Shown here one piece after another: positions 1-50,387 of a DNA stretch of 50,387 nt (position 1 is its first letter; each line of letters begins with the position of its first letter). The stretch is from Burkholderiales bacterium (GTDB taxonomy: Bacteria > Pseudomonadota > Gammaproteobacteria > Burkholderiales > Burkholderiaceae_C), in NCBI GenBank assembly GCA_025350145.1, contig JANXYH010000037.1:1-50387 (forward strand), written 5' to 3'. Under the pieces are notes generated by a model. It saw only the letters and a list, made by a program, of their open reading frames with translations. It had not been told where the DNA came from and made no database searches. The position numbers were made by a program, and so were the translations under genes.

Positions 1-840
1 CAGTTCGACGACCAGCCCGAGAACTACGTCTTCCGCAACTCCGCACACGACAGCATCCAGGCGCCGATGGTGGTCGAAGAGGCGATCACCCGCCGCGGCT
101 TCAAGAAGGTCGCGATCTTGGCCGACTCGACCAACTACGGCCAGCTCGGCCGCGAGGACCTGGAGAAGGCGCTGGCGCAGAAGAACATCAAGGCTGTGGC
201 GGTCGAGAAGTTCAACATCAAGGATGTGGACATGACGCCGCAGTTGCTCAAAGCCAAGGAGGCCGGCGCCGAAGTGGTGCTGACCTACGGCATCGGCCCG
301 GAGCTGGCGCAGATCGCCAACGGCATGACCAAGCTCGGCTGGAAGGTGCCGATGATCGGCTCATGGACCCTGTCTATGGCCAACTTCATCGACAACGCCG
401 GCCCCGGCGGCGAGGGCGCGCGCATGCCGCAGACCTTCATCCAGGAGCCGACCACGCCCAAGCGCCAGTCGTTCATCATCAATTACCTCAAGACCTTCAA
501 CCCGAAGAACGCGCGCATCGACTCGCCGGTCTCGGCGGCGCAGGGCTACGACTCGATCTACCTGCTGGCCGCTGCGATCAAGCAGGCCGGGACGACCGAC
601 GGCCCCAAGGTCAAGGCCGCGCTTGAGGATCTGAAGACCCCGGTCGACGGCGTGGTCACCAGCTACAACAAGCCCTTCAGCGCCAAGGACCATGACGCGA
701 TCACCGCCAACGTCCCGGTGTTCGGCGAGGTCAAGGGCCAGCGCGTCGTCTATGCCTATGCCGACGACCAGAAGAAAGCCTCCGACGTGCGGGTCAAGGA
801 CGCCAGCGCCAAGGGCGCGCCGGCAGCCGCCAAGAAGTAA
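1..840 (+). CDS. Liv-type ABC transporter substrate-binding protein (5' end outside window)
   Basis: The frame is open from base 1 and ends in TAA at 838-840, so about 279 C-terminal residues are present and the signal peptide and first lobe lie upstream. The sequence has the periplasmic binding fold of branched-chain amino acid receptors (Peripla_BP_6 type): a VVEEAITRRGFKKVAIL segment, a central GADVVLTYG-like strand, and QGYDSIYLLAAAIKQAG near the end. It ends in an Ala/Lys-rich tail. The permease, fused permease-ATPase and second ATPase genes follow on the same strand, so it is the receptor of that transporter. The ligand cannot be read from sequence; amino acids, amides and small aromatic acids are all known for this family. 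Confidence 0.88.
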   Translation, partial: QFDDQPENYVFRNSAHDSIQAPMVVEEAITRRGFKKVAILADSTNYGQLGREDLEKALAQKNIKAVAVEKFNIKDVDMTPQLLKAKEAGAEVVLTYGIGPELAQIANGMTKLGWKVPMIGSWTLSMANFIDNAGPGGEGARMPQTFIQEPTTPKRQSFIINYLKTFNPKNARIDSPVSAAQGYDSIYLLAAAIKQAGTTDGPKVKAALEDLKTPVDGVVTSYNKPFSAKDHDAITANVPVFGEVKGQRVVYAYADDQKKASDVRVKDASAKGAPAAAKK

Positions 841-923
841 GCGACACTCTCTCGCTTCGGCCATGACCGCCTGGGGCCAGAGCCCCGGCGGTCATTTCTT
901 CTGGCGACCCGGACAGCCACACC

Positions 924-1799
924 ATGCAGATCTTCACCCAACTCGTGTTCAGCGGCATCGCCCTGGGCATGATCTACGCCGTCATCGCCTTCGGCTACCA
1001 GCTCACCTTTGCCACCAGCGACACGCTGAACTTCGGCCAGGGTGATGCGCTGATGCTGGGCGCCCTGGTCGGCCTGACCCTGGTCGGCCTGGGGCTGAAC
1101 TACTGGCTGATGATCCCGCTGGTGTGTGTGTTCGGGGCGCTGCAGGGGGCGCTGGTCGAGCGCATCGGCGTGCGGCCGGCGATCAAGATCAAGAGCGAGT
1201 TCGGCTGGATCATGTCGACCATCGCCCTGGGCATCATCTTCAAGAACGTGGCCGAGAACGTCTGGGGCCGCGATGACCTGAGGTTCCCGTCGCCCCTGCC
1301 GGAGTCGCCGCTGCACCTGCTCGGCGCCAACGTGCTGCCGATGGAGATCCTGGTCGTGGTCGGCGCGGTCGGCATGATGCTGGCGGTCGAAGTGTTCAAC
1401 CGCAAGTCGATCTATGGCAAGGCGGTGGTAGCAACTTTCAACGACCGCGATGCGGCCAAGCTGATGGGCATCAACACCGGCCTGGTGATCACGTTCAGCT
1501 ACGCCCTGTCGTCGTTGTCGGCGGCGTTTGCCGGCGTGCTGATCGCGCCGCTGACGCTGACCGGCGCGACCATGGGCGCGGTGCTGGGCTTGAAGGCTTT
1601 CGCGGTGGCCATCATCGGCGGCCTGACCAGCGGCATGGGCATCATCCTGGGCGGGATCATCCTGGGCGTGGCCGAGACCACCACCGGCTTCTACCTGTCC
1701 ACCGGCTACAAAGACGTGCCCGGTCTGGTGCTGCTGCTGATCGTGTTGGCGGTCAAGCCCGCCGGCCTGTTCGGCAAGACCGCGATCAAGAAGGTGTGA
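924..1799 (+). CDS. livH: Branched-chain amino acid-type ABC permease (LivH family)
   Basis: A 291-residue, very hydrophobic inner-membrane protein with about eight predicted helices. The N-terminus has the LivH pattern SGIALGMIYAVIAFGYQL, followed by a TLNFGQGDALMLGA motif typical of this family. The C-terminal IIGGLTSGMGIILGGIILG stretch is also characteristic. The length is normal for LivH (about 290). The stop codon overlaps a possible GTG start of the next gene at 1796, so the two are probably translationally coupled. It should form the translocation channel together with the LivM part of the next product. Confidence 0.92.
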   Translation: MQIFTQLVFSGIALGMIYAVIAFGYQLTFATSDTLNFGQGDALMLGALVGLTLVGLGLNYWLMIPLVCVFGALQGALVERIGVRPAIKIKSEFGWIMSTIALGIIFKNVAENVWGRDDLRFPSPLPESPLHLLGANVLPMEILVVVGAVGMMLAVEVFNRKSIYGKAVVATFNDRDAAKLMGINTGLVITFSYALSSLSAAFAGVLIAPLTLTGATMGAVLGLKAFAVAIIGGLTSGMGIILGGIILGVAETTTGFYLSTGYKDVPGLVLLLIVLAVKPAGLFGKTAIKKV

Positions 1800-1804
1800 C
1801 CCGC

Positions 1805-3730
1805 ATGAACCGCAACACGTTGCTGATCTCCCTGGTTGCGATCGCCCTGGTGGCTGGCCTGCCACTGGCGGTACACAACCCGTACTACATCCACCTGGTC
1901 GAGACCATCATGATCTACGCGATCGTGCTGTTCGGCCTGGACATCGTGGTCGGCTACACCGGCCAGGTCTCGCTCGGCCATTCCGGCCTGTTCGGCATCG
2001 GCGCCTATGCCGCCGGGGTGCTGGTGATGAAACTCGCCGCGCCGCTGTGGATCACCCTGCCGGTGGCGGTGCTGGTCACGGCCGGCTTCGGTGCGCTGCT
2101 GGCGCTGCCGGCGCTGCGCGTGACCGGCCCCTACCTGGCGATGGTGACGCTGGCCTTCGGCACCATCATCCAGATCCTGATCAACGAAATGACCTTCCTG
2201 ACCGAAGGCCCGCTCGGCATCAAGCTGGCCAAACCCAGCCTGTTCGGTGTCAAGCTCGGCGAGCGCGAGTTCTATTGGCTGGTGCTGGTGATGCTGGTGC
2301 TGGCGTTGGTGGTGGTGCACCGCATCCTGCGTTCGCACCTGGGCCGGGCCTTCGAGGCGCTGCGCGGCAGCCCGGTGGCCTCGGACTGCATGGGCGTGTC
2401 GGTCTACCGTTACAAGGTCTATGCCTTCGTGGTCTCGGCCGGCCTGGCCGGCCTGGCGGGCTCGCTGTACGCCTACTCCGAGCAGTACATCAGCCCCAAC
2501 ACCTACAACTTCGAGCTGACGGTGCTGTTCCTGCTGGCCATCATCATGGGCGGCCGCAAGACCCGTACCGGCGCGCTGCTGGGCGCGACCATCATCGTGC
2601 TGCTGCCCAAGTTGCTCGATGACCTGGACTTGTTCCGCAGCGTCGCGGTGGCGCTGGCAGTGCTGGTGACCATCGGCAGCGCGGTCGCGGTGCAGCGTGG
2701 CAAGACCGAGTGGCGCTCGGCGGCGGTTCCGGTGGTCGGCAGCATTGCCCTGGCCGGGGTGTCGTTTGTGTTGCAGACCATGACCGACTGGCGGCTGTCG
2801 ATCTTTGGCCTGATCACGCTGTTCGTCGTCTACTACCTGCAGGACGGCATCGTCGGCTTCGTCCGTGCGGCCTTCAACCTCAAGCCGCAGGGCGAAGCGT
2901 TCGACGAGGCCGAGGTAGAGGCGATGCGTGGCGACGCGGTCTCGTCGGCCAGCAGCAACGCGCCGGCCGAGTTGCTGGTCGCCAGCAACGTGCTGATGCA
3001 GTTCGGTGGCCTCAAGGCGCTCAACGATGTGGCGCTGAACGTCAAGCGCGGCACCATCCACGGCCTGATCGGGCCCAACGGCTCGGGCAAGAGCACGATG
3101 ATGAACGTCATCACCGGCATCTATGTGCCCACCGCTGGCACGCTGGAGTTTGCCGGGCGCTCGCTGGTTGGCCGCAGTTCGTCGGATATCGCGCTCTCGG
3201 GCATCGCCCGAACCTTCCAGAACGTGCAGTTGTTTGGCGAAATGACGGCGCTGCAGAACGTCATGGTCGGCCTGCACCACAGCTTCGACAGCAACCTCGT
3301 CGATGTGTCCCTGCACACGCCGCGCTACAAGCGCGAGGACGCTGCCGCCACCGCCCGGGCGCTCGGCCTGCTGCAGTTTGTCGGCCTGGCCGACCTGGCC
3401 CATGAAGAGGCGCGCAACCTGCCCTATGGCCAGCAGCGCTCGCTGGAAATCGCCCGGGCGCTGGCGCTCGACCCGCAACTGCTGCTGCTCGACGAGCCCG
3501 CCGCCGGCCTGACCGCGCCCGACATCAAGACGCTGATCGCCATCATCGGCAAGATCCGCGACCACGGCATCACCGTGATCCTGATCGAGCACCACATGGA
3601 CGTGGTGATGTCGGTCTGCGACACCGTCTCGGTGCTGGACTTTGGGCAGAAGATCGCCGAGGGCAAACCGGCCCAGGTGCAGGCCGATCCCAAGGTCATC
3701 GAAGCCTATCTCGGCGGCCAGGCAGCTTGA
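1805..3730 (+). CDS. Fused LivM permease–LivG ATPase of a Liv-type ABC transporter
   Basis: A single uninterrupted 641-residue product joins two proteins that are usually separate. Residues 1 to about 365 are a LivM permease with the YTGQVSLGHSGLFGIGAYAAG motif. A linker of about 25 residues rich in Ala, Ser and Glu follows. The rest is a LivG ATPase with Walker A GPNGSGKST, the LivG-type signature LPYGQQRSLEIARAL, Walker B LLLLDEPAAGL and the switch region IEHHMDVVM. The start is placed at the ATG at 1805; a GTG at 1796 overlapping the livH stop is possible. No frameshift is needed to explain the fusion. Confidence 0.9.
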   Translation: MNRNTLLISLVAIALVAGLPLAVHNPYYIHLVETIMIYAIVLFGLDIVVGYTGQVSLGHSGLFGIGAYAAGVLVMKLAAPLWITLPVAVLVTAGFGALLALPALRVTGPYLAMVTLAFGTIIQILINEMTFLTEGPLGIKLAKPSLFGVKLGEREFYWLVLVMLVLALVVVHRILRSHLGRAFEALRGSPVASDCMGVSVYRYKVYAFVVSAGLAGLAGSLYAYSEQYISPNTYNFELTVLFLLAIIMGGRKTRTGALLGATIIVLLPKLLDDLDLFRSVAVALAVLVTIGSAVAVQRGKTEWRSAAVPVVGSIALAGVSFVLQTMTDWRLSIFGLITLFVVYYLQDGIVGFVRAAFNLKPQGEAFDEAEVEAMRGDAVSSASSNAPAELLVASNVLMQFGGLKALNDVALNVKRGTIHGLIGPNGSGKSTMMNVITGIYVPTAGTLEFAGRSLVGRSSSDIALSGIARTFQNVQLFGEMTALQNVMVGLHHSFDSNLVDVSLHTPRYKREDAAATARALGLLQFVGLADLAHEEARNLPYGQQRSLEIARALALDPQLLLLDEPAAGLTAPDIKTLIAIIGKIRDHGITVILIEHHMDVVMSVCDTVSVLDFGQKIAEGKPAQVQADPKVIEAYLGGQAA

Positions 3731-3740
3731 GGAAACCGAC

Positions 3741-4463
3741 GTGTTGACGATTCAAAACCTCAAGGCCGGCTACGGCAAGGTCGAAGTCCTGCACGGCATC
3801 TCGATCGAGGTGCCGCGTGGCAAGGTGGTGACGCTGATCGGCTCCAATGGTGCCGGCAAGACCACCACGATGCGCGCGGTCAGCGGCATGATCGCCCCGA
3901 CCGCCGGCCAGATCAGCCTCAACGGCGAGCGCATCGACGGCCGCGAGTCGTACCACATCGCCCGCCGTGGCCTGGCCCACAGCCCCGAAGGCCGGCGCGT
4001 GTTTGCGACCATGACCGTGAGCGACAACCTCCGCCTGGGTGCGTTCCCGCGCTACACCGGGGCCCGACCCAAGGGCGACGTGGCGGCCGACCTGGAACGC
4101 GCGATGGAGCTGTTCCCTCGCCTCAAGGAGCGGCGCGAACAACTCGCCGGCACCTTGTCCGGCGGCGAGCAACAGATGCTGGCAATGGCCCGCGCGACCA
4201 TGCTCAACCCCGAGGTGGTGCTGCTCGACGAGCCGTCGATGGGCCTGGCGCCAATCCTGGTCGACGAGGTCTTTCGCATCATCGCCAGGCTCAAATCCGA
4301 GGGCGTGACGATGCTGCTGGTCGAGCAGTTCGCCGCCGCCGCTCTGGCAGTGGCCGATTACGGCTATGTGCTGGAGAACGGCCGCATCTCCTTGCACGGC
4401 CCGGCCGCGCAACTGCGCGACGACCCTGCGGTCAAGGCCGCCTACCTGGGCGTCGGGCACTAG
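3741..4463 (+). CDS. livF: Liv-type ABC transporter ATP-binding protein (LivF family)
   Basis: A 240-residue cytoplasmic ATPase. Visible motifs are Walker A GSNGAGKTT, the Q-loop region followed by HSPEGRRVF, the signature LSGGEQQMLAMARA, Walker B VVLLDEPSMGLAP and the switch LLVEQ. The length and motifs are those of LivF. The GTG at 3741 is chosen as start because GAGGAAA lies just upstream (3729-3735) and the reading upstream of it only overlaps the previous gene in another frame. It completes the transporter with the fused LivM-LivG product. The stop codon lies inside the first unit of a 21-base tandem repeat. Confidence 0.93.
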   Translation: MLTIQNLKAGYGKVEVLHGISIEVPRGKVVTLIGSNGAGKTTTMRAVSGMIAPTAGQISLNGERIDGRESYHIARRGLAHSPEGRRVFATMTVSDNLRLGAFPRYTGARPKGDVAADLERAMELFPRLKERREQLAGTLSGGEQQMLAMARATMLNPEVVLLDEPSMGLAPILVDEVFRIIARLKSEGVTMLLVEQFAAAALAVADYGYVLENGRISLHGPAAQLRDDPAVKAAYLGVGH

Positions 4464-4511
4464 CCGAACGGCGTCGGGCACTGGCCGAACGGCCTCGGGC
4501 ACTGGCCAATC
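4449..4511 (+). repeat. Three tandem 21-base repeats across the livF stop codon
   Basis: Three consecutive 21-base units lie at 4449-4469, 4470-4490 and 4491-4511. The first contains the livF stop TAG (4461-4463); the later copies carry TGG at that place. If the first unit were like the others, livF would read on through two repeats of a seven-residue unit (GVGHWPN-like). The array probably arose by duplication of the end of the gene. Confidence 0.9.
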
Positions 4512-4642
4512 GGCATTGCTCCGCCAAATTCACACGCCTGACCCCCGGAATGCGGGGCAATCCAAGGCGGTGCTTGCGCAGTCGATTGCCTACAATCCAC
4601 AGCAGAAGCCGGGTGCCCATGCTGCGCCCTGGGAGCAATTGC

Positions 4643-5269
4643 ATGTCGAACAGCGAAGTACCTGAATTGGGTGGCGAGTCGAACCCGGCCTTGCCGCCAG
4701 CGGCTATGACCTCGGCCGCGAACTCTCGCCGCCTGTTGTTGAAGGGGCTGGGGGGCTTGGGCGCGGCGTCGCCCATCATCCTGTCGGTCGCCAGCGGGCC
4801 GGTCTATTCACGCGGCGCAGGGGAGTGCCTGACGCCGTCCGGGTTCATCTCGCAGAACACCTTCCTCAGCCGCCACCCCGGCGTGGCGCCCTGCAGCGAC
4901 CGTGGGCCGACCTTCTACGCCAGTCTGACGGCGAGCCAGTACCCCAGTTCGCCGCCGCCGAACTTGCAGACCGTGCCGTTCGTCGATGCCGCGCTGTTTG
5001 GCACCGCCGGCTCAGGTGGCGACGGCGGTGTCATCACCGCAAGCATGCTGCTGGTGAACGTGCTGCAGAACGGCAGTGTCTCGGCCTTCACCAAGTACGC
5101 GATTGCCGGCTATTTGAATGCCCGGACAATCAGCGGTTTCCCGATGACGCCCGCGCAGGCGATCGCCGTCTGGCAACGTTTCAGGGCCGGTGGTGCCAGC
5201 CTCTTCATCCCTGCCTCCTGGTCCGAGGCTACCGCGCTGGCGTGGTTGCAGTCCTTGATGGCGCCTTGA
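4643..5269 (+). CDS. Exported protein with twin-arginine-like leader, first gene of an HPr-rel-A type cassette
   Basis: A 208-residue protein of unknown function. The ATG at 4643 has GGGAG at 4631-4635. After about 27 polar residues comes SRRLLLKGLGG followed by a hydrophobic stretch (GAASPIILSVASG), which resembles a twin-arginine export leader. The mature part is rich in Gly, Ser, Ala and Pro, has two cysteines (in GECL and APCSD) and ends in a helix-like segment with WSEATALAWLQSL. I recognise no enzymatic motif. It lies 13 bases before the PqqD-like gene and in the same direction as the kinase and nucleotidyltransferase genes, so it is a candidate substrate of that machinery. That role is inference. 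Confidence 0.72.
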   Translation: MSNSEVPELGGESNPALPPAAMTSAANSRRLLLKGLGGLGAASPIILSVASGPVYSRGAGECLTPSGFISQNTFLSRHPGVAPCSDRGPTFYASLTASQYPSSPPPNLQTVPFVDAALFGTAGSGGDGGVITASMLLVNVLQNGSVSAFTKYAIAGYLNARTISGFPMTPAQAIAVWQRFRAGGASLFIPASWSEATALAWLQSLMAP

Positions 5270-5282
5270 TTGCCGCCGCACG

Positions 5283-5624
5283 GTGCTCAGCCGATGCGTG
5301 GTGATTTCGTCCCAGGCCAGTTGGCGCGTCATTGACGGCGAATTGGTCGCCTTCCTCGCGGACAGCGCCCAGACCCATTTGCTCGGCCCGGCGGCTGCCT
5401 GGCTGTTGCGTACCCTGCAGGCCCATGCCCAGGCACAGGGCCAGGATCGGGCGATGGACCTTGCCACGCTGCTCGCGGCGCCTGCGCTGCCTGGCGATGA
5501 CGCCGAACTGGCTGCGCCACCCGACCTGACAGACCCCAGCACCGCGTCGGACCTGGCGGCGCCGCTGGCCTCGCTCGTCGACAGCCTGGTCAAGATTGGC
5601 CTGCTTGCGGAAGTGCCAAGTTGA
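5283..5624 (+). CDS. PqqD-like protein of an HPr-rel-A system
   Basis: A 113-residue protein starting at GTG 5283 (a second GTG in frame lies at 5298). The central part, WRVIDGELVAFLADSAQTHLLGP followed by AAAWLLRTLQ, has the pattern of PqqD proteins: a short beta sheet, a Leu-Asn/Gly-Pro turn and winged-helix helices. PqqD members bind leader peptides and present them to modifying enzymes. A second half rich in Ala, Pro and Asp precedes a final helix (LVDSLVKIGLL). Its stop overlaps the TTG start of the kinase by four bases (TTGA), which implies translational coupling. The name HPr-rel-A is the protein-family label for PqqD, kinase and nucleotidyltransferase cassettes of this order. Confidence 0.78.
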   Translation: MLSRCVVISSQASWRVIDGELVAFLADSAQTHLLGPAAAWLLRTLQAHAQAQGQDRAMDLATLLAAPALPGDDAELAAPPDLTDPSTASDLAAPLASLVDSLVKIGLLAEVPS

Positions 5625-6556
5625 GGCTGGCCGAGTTGCCCACGGCCGAATTGAGCCGGCGCTTGCACCACGAAGGCCTGCGCTTGCAGACCGGACCGGT
5701 GACCTTCTGCATCCGTTCAGACGTGCCCGAGGTACACCGCGGCCTGAGCGCGCTGTACGCCGAGCATGGCGTGGTTGATGACCGGCAATTTGCGGACTTT
5801 CACATCCGCGTGTGTCGCGTCAACGGGGTCAGGCGCTGGATTCGCCGGCAACTGCAATTCGGCCTGGATGGCACATTTCCGTTCGCCCCCATGCCTGGCG
5901 GCCATGGCTTGCCGATGATCGAATGGGGCATGAACTGGTGTGTGTCGGGGCTGTACCCGCACTTTCTGACGCTGCATGCGGCGGTGCTGGAGCGCAACGG
6001 CCTGGCCCTGGTCATGCCGGCACCGTCGGGCTCGGGCAAGAGCACCCTCTGCGCGGCGCTGCTGCTCAACGGCTGGCGCCTGTTGTCGGATGAACTGGCC
6101 TTGATACGGCTGGAAGACAGCCACTTGATCCCGATGCCGCGGCCGGTCAGCTTGAAGAATGCGTCGATAGAACTGATGCAGCGCGCCTCGGGCGGGCGAT
6201 TGCAGTTTGCATCGCTGGTGCATGACACCGTCAAGGGCACGGTCGGCCACTTCGCCGCCCCTGCCGAGGCGGTGCGGCGCTCGGGCGAGACAGCGGCGCC
6301 GGGCTGGGTGGTGTTCCCAAAGTACACCGCCGGCGCCCCCGCCCAGTTCAGCGCCGTCTCCCGCGGCAGAACGCTGCTGCGGTTGATCGAGAACGCATTC
6401 AACTACAACGTCCAGGGCGGCCAGGGGTTCGAGGCCTTGGCCAATCTGGTCGAGGCCAGCCAGTGCAGCGAGTTCAGCTACAGCAGTCTGAGCCAGGCGA
6501 TAGCCGCCTTCGACCGCCTGGCGCAACGCCAGCCGGTGGAGGTCGACTGCGTTTGA
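5621..6556 (+). CDS. HprK-related kinase A
   Basis: A 311-residue protein starting at TTG 5621. A substrate-like N-terminal region of about 115 residues is followed by a kinase core: HAAVLERNGLAL, Walker A APSGSGKST (about residues 134-142), and the Walker B-like LLSDELAL at about 155-162. This layout resembles the C-terminal domain of HPr kinase/phosphorylase, which phosphorylates a serine on its target protein. No HPr gene is nearby, so the target is probably different. The cassette offers two candidates, the leader-bearing protein at 4643 and the PqqD-like protein. It overlaps the neighbours on both sides by four bases (TTGA), so the three genes form one translational unit. Confidence 0.82.
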   Translation: MRLAELPTAELSRRLHHEGLRLQTGPVTFCIRSDVPEVHRGLSALYAEHGVVDDRQFADFHIRVCRVNGVRRWIRRQLQFGLDGTFPFAPMPGGHGLPMIEWGMNWCVSGLYPHFLTLHAAVLERNGLALVMPAPSGSGKSTLCAALLLNGWRLLSDELALIRLEDSHLIPMPRPVSLKNASIELMQRASGGRLQFASLVHDTVKGTVGHFAAPAEAVRRSGETAAPGWVVFPKYTAGAPAQFSAVSRGRTLLRLIENAFNYNVQGGQGFEALANLVEASQCSEFSYSSLSQAIAAFDRLAQRQPVEVDCV

Positions 6557-7665
6557 CGCCGCCCTGGCCTGAACTCGACTGCCAGGCGCTGCGCGACCCC
6601 GTCTCGCTGGCTGGCCTGTCCGCGCCGCAATGGGACCGCTTGCTGCCGCAATTGCGCCGCGCCGACGTGCTGGGCCGTGTCGCCGCGCAATTGCAGCAGG
6701 CCGGTCGGCTGGCGCAGGTGCTGGCTGGACCGCGCCGCCACCTGGAGGGCGAACTCAAGGTCGTGCACGCCCAGCATGCGCAGGTCCGCCGCGAGGTCGG
6801 GCACATCCTGGACGCCCTGTCCGGGCTGGCCATCCCGGTTGTGCTGCTCAAGGGCGCGGCCTATGTGGTCGGGCATTTCCCGCCGGCGGTCGGGCGCCTG
6901 AGCGCGGACATCGACATCCTGGTGCCCAGATCGGCCCTGTCCGAGGTCGAGGGCCGTTTGATGCTGGCCGGCTGGCTGGGCGTCAAACACGACGACTACG
7001 ACCAGCGCTACTACCGCGAGTGGATGCACGAGTTGCCGCCGATGCAGCACATCCACCGGGCGACGGCGCTGGATGTACACCACAACATCCTGCCGCTGAC
7101 GGTGCGCCAGCCGCCCGACGCGGCACTGTTGCTGGCGGCTGCCCGACCGCTGGCCGACTGGCCCGGCGCCTGCACGCTGCAAGAGGTGGACATGTTGCTG
7201 CACAGCATGGCCCACTTGCTGCAAAACGATGAGCTGAGCCACGCGGTCCGCGATCTCTCGGACATCGACCTGATGCTGCGGGACCAGTCGGTCGAGGCGG
7301 ATTTCTGGCCGCGCCTGTTGGCCCGCGCTGCCGCGCTGCACATGTTGCGCACGCTCTACTACGGCCTGTGGGCCGCCCACCAGGCATTGGCCAGCCCGGT
7401 GCCTGCCGATGTCTGGGTCGAACTGGCGCCCGCAGCCCCCAGCGGGGTGTTGCGCCCGCTGATGCATGCCACCTGGCGGCTGGGCCTGGCCACCCCCGAC
7501 GCCGAGGCGCCACGGCGCGGCAGCGACACCGCCCGCTTCATGCTCTATGTGCGGGCGCACTGGCTGCGCATGCCGCCGCTGCTGCTGACCCGGCACCTGT
7601 CACGCAAGGCCTGGAAGCGGTTGACCGCCAAGCCAGCAGCACCGCCGACCAGGCCGCTGAACTAG
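6553..7665 (+). CDS. Nucleotidyltransferase family protein of an HPr-rel-A cassette
   Basis: A 370-residue protein. The TTG at 6553 overlaps the kinase stop (TTGA), and GGAGG at 6538-6542 precedes it. The motif VVLLKGAAYV, then GRLSADIDILV about 35 residues later, is that of the uncharacterised nucleotidyltransferases of the PF14907 type, with the two aspartates (DID) as probable metal ligands. A His-rich middle part (MQHIHRATALDVHHNILPL) and an all-helical C-terminal half follow. It would transfer a nucleotidyl group to a protein or small molecule; the acceptor is unknown. It closes the cassette and ends convergently with the DUF455 gene, the two stops overlapping by four bases. Confidence 0.82.
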   Translation: MTPPWPELDCQALRDPVSLAGLSAPQWDRLLPQLRRADVLGRVAAQLQQAGRLAQVLAGPRRHLEGELKVVHAQHAQVRREVGHILDALSGLAIPVVLLKGAAYVVGHFPPAVGRLSADIDILVPRSALSEVEGRLMLAGWLGVKHDDYDQRYYREWMHELPPMQHIHRATALDVHHNILPLTVRQPPDAALLLAAARPLADWPGACTLQEVDMLLHSMAHLLQNDELSHAVRDLSDIDLMLRDQSVEADFWPRLLARAAALHMLRTLYYGLWAAHQALASPVPADVWVELAPAAPSGVLRPLMHATWRLGLATPDAEAPRRGSDTARFMLYVRAHWLRMPPLLLTRHLSRKAWKRLTAKPAAPPTRPLN

Positions 7666-8462
7666 TCTGCAGCCTGGTCTAAGGCCTCAATCTCGGCCTC
7701 GAGGAAGCCCGCCATTCGCCGCGCCTGGCGGTTGAATGGCGGCTGCATCCGCGGGGCGCCGTGGCGCGCGGCCAGCACCGGGTAGTGGCCTTCAGGCGAA
7801 AGCTGCTGCTGCGCGCACAGCCAGCGGTACCAGCGATTGCCAATCGCAACGTGGCCGATTTCGTCGCGCAAGATGGTGTCCAGGATCGCCACCGCGCGGT
7901 CATCGCCGACGCGGCGAAGTTTTTCCTGGATCGGCGGCGTCGCGTCCAGGCCACGTGCCTCGAGCGTGCGCGGCACCAGCGCCATCCTGGCGACGATGTC
8001 GTCGGCGGTGCGCCGGGCCATCGTCCACAGCCCGTCGTGGGCAGCGAAATCGCCGTAGTCGAAGCCGAGGCTGCGCAGGTGTTCGCGCAACAGGCTGAAG
8101 TGCAAAGATTCCTCGCTGGCCACTTGCAGCCAGTCGCAGTAGTAGTCGGCGGGCATGGCGGCAAAGCGCCAAATTGCGTCCAGCGCCAGGTTGATGGCAT
8201 TGAATTCGATGTGGCAGATGGCGTGCAGCAAGGCGGCGCGGCCTGCCGTGGTGCCGGGTGAGCGGCGCGGTACTTGTTGCACCGGCACCAGCTTGGGCAG
8301 GGCGGGTCGACCTGGCAGCGTGCCGGGGTCGGCCAGGGCAGCGGTGGCATCGATTTCGACCTGGCCGGCCAGCAACGCCGCTGCCAGTGCCTGGGTTGCC
8401 TGCACCTTGGCGGCGGGCTCGGCCAGGCTCAGGGCGGCCAGCGCCAGGGATCGCAACTCCAT
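7662..8462 (-). CDS. Ferritin-like DUF455 family protein
   Basis: About 266 residues, start placed at ATG 8462 (MELRSLALAAL) because family members usually begin this way. In-frame ATGs at 8474 and 8501 would add 4 or 13 residues; the last overlaps the start of the opposite gene. Three helices carry the metal-ligand pattern of ferritin-like proteins: CHIEFNAINLALD, ASEESLHFSLL and RDEIGHVAIG. The family is related to the tRNA hydroxylase MiaE, but its own activity is not established. It is divergently paired with the carbonic anhydrase gene, an arrangement common in Burkholderiales. Confidence 0.85.
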   Translation of the reverse strand: MELRSLALAALSLAEPAAKVQATQALAAALLAGQVEIDATAALADPGTLPGRPALPKLVPVQQVPRRSPGTTAGRAALLHAICHIEFNAINLALDAIWRFAAMPADYYCDWLQVASEESLHFSLLREHLRSLGFDYGDFAAHDGLWTMARRTADDIVARMALVPRTLEARGLDATPPIQEKLRRVGDDRAVAILDTILRDEIGHVAIGNRWYRWLCAQQQLSPEGHYPVLAARHGAPRMQPPFNRQARRMAGFLEAEIEALDQAAD

Positions 8463-8499
8463 CCCTAGAATCATAGGCTCAGCATCGCTCGGAGCCGCC

Positions 8500-9024
8500 A
8501 TGGCCGTCTACCGCCTCGAAAACCACAGCCCCAAAATCCCCGCCTCGGCCTGGGTGGCGGAGAGTGCCACCGTGATCGGCAAGGTCGTGCTGGGTGATGG
8601 CGCCAGCGTCTGGTATGGCGCGGTGCTGCGTGGCGACAACGACACCATCACCCTCGGCGCCCGCTGCAACGTTCAGGACGCCAGCGTGCTGCACACCGAC
8701 ACCGGCTATCCGCTGACCTTGGGCGACGACGTGACGGTCGGCCACCAGGTGATGCTGCATGGCTGCACCATCGGCGAAGGCAGCCTGATCGGCATCGGCA
8801 GTGTGGTGCTGAACGCCGCCCGCATCGGCAAGAACAGCATCGTCGGTGCCGGCGCCCTGGTCACCGAGGGCAAGGAATTCCCCGATGGGGTGCTGATCGT
8901 TGGCTCGCCCGCCAAGGTGGTGCGCGACCTCACGCCCGAGCAGATTGCCCGGCTCAAGGGTACGGCCGAGTACTACCTGAAGCAGGCGCTGCGCCACCGC
9001 CAGCAGCGCAGCAGAATCGACTGA
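8500..9024 (+). CDS. Gamma-carbonic anhydrase family protein
   Basis: A 174-residue left-handed beta-helix protein with repeated hexapeptides (VIGKVVLGDGASVWYGAVL and the following turns). The three histidines expected to bind the metal are His65, His82 and His87 (in SVLHTDTG and GHQVMLHGC). It has the C-terminal helix typical of the YrdA/PaaY group. Members either hydrate CO2 or have thioesterase-like side roles, so the exact activity is not certain. The ATG at 8500 overlaps the most distal possible start of the divergent DUF455 gene, so the two share a very short regulatory region. Hsp33 follows after six bases. Confidence 0.9.
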   Translation: MAVYRLENHSPKIPASAWVAESATVIGKVVLGDGASVWYGAVLRGDNDTITLGARCNVQDASVLHTDTGYPLTLGDDVTVGHQVMLHGCTIGEGSLIGIGSVVLNAARIGKNSIVGAGALVTEGKEFPDGVLIVGSPAKVVRDLTPEQIARLKGTAEYYLKQALRHRQQRSRID

Positions 9025-9030
9025 AGGCCG

Positions 9031-10014
9031 GTGGACAGCTTGCACAGTTTCCTGTTCGAGGGCATTGCCGTGCGCGGCATGCTGGTTCGGCTCGATGCCG
9101 GCTGGCGCGAACTGCTGTCGCGCCGGGCCAGCGCCAGCGACGGTGGCCACGCCTTTGCGCCGCCGGTGCGCGCGCTGCTGGGCGAGATGGCTGCGGCCAG
9201 TCTGCTGATGCAGGCCAACCTGCGCTTCAACGGCGCGCTGATCCTGCAACTGCATGGCGACGGCCCGGTCAAGCTGGCAGTGGCCGAGGCGCAGGCCGAT
9301 CTGCGCTTTCGCGTCACCGCCAAGGTGGTGGCGCCGGTGGCGCCGGACGCCCGCCTGGAGGCGTTGCTCAACCCGCTTGGCCAGGGCCGCTGTGCGATCA
9401 CCCTGGACCCGGCCAACCGGCTGCCAGGCCAGCAGCCCTACCAGGGCGTGGTGCCGCTGCACGGCGACCAGCGCGAGCCGCTGCAGCGGCTGTCCGAGGT
9501 GCTGGAGCACTACATGTTGCAGTCGGCCCAGCTCGACACCAAGCTGGTGCTGGCGGCCAGTGATGACTGTGCCGCCGGCCTGCTGATCCAACGTCTGCCC
9601 CTGGGTGGCCAGGCCAACCTGGCCGGCAGTTCGGCCGCTGTTGCCCGCGACGAGGATCAGATCGGACGCAACGAAGACTACCTGCGGATTGCCTTGCTGG
9701 CCGCGACGCTGGGCCATGACGAGCTCCTGAGCCTGGCGCCCGAGGCGATCCTGCACCGCCTGTTCTGGCAGGAGACGCTGCGGGTGTTCGAGCCGCAGAC
9801 GCCGCGCTTTGCCTGCAGTTGCTCGCGCCTGAGGGTGGCCAACATGCTGCGTGGCTTGGGTGCTGAGGAGGTGCGCAGCATCATTGCCGAGCGTGGCGAG
9901 GTCGAGGTCGGCTGCGACTTCTGCGGCGCCTTGCAGCACTTCGACCCGGTCGATGTGGACGGGCTGTTCACCCCGGTGCAGGACCAGCCGCCGGCCTCGG
10001 TCGGACTTCAGTGA
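9031..10014 (+). CDS. hslO: Redox-regulated chaperone Hsp33
   Basis: A 327-residue cytoplasmic holdase starting at GTG 9031. The N-terminal domain has the Hsp33 pattern LGEMAAASLLMQANLRF. The C-terminal redox switch is intact: Cys-Ser-Cys (FACSCSRLRVANML) and, about 35 residues later, Cys-Asp-Phe-Cys (GCDFCGALQHF), which bind zinc when reduced and form disulfides under oxidative stress. Its end overlaps by seven bases the end of the convergent NadR-like gene. Confidence 0.95.
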   Translation: MDSLHSFLFEGIAVRGMLVRLDAGWRELLSRRASASDGGHAFAPPVRALLGEMAAASLLMQANLRFNGALILQLHGDGPVKLAVAEAQADLRFRVTAKVVAPVAPDARLEALLNPLGQGRCAITLDPANRLPGQQPYQGVVPLHGDQREPLQRLSEVLEHYMLQSAQLDTKLVLAASDDCAAGLLIQRLPLGGQANLAGSSAAVARDEDQIGRNEDYLRIALLAATLGHDELLSLAPEAILHRLFWQETLRVFEPQTPRFACSCSRLRVANMLRGLGAEEVRSIIAERGEVEVGCDFCGALQHFDPVDVDGLFTPVQDQPPASVGLQ

Positions 10015-10703
10015 CCGCCTGACGGCGCCGCTGCCTGGCGCAGCAGGGCGTGCTCGCAGCCCGGCACATCGCAGCTTTCGCAGCGCCAGTGCCGGTGCGA
10101 TTGGGCGGCAGCCGCCTCGCGCTGCGCCAGCCGGCTGAACAGGCCGCTGCCCGGTCTGGCGGCCTGGCGCAGCAGCGGCGTCACCGCGTCCACCGCTGCT
10201 TCTACCCGTGTCGTGCCGCTGCCGGCCACCACGCACCAGTTCAGACCGTGTTCGAGCAGCAGGGCGCGGATGCGCGCATCCACCGGCTCGCACACCTGCG
10301 GCCCGGTGCGCTGCAGGCCGTCGGCGACCCAGGGCAGGTCGAGCGCCGTCAGCAGCGTCAGGTCGCATTGGCGGTGCCAGGCCAGCGCCTGGTCGTCGAG
10401 CGACAAGTCGTTGAACAGGTAGGCGCTGTAGACGGCCGTCATCAGCGGCGTGGTGTCGCACACCACCAGGTCGTGGTCGGCGGCGGCGTCATCGATCAGG
10501 CGCTGCTGCTGAGTCGCAATCTGCCACTGCTCGTGGACAAGGGGCGTGCGCTGATGGCGCTCGCACCACTGGCGCAGCAGCTCGGGCACCCAGGTGCAGC
10601 GCAGCGGCGTGAGCTGCCTCAGGCGCTCCACCAGCGCCTGCGCCAAGGCGGTCTTGCCGGTACTCTCGGCGCCGACGATGGCGATGCGGAGCGCGTCAGC
10701 CAA
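10008..10703 (-). CDS. NadR-like P-loop ATPase (probable nicotinamide-riboside kinase-type domain)
   Basis: A 231-residue P-loop protein with Walker A VGAESTGKTALAQAL at the N-terminus, as in the AAA_28 / NadR C-terminal family. A DLVVCDTTPLMTAVYS segment and a lid-like region also fit nucleoside kinases. The C-terminus has a Cys cluster (WRCESCDVPGCEH) that might bind a metal. The start is a TTG at 10703, inside the last codons of dmpH, with no clear ribosome-binding site. Relatives normally sit beside pnuC, the nicotinamide-riboside transporter gene. Here pnuC is at 28537-29187 in the same orientation, with the phenol cluster in between. Confidence 0.75.
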   Translation of the reverse strand: MADALRIAIVGAESTGKTALAQALVERLRQLTPLRCTWVPELLRQWCERHQRTPLVHEQWQIATQQQRLIDDAAADHDLVVCDTTPLMTAVYSAYLFNDLSLDDQALAWHRQCDLTLLTALDLPWVADGLQRTGPQVCEPVDARIRALLLEHGLNWCVVAGSGTTRVEAAVDAVTPLLRQAARPGSGLFSRLAQREAAAAQSHRHWRCESCDVPGCEHALLRQAAAPSGGH

Positions 10704-11484
10704 AGCGCAGCGAGACCGTGCCCAGATCCTGGAATCGCGCCGCGATGCTGTCGCCGGCCTTGACCGCGATCGCCTCGGTCACGCCACCGGTCATGACCAT
10801 GCTGCCGGCGGGCAGATCGCGGCCGCGCGAGGCCAGGTGGTTGACCAGGGCCACCACCGCCGCCGCCGGGTGGCCCATCACCGCCGCGCCGGCCGCCATG
10901 GCGACGATCTCGCCGTTCTTCTCCAGCACCACGCCGAGGGTGCGCAGGTCGAGTTCATCGGCCTGGCGCGAGCGCCCGCCGATGACGAAGCGCGAGGCCG
11001 AGGTGTTGTCGGCCAGAACGCTCTTCAGGTCGAACTTGAAGTCGCGGTAACGGCTGTCGATGACCTCGACCCCCGGCACGACGAAGTCGATGGCCGCCAG
11101 CACCTGGGCGATGTGGCAGCCGGGGCCGCGCAGATCGGTTTTGGTGACGATGCAGATCTCGGCCTCGACCTTGGGGTGGATCAGTTCGGCGATCTTGATC
11201 TCGGCGCCGTCGGCACTGGCCATGTAGTCGCTGACAAACCCGAAGCAGGGCAGGTCCACGCCCATCTGCTTCATCTTGGCGCGCGAGGTCAGGCCGCATT
11301 TCAGGCCGACCGTCTTTTGCCCGCGGGCCTCCTTGCGGGCCTGCAGCGCTTCCTGGATCCGGTAGGCGTCGTCCCAGTCCATGCTGGGGTGGTCGTCGGT
11401 GATCTTGGTCACGTCGCGGGCGGTGTGCTCGGCGTTCTCCAGGTGCTCGGCCAGGGCCTGGATGGTGGCGTTGTCGAGTGGCAT
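10696..11484 (-). CDS. dmpH: 4-oxalocrotonate decarboxylase (2-oxo-3-hexenedioate decarboxylase)
   Basis: A 262-residue protein of the hydratase/decarboxylase family, as long as DmpH. Recognisable stretches are GLKCGLTSRAKMKQMGV, HPKVEAEICIVTKTDL with the metal-binding glutamates, and the C-terminal TGGVTEAIAVKAGDS. It decarboxylates 2-oxo-3-hexenedioate in the meta pathway and forms a complex with the hydratase DmpE, whose gene is directly upstream. It is the last gene of the catabolic operon, and its stop overlaps the start of the NadR-like gene by eight bases. Confidence 0.92.
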   Translation of the reverse strand: MPLDNATIQALAEHLENAEHTARDVTKITDDHPSMDWDDAYRIQEALQARKEARGQKTVGLKCGLTSRAKMKQMGVDLPCFGFVSDYMASADGAEIKIAELIHPKVEAEICIVTKTDLRGPGCHIAQVLAAIDFVVPGVEVIDSRYRDFKFDLKSVLADNTSASRFVIGGRSRQADELDLRTLGVVLEKNGEIVAMAAGAAVMGHPAAAVVALVNHLASRGRDLPAGSMVMTGGVTEAIAVKAGDSIAARFQDLGTVSLRFG

Positions 11485-11509
11485 TTTTCGGATTCTCGTG
11501 AGAGTGAGG

Positions 11510-12295
11510 TCAGGCGACGAAGCGGACCGAGGTGCCGCCCAGGCCACCGACGCTGCAATACAGGCTGTCGCCTGCCACCACCGGCACCAGCGGCGACTGC
11601 GAGCCCGAGAGGATGATGTCGCCGGCCCTGAGGCCCAGCCCCAAGCGCCCCAGCGTGTTGGCCAGCCAGGCCACGGCGTTGACCGGCGAGCCCTGCACCG
11701 AAGCCCCGGCGGTGGTGTTGATGACCTCGCCGTTCTTCTCCAGCACCATGCCGGCCAGCGCCAGATCGACGCGGTGCGGGCTCTTGCGCGTGCCGCCCAG
11801 CAGCAGCACGCCGCAGGAGGCGTTGTCGGCGACGGTGTCCTGGATCTTGATCTTCCAGTGGCTGATGCGCGAGTCGACGATCTCGAAGCAGGGCATGACG
11901 AAATCGGTGGCGCGCAGCACATCGGCTGCGGTCACGCCCGGGCCTTGCAGGTCACGGCCAAGCACGAACGCCACCTCGGCCTCGGCGCGCGGCGCGATCA
12001 ACTGGCCCATCTGCACCGGTTCGCCCTCGCTCAGCACCATGCCTGACAAGAGGTGGCCGAAGTCCGGCGTCTTGACGTTGAACATGTCCATCACGACCTT
12101 GCTGGTCACGCCGATCTTCTTGCCGACGACATGCTCGCCGGCGTCGAGGCGGTGCTGGATCATGCGCAACTGGATCTGGTAGGCGTCGGCCACCGTGATC
12201 TCGGGCTCGCGGTCGGTCAGCGGGGCGATGGTTTCGCGGCTGCGCCAGGCCTGGTGCAGGGCGTCGGCGTGGTGCTGGTACTGGGCGGTGTCCAT
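11510..12295 (-). CDS. dmpE: 2-hydroxypenta-2,4-dienoate (2-oxopent-4-enoate) hydratase
   Basis: A 261-residue member of the same fold as DmpH. Family stretches are VGKKIGVTSKVVMDMFNV, PRAEAEVAFVLGRDLQGPG and the C-terminal AGDIILSGSQSPLVPV. It adds water to 2-hydroxypentadienoate to give 4-hydroxy-2-oxovalerate and needs a divalent metal. Its length equals DmpE (261). The gene sits between dmpC and dmpH in the usual relative order, but dmpD, which often precedes it, and dmpF/dmpG, which usually separate E and H, are absent. Confidence 0.93.
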   Translation of the reverse strand: MDTAQYQHHADALHQAWRSRETIAPLTDREPEITVADAYQIQLRMIQHRLDAGEHVVGKKIGVTSKVVMDMFNVKTPDFGHLLSGMVLSEGEPVQMGQLIAPRAEAEVAFVLGRDLQGPGVTAADVLRATDFVMPCFEIVDSRISHWKIKIQDTVADNASCGVLLLGGTRKSPHRVDLALAGMVLEKNGEVINTTAGASVQGSPVNAVAWLANTLGRLGLGLRAGDIILSGSQSPLVPVVAGDSLYCSVGGLGGTSVRFVA

Positions 12296-12332
12296 GGTCG
12301 ATGAATGAAAAGGGGGGTGGAAGAACCGGCGG

Positions 12333-13787
12333 TCAGAGCTTGACCATGACGTTGCGCAACTCGGTGTAGAACTCCAGCGAGTGGACCCCGCCCTCGCGGC
12401 CTAGGCCGCTGGCCTTGGCGCCGCCGAAGGCAGTGCGCAGGTCGCGCAGGAACCAACTGTTGATCCAGCACAGGCCGACCTCGATCGCTGCAGCGACGCG
12501 GTGGGCGGTGCCCAAATCGCCGGTCCAGACGGTGGTGCATAGGCCGTAGTCGGTGGCATTGGCCAGGGCGATGGCCTCGGCCTCGGTGTCGAACGGGGCG
12601 ATGTGGCAGCAGGGGCCGAAGACCTCGTCGCGGACCACGCTGGCGCTCTCGGGCAGGCCGGTCCAGACGGTGGGCTGGACCCAATGGCCGTCGGCCAATT
12701 CGGCCGGCATGGCGGGCACGCCGCCGCCGGTGACCACAGTCGCGCCTTCGGCCGCAGCCCGGGCGTAGTAGCCCAGCACCTTGGCCTTGTGCTCGGCGCT
12801 GATCAAGGGGCCCAGGCCGACCCCGGGCAGATCGGGCGGGCCGATCTTCAGCGCCGCCGCCTTGGCCGCGAGGCTGGCGACGAAGCGGTTGAAGATAGCG
12901 CGCTGGACATAGACCCGCTCCGTGCCCAGGCAGACCTGGCCGCAGTTCTCAAAACTGCTGCGCAGGATGCCGGCGACGGCCTTGTCGAAATCGGCATCCG
13001 CGAACACGATCCCGGCGTTCTTGCCGCCGAGCTCAAAGCTGACCGGGCGCACACCCTTGGCCGCCGCCGCCATGATGGCCTCGCCGGTGCGGGTCTCGCC
13101 GGTGAAGGTGATGGCGTTGACACCGGGGTGGCGGGTCAGCAGTTCGCCGGCCGAATCCGGGCCGAAGCCATGGACCACGTTGTAGACGCCCTTGGGGATG
13201 CCAACCGCGTTCATCACCTCGCCCAGCAAGGTGGCGGTGGCCGGGGTTTCTTCGGACGGCTTGACCACCACGGTGTTGCCGCAGGCCAGCGCCGGGCCGA
13301 TCTTCCAGGTCATCAGCAGCAGCGGCAGGTTCCAGGGGCAGACCACCGCAACCACGCCTACAGGCGTGCGCAGGCCGTAGCTGATCGCCTTGCCGCCATC
13401 GGGCGTGACCATCTCGAAGCTCTCGGTCGGCACGTTTTTGACGATGTCGGCAAAGACCTTGAAGTTGGCCGCGCCGCGCGGGATGTCGACATGCGAGGCC
13501 AGGCTGTGCGGCTTGCCGGTATCGGCCAGCTCGGCGGCCAGGAATTCGTCGAAGCGGGCATTGATCGCGTCGGCCAGCTTGTGCAGCAGATCCGTGCGCT
13601 TGACCACGCCGATCTGACCCCAGGGCCCGCTCAAGGCCGTCCTGGCCGCCGCCACGGCCGCGTCGACCTCGGGCCGGCCGGCCTCGTGGACCGCGCCGAT
13701 GACGGCATTGGTGGTCGGCGTGCGCTTGTCGAACGTCTTGCCGGTGGCGACGAATTCGCCGTTGATGAAATTGAGGAATTGTTTCAA
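12333..13787 (-). CDS. dmpC: 2-hydroxymuconic semialdehyde dehydrogenase
   Basis: A 484-residue NAD-dependent aldehyde dehydrogenase. The start is TTG 13787 (reading MKQFLNFINGEF), with GGAG nine bases upstream. Key residues are visible: Asn153 in PWNLP, Lys177 in VKPSE, Glu252 in FELGG and the catalytic cysteine Cys286 in NCGQVCLG. It oxidises 2-hydroxymuconic semialdehyde to 4-oxalocrotonate after ring cleavage. Length and N-terminus match DmpC/XylG. The gene follows the small GlcG/HbpS-like gene by 17 bases. No tautomerase gene (dmpI) is present in the window. Confidence 0.94.
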   Translation of the reverse strand: MKQFLNFINGEFVATGKTFDKRTPTTNAVIGAVHEAGRPEVDAAVAAARTALSGPWGQIGVVKRTDLLHKLADAINARFDEFLAAELADTGKPHSLASHVDIPRGAANFKVFADIVKNVPTESFEMVTPDGGKAISYGLRTPVGVVAVVCPWNLPLLLMTWKIGPALACGNTVVVKPSEETPATATLLGEVMNAVGIPKGVYNVVHGFGPDSAGELLTRHPGVNAITFTGETRTGEAIMAAAAKGVRPVSFELGGKNAGIVFADADFDKAVAGILRSSFENCGQVCLGTERVYVQRAIFNRFVASLAAKAAALKIGPPDLPGVGLGPLISAEHKAKVLGYYARAAAEGATVVTGGGVPAMPAELADGHWVQPTVWTGLPESASVVRDEVFGPCCHIAPFDTEAEAIALANATDYGLCTTVWTGDLGTAHRVAAAIEVGLCWINSWFLRDLRTAFGGAKASGLGREGGVHSLEFYTELRNVMVKL

Positions 13788-13804
13788 GTCGCTTGCTCCA
13801 GCAA

Positions 13805-14245
13805 TCAAGTCAAGCCCATGGCCACGATGCCGGCCTGGGCGCAGGCCTCGTCCTGGGCGGCCGAGGCGCCGGACACGCCGATGCCGCCGATCAGCAGTCC
13901 GCCGTCGCGCAGCGGCAAGCCGCCGTCGATCACCACCAGCCGCGGACGCTGCGACAGCGCGGTCTTGAACAGCTCGTCGCTGCCAAACACCGCCCGCCAC
14001 TGCGCCGTCGCAAAGCCAAAGCTGGCTGCGGTGTAGGCCTTGTCGATGGCGATGTCGACCGAATGCAAAAAGGCGCCCGGCATGCGCAGGAACGCCGCCA
14101 GATGGCCGCCGGCATCGACCACGGCCACGTTGATACGCACGCCGAGCTGCTCGGCATGCGCCACCGCCGCCGCCACGCCGGCATGGGCGGCAGCGGCGCT
14201 GACGTTGGCGCCGGCCAGGCTGGGGGCGAAAAGTGGCGAGGCCAT
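13805..14245 (-). CDS. GlcG/HbpS family small protein in the meta-cleavage operon
   Basis: A 146-residue protein of the GlcG/HbpS family (PF03928). Typical stretches are VAVVDAGGHLAAFLRMPGA, DIAIDKAYTAASFGF and the glycine-rich GGLPLRDGGLLIGGIGVSGASAAQDE. Members bind haem or other small ligands, and several phenol and catechol operons carry one between the dioxygenase and the semialdehyde dehydrogenase genes, where its role is not settled. Here it lies exactly there, 17 and 24 bases from its neighbours. No export signal is visible, so it is probably cytoplasmic. Confidence 0.85.
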   Translation of the reverse strand: MASPLFAPSLAGANVSAAAAHAGVAAAVAHAEQLGVRINVAVVDAGGHLAAFLRMPGAFLHSVDIAIDKAYTAASFGFATAQWRAVFGSDELFKTALSQRPRLVVIDGGLPLRDGGLLIGGIGVSGASAAQDEACAQAGIVAMGLT

Positions 14246-14269
14246 GGTCGATTGCCTTTCGTTAACCGA

Positions 14270-15214
14270 TCAGGTGTAGACCTCGGTGAACGCCGCGTGC
14301 GGCATGCCGGTGTGGAAGAAGATGCCGGTCCAGAGCTGGTCCTCGGTCCAGGTCGTCACCGGCCGGTCGCGCTGGGCCAGATAGCCCATGCCGGCGAAGG
14401 TCTCGTTGCGGTTGCCGCTGGGGTCGAAGAAGTAGATCGTCTCGCCCCGGGTCACGCCGTGGCGGGTCGGGGCGACATCGATCTTGACCTTCTTCTTGCC
14501 CATGATGTCGGCCGCCTTGAGCACGTCGTGCCAGGAGTCGAGGTAGAACGACAGGTGGTGGATGCCCGGCCGCGGGCCGCCGACGAAGGCGATGTCGTGG
14601 GCCTTGTTGCTGATGGTCAAAAAGCTGGCCAGGGTGAACGCGCCTTCCGGGCCGACGACGATGCGCTCGGTCTGGTAGAAGTCGAGCACCTCGATGAAGA
14701 ACTTGGTGTTGTCGGCGACGTGGTTGGTGCCGGTCTCGGGGTTGAACTCGGCCATCAGAAGCACATGGTCCAGCCAATGTGCGCCGGCGCCGTGGACGCT
14801 GTCGGGCCAGGGGTCGGGGTTAGTCGAGCCGACGTCGGTGCCGACGTATTCCTTGAGCGCGAACAAGCGCATGTCGTGGCCGCTGGGCAGGCGGTACTGC
14901 AGCATCCGGCCGGTTGCCGGCAGCGTGCCCTCGGGCAGGATCGTGGTCTTGATGCCATAGGCCTCGATCTTGGCCTGCAGGGTGTCCAGGTCCGCGTCCT
15001 TCTCGACCTTGTAGGCCACGTGGTTCATCCCGGCCGCGTCCGACGGGGTCAGGATCACCGAGTAGCGGTCCCACTCGTCCCAGCACTTCAGGTAGACATT
15101 GCCGGCCTTGTCTTCCATTGTCACGGTCATTCCGATGATATCCCGGTAATGTTTCACCGCCGCTTGTATGTCCATCACCTTGATACTCACGTGCCCAATA
15201 CGCATGACTGCCAT
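14270..15214 (-). CDS. dmpB: Catechol 2,3-dioxygenase (extradiol, type I)
   Basis: A 314-residue two-domain vicinal-oxygen-chelate dioxygenase. It cleaves catechol beside the hydroxyls to 2-hydroxymuconic semialdehyde using Fe(II). The expected iron ligands are His150 (in WLDHVLL), His219 or His220 (in GIHHLSF) and Glu271 (in DPSGNRNE, the extradiol fingerprint region). The length is close to XylE/DmpB (307). The gene is followed by the GlcG/HbpS-like gene and preceded by a XylT-like ferredoxin, which is known to re-reduce the iron of such enzymes after inactivation. Confidence 0.95.
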
Positions 15215-15256
15215 TGCAATTCTCCTACGGGGTTAAAAATGGTTTGAATGGTCCCA

Positions 15257-15595
15257 TTAAGCCGGGCCAACAAACCCTTTGGTGAAAGTTCTAGCCATTT
15301 TCCCTGCCACTTCCAGACGCACGTTTTGCGTCGCACCCACCCGGCAGGCGAGTGTGTATCCTTGGGCCTCTTCGGCGGCGCTCACATGGGCCCGGCTGAT
15401 GGGGCCGAGCTGGTTGATCTTGCCTTCCAGAATCCGGATCCGGCAAACCCCGCAGCCACCGTTGACGCAGCCCGCTGGGATACCCTTGCGGCCGAGCTTG
15501 AGCATGCCCATCAAGAGGCTCTCACCGATCGCGCAGGGGTAACTCTCGCCGGTCTGCGGAATCGTCACCTGAACCTTGGGCCGAAAGTCGTACAT
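15257..15595 (-). CDS. dmpQ: XylT/DmpQ-like [2Fe-2S] ferredoxin
   Basis: A 112-residue plant-type ferredoxin with Cys43, Cys48, Cys51 and Cys84 (CVNGGCGVC, then LACRVG), the spacing of a [2Fe-2S] cluster. It lies between the phenol hydroxylase reductase and catechol 2,3-dioxygenase genes, the position of dmpQ. Family members reactivate catechol 2,3-dioxygenase by reducing oxidised iron, which matters when substituted catechols inactivate the enzyme. Confidence 0.93.
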   Translation of the reverse strand: MYDFRPKVQVTIPQTGESYPCAIGESLLMGMLKLGRKGIPAGCVNGGCGVCRIRILEGKINQLGPISRAHVSAAEEAQGYTLACRVGATQNVRLEVAGKMARTFTKGFVGPA

Positions 15596-15607
15596 GGTCG
15601 GCTGGCG

Positions 15608-16663
15608 TCAAACCCGCTTGAAGAATGCGCTGCGCGGCTTGGCGGCGTCGGCGGCGGTGATGAACTTCTCGGCGTAGATGTCGCGCTCGTACAACCGGCC
15701 CTGCATCAGCGCGGTCAAGCAGGCCTCGATCATCGGCGGCGGGCCGCAGAGGTAGGCCTTGTGGCCGGAGAAATCGCCCCTGAAATGGGCTTTGGCGGCG
15801 TCGTGCACAAAACCGCTGAAACCGCCGAAGCCGGCTGCGCTGTCGGACAAGGCCGGCACATAGTTGAAATTGCGGTGGCGGGCCGCCAACGCCTTGAATT
15901 CGGAGTCGTAATACAACTCGGCGAGGTGGCGCTGGCCATAAACCAGGGTGATGGCTTGTTGCCAGCCGCGTTCGAGCAGGTCGAGGATCATCGCCCGCGG
16001 GCTGGACAAACCGGAGCCACCGGCCATGAACAGCAGCGGCGCATCTGTCGCTGTCCGCACAAAGAATCGGCCATAGGGGCCGGATATCTTCAGCGGGCTG
16101 CCGGCGGTGAGTTTTTGGTGGAGGTAGGCGGTGCCGGCGCCGCCGCTGACGATGCGCACGTTGAGTTCGATCTCGCCAGCCGCGGCGACCTGCGCCGGTG
16201 AATTAGCGATCGAGAACGGGCGGTCGCCTTCGATCCCGGGCAGATGGACCTGGACATATTGCCCGGCCTGGAAATCGAGTGGGCCGTCAAGGCGCAGAAA
16301 TATCGCCTTGATGGTCGGGGTCAGATCCTCGATGCGGCTGACCGTGGTGGCGAAATCCTGGACCGGGATGATGCGGGCATCGGGCTCGTCCTCGATGTCG
16401 GCTTCAATCGTGGCGTCCGACAGCAAGGTGGCGCAGCAGGCCAGGGCCTTGCCCTCTTCGCGCTCAAAGTCCATCAGCGCGAAAGGATTTGCCGCGCCAT
16501 GCGCCACCTCGCCGTCGCAGACCTGTACCTTGCAGGTGCCGCACAGGCCGTGTCCGCAGGCATGCGGGATGAAGATGCCCTGGCGCAGGGCGGCGTCGAG
16601 CAGGGTTTGGCCGTCCTCGACCTCGATCGTCGCGCCCAGGGGTTCGATGGTGAGTTGGGCCAT
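15608..16663 (-). CDS. dmpP: Phenol hydroxylase reductase component P5
   Basis: A 351-residue flavo-iron-sulfur protein. It has an N-terminal [2Fe-2S] domain (Cys36, Cys41, Cys44 in CGHGLCGTCKVQVC, then the cysteine pair 76/77), an FAD-binding domain with RPFSIANSP, and an NAD-binding domain with FMAGGSGLSSPRAMI. It passes electrons from NADH to the diiron hydroxylase. The length is typical of DmpP (353). It follows dmpO by five bases and is the only reductase gene in the operon, so if the second DmpN-like protein accepts electrons it must share this one. Confidence 0.96.
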   Translation of the reverse strand: MAQLTIEPLGATIEVEDGQTLLDAALRQGIFIPHACGHGLCGTCKVQVCDGEVAHGAANPFALMDFEREEGKALACCATLLSDATIEADIEDEPDARIIPVQDFATTVSRIEDLTPTIKAIFLRLDGPLDFQAGQYVQVHLPGIEGDRPFSIANSPAQVAAAGEIELNVRIVSGGAGTAYLHQKLTAGSPLKISGPYGRFFVRTATDAPLLFMAGGSGLSSPRAMILDLLERGWQQAITLVYGQRHLAELYYDSEFKALAARHRNFNYVPALSDSAAGFGGFSGFVHDAAKAHFRGDFSGHKAYLCGPPPMIEACLTALMQGRLYERDIYAEKFITAADAAKPRSAFFKRV

Positions 16664-16668
16664 GCTGC

Positions 16669-17079
16669 TCAGAACCTTTGGTGCCCGTCGGCGCTCAGCG
16701 CCCGGCTGCCTTCCAGCGCCGGGGTGATGAAGCGGATCAGCGACTTGTGGCCCAGGCCATGGTGCGTCAGCGATTTGCCGAAATCGGGCAGGAAACGGCG
16801 CTGGCCCTTGAACCAGTGCACCCGCTGCCAGTCGATTTGCTCGAACTCGGGGTGCTCACCGTACAACTCGGGCAGCACCGCCTCGACGAGCAGACCGAAG
16901 GTCAGGGTCGGCGGCAAGGGCAGGCAGAACGGCGCGGCGTACATCAGGTGGTTTTCCCAGCAGATGTAGATCAGCCGCTTGCCGTAGAACAGCGACTCGT
17001 CGTCCTGCTGGCGCGGTGGGTACGCGCCCAGGCTGCGCAACTGGCTGGCCGGCGCCACGGCGGTCGGGGCGGGGCTCAT
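16669..17079 (-). CDS. dmpO: Phenol hydroxylase component P4 (gamma subunit)
   Basis: A 136-residue small hydroxylase subunit. Conserved stretches are YICWENHLMYAAPF, LPELYGEHPEF, and IDWQRVHWF. The start overlaps the dmpN stop as ATGA, implying coupled translation and equimolar assembly. In the hydroxylase dimer this subunit packs against the alpha subunit. It is about 17 residues longer than DmpO at the N-terminus. A shorter relative, at 24002-24331, shares the motifs YLCWDEHMLFSAP, YGSHPDF and IDWRKVQWF. Confidence 0.94.
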   Translation of the reverse strand: MSPAPTAVAPASQLRSLGAYPPRQQDDESLFYGKRLIYICWENHLMYAAPFCLPLPPTLTFGLLVEAVLPELYGEHPEFEQIDWQRVHWFKGQRRFLPDFGKSLTHHGLGHKSLIRFITPALEGSRALSADGHQRF

Positions 17080-18671
17080 TTGGCCTGCGTCGCCTTGCGC
17101 TGGCTGCGCTTGGCAAAGTTGGCGCGGTCACGGCTGGTGTCGAAGTCGCCGTTGTCTTCGCCGGGATTGATGCCGAGGTAGCGCAACATCTCGCGCACCG
17201 GGCTGTCGCCGGGCGAGGCCGGGTTGACATCCTCGGGGTAGCAATTGCCCTGGTAGATCTGGTGCACCGGCAGCCAGGCCTGGCTGAGTTTCTCGGGCTC
17301 GTCGCCGAAGATTTCCTGGCAGTGGCTGGAGCAGAAATGGTATTGCTGGCCACGCCAGTCGGTCTGGCGAAAGCAGATGCGGGTGGCGTCGCCGGGCTCA
17401 GTGAAGAGCATCGGCACCTGGCAGACCTGGCACAGCATCGGCAGAAACTGGTTGAACCAGCGGCCCTGCGCCGGATCGTCCTTCTCCGCCTCGGTCTGGG
17501 GCGGTTGGTGCTCGGCGTGTCGCTGCCAATGGGCGAAGCGGGCCCGGTAGTGCTGGTCGAAGCTGTCGGGGTACTTGCCGGCCAGCCAGGCCTGCTCGTC
17601 GGCACTGGGCAGCCAGGTGTGGAAGGCCGCCGCGTGGCCGTATTGGTAGAAGGTGGACCAGGCCTGGTGGCTGATGTGGTCCTTGCCCTCGCAGGCGTCG
17701 GCCCAGCCCTTGGGCAAACGGATGCCATAGCGCGCCAGATCGGCAAAGAGGGCGCCGCCGCTGGCCTCGGCGTACATCTCCCAGGCCTCCTTCCAGCTCA
17801 TCACGCGTTTGGGCAGCATGTAGTCCTGCATCATCGCCACCAGGGTCAGCAGGCGGTAGCCACGCCAGAACCATTTGTCGATCCAGCGCTGCACGATGGG
17901 CACGTTGACCGGGTCCTGCTCCAGCATGAACTTGATGCACTCTATGCCCAGGGTCATGTGCCGGGATTCGTCGGACTGTGCGGAGAAGCCAAAGGTGACG
18001 GTGGACAGGTCGCCGTTGTGCGCCGCGCCGCTCATGAAGGGCACGAACAGCAGGTTCGTCAGCACGTATTCGAACGAGAAACTGACCGCCGTCAGGAACT
18101 CGAATGGCCCGGCCGAATAGGCGTCTTCGAAGAAGCTCTTGGGGACCGAGCAGTACCAGAGGTTGTCAAACCAGTGGTTGTTGCTGTGCAGGCCGTTGAA
18201 GTATTTGTTGTAGTGGCTCAGGGCATGGGTTTCGGTCTGGAAGTGGCGCAACTCGTCGACCGCCTGCATCTGCGCCGCGACCCGGGCGCCCGCGCCGCTG
18301 AACTGGCGGCCGACATGGGCAAAGCCGCGGTGGGCGTAGTACTCCAGCGGCGTCACGCCCTGCAGGAACAGCTTGAGCGCGTTGACATAGCGGGCGTCGG
18401 TCACGCCCAAATCGCCATGGTTCTGGGCGAAGGCGTCGATCACGGCGTAGAGCTTGCGGTCCTTCTCGGACTGGTACTTCCAGTAGGCGTCCATGGTCAG
18501 ACGGAACGGGTCTTCCCACTTGTCCCAGTCGTGGATCACGATGCCCTCGAAGCGGTCCATGGGAAACACCTTGTCCATCGGCTGGTAGCTGGTTTCCCAG
18601 TGCAGGCCGCGGGTGTTGGCGGCGTAGCGGTCCTTGAGGCCGAGTTTTTTCTTAACGACGCGTGTGTCCAT
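17076..18671 (-). CDS. dmpN: Phenol hydroxylase large (alpha) subunit P3, catalytic copy
   Basis: A 531-residue diiron monooxygenase alpha subunit that hydroxylates phenol to catechol. All six expected iron ligands are present: Glu110 (TPLEY), Glu140 and His143 (DELRH), Glu201 (FSFEY), Glu235 and His238 (DESRH). The spacing 30/61/34 agrees with the family. A zinc site is formed by Cys414, Cys417, Cys447 and Cys451. The ATG at 18671 lies inside the end of the upstream livF-type gene (20-base overlap), so translation may be coupled to the transporter genes. The order dmpN-O-P is canonical, but dmpKLM lie about 7.3 kb upstream, beyond the transporter and the second N/O pair. Confidence 0.96.
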   Translation of the reverse strand: MDTRVVKKKLGLKDRYAANTRGLHWETSYQPMDKVFPMDRFEGIVIHDWDKWEDPFRLTMDAYWKYQSEKDRKLYAVIDAFAQNHGDLGVTDARYVNALKLFLQGVTPLEYYAHRGFAHVGRQFSGAGARVAAQMQAVDELRHFQTETHALSHYNKYFNGLHSNNHWFDNLWYCSVPKSFFEDAYSAGPFEFLTAVSFSFEYVLTNLLFVPFMSGAAHNGDLSTVTFGFSAQSDESRHMTLGIECIKFMLEQDPVNVPIVQRWIDKWFWRGYRLLTLVAMMQDYMLPKRVMSWKEAWEMYAEASGGALFADLARYGIRLPKGWADACEGKDHISHQAWSTFYQYGHAAAFHTWLPSADEQAWLAGKYPDSFDQHYRARFAHWQRHAEHQPPQTEAEKDDPAQGRWFNQFLPMLCQVCQVPMLFTEPGDATRICFRQTDWRGQQYHFCSSHCQEIFGDEPEKLSQAWLPVHQIYQGNCYPEDVNPASPGDSPVREMLRYLGINPGEDNGDFDTSRDRANFAKRSQRKATQAK

Positions 18672-19431
18672 GGGGAGTCCTAGGGTTGCCCAGGCCGACC
18701 GCCTCGCGGTCATTGACCGGGAAGTAGGCGCGGTGGAGTATGTCCGGGTCGGCGCGCAGCTTGGCCGGGTCGCCGTCGTACGAGACCCGGCCGCGCGACA
18801 TCACCACCGCGTTGTCGGCCAGGGCCAGTGCCAGGTGGGTGAACTGCTCGATCAGCAGCACCCCGATGCCGCTGGCGGCGATGCTGCGGATCACCGGCAC
18901 CAGCCGGGCCACGATCAGCGGCGCCAGGCCGAACGAGAGCTCGTCTATGACCAGGAACTTCGGCCGCACGACCATCGCCTGGGCCAGCGCGACCATCTGC
19001 TGCTGGCCGCCGGAGAGGTCGCCCGCACGCTGCCCCAAGCGGTCCTTGAGTTCGGGGAACAGCGCCAGCGTGCGCTCCAGCGCCGCCGCCAGTTCGCCCC
19101 GGCGCAGGTCGCCGCCGGCCACCGCCAGGTTCTCGCGCACGCTCATGTCGCGCAGCACCTGGTGGCCCTCGGGCACGGTGGCGATGCCGCGGCGGCGGAT
19201 GTCTTCGGTGTCCAGGCCGGCCAGGTCGACGCCGTCCAGCCAGACCTCGCCGAAGGCAGGCGCGATCACCCCGGCGATGCCCATCACGGTGCTGGTCTTG
19301 CCGGCGCCATTGGCGCCCATCAAGGCGGTGACCTTGGCCGCCGGGATGTGCAGCTCGATGGCGTGCACCACCGCCTTGGTGCCGCGCACCATCACCAGGT
19401 TGCTGATCTGCAGGGCGCCGGTGGCCGTCAC
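18652..19431 (-). CDS. livF: Liv-type ABC ATPase (LivF family) embedded in the phenol operon
   Basis: A 259-residue ATPase with Walker A GANGAGKTS, signature LSGGQQQMVALAQA, Walker B FLVIDELSFGLAP and the switch LLIEQFTHLA. Walker B has Glu-Leu where most relatives have Glu-Pro, but the catalytic glutamate is present. The start overlaps the livG-type stop by four bases (ATGA), and its last 20 bases overlap the start of dmpN, a direct physical link between the transporter genes and the hydroxylase genes. It is about 20 residues longer at the C-terminus than usual, probably because the gene was trimmed or fused at this junction. Confidence 0.88.
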   Translation of the reverse strand: MTATGALQISNLVMVRGTKAVVHAIELHIPAAKVTALMGANGAGKTSTVMGIAGVIAPAFGEVWLDGVDLAGLDTEDIRRRGIATVPEGHQVLRDMSVRENLAVAGGDLRRGELAAALERTLALFPELKDRLGQRAGDLSGGQQQMVALAQAMVVRPKFLVIDELSFGLAPLIVARLVPVIRSIAASGIGVLLIEQFTHLALALADNAVVMSRGRVSYDGDPAKLRADPDILHRAYFPVNDREAVGLGNPRTPHGHTRR

Positions 19432-20156
19432 AGCGACTCCGCATGGTCGAAGTCGCCGAGGTAGGCGCGCCGCACCTCGGGCTTGTTCAGCACCGCCTCG
19501 GTCGGCCCCAGCGCCAGCAGCTTGCCGAAGTCCAGCACCATGGTCTCGTTGCAGACCGCCGCGATCAGCGCCACATCGTGGTCGACCAAAAACACCTGCG
19601 CGCCGCAGAAGGTGGGAATGGCCCGGATCACGCGCTGCAAATGGCTGGTCTCGGACTCGGACATGCCGGCACCGGGCTCGTCAAGCATCACCAGCCTGGG
19701 CTTGCCGAGCACGGTCTTGGCGATCTCGGCCAGATGCCGTTCCTCGGTCGAGAGCTTGCTGCCGCGCCGGTCCAGCCGGTGGCCCAGGCCGACGAAGCCG
19801 ATTGCCTGCGTCACCGCGTTGCGCCGCGCCTGCCGGCTGTCGAAGGCGATGTGGTCGGCGGCGGCCTGGACGTTCTCCTGCAGGCTCAGGTCATCGGCGA
19901 TCTGGTCGGTCTGGAAGCTGCGGCGCAAGCCCATGTCGGTGCGCGCGTGCGGCGCCACGCCGGTCACGCGCCGGCCGTCGACGCTGACGCTGCCCTGCAC
20001 CGGCACGACAAACCCAGACAGCACATTGAGCAAGGTGGTCTTGCCCGCGCCGTTGGGGCCGATCAGGCCGACGATGGGCTTGGTCAGTTTGACGCTCAGG
20101 CCGTCGATGGGCTTGACGCCGCCAAACTGCACACTGAGCTCGTGGATGTCAATCAT
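19428..20156 (-). CDS. livG: Liv-type ABC ATPase (LivG family) with atypical signature motif
   Basis: A 242-residue ATPase starting at ATG 20156. Walker A GPNGAGKTT, Walker B LVMLDEPGAGM and the switch FLVDHDVALI are intact. The signature region reads KLSTEERHLAEIAKTV instead of the usual LPYGQQR or LSGGQ form, so the two glycines of the consensus are missing. Some LivG-type proteins vary here, and activity cannot be excluded. The gene overlaps the livF-type gene by four bases. Confidence 0.87.
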   Translation of the reverse strand: MIDIHELSVQFGGVKPIDGLSVKLTKPIVGLIGPNGAGKTTLLNVLSGFVVPVQGSVSVDGRRVTGVAPHARTDMGLRRSFQTDQIADDLSLQENVQAAADHIAFDSRQARRNAVTQAIGFVGLGHRLDRRGSKLSTEERHLAEIAKTVLGKPRLVMLDEPGAGMSESETSHLQRVIRAIPTFCGAQVFLVDHDVALIAAVCNETMVLDFGKLLALGPTEAVLNKPEVRRAYLGDFDHAESL

Positions 20157-20169
20157 GCTCGGGTCCGCA

Positions 20170-21648
20170 TCAACGGTAGGCCGCCTGGGGCTTGGGCCAG
20201 CGCCGGTCGATGCGCTCGCGCAGCGGCAGCACCTGCGGGTACAGCGCCCACTCCAGCACCACCTTGGCGGCGATCGCGCCCCAGACCACGCCCAGCGCCA
20301 GCCAGAACGGCAGCTCGAACACGCCCCAGACGATCCAGCCGACAAACAGGCCGATGAACAGCACGTTGAGGCAGCGCTTGAGCAAGCGGTGGTCGGCCAG
20401 CCAGCCGTGCGCCTCGACCCAGCGCGCCAGCGCCAGCGAGGCCCGGCCTTCCAGCGCCTCGGCGGCGTCCTGCACGCCCTTGCCGAAGAAGCCCAGCAGC
20501 AGCCAGCACACGCCCGGAATCGCCTGGCGAAACAGCAGCGCGATCAGGGCGAGGAAGAACACCCCGGCAAAGCCTGCGGCGCCGCTGGCCGTGCTCAGCG
20601 CCCCGGCCAGGCCGGCGATCAGCAGCCAACTGATGCTGCCCTCGATGATGCGGCTGACCCGCACCAGGCTGTAGAAGTCGGCGAGCTGACCTGCCAGCCC
20701 GGTGCGGCCCTGGATCAGCGACAGCAGCAGGGCAAAGCCGTAGAACGCATTGGCCAGGTTGCCGTCCACGCCATGGTCGTTGAGCAGGGCCGGCAAGGCG
20801 CGCATCAGCAGCGCGCCGAACACCGCACCCATCCAGTGGTAAGCGCCGCCGACGATGGTCAGGGCGTAGAGCAGGATCGATTGGCTGACCGGAAAGCCGG
20901 TGTAGTCGAGCTGGCCGTTCAAGCCCGCCAGCAGGCCGCCGCCCAGACCGGCCAGGCCGCCGCCCAGGGTGAAGGCCCAGGCCTTGTAGCGCAGCACGCT
21001 GACGCCGGCCGCGATGGCCGCAGCCTCGCTCTTGCGGATCAGCGCCCAGGCCCGCCCGGGCATGCTGGCGCGGTGCCATTCGATCAGCGCCATGCCGGCC
21101 GCCAGCCAGACCATGGTGTAGCGGAAATAGGCGCCGTCGCTGCGCGCCAGCCAGGGCCGCTGCACCGCCTTGCGCACGCCGTCAGCGACCCGCCCGGCCC
21201 AGCCGCTGCCGCCGTCGGGAAAGCCAACCACGTTGACCGCGACCTGGAACGCCGAGGCGATCATCAGCGTCAGCAGCGCCAGGTACAGGCCGCGCATGCG
21301 CAAGGCCGGCAGGCCCAGTACCAGCCCGAACAGCCCGGCCACCAGGGCGCCGAACACCAGCCCAAATTCGAACGGCAGGCCCAGCCCGTGCAGCAAACGC
21401 AGGCTGGCCCAGCCGCCCACGCCGGCCAGCGCAAACTGCGCCAGCGAGACCATGCCCAGTTGGCCGTACAGCAGCGCCACCGTGCCGCACAGCAGCACCA
21501 GGCAGGCGGCGCTGGTCATGGTGTTGAGCCAGTACGCCGACAGCAGCCACGGCCCGAGCAGGGCGACCAGGCCGAAGGTGATGAGCATGGGCGCGATCCG
21601 CCGCAGCGGCCTGCGCGGCGGGGTGTCGGGCTTGTCCTTGATCGCCAT
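20170..21648 (-). CDS. livM: Liv-type ABC permease (LivM family) with long C-terminal extension
   Basis: A 492-residue inner-membrane protein starting at ATG 21648. The first 330 or so residues are a LivM permease (YGQLGMVSLAQFALAGVGGWASL, then GGGLAGLGGGLLAGL and the TIVGGAYHWMGAVFGALL region). The remaining 150 to 160 residues are an additional hydrophobic part with two or three further predicted helices (FAGVFFLALIALLF, NVLFIGLFVGWIVWGVF) and a basic tail. Ordinary LivM proteins end soon after the first part. The function of the extension is unknown. Confidence 0.87.
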   Translation of the reverse strand: MAIKDKPDTPPRRPLRRIAPMLITFGLVALLGPWLLSAYWLNTMTSAACLVLLCGTVALLYGQLGMVSLAQFALAGVGGWASLRLLHGLGLPFEFGLVFGALVAGLFGLVLGLPALRMRGLYLALLTLMIASAFQVAVNVVGFPDGGSGWAGRVADGVRKAVQRPWLARSDGAYFRYTMVWLAAGMALIEWHRASMPGRAWALIRKSEAAAIAAGVSVLRYKAWAFTLGGGLAGLGGGLLAGLNGQLDYTGFPVSQSILLYALTIVGGAYHWMGAVFGALLMRALPALLNDHGVDGNLANAFYGFALLLSLIQGRTGLAGQLADFYSLVRVSRIIEGSISWLLIAGLAGALSTASGAAGFAGVFFLALIALLFRQAIPGVCWLLLGFFGKGVQDAAEALEGRASLALARWVEAHGWLADHRLLKRCLNVLFIGLFVGWIVWGVFELPFWLALGVVWGAIAAKVVLEWALYPQVLPLRERIDRRWPKPQAAYR

Positions 21649-21671
21649 GGTGGGTGGACTGGAGCTGCGGC

Positions 21672-22565
21672 CTATTCGTCGTGGCTGTTGTCGCGCGTCA
21701 GGCCAATGCCGCCGCGCTGCTGCCACAACACCGCCAGGATCGCGACCACGAAGGCGGTGGCCGAGCTGTAGCGCTGAACATGCGGCTGGACCGTGGCCAG
21801 CGCCTCGATCACGCCGATCACCAGCCCGCCGGCCACCGTTGCCGGCAGCGAGTTCAAACGCCCGACCAGGGCCGAGGCCATCATCGGGATCACCAGAAAG
21901 GTCAGCACGGTCGGGTTGAGCCGGACCATGTTGCCCAGGAACAGCCCGCTGACCCCGGCCAGCACGCCGGCCAGTGTCCAGGCCCAGGTATCGACCCGCT
22001 TGACGCGCACGCCCACCAGGGCGCTGAGCACCCGGTTGCTTTGCAGCGCGCGCATGCGCAGCCCCAGCGGGGTCTTGGCCAGCAGCCAGACCAGGCCCAG
22101 GGTGGCGGCGCTGGCAAACACCAGGGCCGCGATCCGGGTGTGGCCGATCAGGCGCTGGCCGTTGAAATCAAAGCCGCCACCGTCGGTCGGCAGGACCAGG
22201 CGGCGTGGCGTGTCGCCCCAGTACCACTGGGCAAAACCCATGATCATGAGGGCAAAGCCGAGCGTGGCCATGGCCCGCACAGTGCGGTCCTGGTGGGTCA
22301 GCGAGGGCGCGATGTAGCGGCCGTACGACCAGGACAGCAGGGTCGCGCTGGCGATCCCGGCGGCGATGCCCCAGCCGTCGGCATAGTCCAGGTCCAGCAC
22401 CTGCCAGCAGACCATCGCTGACAGGCCGCCAAGCGCGCCGTAGGCGAAGTTGACCACGCCACTGGCGCGGTACAGCACCACCAGGCCGACGCCCGAGAGT
22501 GCGTAGACCGCGCCCACGCTCAGGCCGGCGATCAACACCGGCAAGCTCAGCAACAGCGCGTCCAT
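21672..22565 (-). CDS. livH: Liv-type ABC permease (LivH family)
   Basis: A 297-residue inner-membrane permease starting at ATG 22565. Diagnostic stretches are IAGLSVGAVYALSGVGLVVLY, ASGVVNFAYGALGGL, and LVGRLNSLPATVAGGLVIGVIEAL. It is the normal length for LivH and lies 35 bases after the receptor gene. It pairs with the LivM-type protein to form the channel of the transporter embedded in the phenol operon. Confidence 0.9.
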   Translation of the reverse strand: MDALLLSLPVLIAGLSVGAVYALSGVGLVVLYRASGVVNFAYGALGGLSAMVCWQVLDLDYADGWGIAAGIASATLLSWSYGRYIAPSLTHQDRTVRAMATLGFALMIMGFAQWYWGDTPRRLVLPTDGGGFDFNGQRLIGHTRIAALVFASAATLGLVWLLAKTPLGLRMRALQSNRVLSALVGVRVKRVDTWAWTLAGVLAGVSGLFLGNMVRLNPTVLTFLVIPMMASALVGRLNSLPATVAGGLVIGVIEALATVQPHVQRYSSATAFVVAILAVLWQQRGGIGLTRDNSHDE

Positions 22566-22600
22566 GGCGTCGGCGGACCCGGCTCTGCGGTGCTGCCCGG

Positions 22601-23857
22601 TCAGTTGACCAGGCCGCCCTTGGCTTCCAGCGCCAGCACGTCGGCCAGCTCGTCGTCCTTGGAGCGGTAGCACTGCGTCACGGTCTTGAAGCCGCCGGCC
22701 ACCAGGTCGGCCGCGCGGCCTTCGTGGTTGGGCTGGTGGCGCTCGCCGGCGCCAAAGTACCAGGGCGCGCAGAGCATGTCGGTGCGGAAGTTCTTGATCC
22801 CGGTGAAGGCCTCGTAGGCCGCCTTGCGGTCGATGTTGCCCTTGACCTTGAGCAGCGCGTCGGTGGCCGCACGCGCAGCCAAGTGGCCGGCCTGCGAGAA
22901 GCTGTCGCGCGGATCCTTCTTGTCGCCGTACTTGTCCATCACCGCTTTCCAGTTCTTCATGTCCGGCGTGTCCGCGTCCATGGGCTGCAGCTCCATGTGG
23001 ATGTAGAGCTTGCCGGCCCAGTACTTGCCCACGGCCTTGGGCATGTCAGCGTGGTAGGCGCTGGTCGGCAGGCCCCACTTCATGCTTTTGCCCAGGTCCT
23101 GCTGCTCGGCGGCGGTCAGGATCGGCAGCATCATGCCGCGCGCCATCCCCAGCACCACGCCCTCGCCCTTGGCGGCCGCGATCTGCAGGGCGATGGCGTT
23201 GCCGTCCAACTGGCCCGGATCGAAGATCACCGTTTTGACCGGGATGCCGGCCTTTTTGCCGTAGGCCTCGGTGCCGCCGCAGATCCACTCGCCAAAGCCC
23301 GGGATGCCGGGGGCCACGCAGGTCAGGCTCTTGAGCTTGTAGGTCTCGGCGATGTGCTGGGCCGCACCGACGGTCGACTGGCGCGGACCGGCGTTGAAGG
23401 TGGCGTAGTTCTTGCCAAAGAAGCAGGCCTTGGGCACGCCCACGCCGCCGATCACGGCCACGCCCTCGGTCTCGTAGAGCTTGTTGTTGACGCCGCACTC
23501 GACGAAGCTGGACGAGCCGACCATGCCGACCACCTTGGTGTCCTTGACCAGCTTGCTGGCCGCCTGGCCGGCGACTTCTGGGTTCCAGGTGTCGTCCTGG
23601 ATGGTGTAGGCCACTGGTCGGCCGTTGATGCCGCCGTTGGCGTTGACGCACTTGAAATAGGCATCGGCGGCACGGGCCGACGACGAAAAGTCCTCCGGCC
23701 CGGTTTTGCCGACGATCGCGCCGATCTGGATTGGCTCGCCGCTGGCTTTCTTGCCGTTGCTCAGGCCGCATTTGTCCTGGGCTTGCGCACCGAACGCCGT
23801 CAAACCCAGCGCCATGGCCGCCGCGCCGCTGATCTTGCCAATCTTCAAATGTCTCAT
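22601..23857 (-). CDS. Liv-type ABC substrate-binding protein embedded in the phenol operon
   Basis: A 418-residue periplasmic receptor. The ATG at 23857 is chosen because GGAGA stands about ten bases upstream and a good Sec leader follows (basic MRHLKIGK, hydrophobic GAAAMALGLTAFG, cleavage after AQA). The mature part is Peripla_BP_6-like (GAIVGKTGPEDFSSS, VVGMVGSSSFVECG). It is unusually rich in cysteine for a receptor, with about eight scattered through both lobes, which suggests disulfides. Its place inside the phenol operon suggests an aromatic or otherwise pathway-related ligand, but this is inference from position only. Confidence 0.88.
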   Translation of the reverse strand: MRHLKIGKISGAAAMALGLTAFGAQAQDKCGLSNGKKASGEPIQIGAIVGKTGPEDFSSSARAADAYFKCVNANGGINGRPVAYTIQDDTWNPEVAGQAASKLVKDTKVVGMVGSSSFVECGVNNKLYETEGVAVIGGVGVPKACFFGKNYATFNAGPRQSTVGAAQHIAETYKLKSLTCVAPGIPGFGEWICGGTEAYGKKAGIPVKTVIFDPGQLDGNAIALQIAAAKGEGVVLGMARGMMLPILTAAEQQDLGKSMKWGLPTSAYHADMPKAVGKYWAGKLYIHMELQPMDADTPDMKNWKAVMDKYGDKKDPRDSFSQAGHLAARAATDALLKVKGNIDRKAAYEAFTGIKNFRTDMLCAPWYFGAGERHQPNHEGRAADLVAGGFKTVTQCYRSKDDELADVLALEAKGGLVN

Positions 23858-23875
23858 GTGGGATGTCTCCGTGGC

Positions 23876-23896
23876 GGCGCGTAGGGTAGACGCGCC
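23876..23896 (-). promoter_or_regulatory. Perfect hairpin in the leader of the embedded transporter genes
   Basis: GGCGCGT and ACGCGCC form a perfect seven-base inverted repeat around a seven-base loop, ending 18 bases before the receptor ATG at 23857. No run of T follows, so it is not a typical terminator. It could be an operator or a leader hairpin. A TTGACT reading on the minus strand (23899-23904) might be a -35 box, but I see no convincing -10 box. The 144-base gap that holds it is the longest within the operon. Confidence 0.4.
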
Positions 23897-24001
23897 AAAG
23901 TCAATGGTGTGAACCGTCGCGGCCCGAGCACGTTGAAAACCGCCGGCAGAGCGGGCCAAACAATCCTGCCAACGGGTAAATCGAATGAAACCATTGCGAT
24001 C

Positions 24002-24331
24002 TCAGCCACAGCTTCCACGCACGCCCTCCAGGCCAGGTGTTCTGAACCTCAGGAGCGCTCCTTCGGGTATGGCATGTTGGGCCAAGGTCAAGTCGGCGCG
24101 GGGGCTGAACATCTGGTCGCCGCAAAACCACTGGACTTTGCGCCAATCGATTCTGCAAAAATCCGGGTGGCTGCCATAGAGCTTGGGCAAGACGGTCGTG
24201 CGCAGATCGCTGAAGGTCGCGTCAACAACCGCCACAGAGGTGCGCAAGGGGGCGCTGAAGAGCATGTGCTCGTCCCAGCAGAGGTACAGCCCGGCAGCGT
24301 TCTCGGGGCGCTTGATGGTGGGCGCCGTCAT
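24002..24331 (-). CDS. Second DmpO-like protein, partner of the DmpN-like pseudo-hydroxylase
   Basis: A 109-residue relative of phenol hydroxylase P4. It keeps the landmark stretches YLCWDEHMLFSAP, LPKLYGSHPDF and IDWRKVQWF, but lacks about 25 N-terminal residues of the other copy and differs strongly elsewhere. The start overlaps the stop of the DmpN-like gene as ATGA, the same overlap seen between the canonical dmpN and dmpO, so the pair was probably duplicated together and kept as a unit. No frameshift or stop interrupts it. Confidence 0.85.
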   Translation of the reverse strand: MTAPTIKRPENAAGLYLCWDEHMLFSAPLRTSVAVVDATFSDLRTTVLPKLYGSHPDFCRIDWRKVQWFCGDQMFSPRADLTLAQHAIPEGALLRFRTPGLEGVRGSCG

Positions 24332-25896
24332 ACCCGTCCCTCGCGCGCGGCGCGACCACCGGCCCAATCGCGGAAGTGGCGGTCGTCGGCGCTGTCGGTG
24401 AATTCTCCGCCATCCACACCCGGCCTGATTTTGGCGGCAGCCAGGGTTGCCGCAAACACGTCAAAACCGAGTTGAGCCGCTTCATAGACTGACGCGCTGC
24501 CAGCCCCGGCCAACACCGCATCGGTCGCGAGCCGGGATTGCCGGTATTTCGCCGGATTGGTCTCGAAGATGTTGCGGCAATGGTCGCTGCAAAAATGCTC
24601 AGGGCGGCCGTCGATGGTCGCCTCGACGGCGCTGACACGGCGCGCTTGGCCGGGCTGGGTGAACCACGTCGGAAAATGGCAGGTGCGGCACAGCAGCGGC
24701 GTCGCCGGGTTCCGCCAGTGCGTTCCGGCAACATGCTGCTCGCGGTAATACTCGAAGCGCGGCCGGTAATACCTGCGAAAGCTCTCGGGATATTCGGCGT
24801 GCAGCCAATCAAGTTCTTCGTCGGCGGGTGCCCAGGTATGAAAGGCGGTGTTCGAGGTGTGGCCGTAGAAGCCGCTGAAGGTCTGGTGGCTGAGGTGTGA
24901 CTTGGCGTCGCAGGCATCGTCCCAGCCGGCCGGCCGGCGCAGGCCAAGATCGGCCAGGTCGGCGAACAGCGCTGCCCCGGCGCCTTCGACGTACTGCGTC
25001 CAGTGGCTCTGCCAGGAGCTGCTGTGCAGGGTCAGCAGGTAGTCCTGGGCCATCGCCACGAAACTCATCAGCCGAAAGCCGCGCCAGAACCACTTGTCGA
25101 TCCAGCCCTGCAATATCGGCAGATTGGCCGGATCCTGCGCGGCGAGGAATTTGAGCAGCGCCAAGCCGAAGGCCATGTGCCGCGTCGCGTCACTTTGGCA
25201 ACTGAGCCCGGCATTGGCGCTGGAGGCGTCGCCGTTGCGCGCCGCGCCGCTCATGAGGCAGACATTGAGGAGATTGCTGAAGAGACATTCAAAACTGAAA
25301 CTAACCGCCACCAGGGTTTCCAGCGGGCCGGCGCTGAACACGTCGTCGGCGAAGGATTTGGCCGGCGCCAGGTACCAGGCATGATCAAACCAGTGGGGCG
25401 CCTGGTCGAGCCCCATGAAATATTTGTTGAAATGGCTGAGCGCGTGTGTTTGGGTTTGAAAATGGCGCAGATTGTCCAGCGACTGGAGCTGGCAGGCGAT
25501 CCGGGCAGCGTCACCCGGCATTTGCCGGCCGAGATGCGCAAAGCTGCGGTGCAGGCTGTATTTGAGCGGGGTGAAGGCCTGCAGAATGATTTTCAGAACA
25601 TTGACATAGCGGGCGTCACCAATGCCTAATTGGCCGTTGTTTTGGGCGAACGCCTCGATCAGTGAATAGAGGCGCCGGTCCTTTTCGTTTTGCAGGCTCC
25701 AGTAATCGCCCAGGGTGGTTTGCAAGGGTGGCCGAAAAGCCTCCCAGGAATGCACCCGCAATCCTTCATCGAAGCGGTACGGAAAAACCCCGGCAAGATT
25801 GCGCTGAACGCTGTCCCATGACAGCCCACTGACCATCGCCGGATCTCGGCGGCTGGCGTGGCCGGTGCGGCTGGTCTGAGCGCGGTGCTCGGTCAT
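24328..25896 (-). CDS. DmpN-like alpha-subunit paralogue lacking three diiron ligands
   Basis: A 522-residue, uninterrupted relative of phenol hydroxylase P3. It aligns with the canonical copy over almost the whole length (for example FAQNNGQLGIGDARYVN, HFNKYF, GWIDKWFWRG). The zinc cysteines are kept (Cys403, Cys406, Cys436, Cys440). Of the six iron ligands only His145, Glu203 and His240 remain. The other three positions are Lys112 (TPLKY), Asn142 (DNLRH) and Ala237 (DATRH). A normal diiron centre therefore cannot form. The open frame and conserved fold argue against simple decay. It may be a structural or regulatory subunit, or replace one alpha subunit in a hybrid dimer; this is inference. 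An alternative start is ATG 25836. Confidence 0.9.
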   Translation of the reverse strand: MTEHRAQTSRTGHASRRDPAMVSGLSWDSVQRNLAGVFPYRFDEGLRVHSWEAFRPPLQTTLGDYWSLQNEKDRRLYSLIEAFAQNNGQLGIGDARYVNVLKIILQAFTPLKYSLHRSFAHLGRQMPGDAARIACQLQSLDNLRHFQTQTHALSHFNKYFMGLDQAPHWFDHAWYLAPAKSFADDVFSAGPLETLVAVSFSFECLFSNLLNVCLMSGAARNGDASSANAGLSCQSDATRHMAFGLALLKFLAAQDPANLPILQGWIDKWFWRGFRLMSFVAMAQDYLLTLHSSSWQSHWTQYVEGAGAALFADLADLGLRRPAGWDDACDAKSHLSHQTFSGFYGHTSNTAFHTWAPADEELDWLHAEYPESFRRYYRPRFEYYREQHVAGTHWRNPATPLLCRTCHFPTWFTQPGQARRVSAVEATIDGRPEHFCSDHCRNIFETNPAKYRQSRLATDAVLAGAGSASVYEAAQLGFDVFAATLAAAKIRPGVDGGEFTDSADDRHFRDWAGGRAAREGRV

Positions 25897-25910
25897 GGCC
25901 TGATGCGAGA

Positions 25911-25954
25911 GGGCAGGGTGCGGCAGGGCAGGGTGCGGCAGGGCAGGCTGCTCA
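25911..25954 (-). repeat. 15-base tandem repeat between dmpM and the second dmpN-like gene
   Basis: Two exact 15-base units (25911-25925 and 25926-25940) and a partial third (25941-25954) fill most of the 55-base space and include the dmpM stop codon. On the coding strand the unit is rich in C and contains CCCTGCC. Like the livF repeat at 4449, it begins or ends in a stop codon region. Confidence 0.85.
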
Positions 25955-26221
25955 GTGGCGCCAGCTCAGTGTGAATTCATCGTCGTCCTCGTCGACGTTC
26001 CCCGAGAGACTGATCAGACACAACTGAATTTGCTGCAGGTCATATGCTCGGCCGGTCTGCTCTTCAATCGTTTCGCGTTTGATCACGAGGCGTCCGGGGG
26101 CGTCGATCTTGACCAATCCGGGGGCATAGACGGCTTTGGCCTGGGGGTTGTCCAGAAGAATCGCATCGACCACCGGGCGGGAATCTTCGTTGGCCTGAAA
26201 GGCAATGAATACATTGGACAT
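25952..26221 (-). CDS. dmpM: Phenol hydroxylase regulatory (effector) protein P2
   Basis: An 89-residue cofactor-free effector protein, the length of DmpM (90). It begins MSNVFIAFQANEDSRPVV, contains NPQAKAVYAPGLVKID and ends in a strongly acidic stretch (NVDEDDDEFTLSW). It binds the alpha subunit and is needed for efficient turnover. In canonical clusters dmpN follows directly; here the ligand-deficient DmpN-like gene follows instead. Confidence 0.95.
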   Translation of the reverse strand: MSNVFIAFQANEDSRPVVDAILLDNPQAKAVYAPGLVKIDAPGRLVIKRETIEEQTGRAYDLQQIQLCLISLSGNVDEDDDEFTLSWRH

Positions 26222-26246
26222 GGTGCTGGTTTAGTTTTGGTGGGGC

Positions 26247-27245
26247 TCAAATGCTCAAGCCGATTTTCTTGCAGCGTGTCTGGAATTGACTGCGGACGCT
26301 GGCCAGGGCGCTGTCGGCGGACGCGCCCAGGGCCATCTGGGCGATGGGCGTCAGGCTGGCAAGGGTGCGCTGGCCCCAGGCGGCGGCCCAGGCGCTGAGC
26401 AGGGCCTTGTTCTCGGCCGACTCGGCGGCGGCCACCTTGACGACGGCGTCGATCCAACGCGCCGACTCGTCGTGCCACTCGGGCATGAAGCTGGTGAGCA
26501 TGGCAATCGCCGTGCCGCCCTGCGGGGTCAGGCAGTCGTCGACACAGTGGCGGTAAATCAGCGGGTAGAGCTGGCCGTCCAGCGCCAGGTTCTGGGCGAC
26601 GAACAACTCGATCGGATCCTTCAGGACGAAGCTGTCCTCGACCTGGTGGCGCAGGCCCTGCCAGCAGGCTTGGTTCAGCCATTCGTTTTTACCGGCCTCT
26701 AGCACCCCGGGCTCGTCCAGGGCCAAGCCAAGACGGGTCAGTTGCTGGGCGACGGCGAGCTGATCCATGGCATGGAAGGTGGCCGCGGCGGTCAGCGCGG
26801 TGCCGTAGCCGTAGGCGGCGACAAAGCAGTTGTTCATGTTGCCGCCCCAGGCGACATGGCGCAGGGGCAGCAGCACCCGGCAGGCGCTGTCGCGCAGCGG
26901 GCCGGCCATGCGGCTGAGCAGGCCTCGGGCCTCGACGAACTGGTAGCTGGCCTCCAGCGCTTCTTGCTGCTTGGCGCGGACGCTGGTCCAACTGGCGTAG
27001 TAGAACTGGCGCGGGTCGCGCAGCACATACCAGTCGGCCAGGCGAATCTGGCTGCGGCTGGCGTCGAACAGCAGGTGCTCGGGATCCCAGACCGGGCGGT
27101 AGTGGAAGTTCTGGGTCGGTTGGGCGCCGAGCGTGGCCTCCTGGTAGCGCGAGGCCGGCACATCGCCGCCGAGGTACTTGGCCACATGGCTGAAGGTGTT
27201 GCGCAAGGGCTTGATTTCGCGGGCTTGCAGGTCGATGCTGGTCAT
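26247..27245 (-). CDS. dmpL: Phenol hydroxylase beta subunit P1
   Basis: A 332-residue beta subunit of the hydroxylase, the usual length. Start at ATG 27245 (MTSIDLQAREIKPLRNTF); a GTG at 27254, directly after the dmpK stop, is possible. Family stretches include YLGGDVPASRYQEATLGAQP, NFHYRPVWDPEH and the helix with QAYGYGTALTAAATFHAMDQL. The beta subunit has the same fold as the alpha subunit but naturally no iron. Confidence 0.94.
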   Translation of the reverse strand: MTSIDLQAREIKPLRNTFSHVAKYLGGDVPASRYQEATLGAQPTQNFHYRPVWDPEHLLFDASRSQIRLADWYVLRDPRQFYYASWTSVRAKQQEALEASYQFVEARGLLSRMAGPLRDSACRVLLPLRHVAWGGNMNNCFVAAYGYGTALTAAATFHAMDQLAVAQQLTRLGLALDEPGVLEAGKNEWLNQACWQGLRHQVEDSFVLKDPIELFVAQNLALDGQLYPLIYRHCVDDCLTPQGGTAIAMLTSFMPEWHDESARWIDAVVKVAAAESAENKALLSAWAAAWGQRTLASLTPIAQMALGASADSALASVRSQFQTRCKKIGLSI

Positions 27246-27254
27246 GGGGCGCAC

Positions 27255-27521
27255 TCACGCAAGGTCGGGTTGAAGTTCGCTGCTGCCGCGCGGGCCGTCG
27301 GGCAAACGGATCACCTGGTTCTGGACACAGAAGGCGTCGAAATCGGCCACGGCCAGTACCAGTTCCTGAACCAGATCGGGCCAGCCGATGGCGAACTCAA
27401 ACGCCACCAGGCCGTTGTCGGCACGCTGCACAACGCGCACATAGCGGCGCGAGAGCGGCAAGTCGGCGGGTTCGGCAAGCATCGTGGCGGGGTCAGGCAG
27501 CGGCGCCGCAATGGTACGCAT
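27255..27521 (-). CDS. dmpK: Phenol hydroxylase assembly protein P0
   Basis: An 88-residue protein, first gene of the operon. It contains RRYVRVVQRADNGLVAFEFAIGWPDLVQELVL, typical of DmpK. The protein is not needed for turnover but helps to insert iron into the hydroxylase. Its ATG at 27521 lacks a good ribosome-binding site, so initiation may be weak or depend on a regulated transcript. Its stop directly abuts the possible GTG start of dmpL. Confidence 0.9.
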   Translation of the reverse strand: MRTIAAPLPDPATMLAEPADLPLSRRYVRVVQRADNGLVAFEFAIGWPDLVQELVLAVADFDAFCVQNQVIRLPDGPRGSSELQPDLA

Positions 27522-27769
27522 GGCAGCGCGCCAGGAAAAGCATAAAGTTGTTGTAATCTCGATAAACTAGGGTAATCACCGATGATGTGCGGAGTCGGCC
27601 GAGCCGCCTTAGCAGCTGCCCAGAGTTAGCTCTAGTCCCATCCACTGCGCAGGTAATGCAATGATGATGAGCGGTGTCAGGTGCAGGCCTGACGGGCAGT
27701 GATCGGTGTTTCCCCGCAATCGATAGACTCGCAATTTTCTCGATAATCTGGCCGAATCAAGCGCTACAG
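27522..27769. promoter_or_regulatory. Divergent control region between the dmp operon and its GntR regulator gene
   Basis: This 248-base space holds three notable signals. The nonamer TCTCGATAA occurs twice in the same orientation, at 27557-27565 (36 bases before dmpK) and 27738-27746 (24 bases before the regulator ATG), and a weaker relative (CGATAGACT) lies at 27721. A perfect inverted repeat GTCAGG-N6-CCTGAC spans 27676-27693. These are candidate operators. I found no sigma-54 type box (TGGCAC-N5-TTGC) on either strand and no convincing sigma-70 box. Confidence 0.5.
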
Positions 27770-28567
27770 ATGGCGAAACGCTCAGCCCTCAGATTGGTCA
27801 GCACCGAGTCCTTGGCCCAGCTCGGCGTCGGCCTGTCTGCGACCGAGCCGGAGCGGGCGGCCTCGCCCTCGACCCTGATCGAGCAAACCTACGCGCGGCT
27901 GCGCGATGACATCGTCGAGGGCCGCCTGGAGCCCGGCGAGAAGTTGCGCGTGGAGCACCTGCGCGAGCACTATGGCGTGGGCGCAGGCACGCTGCGCGAG
28001 GCGATCACGTGGCTGGTCAGCGACGCCCTGGTGGTGGCCGAAGGCCAGCGCGGTTTCCGGGTCGCGCCAATTGCCCTGGCCGATTTGCTCGACCTGACCG
28101 AACTGCGGGTGCACATCGAACTGGAGTCACTGCGCCAATCGATCCGCAAGGGCGATGCGGCCTGGCGCACTGCGCTGCGGGCGGCCTTCGAGGCCGTGTC
28201 TGCGGTCGAGTTGCCCCTGACCGTCGATAACCGCCTGCGCTGGGAGGCGCTGAACATCCGCTTTCACGAGACCTTGATCGCCTCGCATGCCTCGCCCTGG
28301 ACCTTCAAGGTGCTGCGCATGCTCTCGCGCCAAGGCGAGCGCTACCGCCGCTACGCGATCCAGTTGCCGCACAGCGTGCGCGATGTGCATGCCGAGCACT
28401 CGGCCATCTTCGAGGCGGCGTTGGCCGGCCAGGAGGCACGCGCGGCGCTGGCGCTGGAGTTGCACATCCGCACCACGCCAGATGTGTTGACGCGGGCCGA
28501 GCGCGACGGCGTGGCCTGGCGCAAACTGCGCATCACTCAGCCGGCGCGGGGCGGGGCGGCGAGCTGA
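27770..28567 (+). CDS. GntR/FadR-family regulator, probable repressor of the phenol operon
   Basis: A 265-residue regulator starting at ATG 27770. After about 30 residues comes a GntR winged helix-turn-helix (LIEQTYARLRDDIVEGRLEPGEKLRVEHL, then GVGAGTLREAITWLVSDALV). The C-terminal half is an FCD domain, with FHETLIASH and DVHAEHSAIFEAAL carrying the histidines that usually bind a metal. The AphS protein of Comamonas is a GntR repressor divergent from its phenol hydroxylase genes; position and family agree with that role. Its 3' end overlaps the end of the convergent pnuC by 31 bases. Confidence 0.88.
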   Translation: MAKRSALRLVSTESLAQLGVGLSATEPERAASPSTLIEQTYARLRDDIVEGRLEPGEKLRVEHLREHYGVGAGTLREAITWLVSDALVVAEGQRGFRVAPIALADLLDLTELRVHIELESLRQSIRKGDAAWRTALRAAFEAVSAVELPLTVDNRLRWEALNIRFHETLIASHASPWTFKVLRMLSRQGERYRRYAIQLPHSVRDVHAEHSAIFEAALAGQEARAALALELHIRTTPDVLTRAERDGVAWRKLRITQPARGGAAS

Positions 28568-29187
28568 GCGGCGAGGATCGCCCGCCAGGCCCGCCAGCCG
28601 AGCATTGCCAGGACCGCAAACACGGCGTAGAGCGCCACCGTCAGCCACAGCCCCTTGACCGCAAACAGGCCGATGGAGATGAGATTGACGGCGATCCAGA
28701 CCGGCCAGTTCTCGATCAATTTGCGGCCCAGCAAGAGCGTGCCGGTGATGCTGCCGACGGTGGGCAGGGCGTCCAGGTAGGGCACGTCAGAGTCGGTGAC
28801 CTGGCTCAACAGCAGGCCCAGCAGCGGCCAGGCGGCCAAGGTCAGGCCCAGCACCCAGAGCCGGCCGCGACGGCCCAGGGCATGTACCCGCAGCGCCGGG
28901 TTGCCGGCCAGGCCACGGCCGCGCCGCCACTGCGCCCAGCCCCACAGCGCCATGGCGATGAACAGCAGTTGCAGCGAGGCCTCACCGTACAGCCGGCTGT
29001 CTAGGAAGAGCAGGGTGTACAGCGCCGAGCTGGCAATGGCCAGCGGCCAGGCCAGCGGATTGACGACCATGTTGCAGGCGACCATGCCCAGGCCCAGGGC
29101 GCTGGCCAGCAATTCACCGACGCTGATCGGGCTGCCCCACAGCATCCACAGCGGCGCAAAGATCACCCCCAGCGTGCCCAGGCTCAT
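28537..29187 (-). CDS. pnuC: Nicotinamide riboside/mononucleotide transporter PnuC family
   Basis: A 216-residue inner-membrane protein with about seven predicted helices. The family pattern is visible in NMVVNPLAWPLAIASSALYTLLFLDSRLYGEA, the helix with LFIAMALWGWAQWRR, and the C-terminal ENWPVWIAVNLISIGLFAVKGLWLTVALY. It imports nicotinamide riboside by facilitated diffusion, driven by phosphorylation in the cytoplasm. The likely kinase partner is at 10008-10703, now 17.8 kb away. Its start overlaps the ftsB stop by four bases. Confidence 0.9.
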   Translation of the reverse strand: MSLGTLGVIFAPLWMLWGSPISVGELLASALGLGMVACNMVVNPLAWPLAIASSALYTLLFLDSRLYGEASLQLLFIAMALWGWAQWRRGRGLAGNPALRVHALGRRGRLWVLGLTLAAWPLLGLLLSQVTDSDVPYLDALPTVGSITGTLLLGRKLIENWPVWIAVNLISIGLFAVKGLWLTVALYAVFAVLAMLGWRAWRAILAAQLAAPPRAG

Positions 29188-29483
29188 GGCTTGTCCCGGG
29201 GCAAGGCATTGCGGCGCTGGTCAAGCAGCACGTAGATCTCGTTCTGGCCGATCATGCCCAACTCGTAGCGGGCGCGTTCCTCGACCATCTCCAGTCCCGT
29301 GCGCAGGTCGTCAACCTCGGCCTGGAGCCGTTGGTTGCTGCGGCGCTGGGCGGCATTGCGCTGGTGCTGGGCGTCGAGCCGGGCCTGCAGGCCGCGTGCC
29401 TGCGGCAGGCCGCCGTCGCCCAGCCAGAGCTCGGCCTGGACCACGGCCAGCACCAGCAGCAGCACGGCGGTGGCCAGGCGCAC
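29184..29483 (-). CDS. ftsB: Cell division protein FtsB
   Basis: A 99-residue bitopic membrane protein. An N-terminal helix (LATAVLLLVLAVVQAELW) is followed by a coiled coil (ARLDAQHQRNAAQRRSNQRLQAEVDDL) and the conserved region RARYELGMIGQNEIYVLL. It links FtsL and FtsQ in the divisome. The gene directly follows eno, an arrangement conserved in betaproteobacteria and gammaproteobacteria. Confidence 0.95.
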   Translation of the reverse strand: MRLATAVLLLVLAVVQAELWLGDGGLPQARGLQARLDAQHQRNAAQRRSNQRLQAEVDDLRTGLEMVEERARYELGMIGQNEIYVLLDQRRNALPRDKP

Positions 29484-29497
29484 GGCGCTGCGACCCC

Positions 29498-31141
<1,644 letters not shown>

Positions 31142-31154
31142 CAGGGTGGGTTCC

Positions 31155-32012
31155 TCAGTCGCTGAAATCGTTTTCCAGCAGCGGTTGCGATTTGACTACA
31201 CGGTCCAGCGATTGCAATTGCGCGAGCAAGGCCGCCATGTGTTTGAGTGGCACCGCGTTGGGGCCATCACTGAGCGCATTGGCCGGGTCGGGGTGGGTTT
31301 CCATGAACAGCCCGGCGATACCAACCCCGACCGCCGCCCGGGCCAGTACCGGCACGAATTCGCGCTGGCCGCCTGAGCTCGTGCCCTGGCCGCCCGGCAA
31401 TTGCACACTGTGGGTCGCGTCGAACACCACCGGGGCATCGGTTTCGCGCAGGATGGCCAGACTGCGCATGTCCGAGACGAGGTTGTTGTAGCCGAAACTC
31501 GCACCCCGTTCGCAGGCCATGAAACGGTCCTCGGACAAACCCGCATCGCAGGCCGCGGCGCGGGCCTTGGCCAGCACGTGCTTCATGTCGTGCGGCGCCA
31601 GGAACTGGCCCTTCTTGATGTTCACGGGCTTGCCGCTGCGTGCCACCGCTTGGATGAAATCGGTCTGTCGGCAAAGGAAGGCAGGGGTTTGCAGGACATC
31701 CACCACGGCTGCCACGGCGGGTATCTCAGCCTCGCTGTGGACATCGGTCAGGATCGGCACGCCGAGTTGCCGCCGAACCTGCGCCAATATGTCCAGGCCG
31801 GCTTCCATGCCGGGGCCGCGAAAACTGCTGCCGCTGCTCCGGTTGGCTTTGTCGTAGCTGCTCTTGAAAATAAACGGGATACCGAGTCTGGCGGTCACTT
31901 CCTGCAAATGGCCGGCGACATCGATCTGCAATTGCAGGGATTCGACGACGCAGGGTCCGGCGATCAGGAAAAAGGGCCGCGTCAGGCCAACCTCAAAGCC
32001 ACACAATTGCAT
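31155..32012 (-). CDS. kdsA: 3-deoxy-8-phosphooctulonate synthase
   Basis: A 285-residue TIM-barrel enzyme that joins arabinose-5-phosphate and phosphoenolpyruvate to Kdo-8-phosphate for the lipopolysaccharide core. Motifs are [41 protein letters not shown] and the C-terminal [16 protein letters not shown]. The length is normal. It lies eight bases after pyrG. Its presence shows a Gram-negative cell envelope. Confidence 0.96.
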
Positions 32013-32020
32013 CGCGGGGC

Positions 32021-35731
<3,711 letters not shown>

Positions 35732-35732
35732 C

Positions 35733-36665
35733 TCAGAGCACCTTGCGCGGATCGAGCGCGTCGCGCAGGCCGTCGCCGATGAAGTTGATCGTCAGCACCG
35801 CCAGAAAGATCGCCGCCCCGGGGAACAGGGCCCAGTGCGCGGCGATGTCCATGTGGTCCTTGCTGTCGAACAGCAGCCGTCCCCAGGTCGGGATGTCGGG
35901 CGGAAAGCCCAGGCCGAGGAAGGAAAGGGTGGACTCGGCGATGATCGCCGCCGCCACGTCGATGGTGCCGGCCACGATCACCGGCCCGAGCGCATTCGGC
36001 AGGATGTGGCGCAGCACCTGGCGGCTGGTGCTGGCGCCCAGCGCCCTCGCGGCCTCGACGAACTCTTTCTCGCGCAGGCTGAAAAACTGGGCCCGCACCA
36101 GCCGCGCCACCGGCATCCAGCGAAACCCGCCTATCACCACCACGATCATGATGAAAACCCCGACCTCGGGGCCGAAGGCGTTCTTCAGCGGATCGCGGAA
36201 CAGGTAGATCAGCAACAGCAGCAGCGGCAGTTGCGGCAGCGACAGGAACAGGTCGGTCAGCCACATCAGCGCCACGTCGACCGCCCCGCGCGAGATGCCC
36301 GAGACCGCGCCTATGGTGACGCCGACCAGGATCGCCATGGCCATTGCCGCCAGGCCCACCGCCAGCGAGATGCGGCCACCGTAGAGCATGCGCGCGAGCA
36401 GGTCCTGGCCGAGGTCGTCGGTGCCCATGGGGTGGGCGGCTGAGGGGCCCCTGAGGGTGGCACTGAAATCGATCTCGTTGATCGGCAGTTTCCACAGCCA
36501 GGGGCCGAACACCACCGCCAGCACCATCAGCGCCAGCAGGCCGAGGCTGAGCATGGCCATGCGGTGGCGCTTGAAGCGCCGCCAGGCCTCGGCCGAGGGC
36601 GTGCGCGGCGCGGCCACGGTGGGCGCTGGGTCAGCGCAGGGCAATGCGGGGATCGAGCCAGCCAT
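35733..36665 (-). CDS. dppC: Peptide ABC transporter permease (DppC/OppC family)
   Basis: A 310-residue permease with about six helices. It has the N-terminal OppC-type segment (RRFKRHRMAMLSLGLLALM), HPMGTDDLGQDLLARMLYG and the EAA loop EFVEAARALGAS. The ATG at 36665 overlaps the end of the dppB-type gene by 35 bases; a GTG at 36617 would avoid this and still leave the whole membrane part, so the true start is uncertain. Confidence 0.92.
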   Translation of the reverse strand: MAGSIPALPCADPAPTVAAPRTPSAEAWRRFKRHRMAMLSLGLLALMVLAVVFGPWLWKLPINEIDFSATLRGPSAAHPMGTDDLGQDLLARMLYGGRISLAVGLAAMAMAILVGVTIGAVSGISRGAVDVALMWLTDLFLSLPQLPLLLLLIYLFRDPLKNAFGPEVGVFIMIVVVIGGFRWMPVARLVRAQFFSLREKEFVEAARALGASTSRQVLRHILPNALGPVIVAGTIDVAAAIIAESTLSFLGLGFPPDIPTWGRLLFDSKDHMDIAAHWALFPGAAIFLAVLTINFIGDGLRDALDPRKVL

Positions 36666-37590
36666 AGAGCAGGTCTGCCACCAGGTTGAAGAAGATCACC
36701 AGACACGAGAAGACAAAGGTCACCGCCATGATGACCGGGGTGTCGTTGCGCAGGATCGCGTCAATCAGCAGTGAGCCTATGCCCGGCACGCGGAAGATCT
36801 GCTCGGTGACGATGGCCCCGCCGAAGACCTGCGGCATGGTCAGCGCCACCAGGGTCACGACCGGGATCAGGGCGTTGCGCACCACATGCTTCATCACCAC
36901 CACGCGCTCGGCCAGGCCCTTGCTGCGGGCGGTGGTGACATGGTCCAGGCGCACCACGTCGAGCATCGACGAGCGCACATAGCGGGTCCAGCTCGCGCCC
37001 TGGAACAGCCCCAGCACGGCCACCGGCATGATCGACTGGCGCAACTGCTCGCCCCACCATTGCCAGCCGGTCGATTGCAGGTCAGCGCGGTAGACAAAGG
37101 GCAGCCAGTCGAGCTTGATCGAGAACAGCAGGATCAAGCAGATGCCGGTGAAAAAGGTTGGCAGCGAGAAGCCGACGAAAGCGAAGGTGCTGGCGATGCG
37201 GTCGAACAGCGAATACGGCCGCACCGCCGAATAGACGCCCACCGGCAAGGCGATCGCCAGCGCCAGCAACTGCGAGGCGCCGATCACCGCCAGGGTGGTG
37301 GGCACGCGCTGGGCGATGAGCGTGTCCACATCGACCCGGCTGACGAAGGAGAAGCCCCAGTCGCCCTGCAGCATCGCCCACAGCCAGTGGAAGTAGCGCT
37401 GCCAGATCGGATCGTCCAGGCCGAACTTGGCGCGCAGCGCGGCCTTGACGTCGGCCGGCACGTTCGGGTTCAGGGCGATGTCGCCGAACGGGTCGCCCGG
37501 GGCCAGCGCCAGCACGGTGAACAGCACCACGCTGATGCCCAGCAGGCTGGGCAGCGCGAGTAACAGCCGGCGCAGCAGGTAGGTGCCCAA
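36631..37590 (-). CDS. dppB: Peptide ABC transporter permease (DppB/OppB family)
   Basis: A 319-residue permease starting MGTYLLRRLLLALPSLLGISVVLF, the DppB signature. The EAA loop is DHVTTARSKGLAERVVVMKHVVRNALIPV, and the protein ends with LYGWLDPRIALR. It forms the channel with the DppC-type protein. Confidence 0.94.
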   Translation of the reverse strand: MGTYLLRRLLLALPSLLGISVVLFTVLALAPGDPFGDIALNPNVPADVKAALRAKFGLDDPIWQRYFHWLWAMLQGDWGFSFVSRVDVDTLIAQRVPTTLAVIGASQLLALAIALPVGVYSAVRPYSLFDRIASTFAFVGFSLPTFFTGICLILLFSIKLDWLPFVYRADLQSTGWQWWGEQLRQSIMPVAVLGLFQGASWTRYVRSSMLDVVRLDHVTTARSKGLAERVVVMKHVVRNALIPVVTLVALTMPQVFGGAIVTEQIFRVPGIGSLLIDAILRNDTPVIMAVTFVFSCLVIFFNLVADLLYGWLDPRIALR

Positions 37591-37628
37591 ACCGACTTAC
37601 CCCTGGCCGACCACCGCGCCGTTCACGC

Positions 37629-39419
37629 TCAGGCCTTGCGGAACCAGTCGTGCAGCGTCGACATGGCCAGGTCCCAGCCCGACAGCGGCGCGCTGAGGCT
37701 GTTGACCGAGCCGAAGACCCGCGGCCGGGCGCAGATCGGCACGACCACGTTGTCCTTGATGACCAGGTCGTTCATGCGGATAAACATCGCCGCCCGCTTG
37801 ACCGGGTCGAGCTCGGACTCGCTGGCGGCGAACAGCTTCTCGTACTCGTCGTTGCTCCAGCGGGTGATATTGCGCGCCAACCACTTGTTGGCCTTCTGCG
37901 CAAACTCGTTGGCCAGGTACTGGCGCATGAAGGTGCCCGGGTCGGGCTCGGTCTGGGTGGTGGTGAACATCTCCATGTCGGTCCAGAACTTGGTGTAGGT
38001 GTCCGGGTTGCCGGCATCCGAGGAGAAGAACACGCTGGCCGTGACCTGCTTGAGCTCCACGTCGATGCCGGCCTTCTGGCATGCCTGCTTGATCACCGCC
38101 TGCTCCTTCTGGCGCAGCGCGTTGACCGAGGTCTGGAACACCAGCTTCAGCTTCTTGCCGCCCTTCTCGCGCACCCCGTCGCCGCCCTTCTTCCAGCCCG
38201 CCGCTTCGAGCAGGGCGATGGCCTTTTCGATGTTGAACTCGAACTTGGTGTTGGGCGAGCGGAACTTGGCCGGGAAGTTGAGGAAATTGCTGGTCGCGAT
38301 GCCGGTGCGGCCGTAGATGAATTCTTGGATGCCCTTGCGGTCGACCAGGTAGCTCATCGCCTCGCGCACCTGCGGGTCGGCGAAGGCGAAGTGCTTGGAC
38401 TTGGCGTGGCCGCGCTCGCCCTCGAACTCGTTCCAGGGGTCGGTGATGTTGAGCAGGATGAACTCGATGTCGCCGCTGGGCACGATCACCGCGCCGCCCT
38501 TGCCGCCGGTCTCCATGCGCTTGAGCACTTCGTCCTCGACCGCCAGGTTCCAGGCAAAGTCGAATTCGCCGGTCTGCAGCACCGCCCGCGCGGCCGAGAC
38601 CGCGTCGCCACCGCCCTTGACCTCGATGGCGTCGAAGTGCGGCCGGTTGGGCATGTGGTAGCTGGTGTTGATCTCAGCGCGGATCATGTCGCCGGGCTTG
38701 AAATCGACGATCTTGTAGGGCCCGGTGCCGACCGGCCTGAGGTTGGCCGGCGCCTCGCGCGACTTGGCGCCGCTGTAGGGGCCGAACACATGCTTAGGCA
38801 GGATGCCGCCATAGGCGGCGACAAAGGCCGAGGCCCAGAACGGCGTGGCCTTGGGGTAGGACACCAGCACGGTGTGGCTGTCGACCTTGCTGACCACCAC
38901 ATCGCGGTAGACCCCGGCCGAGAGCGCGGCGGTGGCCGGGTCGCGGGCGTACTCCCAGGTGAAGACCACGTCGTCGGCGGTGAAGGGCTTGCCGTCGTGC
39001 CAGGTCACGCCCTTCTTGAGGCGCCAGCGGACGATCTTGCCGCCCTCGAGCAGGCCGCCGTTCTCGCGGCTTGGGATCTCGGCCGCCAGCACCGGCACCA
39101 GGTTGCCGTCGTTGTCCCAGCAGGCCAGCGGCTCGTAGAAGATGCGCGAGCCGTCCTGGTCCTTGGTGCCGTTGGCAAAGTGCGGCTGCAGCAGCGTGGC
39201 GCCCTGCCAGTAGAGGATCTTGAGCGTGCCGCCGCCGCCGCGTTTGGTCGGCTTGTAGGTCGCGGCCGGCTTGGTTTGGGCGACGCCGGCATGCATCAAC
39301 AGCATCGAGGCCATGGGCGCGGTCAGGCCAACGCCGACCATCTGTTCGATGAAGCGGCGACGCGGCAGCCGGCCCTCACGCACGTCTTCAATCGACTGGC
39401 GCAGGTCTTGTTCGTTCAT
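37629..39419 (-). CDS. Peptide ABC transporter substrate-binding protein with twin-arginine leader
   Basis: A 596-residue member of the SBP_bac_5 (DppA/OppA) family. The ATG at 39419 (MNEQDLRQSIEDVREG) is chosen because it leads into PRRRFIEQMVGVGLTAP, a twin-arginine export leader, with cleavage probably after GVAQ; upstream codons look like non-coding sequence. Family stretches are DDVVFTWEYARDPATAA, FKPGDMIRAEINTSYHMP and REAMSYLVDRKGI. It is the first gene of the operon and is long for the family. The ligand is likely a peptide or similar polar molecule. Confidence 0.92.
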   Translation of the reverse strand: MNEQDLRQSIEDVREGRLPRRRFIEQMVGVGLTAPMASMLLMHAGVAQTKPAATYKPTKRGGGGTLKILYWQGATLLQPHFANGTKDQDGSRIFYEPLACWDNDGNLVPVLAAEIPSRENGGLLEGGKIVRWRLKKGVTWHDGKPFTADDVVFTWEYARDPATAALSAGVYRDVVVSKVDSHTVLVSYPKATPFWASAFVAAYGGILPKHVFGPYSGAKSREAPANLRPVGTGPYKIVDFKPGDMIRAEINTSYHMPNRPHFDAIEVKGGGDAVSAARAVLQTGEFDFAWNLAVEDEVLKRMETGGKGGAVIVPSGDIEFILLNITDPWNEFEGERGHAKSKHFAFADPQVREAMSYLVDRKGIQEFIYGRTGIATSNFLNFPAKFRSPNTKFEFNIEKAIALLEAAGWKKGGDGVREKGGKKLKLVFQTSVNALRQKEQAVIKQACQKAGIDVELKQVTASVFFSSDAGNPDTYTKFWTDMEMFTTTQTEPDPGTFMRQYLANEFAQKANKWLARNITRWSNDEYEKLFAASESELDPVKRAAMFIRMNDLVIKDNVVVPICARPRVFGSVNSLSAPLSGWDLAMSTLHDWFRKA

Positions 39420-39568
39420 GTTGACGTCCTTGGGCGTTGGCGGGAATCGGGGTGGCTGGCAGCAGTACCAGCCGCCGTTGTCTGCCCGCATGCTAGCGGC
39501 CGGCAGCGGCCTGGACATCGGGATCGGCACTGACGCCGCGCGCCTGCCAACCCTGCGCCGTCAAACCC

Positions 39569-40402
39569 TCAGACCATGCCGGCCAGCAGCTCCAGCACCA
39601 GGGCCGCCGTCAAGGCCGGCTGCTCCATCGGAAACAGGTGCGTGCCGGTTGTCCAGCGCAGCCGTTCGCCGGCCAGGGCCCGGGCAGCGCCCAGTCCGGC
39701 CAGGCGCATTTCCCTGGAGCGCTGGCCGGCGATCAGCCCGACCGGGCAGCGCGGCGGCTGGCGTTGCAGCAGCCCGCCCAGGTGGTGCGGCACGCTGTTG
39801 TAGATGCGGGTCTCGACCGCGCGATCGAAGGCCAGCACGGTCTTGCCGCGGCGCCGCGCTGTGCCGCAAGCGATGTAGTCGTCGAGCACGCCCGGCGCCC
39901 AGCGGGCGAACAGCGACTTGGCCGCAAAGTGCGCCAGCGCCTCTGGCCGGTTGGCCCACTCGTGTCGCCGCGTGGCCGAGACCTTGGCCGGCGACACCCG
40001 CTGCAACAGCCCGCTGAGCTTGAGCGCATGCAGGCTGCGCGCGCGCCAACCGGTGATGACCGGTGAGTCCAACAGCACCAGGCCCTTGACCAATTCGGGC
40101 CGGCGGCAGGCCAGCAACAGGCCGAGCAGGCCGCCCATCGAATGGCCGACCAGATGCGCGCCCTGCGGCGCCTGCGCAATGACATACGCGGCCAACTCGT
40201 CGCGCAGCCTTGGCCAGTTGTTGGTGACCGGGTAACGCGGGTCATGCGCCAGCAGCGGCGGCGCACAGACCCGCCAGCCGGCCGCCCGCCAGGGCTTGAA
40301 GAGCTGGGCGTAGGTGCCCGCCGGAAAGCCGTTGGCGTGGGCGAAGACGAGGGTGCCGGACAGGTCGGGGCTTTCACAGCGGGCGGATTGCGCTCGCGCC
40401 AT
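39569..40402 (-). CDS. Alpha/beta hydrolase
   Basis: A 277-residue alpha/beta hydrolase. The nucleophile elbow is LVGHSMGG, the oxyanion region FAHANGFPAGTY, and the catalytic histidine is probably in TGTHLFPMEQP. The start is ATG 40402; ATG 40417 would add five residues. The substrate cannot be inferred. It is not in the phenol block, so it should not be taken as the missing semialdehyde hydrolase (DmpD). The start is divergent from the exported protein gene at 40586. Confidence 0.85.
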   Translation of the reverse strand: MARAQSARCESPDLSGTLVFAHANGFPAGTYAQLFKPWRAAGWRVCAPPLLAHDPRYPVTNNWPRLRDELAAYVIAQAPQGAHLVGHSMGGLLGLLLACRRPELVKGLVLLDSPVITGWRARSLHALKLSGLLQRVSPAKVSATRRHEWANRPEALAHFAAKSLFARWAPGVLDDYIACGTARRRGKTVLAFDRAVETRIYNSVPHHLGGLLQRQPPRCPVGLIAGQRSREMRLAGLGAARALAGERLRWTTGTHLFPMEQPALTAALVLELLAGMV

Positions 40403-40585
40403 TCTCGGTCGGCGCATGGCGCCAAAGGGCCAAGTGCCTGAAGCCAGGCGTACAGCCCGCCGGCTGCGTGTATCAGGCGGGTTCGTGCGCACTCTGTTGT
40501 GTCGGCACCAGGCCTCTGGTCGCCGCTGTCTGCCCAACCCGGGCCCACCACCCACCTGCCACCGGCGGGTACTGGAGTTGAACGA

Positions 40586-42157
40586 ATGACCCGAATTTTG
40601 CCCTCGATCACGCGTCGCGTGTTGCCCTTCAAGGCGCTTCTGGCAGTCCTGGCTGGCGCCTTCCTGAGCGACGTCGGCGCAGCCGCCCCGACCTTGAGGG
40701 CCTTGGTCGAAAGTCGCGGCAGCATCGTCGCCGGCGATGTCACGATCAACAACTTTCGCACCCCGCTGGAGTGGCCGATCCGCTATGTCGACAGCCCGCT
40801 GGTCACTGACCGGGGTGACCGGCTGAGCGTCACCGCCAGCCAGCGCGCCGATGGCAGCGTCGACCTGGTCTTCACCTCGATCGACCCGCTGACCGGGCTG
40901 CCGGCGCCGCAGGTGTCGACCCGGGCGCTGGGCAATGACTTCACCTCGTTCGTTACCTACGACGTGGTAGTGACCAACCCGAGCCGGGCCCTGCACGCGG
41001 TCGCGGCCGCCTACGGGCCAGCGACATCGGGCTATGTCTACAACAGCGGCTACGCCTATACCGGGCCGGCCTCGGGCTCGCTGTTCGGTATGCCCGTCTA
41101 CGAGACCTATCTACCGCCGACGGTGCTGCCGCCGGCGCTGTTGCCGTTGATCCCGGCCAGCTTTGCCACGCCTCAGGTCAGCGCCGACTTCCGTGGCGCC
41201 CGACTCGGCCACCGCTGGGGGCTTGTGCCGTTTAGCTTCGGGTTCGGCAGCATTGGAACGACCGATTCTTTGACCGTCAGCCTTTACCTGGCCGACGCCC
41301 TGGCGCCCCCGGCCGGGGCCACGCCCAGGGTAGAAACCTTCCACCCCGACTCGGTATTCCTGACCAGCCCGGCCGGCCCGGGCGGCGCCACGGTCAGCCT
41401 CAGTTCGGCCTCGCAGCTTCTGGGCGCCGCGACGCAGTTGACCGTGTTGACCGTGCCCGCCAGCATCACTGTGCCCGAAGGCAGCACCTACGCCACTTGG
41501 CCTGTCGTCGGCAACAACCCCAGCCTGCTGTTCAGTGCCCTGGCCACCGTGACCGGAACCCTGGGCGCCGACACCGTGCAGGCGTACTACCAGGTCTTCC
41601 CGAACGTCTACCCGCCGGCTGCGCCGGTGCAGCCGACGCTGAACATCGTCAAGGGCGGCACCGGCAAGGGCACCGTGGTCAGCAACAACGGCCTGAGCTG
41701 CGGCAGCAAGTGCTCGGTGGTGATTGGCGCTGGCGCGAACATCTCGTTCACCGCCCAGCCGGGCAGCGGCAGCGTGTTCAGCAGTTGGGGCAACGCATGT
41801 ACCGGCAACCAGCCGGCCACCTGCACCGTGCTGACGGTCGGCGCCGACCAGTTCGTGGTCGCGAACTTCGATGCCGTGGCCGTCGGTGGTGGCGGTGGTG
41901 GTGGCGGTGGTGGTGCCAGCTTCGGCCTGTCGATCGGGCGCAGCAACTCCGGTACCGTCACCAGCGACGTTGGCGGCATCAACTGCGGCAACACCTGCGC
42001 GGCCAAATTTGCCCAAAGCACCGCTGTCAGCCTGACTGCCACCCCGATTGCCGGCAAGTCGTTTGTCGGCTGGGGCGGCGCATGCAGTGGCACTGCGCCG
42101 CTGTGCAGCCTGACAGTCAATGGCAACCTGTCGGTGCAAGCCAACTTCAGCAAGTAG
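40586..42157 (+). CDS. Exported protein with two InlB-like/Flg_new_2-type C-terminal repeats and a polyglycine linker
   Basis: A 523-residue protein with a Sec leader (basic start, hydrophobic ALLAVLAGAF, cleavage near AAA). GGAG at 40574 precedes the ATG. Residues about 30 to 340 form a beta-rich region of unknown family. Two related repeats follow, each with the pattern G(K/T)VVS, GLSCGSKC or GINCGNTC, then SW or GWGxAC and a final ANF; each has four cysteines. They are separated by a run of ten glycines coded by GGT and GGC triplets at 41884-41913. Such repeats occur in surface and secreted proteins. The function is unknown. Confidence 0.78.
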   Translation: MTRILPSITRRVLPFKALLAVLAGAFLSDVGAAAPTLRALVESRGSIVAGDVTINNFRTPLEWPIRYVDSPLVTDRGDRLSVTASQRADGSVDLVFTSIDPLTGLPAPQVSTRALGNDFTSFVTYDVVVTNPSRALHAVAAAYGPATSGYVYNSGYAYTGPASGSLFGMPVYETYLPPTVLPPALLPLIPASFATPQVSADFRGARLGHRWGLVPFSFGFGSIGTTDSLTVSLYLADALAPPAGATPRVETFHPDSVFLTSPAGPGGATVSLSSASQLLGAATQLTVLTVPASITVPEGSTYATWPVVGNNPSLLFSALATVTGTLGADTVQAYYQVFPNVYPPAAPVQPTLNIVKGGTGKGTVVSNNGLSCGSKCSVVIGAGANISFTAQPGSGSVFSSWGNACTGNQPATCTVLTVGADQFVVANFDAVAVGGGGGGGGGGASFGLSIGRSNSGTVTSDVGGINCGNTCAAKFAQSTAVSLTATPIAGKSFVGWGGACSGTAPLCSLTVNGNLSVQANFSK

Positions 42158-42159
42158 CC

Positions 42160-42183
42160 GCGCTGCCGGCGACGGGCCAGCGC
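42160..42183. terminator. Possible bidirectional terminator hairpin
   Basis: GCGCTG and CAGCGC form a six-base stem with a 12-base loop in the 31-base gap between two convergent genes. No T-run flanks it, so the call is weak. Confidence 0.22.
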
Positions 42184-42188
42184 CGCCC

Positions 42189-43016
42189 TCAGACGATCCG
42201 CTCGTCCGGGTGCGCGATCTTGCGTGCGGGCTCGTAGCGCGTGCTCGGTGTCAGCAGCGGGTGGGCAGTGGCGGCGCCGTCCCATTGCGGGTCTTCGATG
42301 CCCTCGAAGACCTCGCGCAGGCGCTCGCCCCAGGTGCTGTGGATCATCTGGAAGTAGGGGTTCTGTTCGTCGATGCAGACGATCTGGTCGGACCTGAAGC
42401 TGCCCTCGCGGTAAACCAGCAGGTCCAGCGGCAGGCCGACACTGAGGTTGGACTTCAGGGTCGAGTCCATCGACACCAGGGCGCACTTGGCGGCCTCGTC
42501 CAGCGGCGTGGCGGGCATCAGCACCCGGTCCAGGATGGGCTTGCCGTACTTGCTCTCGCCGACCTGAAAGAAGCAGGTCTCGCGTGTGGCCTCGATGAAG
42601 TTGCCGGCCGAATAGACCAAGAACATGCGCATCGCCTCGCCCGCAATCTGGCCGCCCAGAATCATGCTGGCGTTGAAGTCGATGCCGGCCGCACGCAGCG
42701 CCGGCCCGTCCTGCTCGTAGACCCGGCGCACGGTGGCACCCAGCACCCGCGCCACGTCGAACATGCTGCGCGCGTTCCAGATCGTCAGCGGCGGCTTGTC
42801 CGGGCCTTGGTCGAACTTCTCAACCTGCAGCAGCTCGCGCACCGACTGGCTGATCGACAGGTTGCCGGCCGACAGCAGCACCATGAAACGGTCGTCCGGC
42901 TTCTCGTAGACCAGCATCTTGCGAAAAGTGCTGATCTGGTCGATGCCGGCATTGGTGCGCGAGTCCGACAGGAACACCATGCCAGCGTTGATGCGGATTC
43001 CGATGCAGTAGGTCAT
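42189..43016 (-). CDS. Anbu-type proteasome-like protease
   Basis: A 275-residue Ntn-hydrolase of the Anbu (bacterial proteasome ancestor) family. It starts [24 protein letters not shown], where Thr2 is the expected nucleophile after Met removal, and has the D-S-R-T-N-A-G motif and [25 protein letters not shown]. The length is normal. Anbu genes often stand with a transglutaminase, an ATP-grasp protein and an alpha-E protein; none is here. Its start overlaps the mutS stop as ATGA. Confidence 0.9.
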
Positions 43017-45706
43017 GGCAGGGGCTCCTGGGAGGTGGCAACGCCAGTGGCGGCCAGGGTTTTGAGTTGATAGAGCGCGTCCAGCGCCTGGCGTGGGGTC
43101 AAGGTGACGGGCTGGATCGCGGCCAGGGCTTGGGTCAGGGCTAGCGCCTTATCGGCCTGCGCCTGCGCCAACTCAAGCTGCGCCTCGGGCGGCGTGGCCA
43201 ACGGCTCGGCAAACAGGTCGATTTGGTCTTCATCGGCGCGCTGCCGGGATTCCAGCGCCTCAAGCGCGGCGCGCGCCTGGCGCACCAGCGTAGCCGGCAT
43301 GCCCGCCAGCCGCGCCACCTGCACGCCGTAGCTGCGGCTGGCCGGGCCGGGCTCGATGGCGTGCAGGAAGACGATGTCGTGGCCGCTCTCGACCGCAGCC
43401 ACATGCAGGTTGATCGCCCGCGGGTGGCGCTGGGCAAACGCGGTCAGCTCGAAGTAGTGGGTGGCGAACAGGGTGAAGGCGCGGTTGCGGTCGTGCAGGT
43501 GGCTGGCAATCGCGCCGGCCAGGGCCAGGCCGTCGAAGGTGCTGGTGCCGCGGCCGATTTCGTCCATCAGCACCAGCGACTGATCGGTCGCGGCGTGGAT
43601 GATCGCTGCGGCCTCGGTCATCTCGAGCATGAAGGTGGACTGGGCGTTGGCCAGATCGTCGGCGGCGCCGATGCGGGTGTGGATCGCGTCCATGGGCCCA
43701 AGTCGGCAGGCCTGCGCCGGCACGAACGAGCCCATCGCCGCCAGCAGGGCAATCAAGGCCACCTGGCGCATGAAGGTGCTCTTGCCGCCCATGTTGGGGC
43801 CGGTGACGACGAGCATGCGGGTGCGGGCATCGAGCCGGCAATCGTTGGCGATGAAATCGGCGCCGCCGGTCTCGGCCAGGCGCGCCTGCACCACCGGGTG
43901 GCGGCCCTGGACGATCTCTATGCAGGGCTGCGGCACGAACTGCGGCCGGCACCAGTCCAGCGTGGTCGCACGCTCGGCCAGCGCCGCCAGCGCGTCCAGC
44001 GTGGCCAGTGCGCGGGCCAGCCCGGTCAGGGCGCTCAGATGCGGCTGCAAATCTTCGAGCAACTGTGCATACAGCCACTTCTCACGCGCCAGCGCCCGGT
44101 CCTGGGCCGACAGCGCCTTGTCCTCGAAGGCCTTCAACTCCGGCGTGATGAAGCGCTCCGCGTTCTTCAGCGTCTGGCGCCGCCGGTAGTCGCCGGGCAC
44201 CTTGTCCAGGCCGCTGGCGGTGACCTCGATGTAGAAGCCGTGGACACGGTTGAACTGCACCCGCAGGTTGGCGATGCCGCTGCGCGCGCGCTCACGCGAC
44301 TCCAGGTCGAGCAGGTAGGCGTCGCAGTTCGCGCCTATGCCGCGCAACTCGTCCAGCTCGGCGTCCAGGCCGGGGGCGATCACGCCGCCGTCGCGCAACT
44401 GCACGGCGGGCTCCTCGGCAATCGCGGCGCCCAGCAGCCCGAGCAACTCGGGCGCTGGCGCCAGTGCGGCCCGTGCCGCGTCGAGCAAGGCCTGGCCTGT
44501 GGCCGTTGCCGCGGCCAGCGCCGGCAGGGCCCGCAGGGTGGCGCGCAGCCCGGCCAGCTCGCGTGGCCTGACCTGGCGCAAGGCCAGCCGCGCGGCGATC
44601 CGCTCGACATCGCTGACGCTGCGCAGCGCCTGGCGCAGCGGGTTAAAACCCTGGGCGATCAGCGCGGCGATGGCGTCGTGGCGGGCCTGCGCTGCGGCGC
44701 GGGCGCGCGGCGGCCGGGTCAGCCACAGGCGCAGCAGCCGGCTGCCCATGCCGCTGGCGCAACTGTCGAGCAGCGACAGCAGGGTCGGGCTGTCCTGGCC
44801 ACGCAGCGTCGCGGTCAACTCCAGGTTGCGCTGGGTGGCCGGCGGCAGGTCGATCAGGTCGCTGCTGCGCGGCACCTCCAGGCCGGCCACATGCGCCAGC
44901 GCCTGGCCCTGGGTGTGCTCGGCAAAGGCCAGCAAGGCGGCGGCGGCAGCCTGGGCCAGCGGCATGTCCTGGGCGTTGTAGCCCGCCAGCGAGCCGACCT
45001 TGAGCAGGGCACAGAGCTTGCGCTCGCCCAGGGCTGCGTCGAACTGCCAATCCGGCCTGGTGGTTCGCGCCGACGGGTGTTGCGCGATCGCCGCCGGCAG
45101 CACCGCCTGGGCATCCCTTTGCGCCAGCAGCAACTCGGCCGGCGCCAGTCGGGCCAGCCAGCCCGCCAGTTCCGGCTCGGCACATTCGGTCAGCCCGAGT
45201 TGCCCGCTGCTCAGGCCCAGCCAGGCCAGGCCCCAGCCGCTGCGCCCACGGCTGAGGGCACACAGCAAGTTGTCGCTGCGCTCGGCCAGCAACTCGCTGT
45301 CGATCACCGTGCCCGGCGTCACCACCCGCACCACCTTGCGCTCGACCGGCCCCTTGGCCGTGGCCACATCGCCGACCTGCTCGGCAATCGCCACCGCCTG
45401 ACCGAGCTTGATCAACCGGGCCAGGTAGGCGTCGACCGAATGCGCCGGCACCCCGGCCATCACCACCGGCTGCCCCGCGCTCTGGCCGCGGGTTGTCAGG
45501 GTGATGTCCAACAGCCGGTGCGCCAGCCGGGCATCGTCGAAGAACAACTCGTAAAAGTCGCCCATCCGGTAGAACACCAGCGTGTCGGCAAAGCCGGCCT
45601 TGATGCCCAGGTACTGCTGCATCATGGGGGTGTGTTTAGACGTGTCTAAGCCGCCGCTGGTGGCGTTTGAGTGCTGTCCGTCGATTTCTTGTTTTTCTGT
45701 TGTCAT
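43013..45706 (-). CDS. mutS: DNA mismatch repair protein MutS
   Basis: An 897-residue mismatch recognition ATPase. The mismatch-contacting Phe-x-Glu element is in [14 protein letters not shown] near the N-terminus. The ATPase domain has [14 protein letters not shown], then [21 protein letters not shown] (Walker B) and [10 protein letters not shown]. About 25 extra residues precede the usual first conserved stretch [12 protein letters not shown]; an internal ATG at 45625 (within HTPMMQQ) is a possible alternative start. Confidence 0.96.
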
Positions 45707-45934
45707 TCAATGACTTATTGCGTTTTCAAGGGCTCTGCTCTCCCTCAATTGCCACCATGTTCCGTCGTCTGCCGACCACGTTCATGGGGATCAGAAGGGG
45801 ATCGCTCCATCCTCGCTTCTGCATTGCTCCAGTTTGCTCCCCCTTGATGAGAATATGTCTTTCACGACAAGGGTTTGCAGCCGAGTAAAAGTCCCCCGGC
45901 TGCGAAATCTCAGGCTTTTTCGGAGCGGATCGCC
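45707..45934. other. Divergent intergenic region between mutS and an integrase remnant
   Basis: This 228-base space must hold the mutS promoter. It is less GC-rich than its surroundings. I see no clear promoter box, tRNA or attachment-site repeat. Confidence 0.4.
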
Positions 45935-46339
45935 ATGTCGCTCGACCAAGACAGCCAAGCAGACGCTCCCCAAGCGGAGGGCTCAGCCACCAAGCGGGCG
46001 CCCGCCTGGTGCGCCGAGCTCAACGACAACTACTGCAAGCTCCGCAAGCTTGAATTGCCCCCCGCCGGATACAACGGCCAAGGCAAGCTGAAATTCGCCG
46101 AAATTGCCGTCGCCAACCCCGAAAGCTACATCTTATGGGACGCGAGCCGCGACGCCCCTCCGGGGTACGGCTTGAAGGTGGCAGGCAAGAAGACCTACAT
46201 CCTGCGCCGCAAGGTGATAGGCAAGTCCATGCTCTCCAAGGTCGGCAACGTGGCCGACTTCGCCAAGATTCAGGACGCGCGGGCGAAGGCGGCCGAATAG
46301 GCGTTGGCCATGGTGGCCACGGGTCAAAACCCCACCTGA
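45935..46339 (+). pseudogene. Remnant of a tyrosine integrase (Arm DNA-binding domain only)
   Basis: The ATG at 45935, with GGAG at 45922, opens a 122-codon frame. Its second half, YILWDASRDAPPGYGLKV followed by GKKTYILRRKVIGK and KIQDARAKAAE, matches the N-terminal Arm DNA-binding domain (DUF4102 type) of phage and island integrases. The frame ends in TAG at 46298-46300. Reading through it gives ALAMVATGQNP, the normal continuation of this domain, before a TGA at 46337, so the TAG is probably a nonsense mutation. The core-binding and catalytic domains are missing; an IS1595-type remnant begins right after. Confidence 0.72.
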
Positions 46340-46342
46340 CTA

Positions 46343-46883
46343 TCAACCTGCCTCAGCAAACCCCTGAATGCCTTTGCGCGTGACGGGAGAGCAGGTGGCG
46401 ACGTCGACGACAAGCTCAGCGACGAGGCCGCGCAAGTCAAAGCGGCGATTGAAGCGGTAGTAGAAGGCGGCGAGGTAGTCAGCGCCGTATTTGCGGTAGT
46501 TCAGCGAATGGAAGGTGCCGGCCAGCGTCGTCTTCAAGTTGCCCAGCACCGTGTTGATCCACTTGAACTCCGGCAAGTCGCGCGGCTTCAAGGCGCCGAC
46601 CGCACGCGGCTGGTGGATGCAGCCGGCATCCGTCACGGCGGTAAAGCAGTTCAGCCCGTCGCTGCTCACCACGGTCTGGGGTGCCAGGTGCGCCTTGGCC
46701 TACTGGCCAATGGCCAATGGCCAATGGCCTCCAGCGTGAAGCCGCTGACCCGTTTGAGCTTCAGGTGCAGCGGATGCCCGCGCTTGTCGAGTGAAACCGC
46801 CGCGACAAAGGGCACCTTGTTCTCCGAGCCGCGCCCGGCCTTGCCCCCGTGCGTTCACCGCCGAGATAGGCGTCGTTGCGTAT
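46343..46883 (-). pseudogene. Broken IS1595-family transposase
   Basis: The minus strand encodes the C-terminal two thirds of an IS1595/ISXO2-type transposase: DAYLGGERTG, then (in another frame) a GSENKVPFVAAVSLDKRG-like stretch, then VVSSDGLNCFTAVTDAGC, FKWINTVLGNLKT and YYRFNRRFDLRGL up to the TGA at 46343. Two lesions are visible. One base is missing in the run coding for RTGGK near 46850. A 7-base unit (ATTGGCC on the minus strand) is present three times at about 46704-46726, adding 14 bases, with a TAG where TGG is expected just after. The N-terminal third is absent. It cannot be active. Confidence 0.82.
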
Positions 46884-46929
46884 TTCAGTGATCGTGGACG
46901 CCCGTTTCAGTCTGATCGTGGACGGTGAA
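46884..46929. repeat. Pair of direct repeats TGATCGTGGACG beside the IS1595 remnant
   Basis: TGATCGTGGACG occurs at 46889-46900 and 46913-46924, each preceded by TTTCAG. The unit is about 24 bases. Multiple terminal repeats like this are known at the ends of IS21-type elements, so it may be the scar of another insertion sequence, but no istA or istB gene is present. Confidence 0.6.
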
Positions 46930-47223
46930 ACGGCGTCGTCGAGGGTGCGCCGGGGAGGCGCGGGCCAGGTGCCGTCGTAGCCAACGGCTCCTCGTTTGCG
47001 GTCATTGCCTGACCCAATAGCCGATACCGGGCATAGAATTGGCAAGATAATTTCTTCTTCGCTTGGCTGACTCTTCTGCAGCGTTTCCAGGCATTGGCCG
47101 CCGGCTCCCTCCTGGAAGATCAACTGCAAGTTTCTGAGGTCCAGTCAGCGGTCATTCGTTTAGGCCGGCAATCGACCCAAAGCGGCCCGGATGACGACGG
47201 GAAACCATGAAGGGCAGGTTGGA
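46930..47223. other. Gene-poor stretch in the decayed mobile region
   Basis: About 294 bases without a credible gene. A minus-strand frame crosses it but shows no family resemblance and probably represents debris of insertion elements. No terminator, tRNA or promoter was recognised. Confidence 0.4.
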
Positions 47224-47760
47224 ATGAGCTCTCAGCGACGAGTGTCGAGAACCGCCGTGCAACGAACTATTGCCGTCCTGGGCTCGGCGGTTTTCTTCGT
47301 GGTCGCCCCATGTACGCTGGCTGGGCTCGCTCCATGGTGGATAACGGGTTGGCAACTCCGGCCGCCGTTCCTTGATCTGGAGCTGACGCGCGGCATCGGC
47401 GCGATGATGATTCTCGTAGGCGTGCCTGGGCTCGTTGACGCATTTGCGCGTTTCGCGCTGCATGGTCTCGGCACCCCTGCGCCCATCGCGCCGCCCCGGA
47501 ATCTCGTGGTGACCGGCCTCTACCGTTATGTGCGTAATCCAATATTCGTCGCGGTCGTTGCCATCATTTTGGGTCAAGCGCTGCTGATTGGCGATTGGCG
47601 CCTCATCGTCTACGGCGCGTTGTTGTTGCTCGCCTTTCACGTCCAGGTCGTGGCGTACGAAGAACCCACGCTCGAGCTGACGTTTGGGAAGGAGTACGAG
47701 GCGTTCCGCGCCGCCGTCCCGCGCTGGATACCGCGGATGACCCCATGGCGGTCGGAATGA
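47224..47760 (+). CDS. Isoprenylcysteine carboxyl methyltransferase-family membrane protein
   Basis: A 178-residue membrane protein with four or five predicted helices. The C-terminal half has the family pattern: PPRNLVVTGLYRYVRNPIFVAV, then YEEPTLELTFGKEYEAFRAAVPRWIPR, where the Arg-Asn-Pro and the Glu/Tyr positions bind S-adenosylmethionine in relatives. In bacteria the substrate is usually unknown. The ATG at 47224 has a weak GGTTGGA upstream; an ATG at 47191 would add 11 residues. Confidence 0.82.
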   Translation: MSSQRRVSRTAVQRTIAVLGSAVFFVVAPCTLAGLAPWWITGWQLRPPFLDLELTRGIGAMMILVGVPGLVDAFARFALHGLGTPAPIAPPRNLVVTGLYRYVRNPIFVAVVAIILGQALLIGDWRLIVYGALLLLAFHVQVVAYEEPTLELTFGKEYEAFRAAVPRWIPRMTPWRSE

Positions 47761-47946
47761 TCAGTGGCCACGCGGGCCGGACGATCGCGTGGGGGCGCCC
47801 GCCGACAGCGCCGCAGTGCATGACAAAGATCACTACCGAGGTCGGGACACGATCCTTTGGCGAGATAGGAGTCACTACTGCGCCCGCAGCACGCTGCTCG
47901 ATGGCGGCAATATCCTTTCGGCTTTGGGCTTTGAACCCAGGCTTGC
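47761..47946. other. Intergenic region before the cyclase gene
   Basis: A 186-base region with no gene that I can support. Near 47926 a short inverted repeat TGGG-N7-CCCA precedes the cyclase start; it is too short to interpret. Confidence 0.3.
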
Positions 47947-49266
47947 ATGACACAGTCTGACGCATCCTTCGAGGAACATCTCGCCCGGGAGATCAGCCTC
48001 AGCGAGCGTATGCGCATGGCCATTCTTGCAGGATTTTCGGGCGTGCTCATCGTGATTTACGGACTGGGTTACGCGCTGTTCCTCAAAAACAACCTGCTTC
48101 GTTTCCTCACGCCTGCCGTGTTCTTCTACATCATCGGGATCATCGCCCTGCTGCTCTGCTACGAGCTTTTCATCCGGTACCTGATCGGTCGCTGGCTACG
48201 CCGGCGAAAGGGCGTGCCGGGCGCGCTACGATACCTGAACGCGTTCGTCGAAACGAGCGTTCCCAGCATCTTGATCCTCCTCGTATCGCGCGAACTCAAT
48301 CCGGTATACGTGCTGCAAAGCCCGTTGGGTCTTCTCTACGCGGTCTTCATCGTGCTCGCCACGCTGCGGCTGGATTTCAGGCTGTGCGTGTTTACCGGAC
48401 TGGTCGCTGCGGTGGAGTACGTGGCCCTGTCGTTCGCCTACATTGGCGCGGGCGGTGGCGTGGTCGGGGGTGGTGCGAGCGCCGCGGCGGGCACGCCGTT
48501 CGATGCGCCGCCGTTCTACCTGGCCAAGGGGGCGATTCTGCTGCTCGCCGGGCTCGCCGCGGGCTTCGTTGCCGACCAGTTGAAACGCCGGGTCACCAAC
48601 GCGTACCGGACGCTGCAGGAGCGCCAGCGCATCGTGAACGCCTTCGGACAGCAGGTATCCCCAGCCATCGTCGAGCATCTGCTCAAGGCCGGCCCGGAAA
48701 TCGCCAGCGCGCGCAGTTTCGTGTGCGTGATGTTCATGGACATCCGCAATTTCACCCCGCTGGTGGAAAGGAAATCTCCCGAGGAGATCGTCGCGCTCCA
48801 GAACCTTGTCTTCGCGGAGGCGATCGACGTCGTGAATCGGAACCACGGCATCATCAACCAGTTTCTCGGCGATGGCTTCATGGCCACCTTCGGCGCGCCC
48901 CTTGCCAGCGGGCGCGATTGCGACAACGCGCTGGTTGCCGCGCGCGAGCTGGTTGACGGAATCCGCGGCCTATCCGAAGTCGGGCGGATTCCGCCGATTA
49001 CGATCGGCATCGGCCTGCATGCGGGCGAGGCGGTGTCTGGAAACGTCGGCTCGGCGCTGCGCAAGCAGTACTCGATCACCGGCAATGTCGTGATCCTGGC
49101 GTCGCGCATCGAGCAGTTGAACAAGCACTTCGGATCGCAGATTCTGGTGTCCGGCGAGGTACTTGCCGCTGCGGATGCAGGCGAGCGTGCGCGCAGCCAC
49201 GAATCGCTCGGCCCGGTTCGCGTCAAGGGCCGCGAGGCCCCCATTGAGATATACCGCCTTGCCTGA
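47947..49266 (+). CDS. Membrane class III adenylate/guanylate cyclase-like protein with altered active-site residues
   Basis: A 439-residue protein. Residues 1 to about 220 hold five or six helices (for example AILAGFSGVLIVIYGLGYAL and ILLLAGLAAGFVADQL). A short coiled linker (NAYRTLQERQRIVNAF) leads to a class III cyclase domain from about 235. Both metal aspartates are present, in FMDIRNFT and FLGDGFMATFG. The usual Lys before the second aspartate is Gln (INQFLGD). The usual Tyr-Asp/Thr-x-x-Gly-Asp-x-Val-Asn-x-Ala-x-Arg motif reads YSITGNVVILASR, so the transition-state Asn is Ile while the Arg remains. Activity or substrate may therefore be changed. Confidence 0.85.
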   Translation: MTQSDASFEEHLAREISLSERMRMAILAGFSGVLIVIYGLGYALFLKNNLLRFLTPAVFFYIIGIIALLLCYELFIRYLIGRWLRRRKGVPGALRYLNAFVETSVPSILILLVSRELNPVYVLQSPLGLLYAVFIVLATLRLDFRLCVFTGLVAAVEYVALSFAYIGAGGGVVGGGASAAAGTPFDAPPFYLAKGAILLLAGLAAGFVADQLKRRVTNAYRTLQERQRIVNAFGQQVSPAIVEHLLKAGPEIASARSFVCVMFMDIRNFTPLVERKSPEEIVALQNLVFAEAIDVVNRNHGIINQFLGDGFMATFGAPLASGRDCDNALVAARELVDGIRGLSEVGRIPPITIGIGLHAGEAVSGNVGSALRKQYSITGNVVILASRIEQLNKHFGSQILVSGEVLAAADAGERARSHESLGPVRVKGREAPIEIYRLA

Positions 49267-49311
49267 GGCCATGAATTCTCGCTGCGGTCCGGCATCCTGC
49301 CAGCGGGGACG

Positions 49312-49326
49312 CCTGCGAGTCGCAGG
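49312..49326. repeat. Perfect 7-base palindrome at the edge of the IS481 remnant
   Basis: CCTGCGA and TCGCAGG flank a single G. The loop is too short for a stable terminator. It stands between the cyclase stop and the last codons recognisable as transposase, so it might mark an insertion boundary. Confidence 0.4.
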
Positions 49327-49373
49327 TGCAGCAGCGGCGCGAGAAGCTGGGCAACAATCATTCGCTGCCGGTG

Positions 49374-50342
49374 CATGTCAAGTCCCGCCTGATTGTAGAC
49401 GCGCTTGACGAATAGTTCGGGCCTTTTTGACTGCCATCGTTTGAGTGCTTGAACGGGCGAGTCGTGACCCAAGGCGCGCTGTGGGATCAAATGGTTGTAG
49501 GTTTCCCGGTAGTTCATGAGGGTGGACTCCAACTCAGCCGCAGATTTGAAGCGGGTCTGGCCGACGATTTCACTGATGCGGCTGTTGAAGCGCTCGACCA
49601 TGCCGTTGGTCTGCGGATGACGCGGCGGGCACAGTCGATGTTCGATCTCCAATGCTTTGCAAGTCAAGTCAAATTCATGCTGGCCAGAAGGAGATTTGGT
49701 TGCGCTCGTAAAGCGGTCGGTGAATTGACTGCCGTTGTCGGTGAGGATGATCTTGATCTTCATCGGCGCGGCGCGCTTGAGGCGGCGCACGAAGTCGGTG
49801 CTGCTGGCCTGAGTCTGGTCGCGGTAGGTGCGCACAAAGACCCAGCGCGTGGCACGATCAATGGCCACAAACAGGTACCGTCTGTGCCTCTCATCGGGCA
49901 TCTGTGGCAGGTATTTGATGTCGACGTGCACGAAGCCAGGTTCGTAGTCCTTGAAGCTCTTGACGGGCTTGTCCTGGCCCTCAATGGCTGGCTGCAACGC
50001 CTTGATATCGGACACGCCGTGGCGACGCAGGCAGCGGTCCAGGCCCGAGCGAGACACCTCAGGATTGATGAACTCTTGGCACACCGCAAGCAGGTCGTCC
50101 AAGCGCAACAGAAGCGTGCGGCGCAGCTCAACAGCAATCGCTTCTTGGTCGCAGGAAAGCGTGGTGCAGATCTTGTGCGGCCGGTGCGAGCGGTCCTGCG
50201 AGTCCTGGCGAGATCTCCACTTGCGGGCCGTAGCCAGCGTGATATTGAATTGCTCGGCAACCGCTGCCAGCGAACCTGAACTGACCCTGATCTCGGTGCG
50301 AGTACGGGGTGTCGTGCGGGCCAAAGGATGAATCTGAGTCAT
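49374..50342 (-). mobile_element. IS481-family transposase, 3' end lost
   Basis: The ATG at 50342, with CAGGAG upstream, starts a transposase of about 322 recognisable residues. An N-terminal helix-turn-helix (GSLAAVAEQFNITLATARKWRSR) is followed by a DDE core: FVHVDIKYLPQM, ILTDNGSQFTD and NGMVERFNSRI supply the two aspartates and the glutamate. The family end VKRVYNQAGLD is reached at about 49377, but no stop codon follows. The frame continues, without any family resemblance, to 48516 antisense to the cyclase gene. The element has therefore probably lost its right end. The left end may lie beyond base 50387. Confidence 0.85.
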
Positions 50343-50387
50343 GCTCCATACTCCTGTTTGAGCGATGAAATCACCTGCTGCATCACC

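Follow-up and report, generated by a model that had tools for sequence, protein, structure and literature searches.

Why does a phenol hydroxylase operon carry, beside a complete catalytic α subunit, a second full-length copy in which three of the four iron-binding carboxylates are replaced? The locus lies in a stretch of 50,387 nucleotides, referred to here as the window, which is contig C117 of a draft genome of 4.56 Mb (98% complete, contamination estimate 0.63%). In the following, N denotes the canonical DmpN subunit, N' denotes the ligand-deficient copy, and the other subunits are likewise called by their final letters.

Gene order and genomic context

The genome has a single phenol hydroxylase operon, on the minus strand, with the order K L M N' O' transporter N O P. 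The features are as follows.

27674-28567, GntR-family regulator, divergent from the operon
27255..27521, minus strand, DmpK (PF06099, 2e-21)
26247..27245, minus strand, DmpL β subunit, single copy in the genome (PF02332, 3e-62)
25952..26221, minus strand, DmpM regulatory protein, one copy in the operon (PF02406, 6e-28)
25910..25951, minus strand, 15-bp tandem repeat of 2.8 copies in the M-N' gap
24328..25896, minus strand, N', ligand-deficient DmpN paralogue of 522 residues (PF02332, 2e-51)
24002..24331, minus strand, O', second DmpO (γ) of 109 residues (PF04663, 1.1e-16)
18652..23857, minus strand, LIV-type ABC transporter between O' and N (PF13458 for the substrate-binding protein)
17076..18671, minus strand, canonical DmpN (N), with ligands E110, E140, H143, E201, E235, and H238
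16669..17079, minus strand, canonical DmpO (O) (PF04663, 1e-28)
15608..16663, minus strand, DmpP reductase, named from its position after O; matches to the AntC, BenC, and MmoC models are all below cut-off
15257-15595, minus strand, ferredoxin-like gene
14270-15214, minus strand, catechol 2,3-dioxygenase (C23O), followed by further genes

K, L, M, and P are present in one copy each in the operon, and only N and O are doubled; in the whole genome, three genes belong to PF02332, namely L, N', and N. N' lies between M and O', which is where a DmpN-type α subunit should be in a KLMNOP-type order, and the start codon of O' overlaps the stop codon of N' (ATGA).

The transporter comprises five genes, encoding a substrate-binding protein, two permeases, and two ATPases. 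The permease and LivG labels are ones that we presume from the translations, and the last gene matches the UrtE and LivF models below their cut-offs. Relatives of the binding protein at E values up to 1e-60 were found in 2 of 99 other genomes (50% and 43% identity) and in none of 20 other genomes of the genus; the nearest one found, at 50% identity, is in G032, a member of another genus of the family. As a guess, the transporter may import an aromatic compound.

The operon is heterogeneous in GC3. K (0.76), M (0.69), N' (0.76), O' (0.78), and Q (0.74) form a low group of 0.69-0.78, P is at 0.83 and L at 0.89, the transporter, N, and O are at 0.90-0.94, and C23O is at 0.92. This split within positions 14270-27521 hints at a mixed origin. 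The low GC3 of N' was considered as a sign of decay and set aside because K, M, O', and Q are equally low.

The genome's sole enolase (29498-31104, minus strand), an enzyme that is normally essential, is split over two reading frames (model positions 1-104 and 102-424). The frameshift belongs either to the assembly or to the genome itself, so the draft may hold indel errors.

Loss of the iron ligands in N'

N' runs from ATG to TGA over 522 codons with zero internal stops and is 47% identical to N. At the six diiron positions, N has Glu110, Glu140, His143, Glu201, Glu235, and His238 (E-E-H-E-E-H), whereas N' has Lys112, Asn142, His145, Glu203, Ala237, and His240 (K-N-H-E-A-H). The first-pass annotation had proposed these coordinates, the intact frame, and these ligand letters; all of them are borne out, and the gene lies on the minus strand. 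The codons concerned, together with the zinc-type cysteines discussed below, are the following.

25561..25563, minus strand, AAA, Lys112 at the ligand position of Glu110
25471..25473, minus strand, AAT, Asn142 at the ligand position of Glu140
25288..25290, minus strand, GAA, Glu203, the sole kept carboxylate (Glu201 in N)
25186..25188, minus strand, GCG, Ala237 at the ligand position of Glu235
24577..24690, minus strand, zinc-type cysteines C403, C406, C436, and C440, all four present

The Asn142 codon is at least two base changes away from any Glu codon. The pattern EEHEEH is found in 99 of 100 aligned rows (N of the window and 98/98 rows from relatives) and KNHEAH in N' alone, a contrast that makes chance an inadequate explanation of the N' ligand pattern. 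Nine further loci at class level (L113-L121) also read EEHEEH. Judged by homology, N' is a member of the DmpN family; catalytic diiron α subunits are defined by the E-E-H-E-E-H ligands, and the K-N-H-E-A-H residues of N' put it outside the predicted catalytic class.

An assembly or sequencing artefact is hardly credible as the source of this gene. The split enolase, about 4 kb away, would speak for one, but an open frame of 522 codons whose identity to any relative does not exceed 51% is impossible to obtain from base errors. Moreover, a single contig carries M, N', and O', and the contamination estimate of the draft is low.

The structural core of N'

N' scores 175 bits against PF02332 (cut-off 24.4), and its best solved relative is the phenol hydroxylase subunit phN (3u52/2inn, 469 bits). 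AlphaFold2 models computed from the same 25 rows gave pLDDT values of 73.5 (N') and 76.5 (N) and pTM values of 0.78 and 0.81, respectively. The top PDB match to the N' model is 2inp_A (TM 0.83), and the best solved matches are phenol hydroxylase α chains. The zinc cysteines noted in the first-pass annotation are indeed present, though the YHS model matches N' with 23.7 bits, below its cut-off of 30.3 (N, 33.5), and confidence drops clearly in the predicted zinc-type domain of N'.

To describe the core, we called a position near-invariant when it is conserved across 98% or more of the 99 canonical rows (N of the window plus 98 from relatives), in an alignment that leaves out duplicates and matches aligned over fewer than 380 residues (e.g., L024, itself EEHEEH). 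N' retains 95 of the 132 such positions and N of the window 131. The losses are densest in helices E-F (15/38, N residues 188-251) and few in helices B-C (3/19, N residues 81-160), where two of the three are iron ligands, and in the region of the DKWFWR helix (2/16, N residues 252-286); the names B-C and E-F are our own labels. Specific targeting of the iron ligands was considered as well, but the loss of 3/4 carboxylates against 34/128 other near-invariant sites is not significant (p=0.07).

Compared with the DmpN/PHH α subunits of known structure (PDB 2INN, 2INP, and 3U52), N' thus shares the fold, the length, the zinc-type cysteines, the place after M and before O, and most of the near-invariant residues. 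It differs in the replaced iron carboxylates, in relaxed selection, and in being a second copy beside a complete one.

Around the former iron site, N' keeps both iron histidines, Glu201, Asn206, Gln232, and Asp234 (N numbering), and Thr205 is conservatively replaced by Ser. By our own mapping from the spacing to the ligands, Thr205, Asn206, and Gln232 of N presumably correspond to the Thr201, Asn202, and Gln228 triad of toluene 4-monooxygenase. In PMC4200526, this triad is described as important for catalysis and for complexes with ferredoxin and effector. Where N has Tyr202, next to the ligand Glu201, N' has Cys204. The same helices have also changed at several conserved Phe, Met, and Pro residues. 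The changed sites in helices E-F include sites near the gate and, by our own mapping, on the M-docking face.

These residues bear on whether N' might catalyse redox chemistry at a modified site or at one devoid of metal. The precedent would be R2e, the R2 subunit of class Ie ribonucleotide reductase, in which three metal-binding glutamates are replaced, giving VPK or QSK (PMC11846895). Like R2e, N' has a dimetal-carboxylate fold that has exchanged three glutamates, one of them for lysine, and the retained histidines, Asn206, Gln232, and Asp234 would suit a redox role. A subunit of this kind would be expected to pair a lysine at a ligand position with a modifiable tyrosine close by; N' has Lys112, and Cys204 takes the place of Tyr202. 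However, R2e belongs to another family, carries other letters at the substituted positions, and is active through a DOPA residue, of which N' shows no sign, and the Tyr-to-Cys change and the altered Phe, Met, and Pro residues also count against this idea, which we find very doubtful.

Alternatively, N' could serve a purpose unrelated to the hydroxylase, such as sensing phenol by binding it or partnering the transporter, whose genes directly follow O' in the operon. This is improbable in our view, since the conserved body of N' is that of a hydroxylase subunit and O' would be left unexplained. We know of no sensor or transporter-partner role for this fold.

Distribution and origin of N' and O'

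Searches with N' gave matches in 17 of 149 relatives, 5 of 21 genomes of the genus, and 13 of 369 genomes of the class, each count including this genome. A further set of 80 loci came from a search in which 80 of 99 relatives, the best-scoring ones, were retained. No orthologue of N' was found: apart from three class matches, every other match whose letters were read has EEHEEH at the ligand positions and resembles canonical N more closely. In close relatives, the operon reads GntR / K L M N O P Q C23O, with a single N and a single O. None of 88 related loci, some of them short and some from the same genome, has N', O', and a transporter between M and N; at one (L062), two operons lie face to face. 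Among plasmids, 64 records matched N', all with less than 60% identity (maximum 49.1% among the 40 listed).

Matches to DmpO (PF04663) were found in 20 of 399 genomes of the order and 11 of 398 genomes of the phylum, both counts including this genome and some genomes being shared. In these two sets, this genome is the only one with two DmpO genes within 10 kb on one contig, while G551 and G1498 each have two on different contigs. The PF02332 family scan covered 399 genomes, of which 72 are among the matches listed; weaker copies may lie beyond that list. Within these sets, the search for the same ligand-deficient pair in other genomes, as proposed in the first-pass annotation, came back with this genome only.

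The 100-row tree attaches N' and N alike at the base of a clade that comprises 32 rows from Comamonadaceae and Burkholderiaceae; their end branches measure 3.65 and 0.52, respectively. A smaller free tree places N' beside two rows of the same genus, away from N. A tree with N' and N as sisters is not rejected (AU p 0.665), and its likelihood is higher by 4.1 than that of the free tree. Given such long branches, the placement of N' is unsure. O' and O group together in their tree, but the support is weak and the long branches call for caution.

The simplest history would be a lineage-specific duplication of N-O, giving N' and O', together with the arrival of the transporter genes. As for which copy holds the old place, N' and O' share the low GC3 of K, M, and Q, and N and O share the high GC3 of the transporter, but the values of L and C23O blur this cue.

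Translation signals and selection on N'

The Shine-Dalgarno sequence before N is strong in 15/15 relatives (median dG -7.7, range -9.1 to -6.4). That of N' is weak (-2.5, or -3.0 at Met21), the 15-bp tandem repeat filling the gap where relatives carry the ribosome-binding site. Weak sites also precede L (-2.3 vs -6.6) and M (+1.2 vs -5.9) of the window, compared with the median of the 15 relatives, so that a weak Shine-Dalgarno sequence does not single out N'. The sites of N and O in the window are likewise weaker than those of relatives, and O' has a good one (-8.1).

A stationary codon model was fitted to 518 codons in 19 rows (17 relatives, N, and N'), on a tree constrained to join N' and N as sisters; columns gapped in N, in N', or in more than three rows of the alignment with the 17 relatives were left out. 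In this model, ω was 0.048 for the background, 0.082 for N, and 0.168 for N', i.e., 3.5 times the background. For N', ω=1 was worse by a 2dlnL of 56.5 and ω=background by 82.8; the difference between N and the background (3.5) was not significant. A non-stationary model let the mutational equilibrium vary freely along the N' branch and kept the other branches fixed; here, ω of N' was 0.45 (profile roughly 0.3-0.65) and ω=1 was worse by 15.2. Since this model also gave high values for N of the window (0.35) and L047 (0.33), with 0.07 for two other tips, the absolute value for N' is rough.

Neutral decay was simulated from three relatives down to the same identity as N'. The simulations gave means of 5.8-15.1 stops, against zero observed, and only at an equilibrium of 80% GC were some of 300 runs free of stops. 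The values for the three codon positions (p1/p2/p3) were about.26-.29/.27-.31/.20-.30 under neutrality and.38-.43/.33-.34/.48-.54 as observed, meaning that simulated neutral decay produces too few third-position changes. A line of evidence that does not depend on models comes from sites that are invariant within the clade, counted from N residue 21 onward. N' keeps 96/130 of those that are deeply conserved further out, 46/74 of the middle group, and 38/81 of the less conserved ones (<80%); the contrast between the first and last groups is significant (p=1e-4). When the comparison with all other clade-invariant sites was shuffled within residue types, 4 of 5000 shuffles reached the observed count.

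Together, codon models, simulations, and site retention indicate that N' was translated, and under constraint, over a large part of its past. A neutral pseudogene is rejected by both codon models, by the zero stops and frameshifts, and by the codon-position pattern. The constraint is real but relaxed, and looser than that on the active subunit. The suggestion of the first-pass annotation that three ligand losses without a stop or frameshift point to selection for a non-catalytic role is thus supported in part: neutral decay would hardly give such a gene, and deeply conserved sites are preferentially kept, while the role itself is a proposal. It had also named what recent decay would look like: of its two marks, glutamates in the homologues of relatives are seen, and neutral substitution rates are not (ω<1).

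A slower form of loss fares better. In this scenario, N' is a slowly dying duplicate without present function, its frame being open through past constraint, selection against toxic misfolding, or translational coupling to O'. Two-phase histories, in which constraint is followed by neutrality, gave lnL values of -13760.1 to -13763.0, just 1.3-4.2 log units worse than the single ω (-13758.8). Against this stands the late neutral phase itself, for which the joint chance that the frame stays free of stops while three or more Glu are lost peaks at 0.0006-0.0025. This value and the overall ω<1 argue for purifying selection after the ligand losses, although the searches gave no orthologue by which to date them; the absence of stops and frameshifts, the dependence of retention on deep conservation, and the codon-position pattern also speak for a constrained gene. 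The raised ω, the occurrence in one genome, the glutamates of relatives, and the repeat in place of a good Shine-Dalgarno sequence nonetheless make slow loss a serious rival, to which we grant a substantial minority share of the probability.

Rates of the partner genes

Distances were compared over 13-20 close relatives per gene, genes that were missing, broken, or below 60% length being dropped. The median distance from the window to relatives, against the median pair among relatives, was 0.65/0.25 for N and 1.45/0.43 for O, corresponding to accelerations of 2.6 and 3.4 times. For the single-copy partners, accelerations were 1.3-1.5 times (K, 1.40/0.94; L, 0.85/0.62; M, 0.65/0.51; P, 0.63/0.42; Q, 0.66/0.52). 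N and O have therefore changed faster than L, M, P, and Q, which fits what pairwise specialization, of N with O and of N' with O', around a shared L would give. It also accords with soluble methane monooxygenase, whose two protomers become unlike when a single MMOB is bound, with γ tuning the asymmetry (PMC13045389). However, C23O, which is not doubled, is accelerated 2.2 times (0.69/0.32), and this weakens the inference from partner rates.

Proposed role of N'

The reading we favor, with close to an even chance of being correct, is that N' is a non-catalytic α' subunit that has its own γ' subunit, O', shares the β subunit L, and serves as a dead protomer or as a partner in assembly or regulation. 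After the loss of three of the four carboxylates of the diiron site, the Lys112/Glu203 pair may stand in for the charge of the metals. N' would most likely bind the single L, with O' as its γ', and N'-L-O' would then join the (αβγ)2 hydroxylase as a silent protomer or aid its assembly or regulation, the active site being supplied by N-O. Such a dimer would have one working site, and any benefit may be regulatory. Points that count against this proposal are the occurrence in one genome, a constraint weaker than on active copies, the changes in helices E-F, and the weak Shine-Dalgarno sequence.

The β subunit L is a long-known iron-free form of the diiron hydroxylase fold. The comparison with it made in the first-pass annotation is apt: L belongs to the same PF02332 fold family without iron ligands, reading A-Q-V-D-S-W at the six ligand columns, and L of 7/12 relatives shares Asn with N' at the Glu140 column, where L of the window has Gln; N and L are so distant that the alignment of these columns is less sure. 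In contrast to L, N' is of the α type, aligns with N over its length, and keeps both His, Glu203, and the C-terminal zinc-type domain.

A precedent beside that of methane monooxygenase is the prozyme of Trypanosoma brucei, a dead paralogue that activates AdoMetDC (PMC5201418). There, too, a catalytically dead paralogue is kept beside the active copy, but the enzyme is eukaryotic and unrelated, and its heterodimer has been shown, whereas that of N' is our proposal. In the open-licence literature searched, no comparable iron-free α subunit was found; N' would be a case of a dead paralogue among soluble diiron monooxygenases.

A more specific arrangement, which we consider rather unlikely, is an (N L O)(N' L O') hetero-hexamer with a built-in asymmetry, one half of it being a dedicated, permanently iron-free protomer. 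For methane monooxygenase, PMC13045389 describes a proposed asymmetric catalytic cycle. If true, the asymmetric hetero-hexamer would be a genetic fixation of the one-active-half state seen by cryo-EM in methane monooxygenase. An operon with a complete and an iron-free α subunit, each with its own γ subunit, would allow a direct test of whether these dimeric hydroxylases require activity in both halves.
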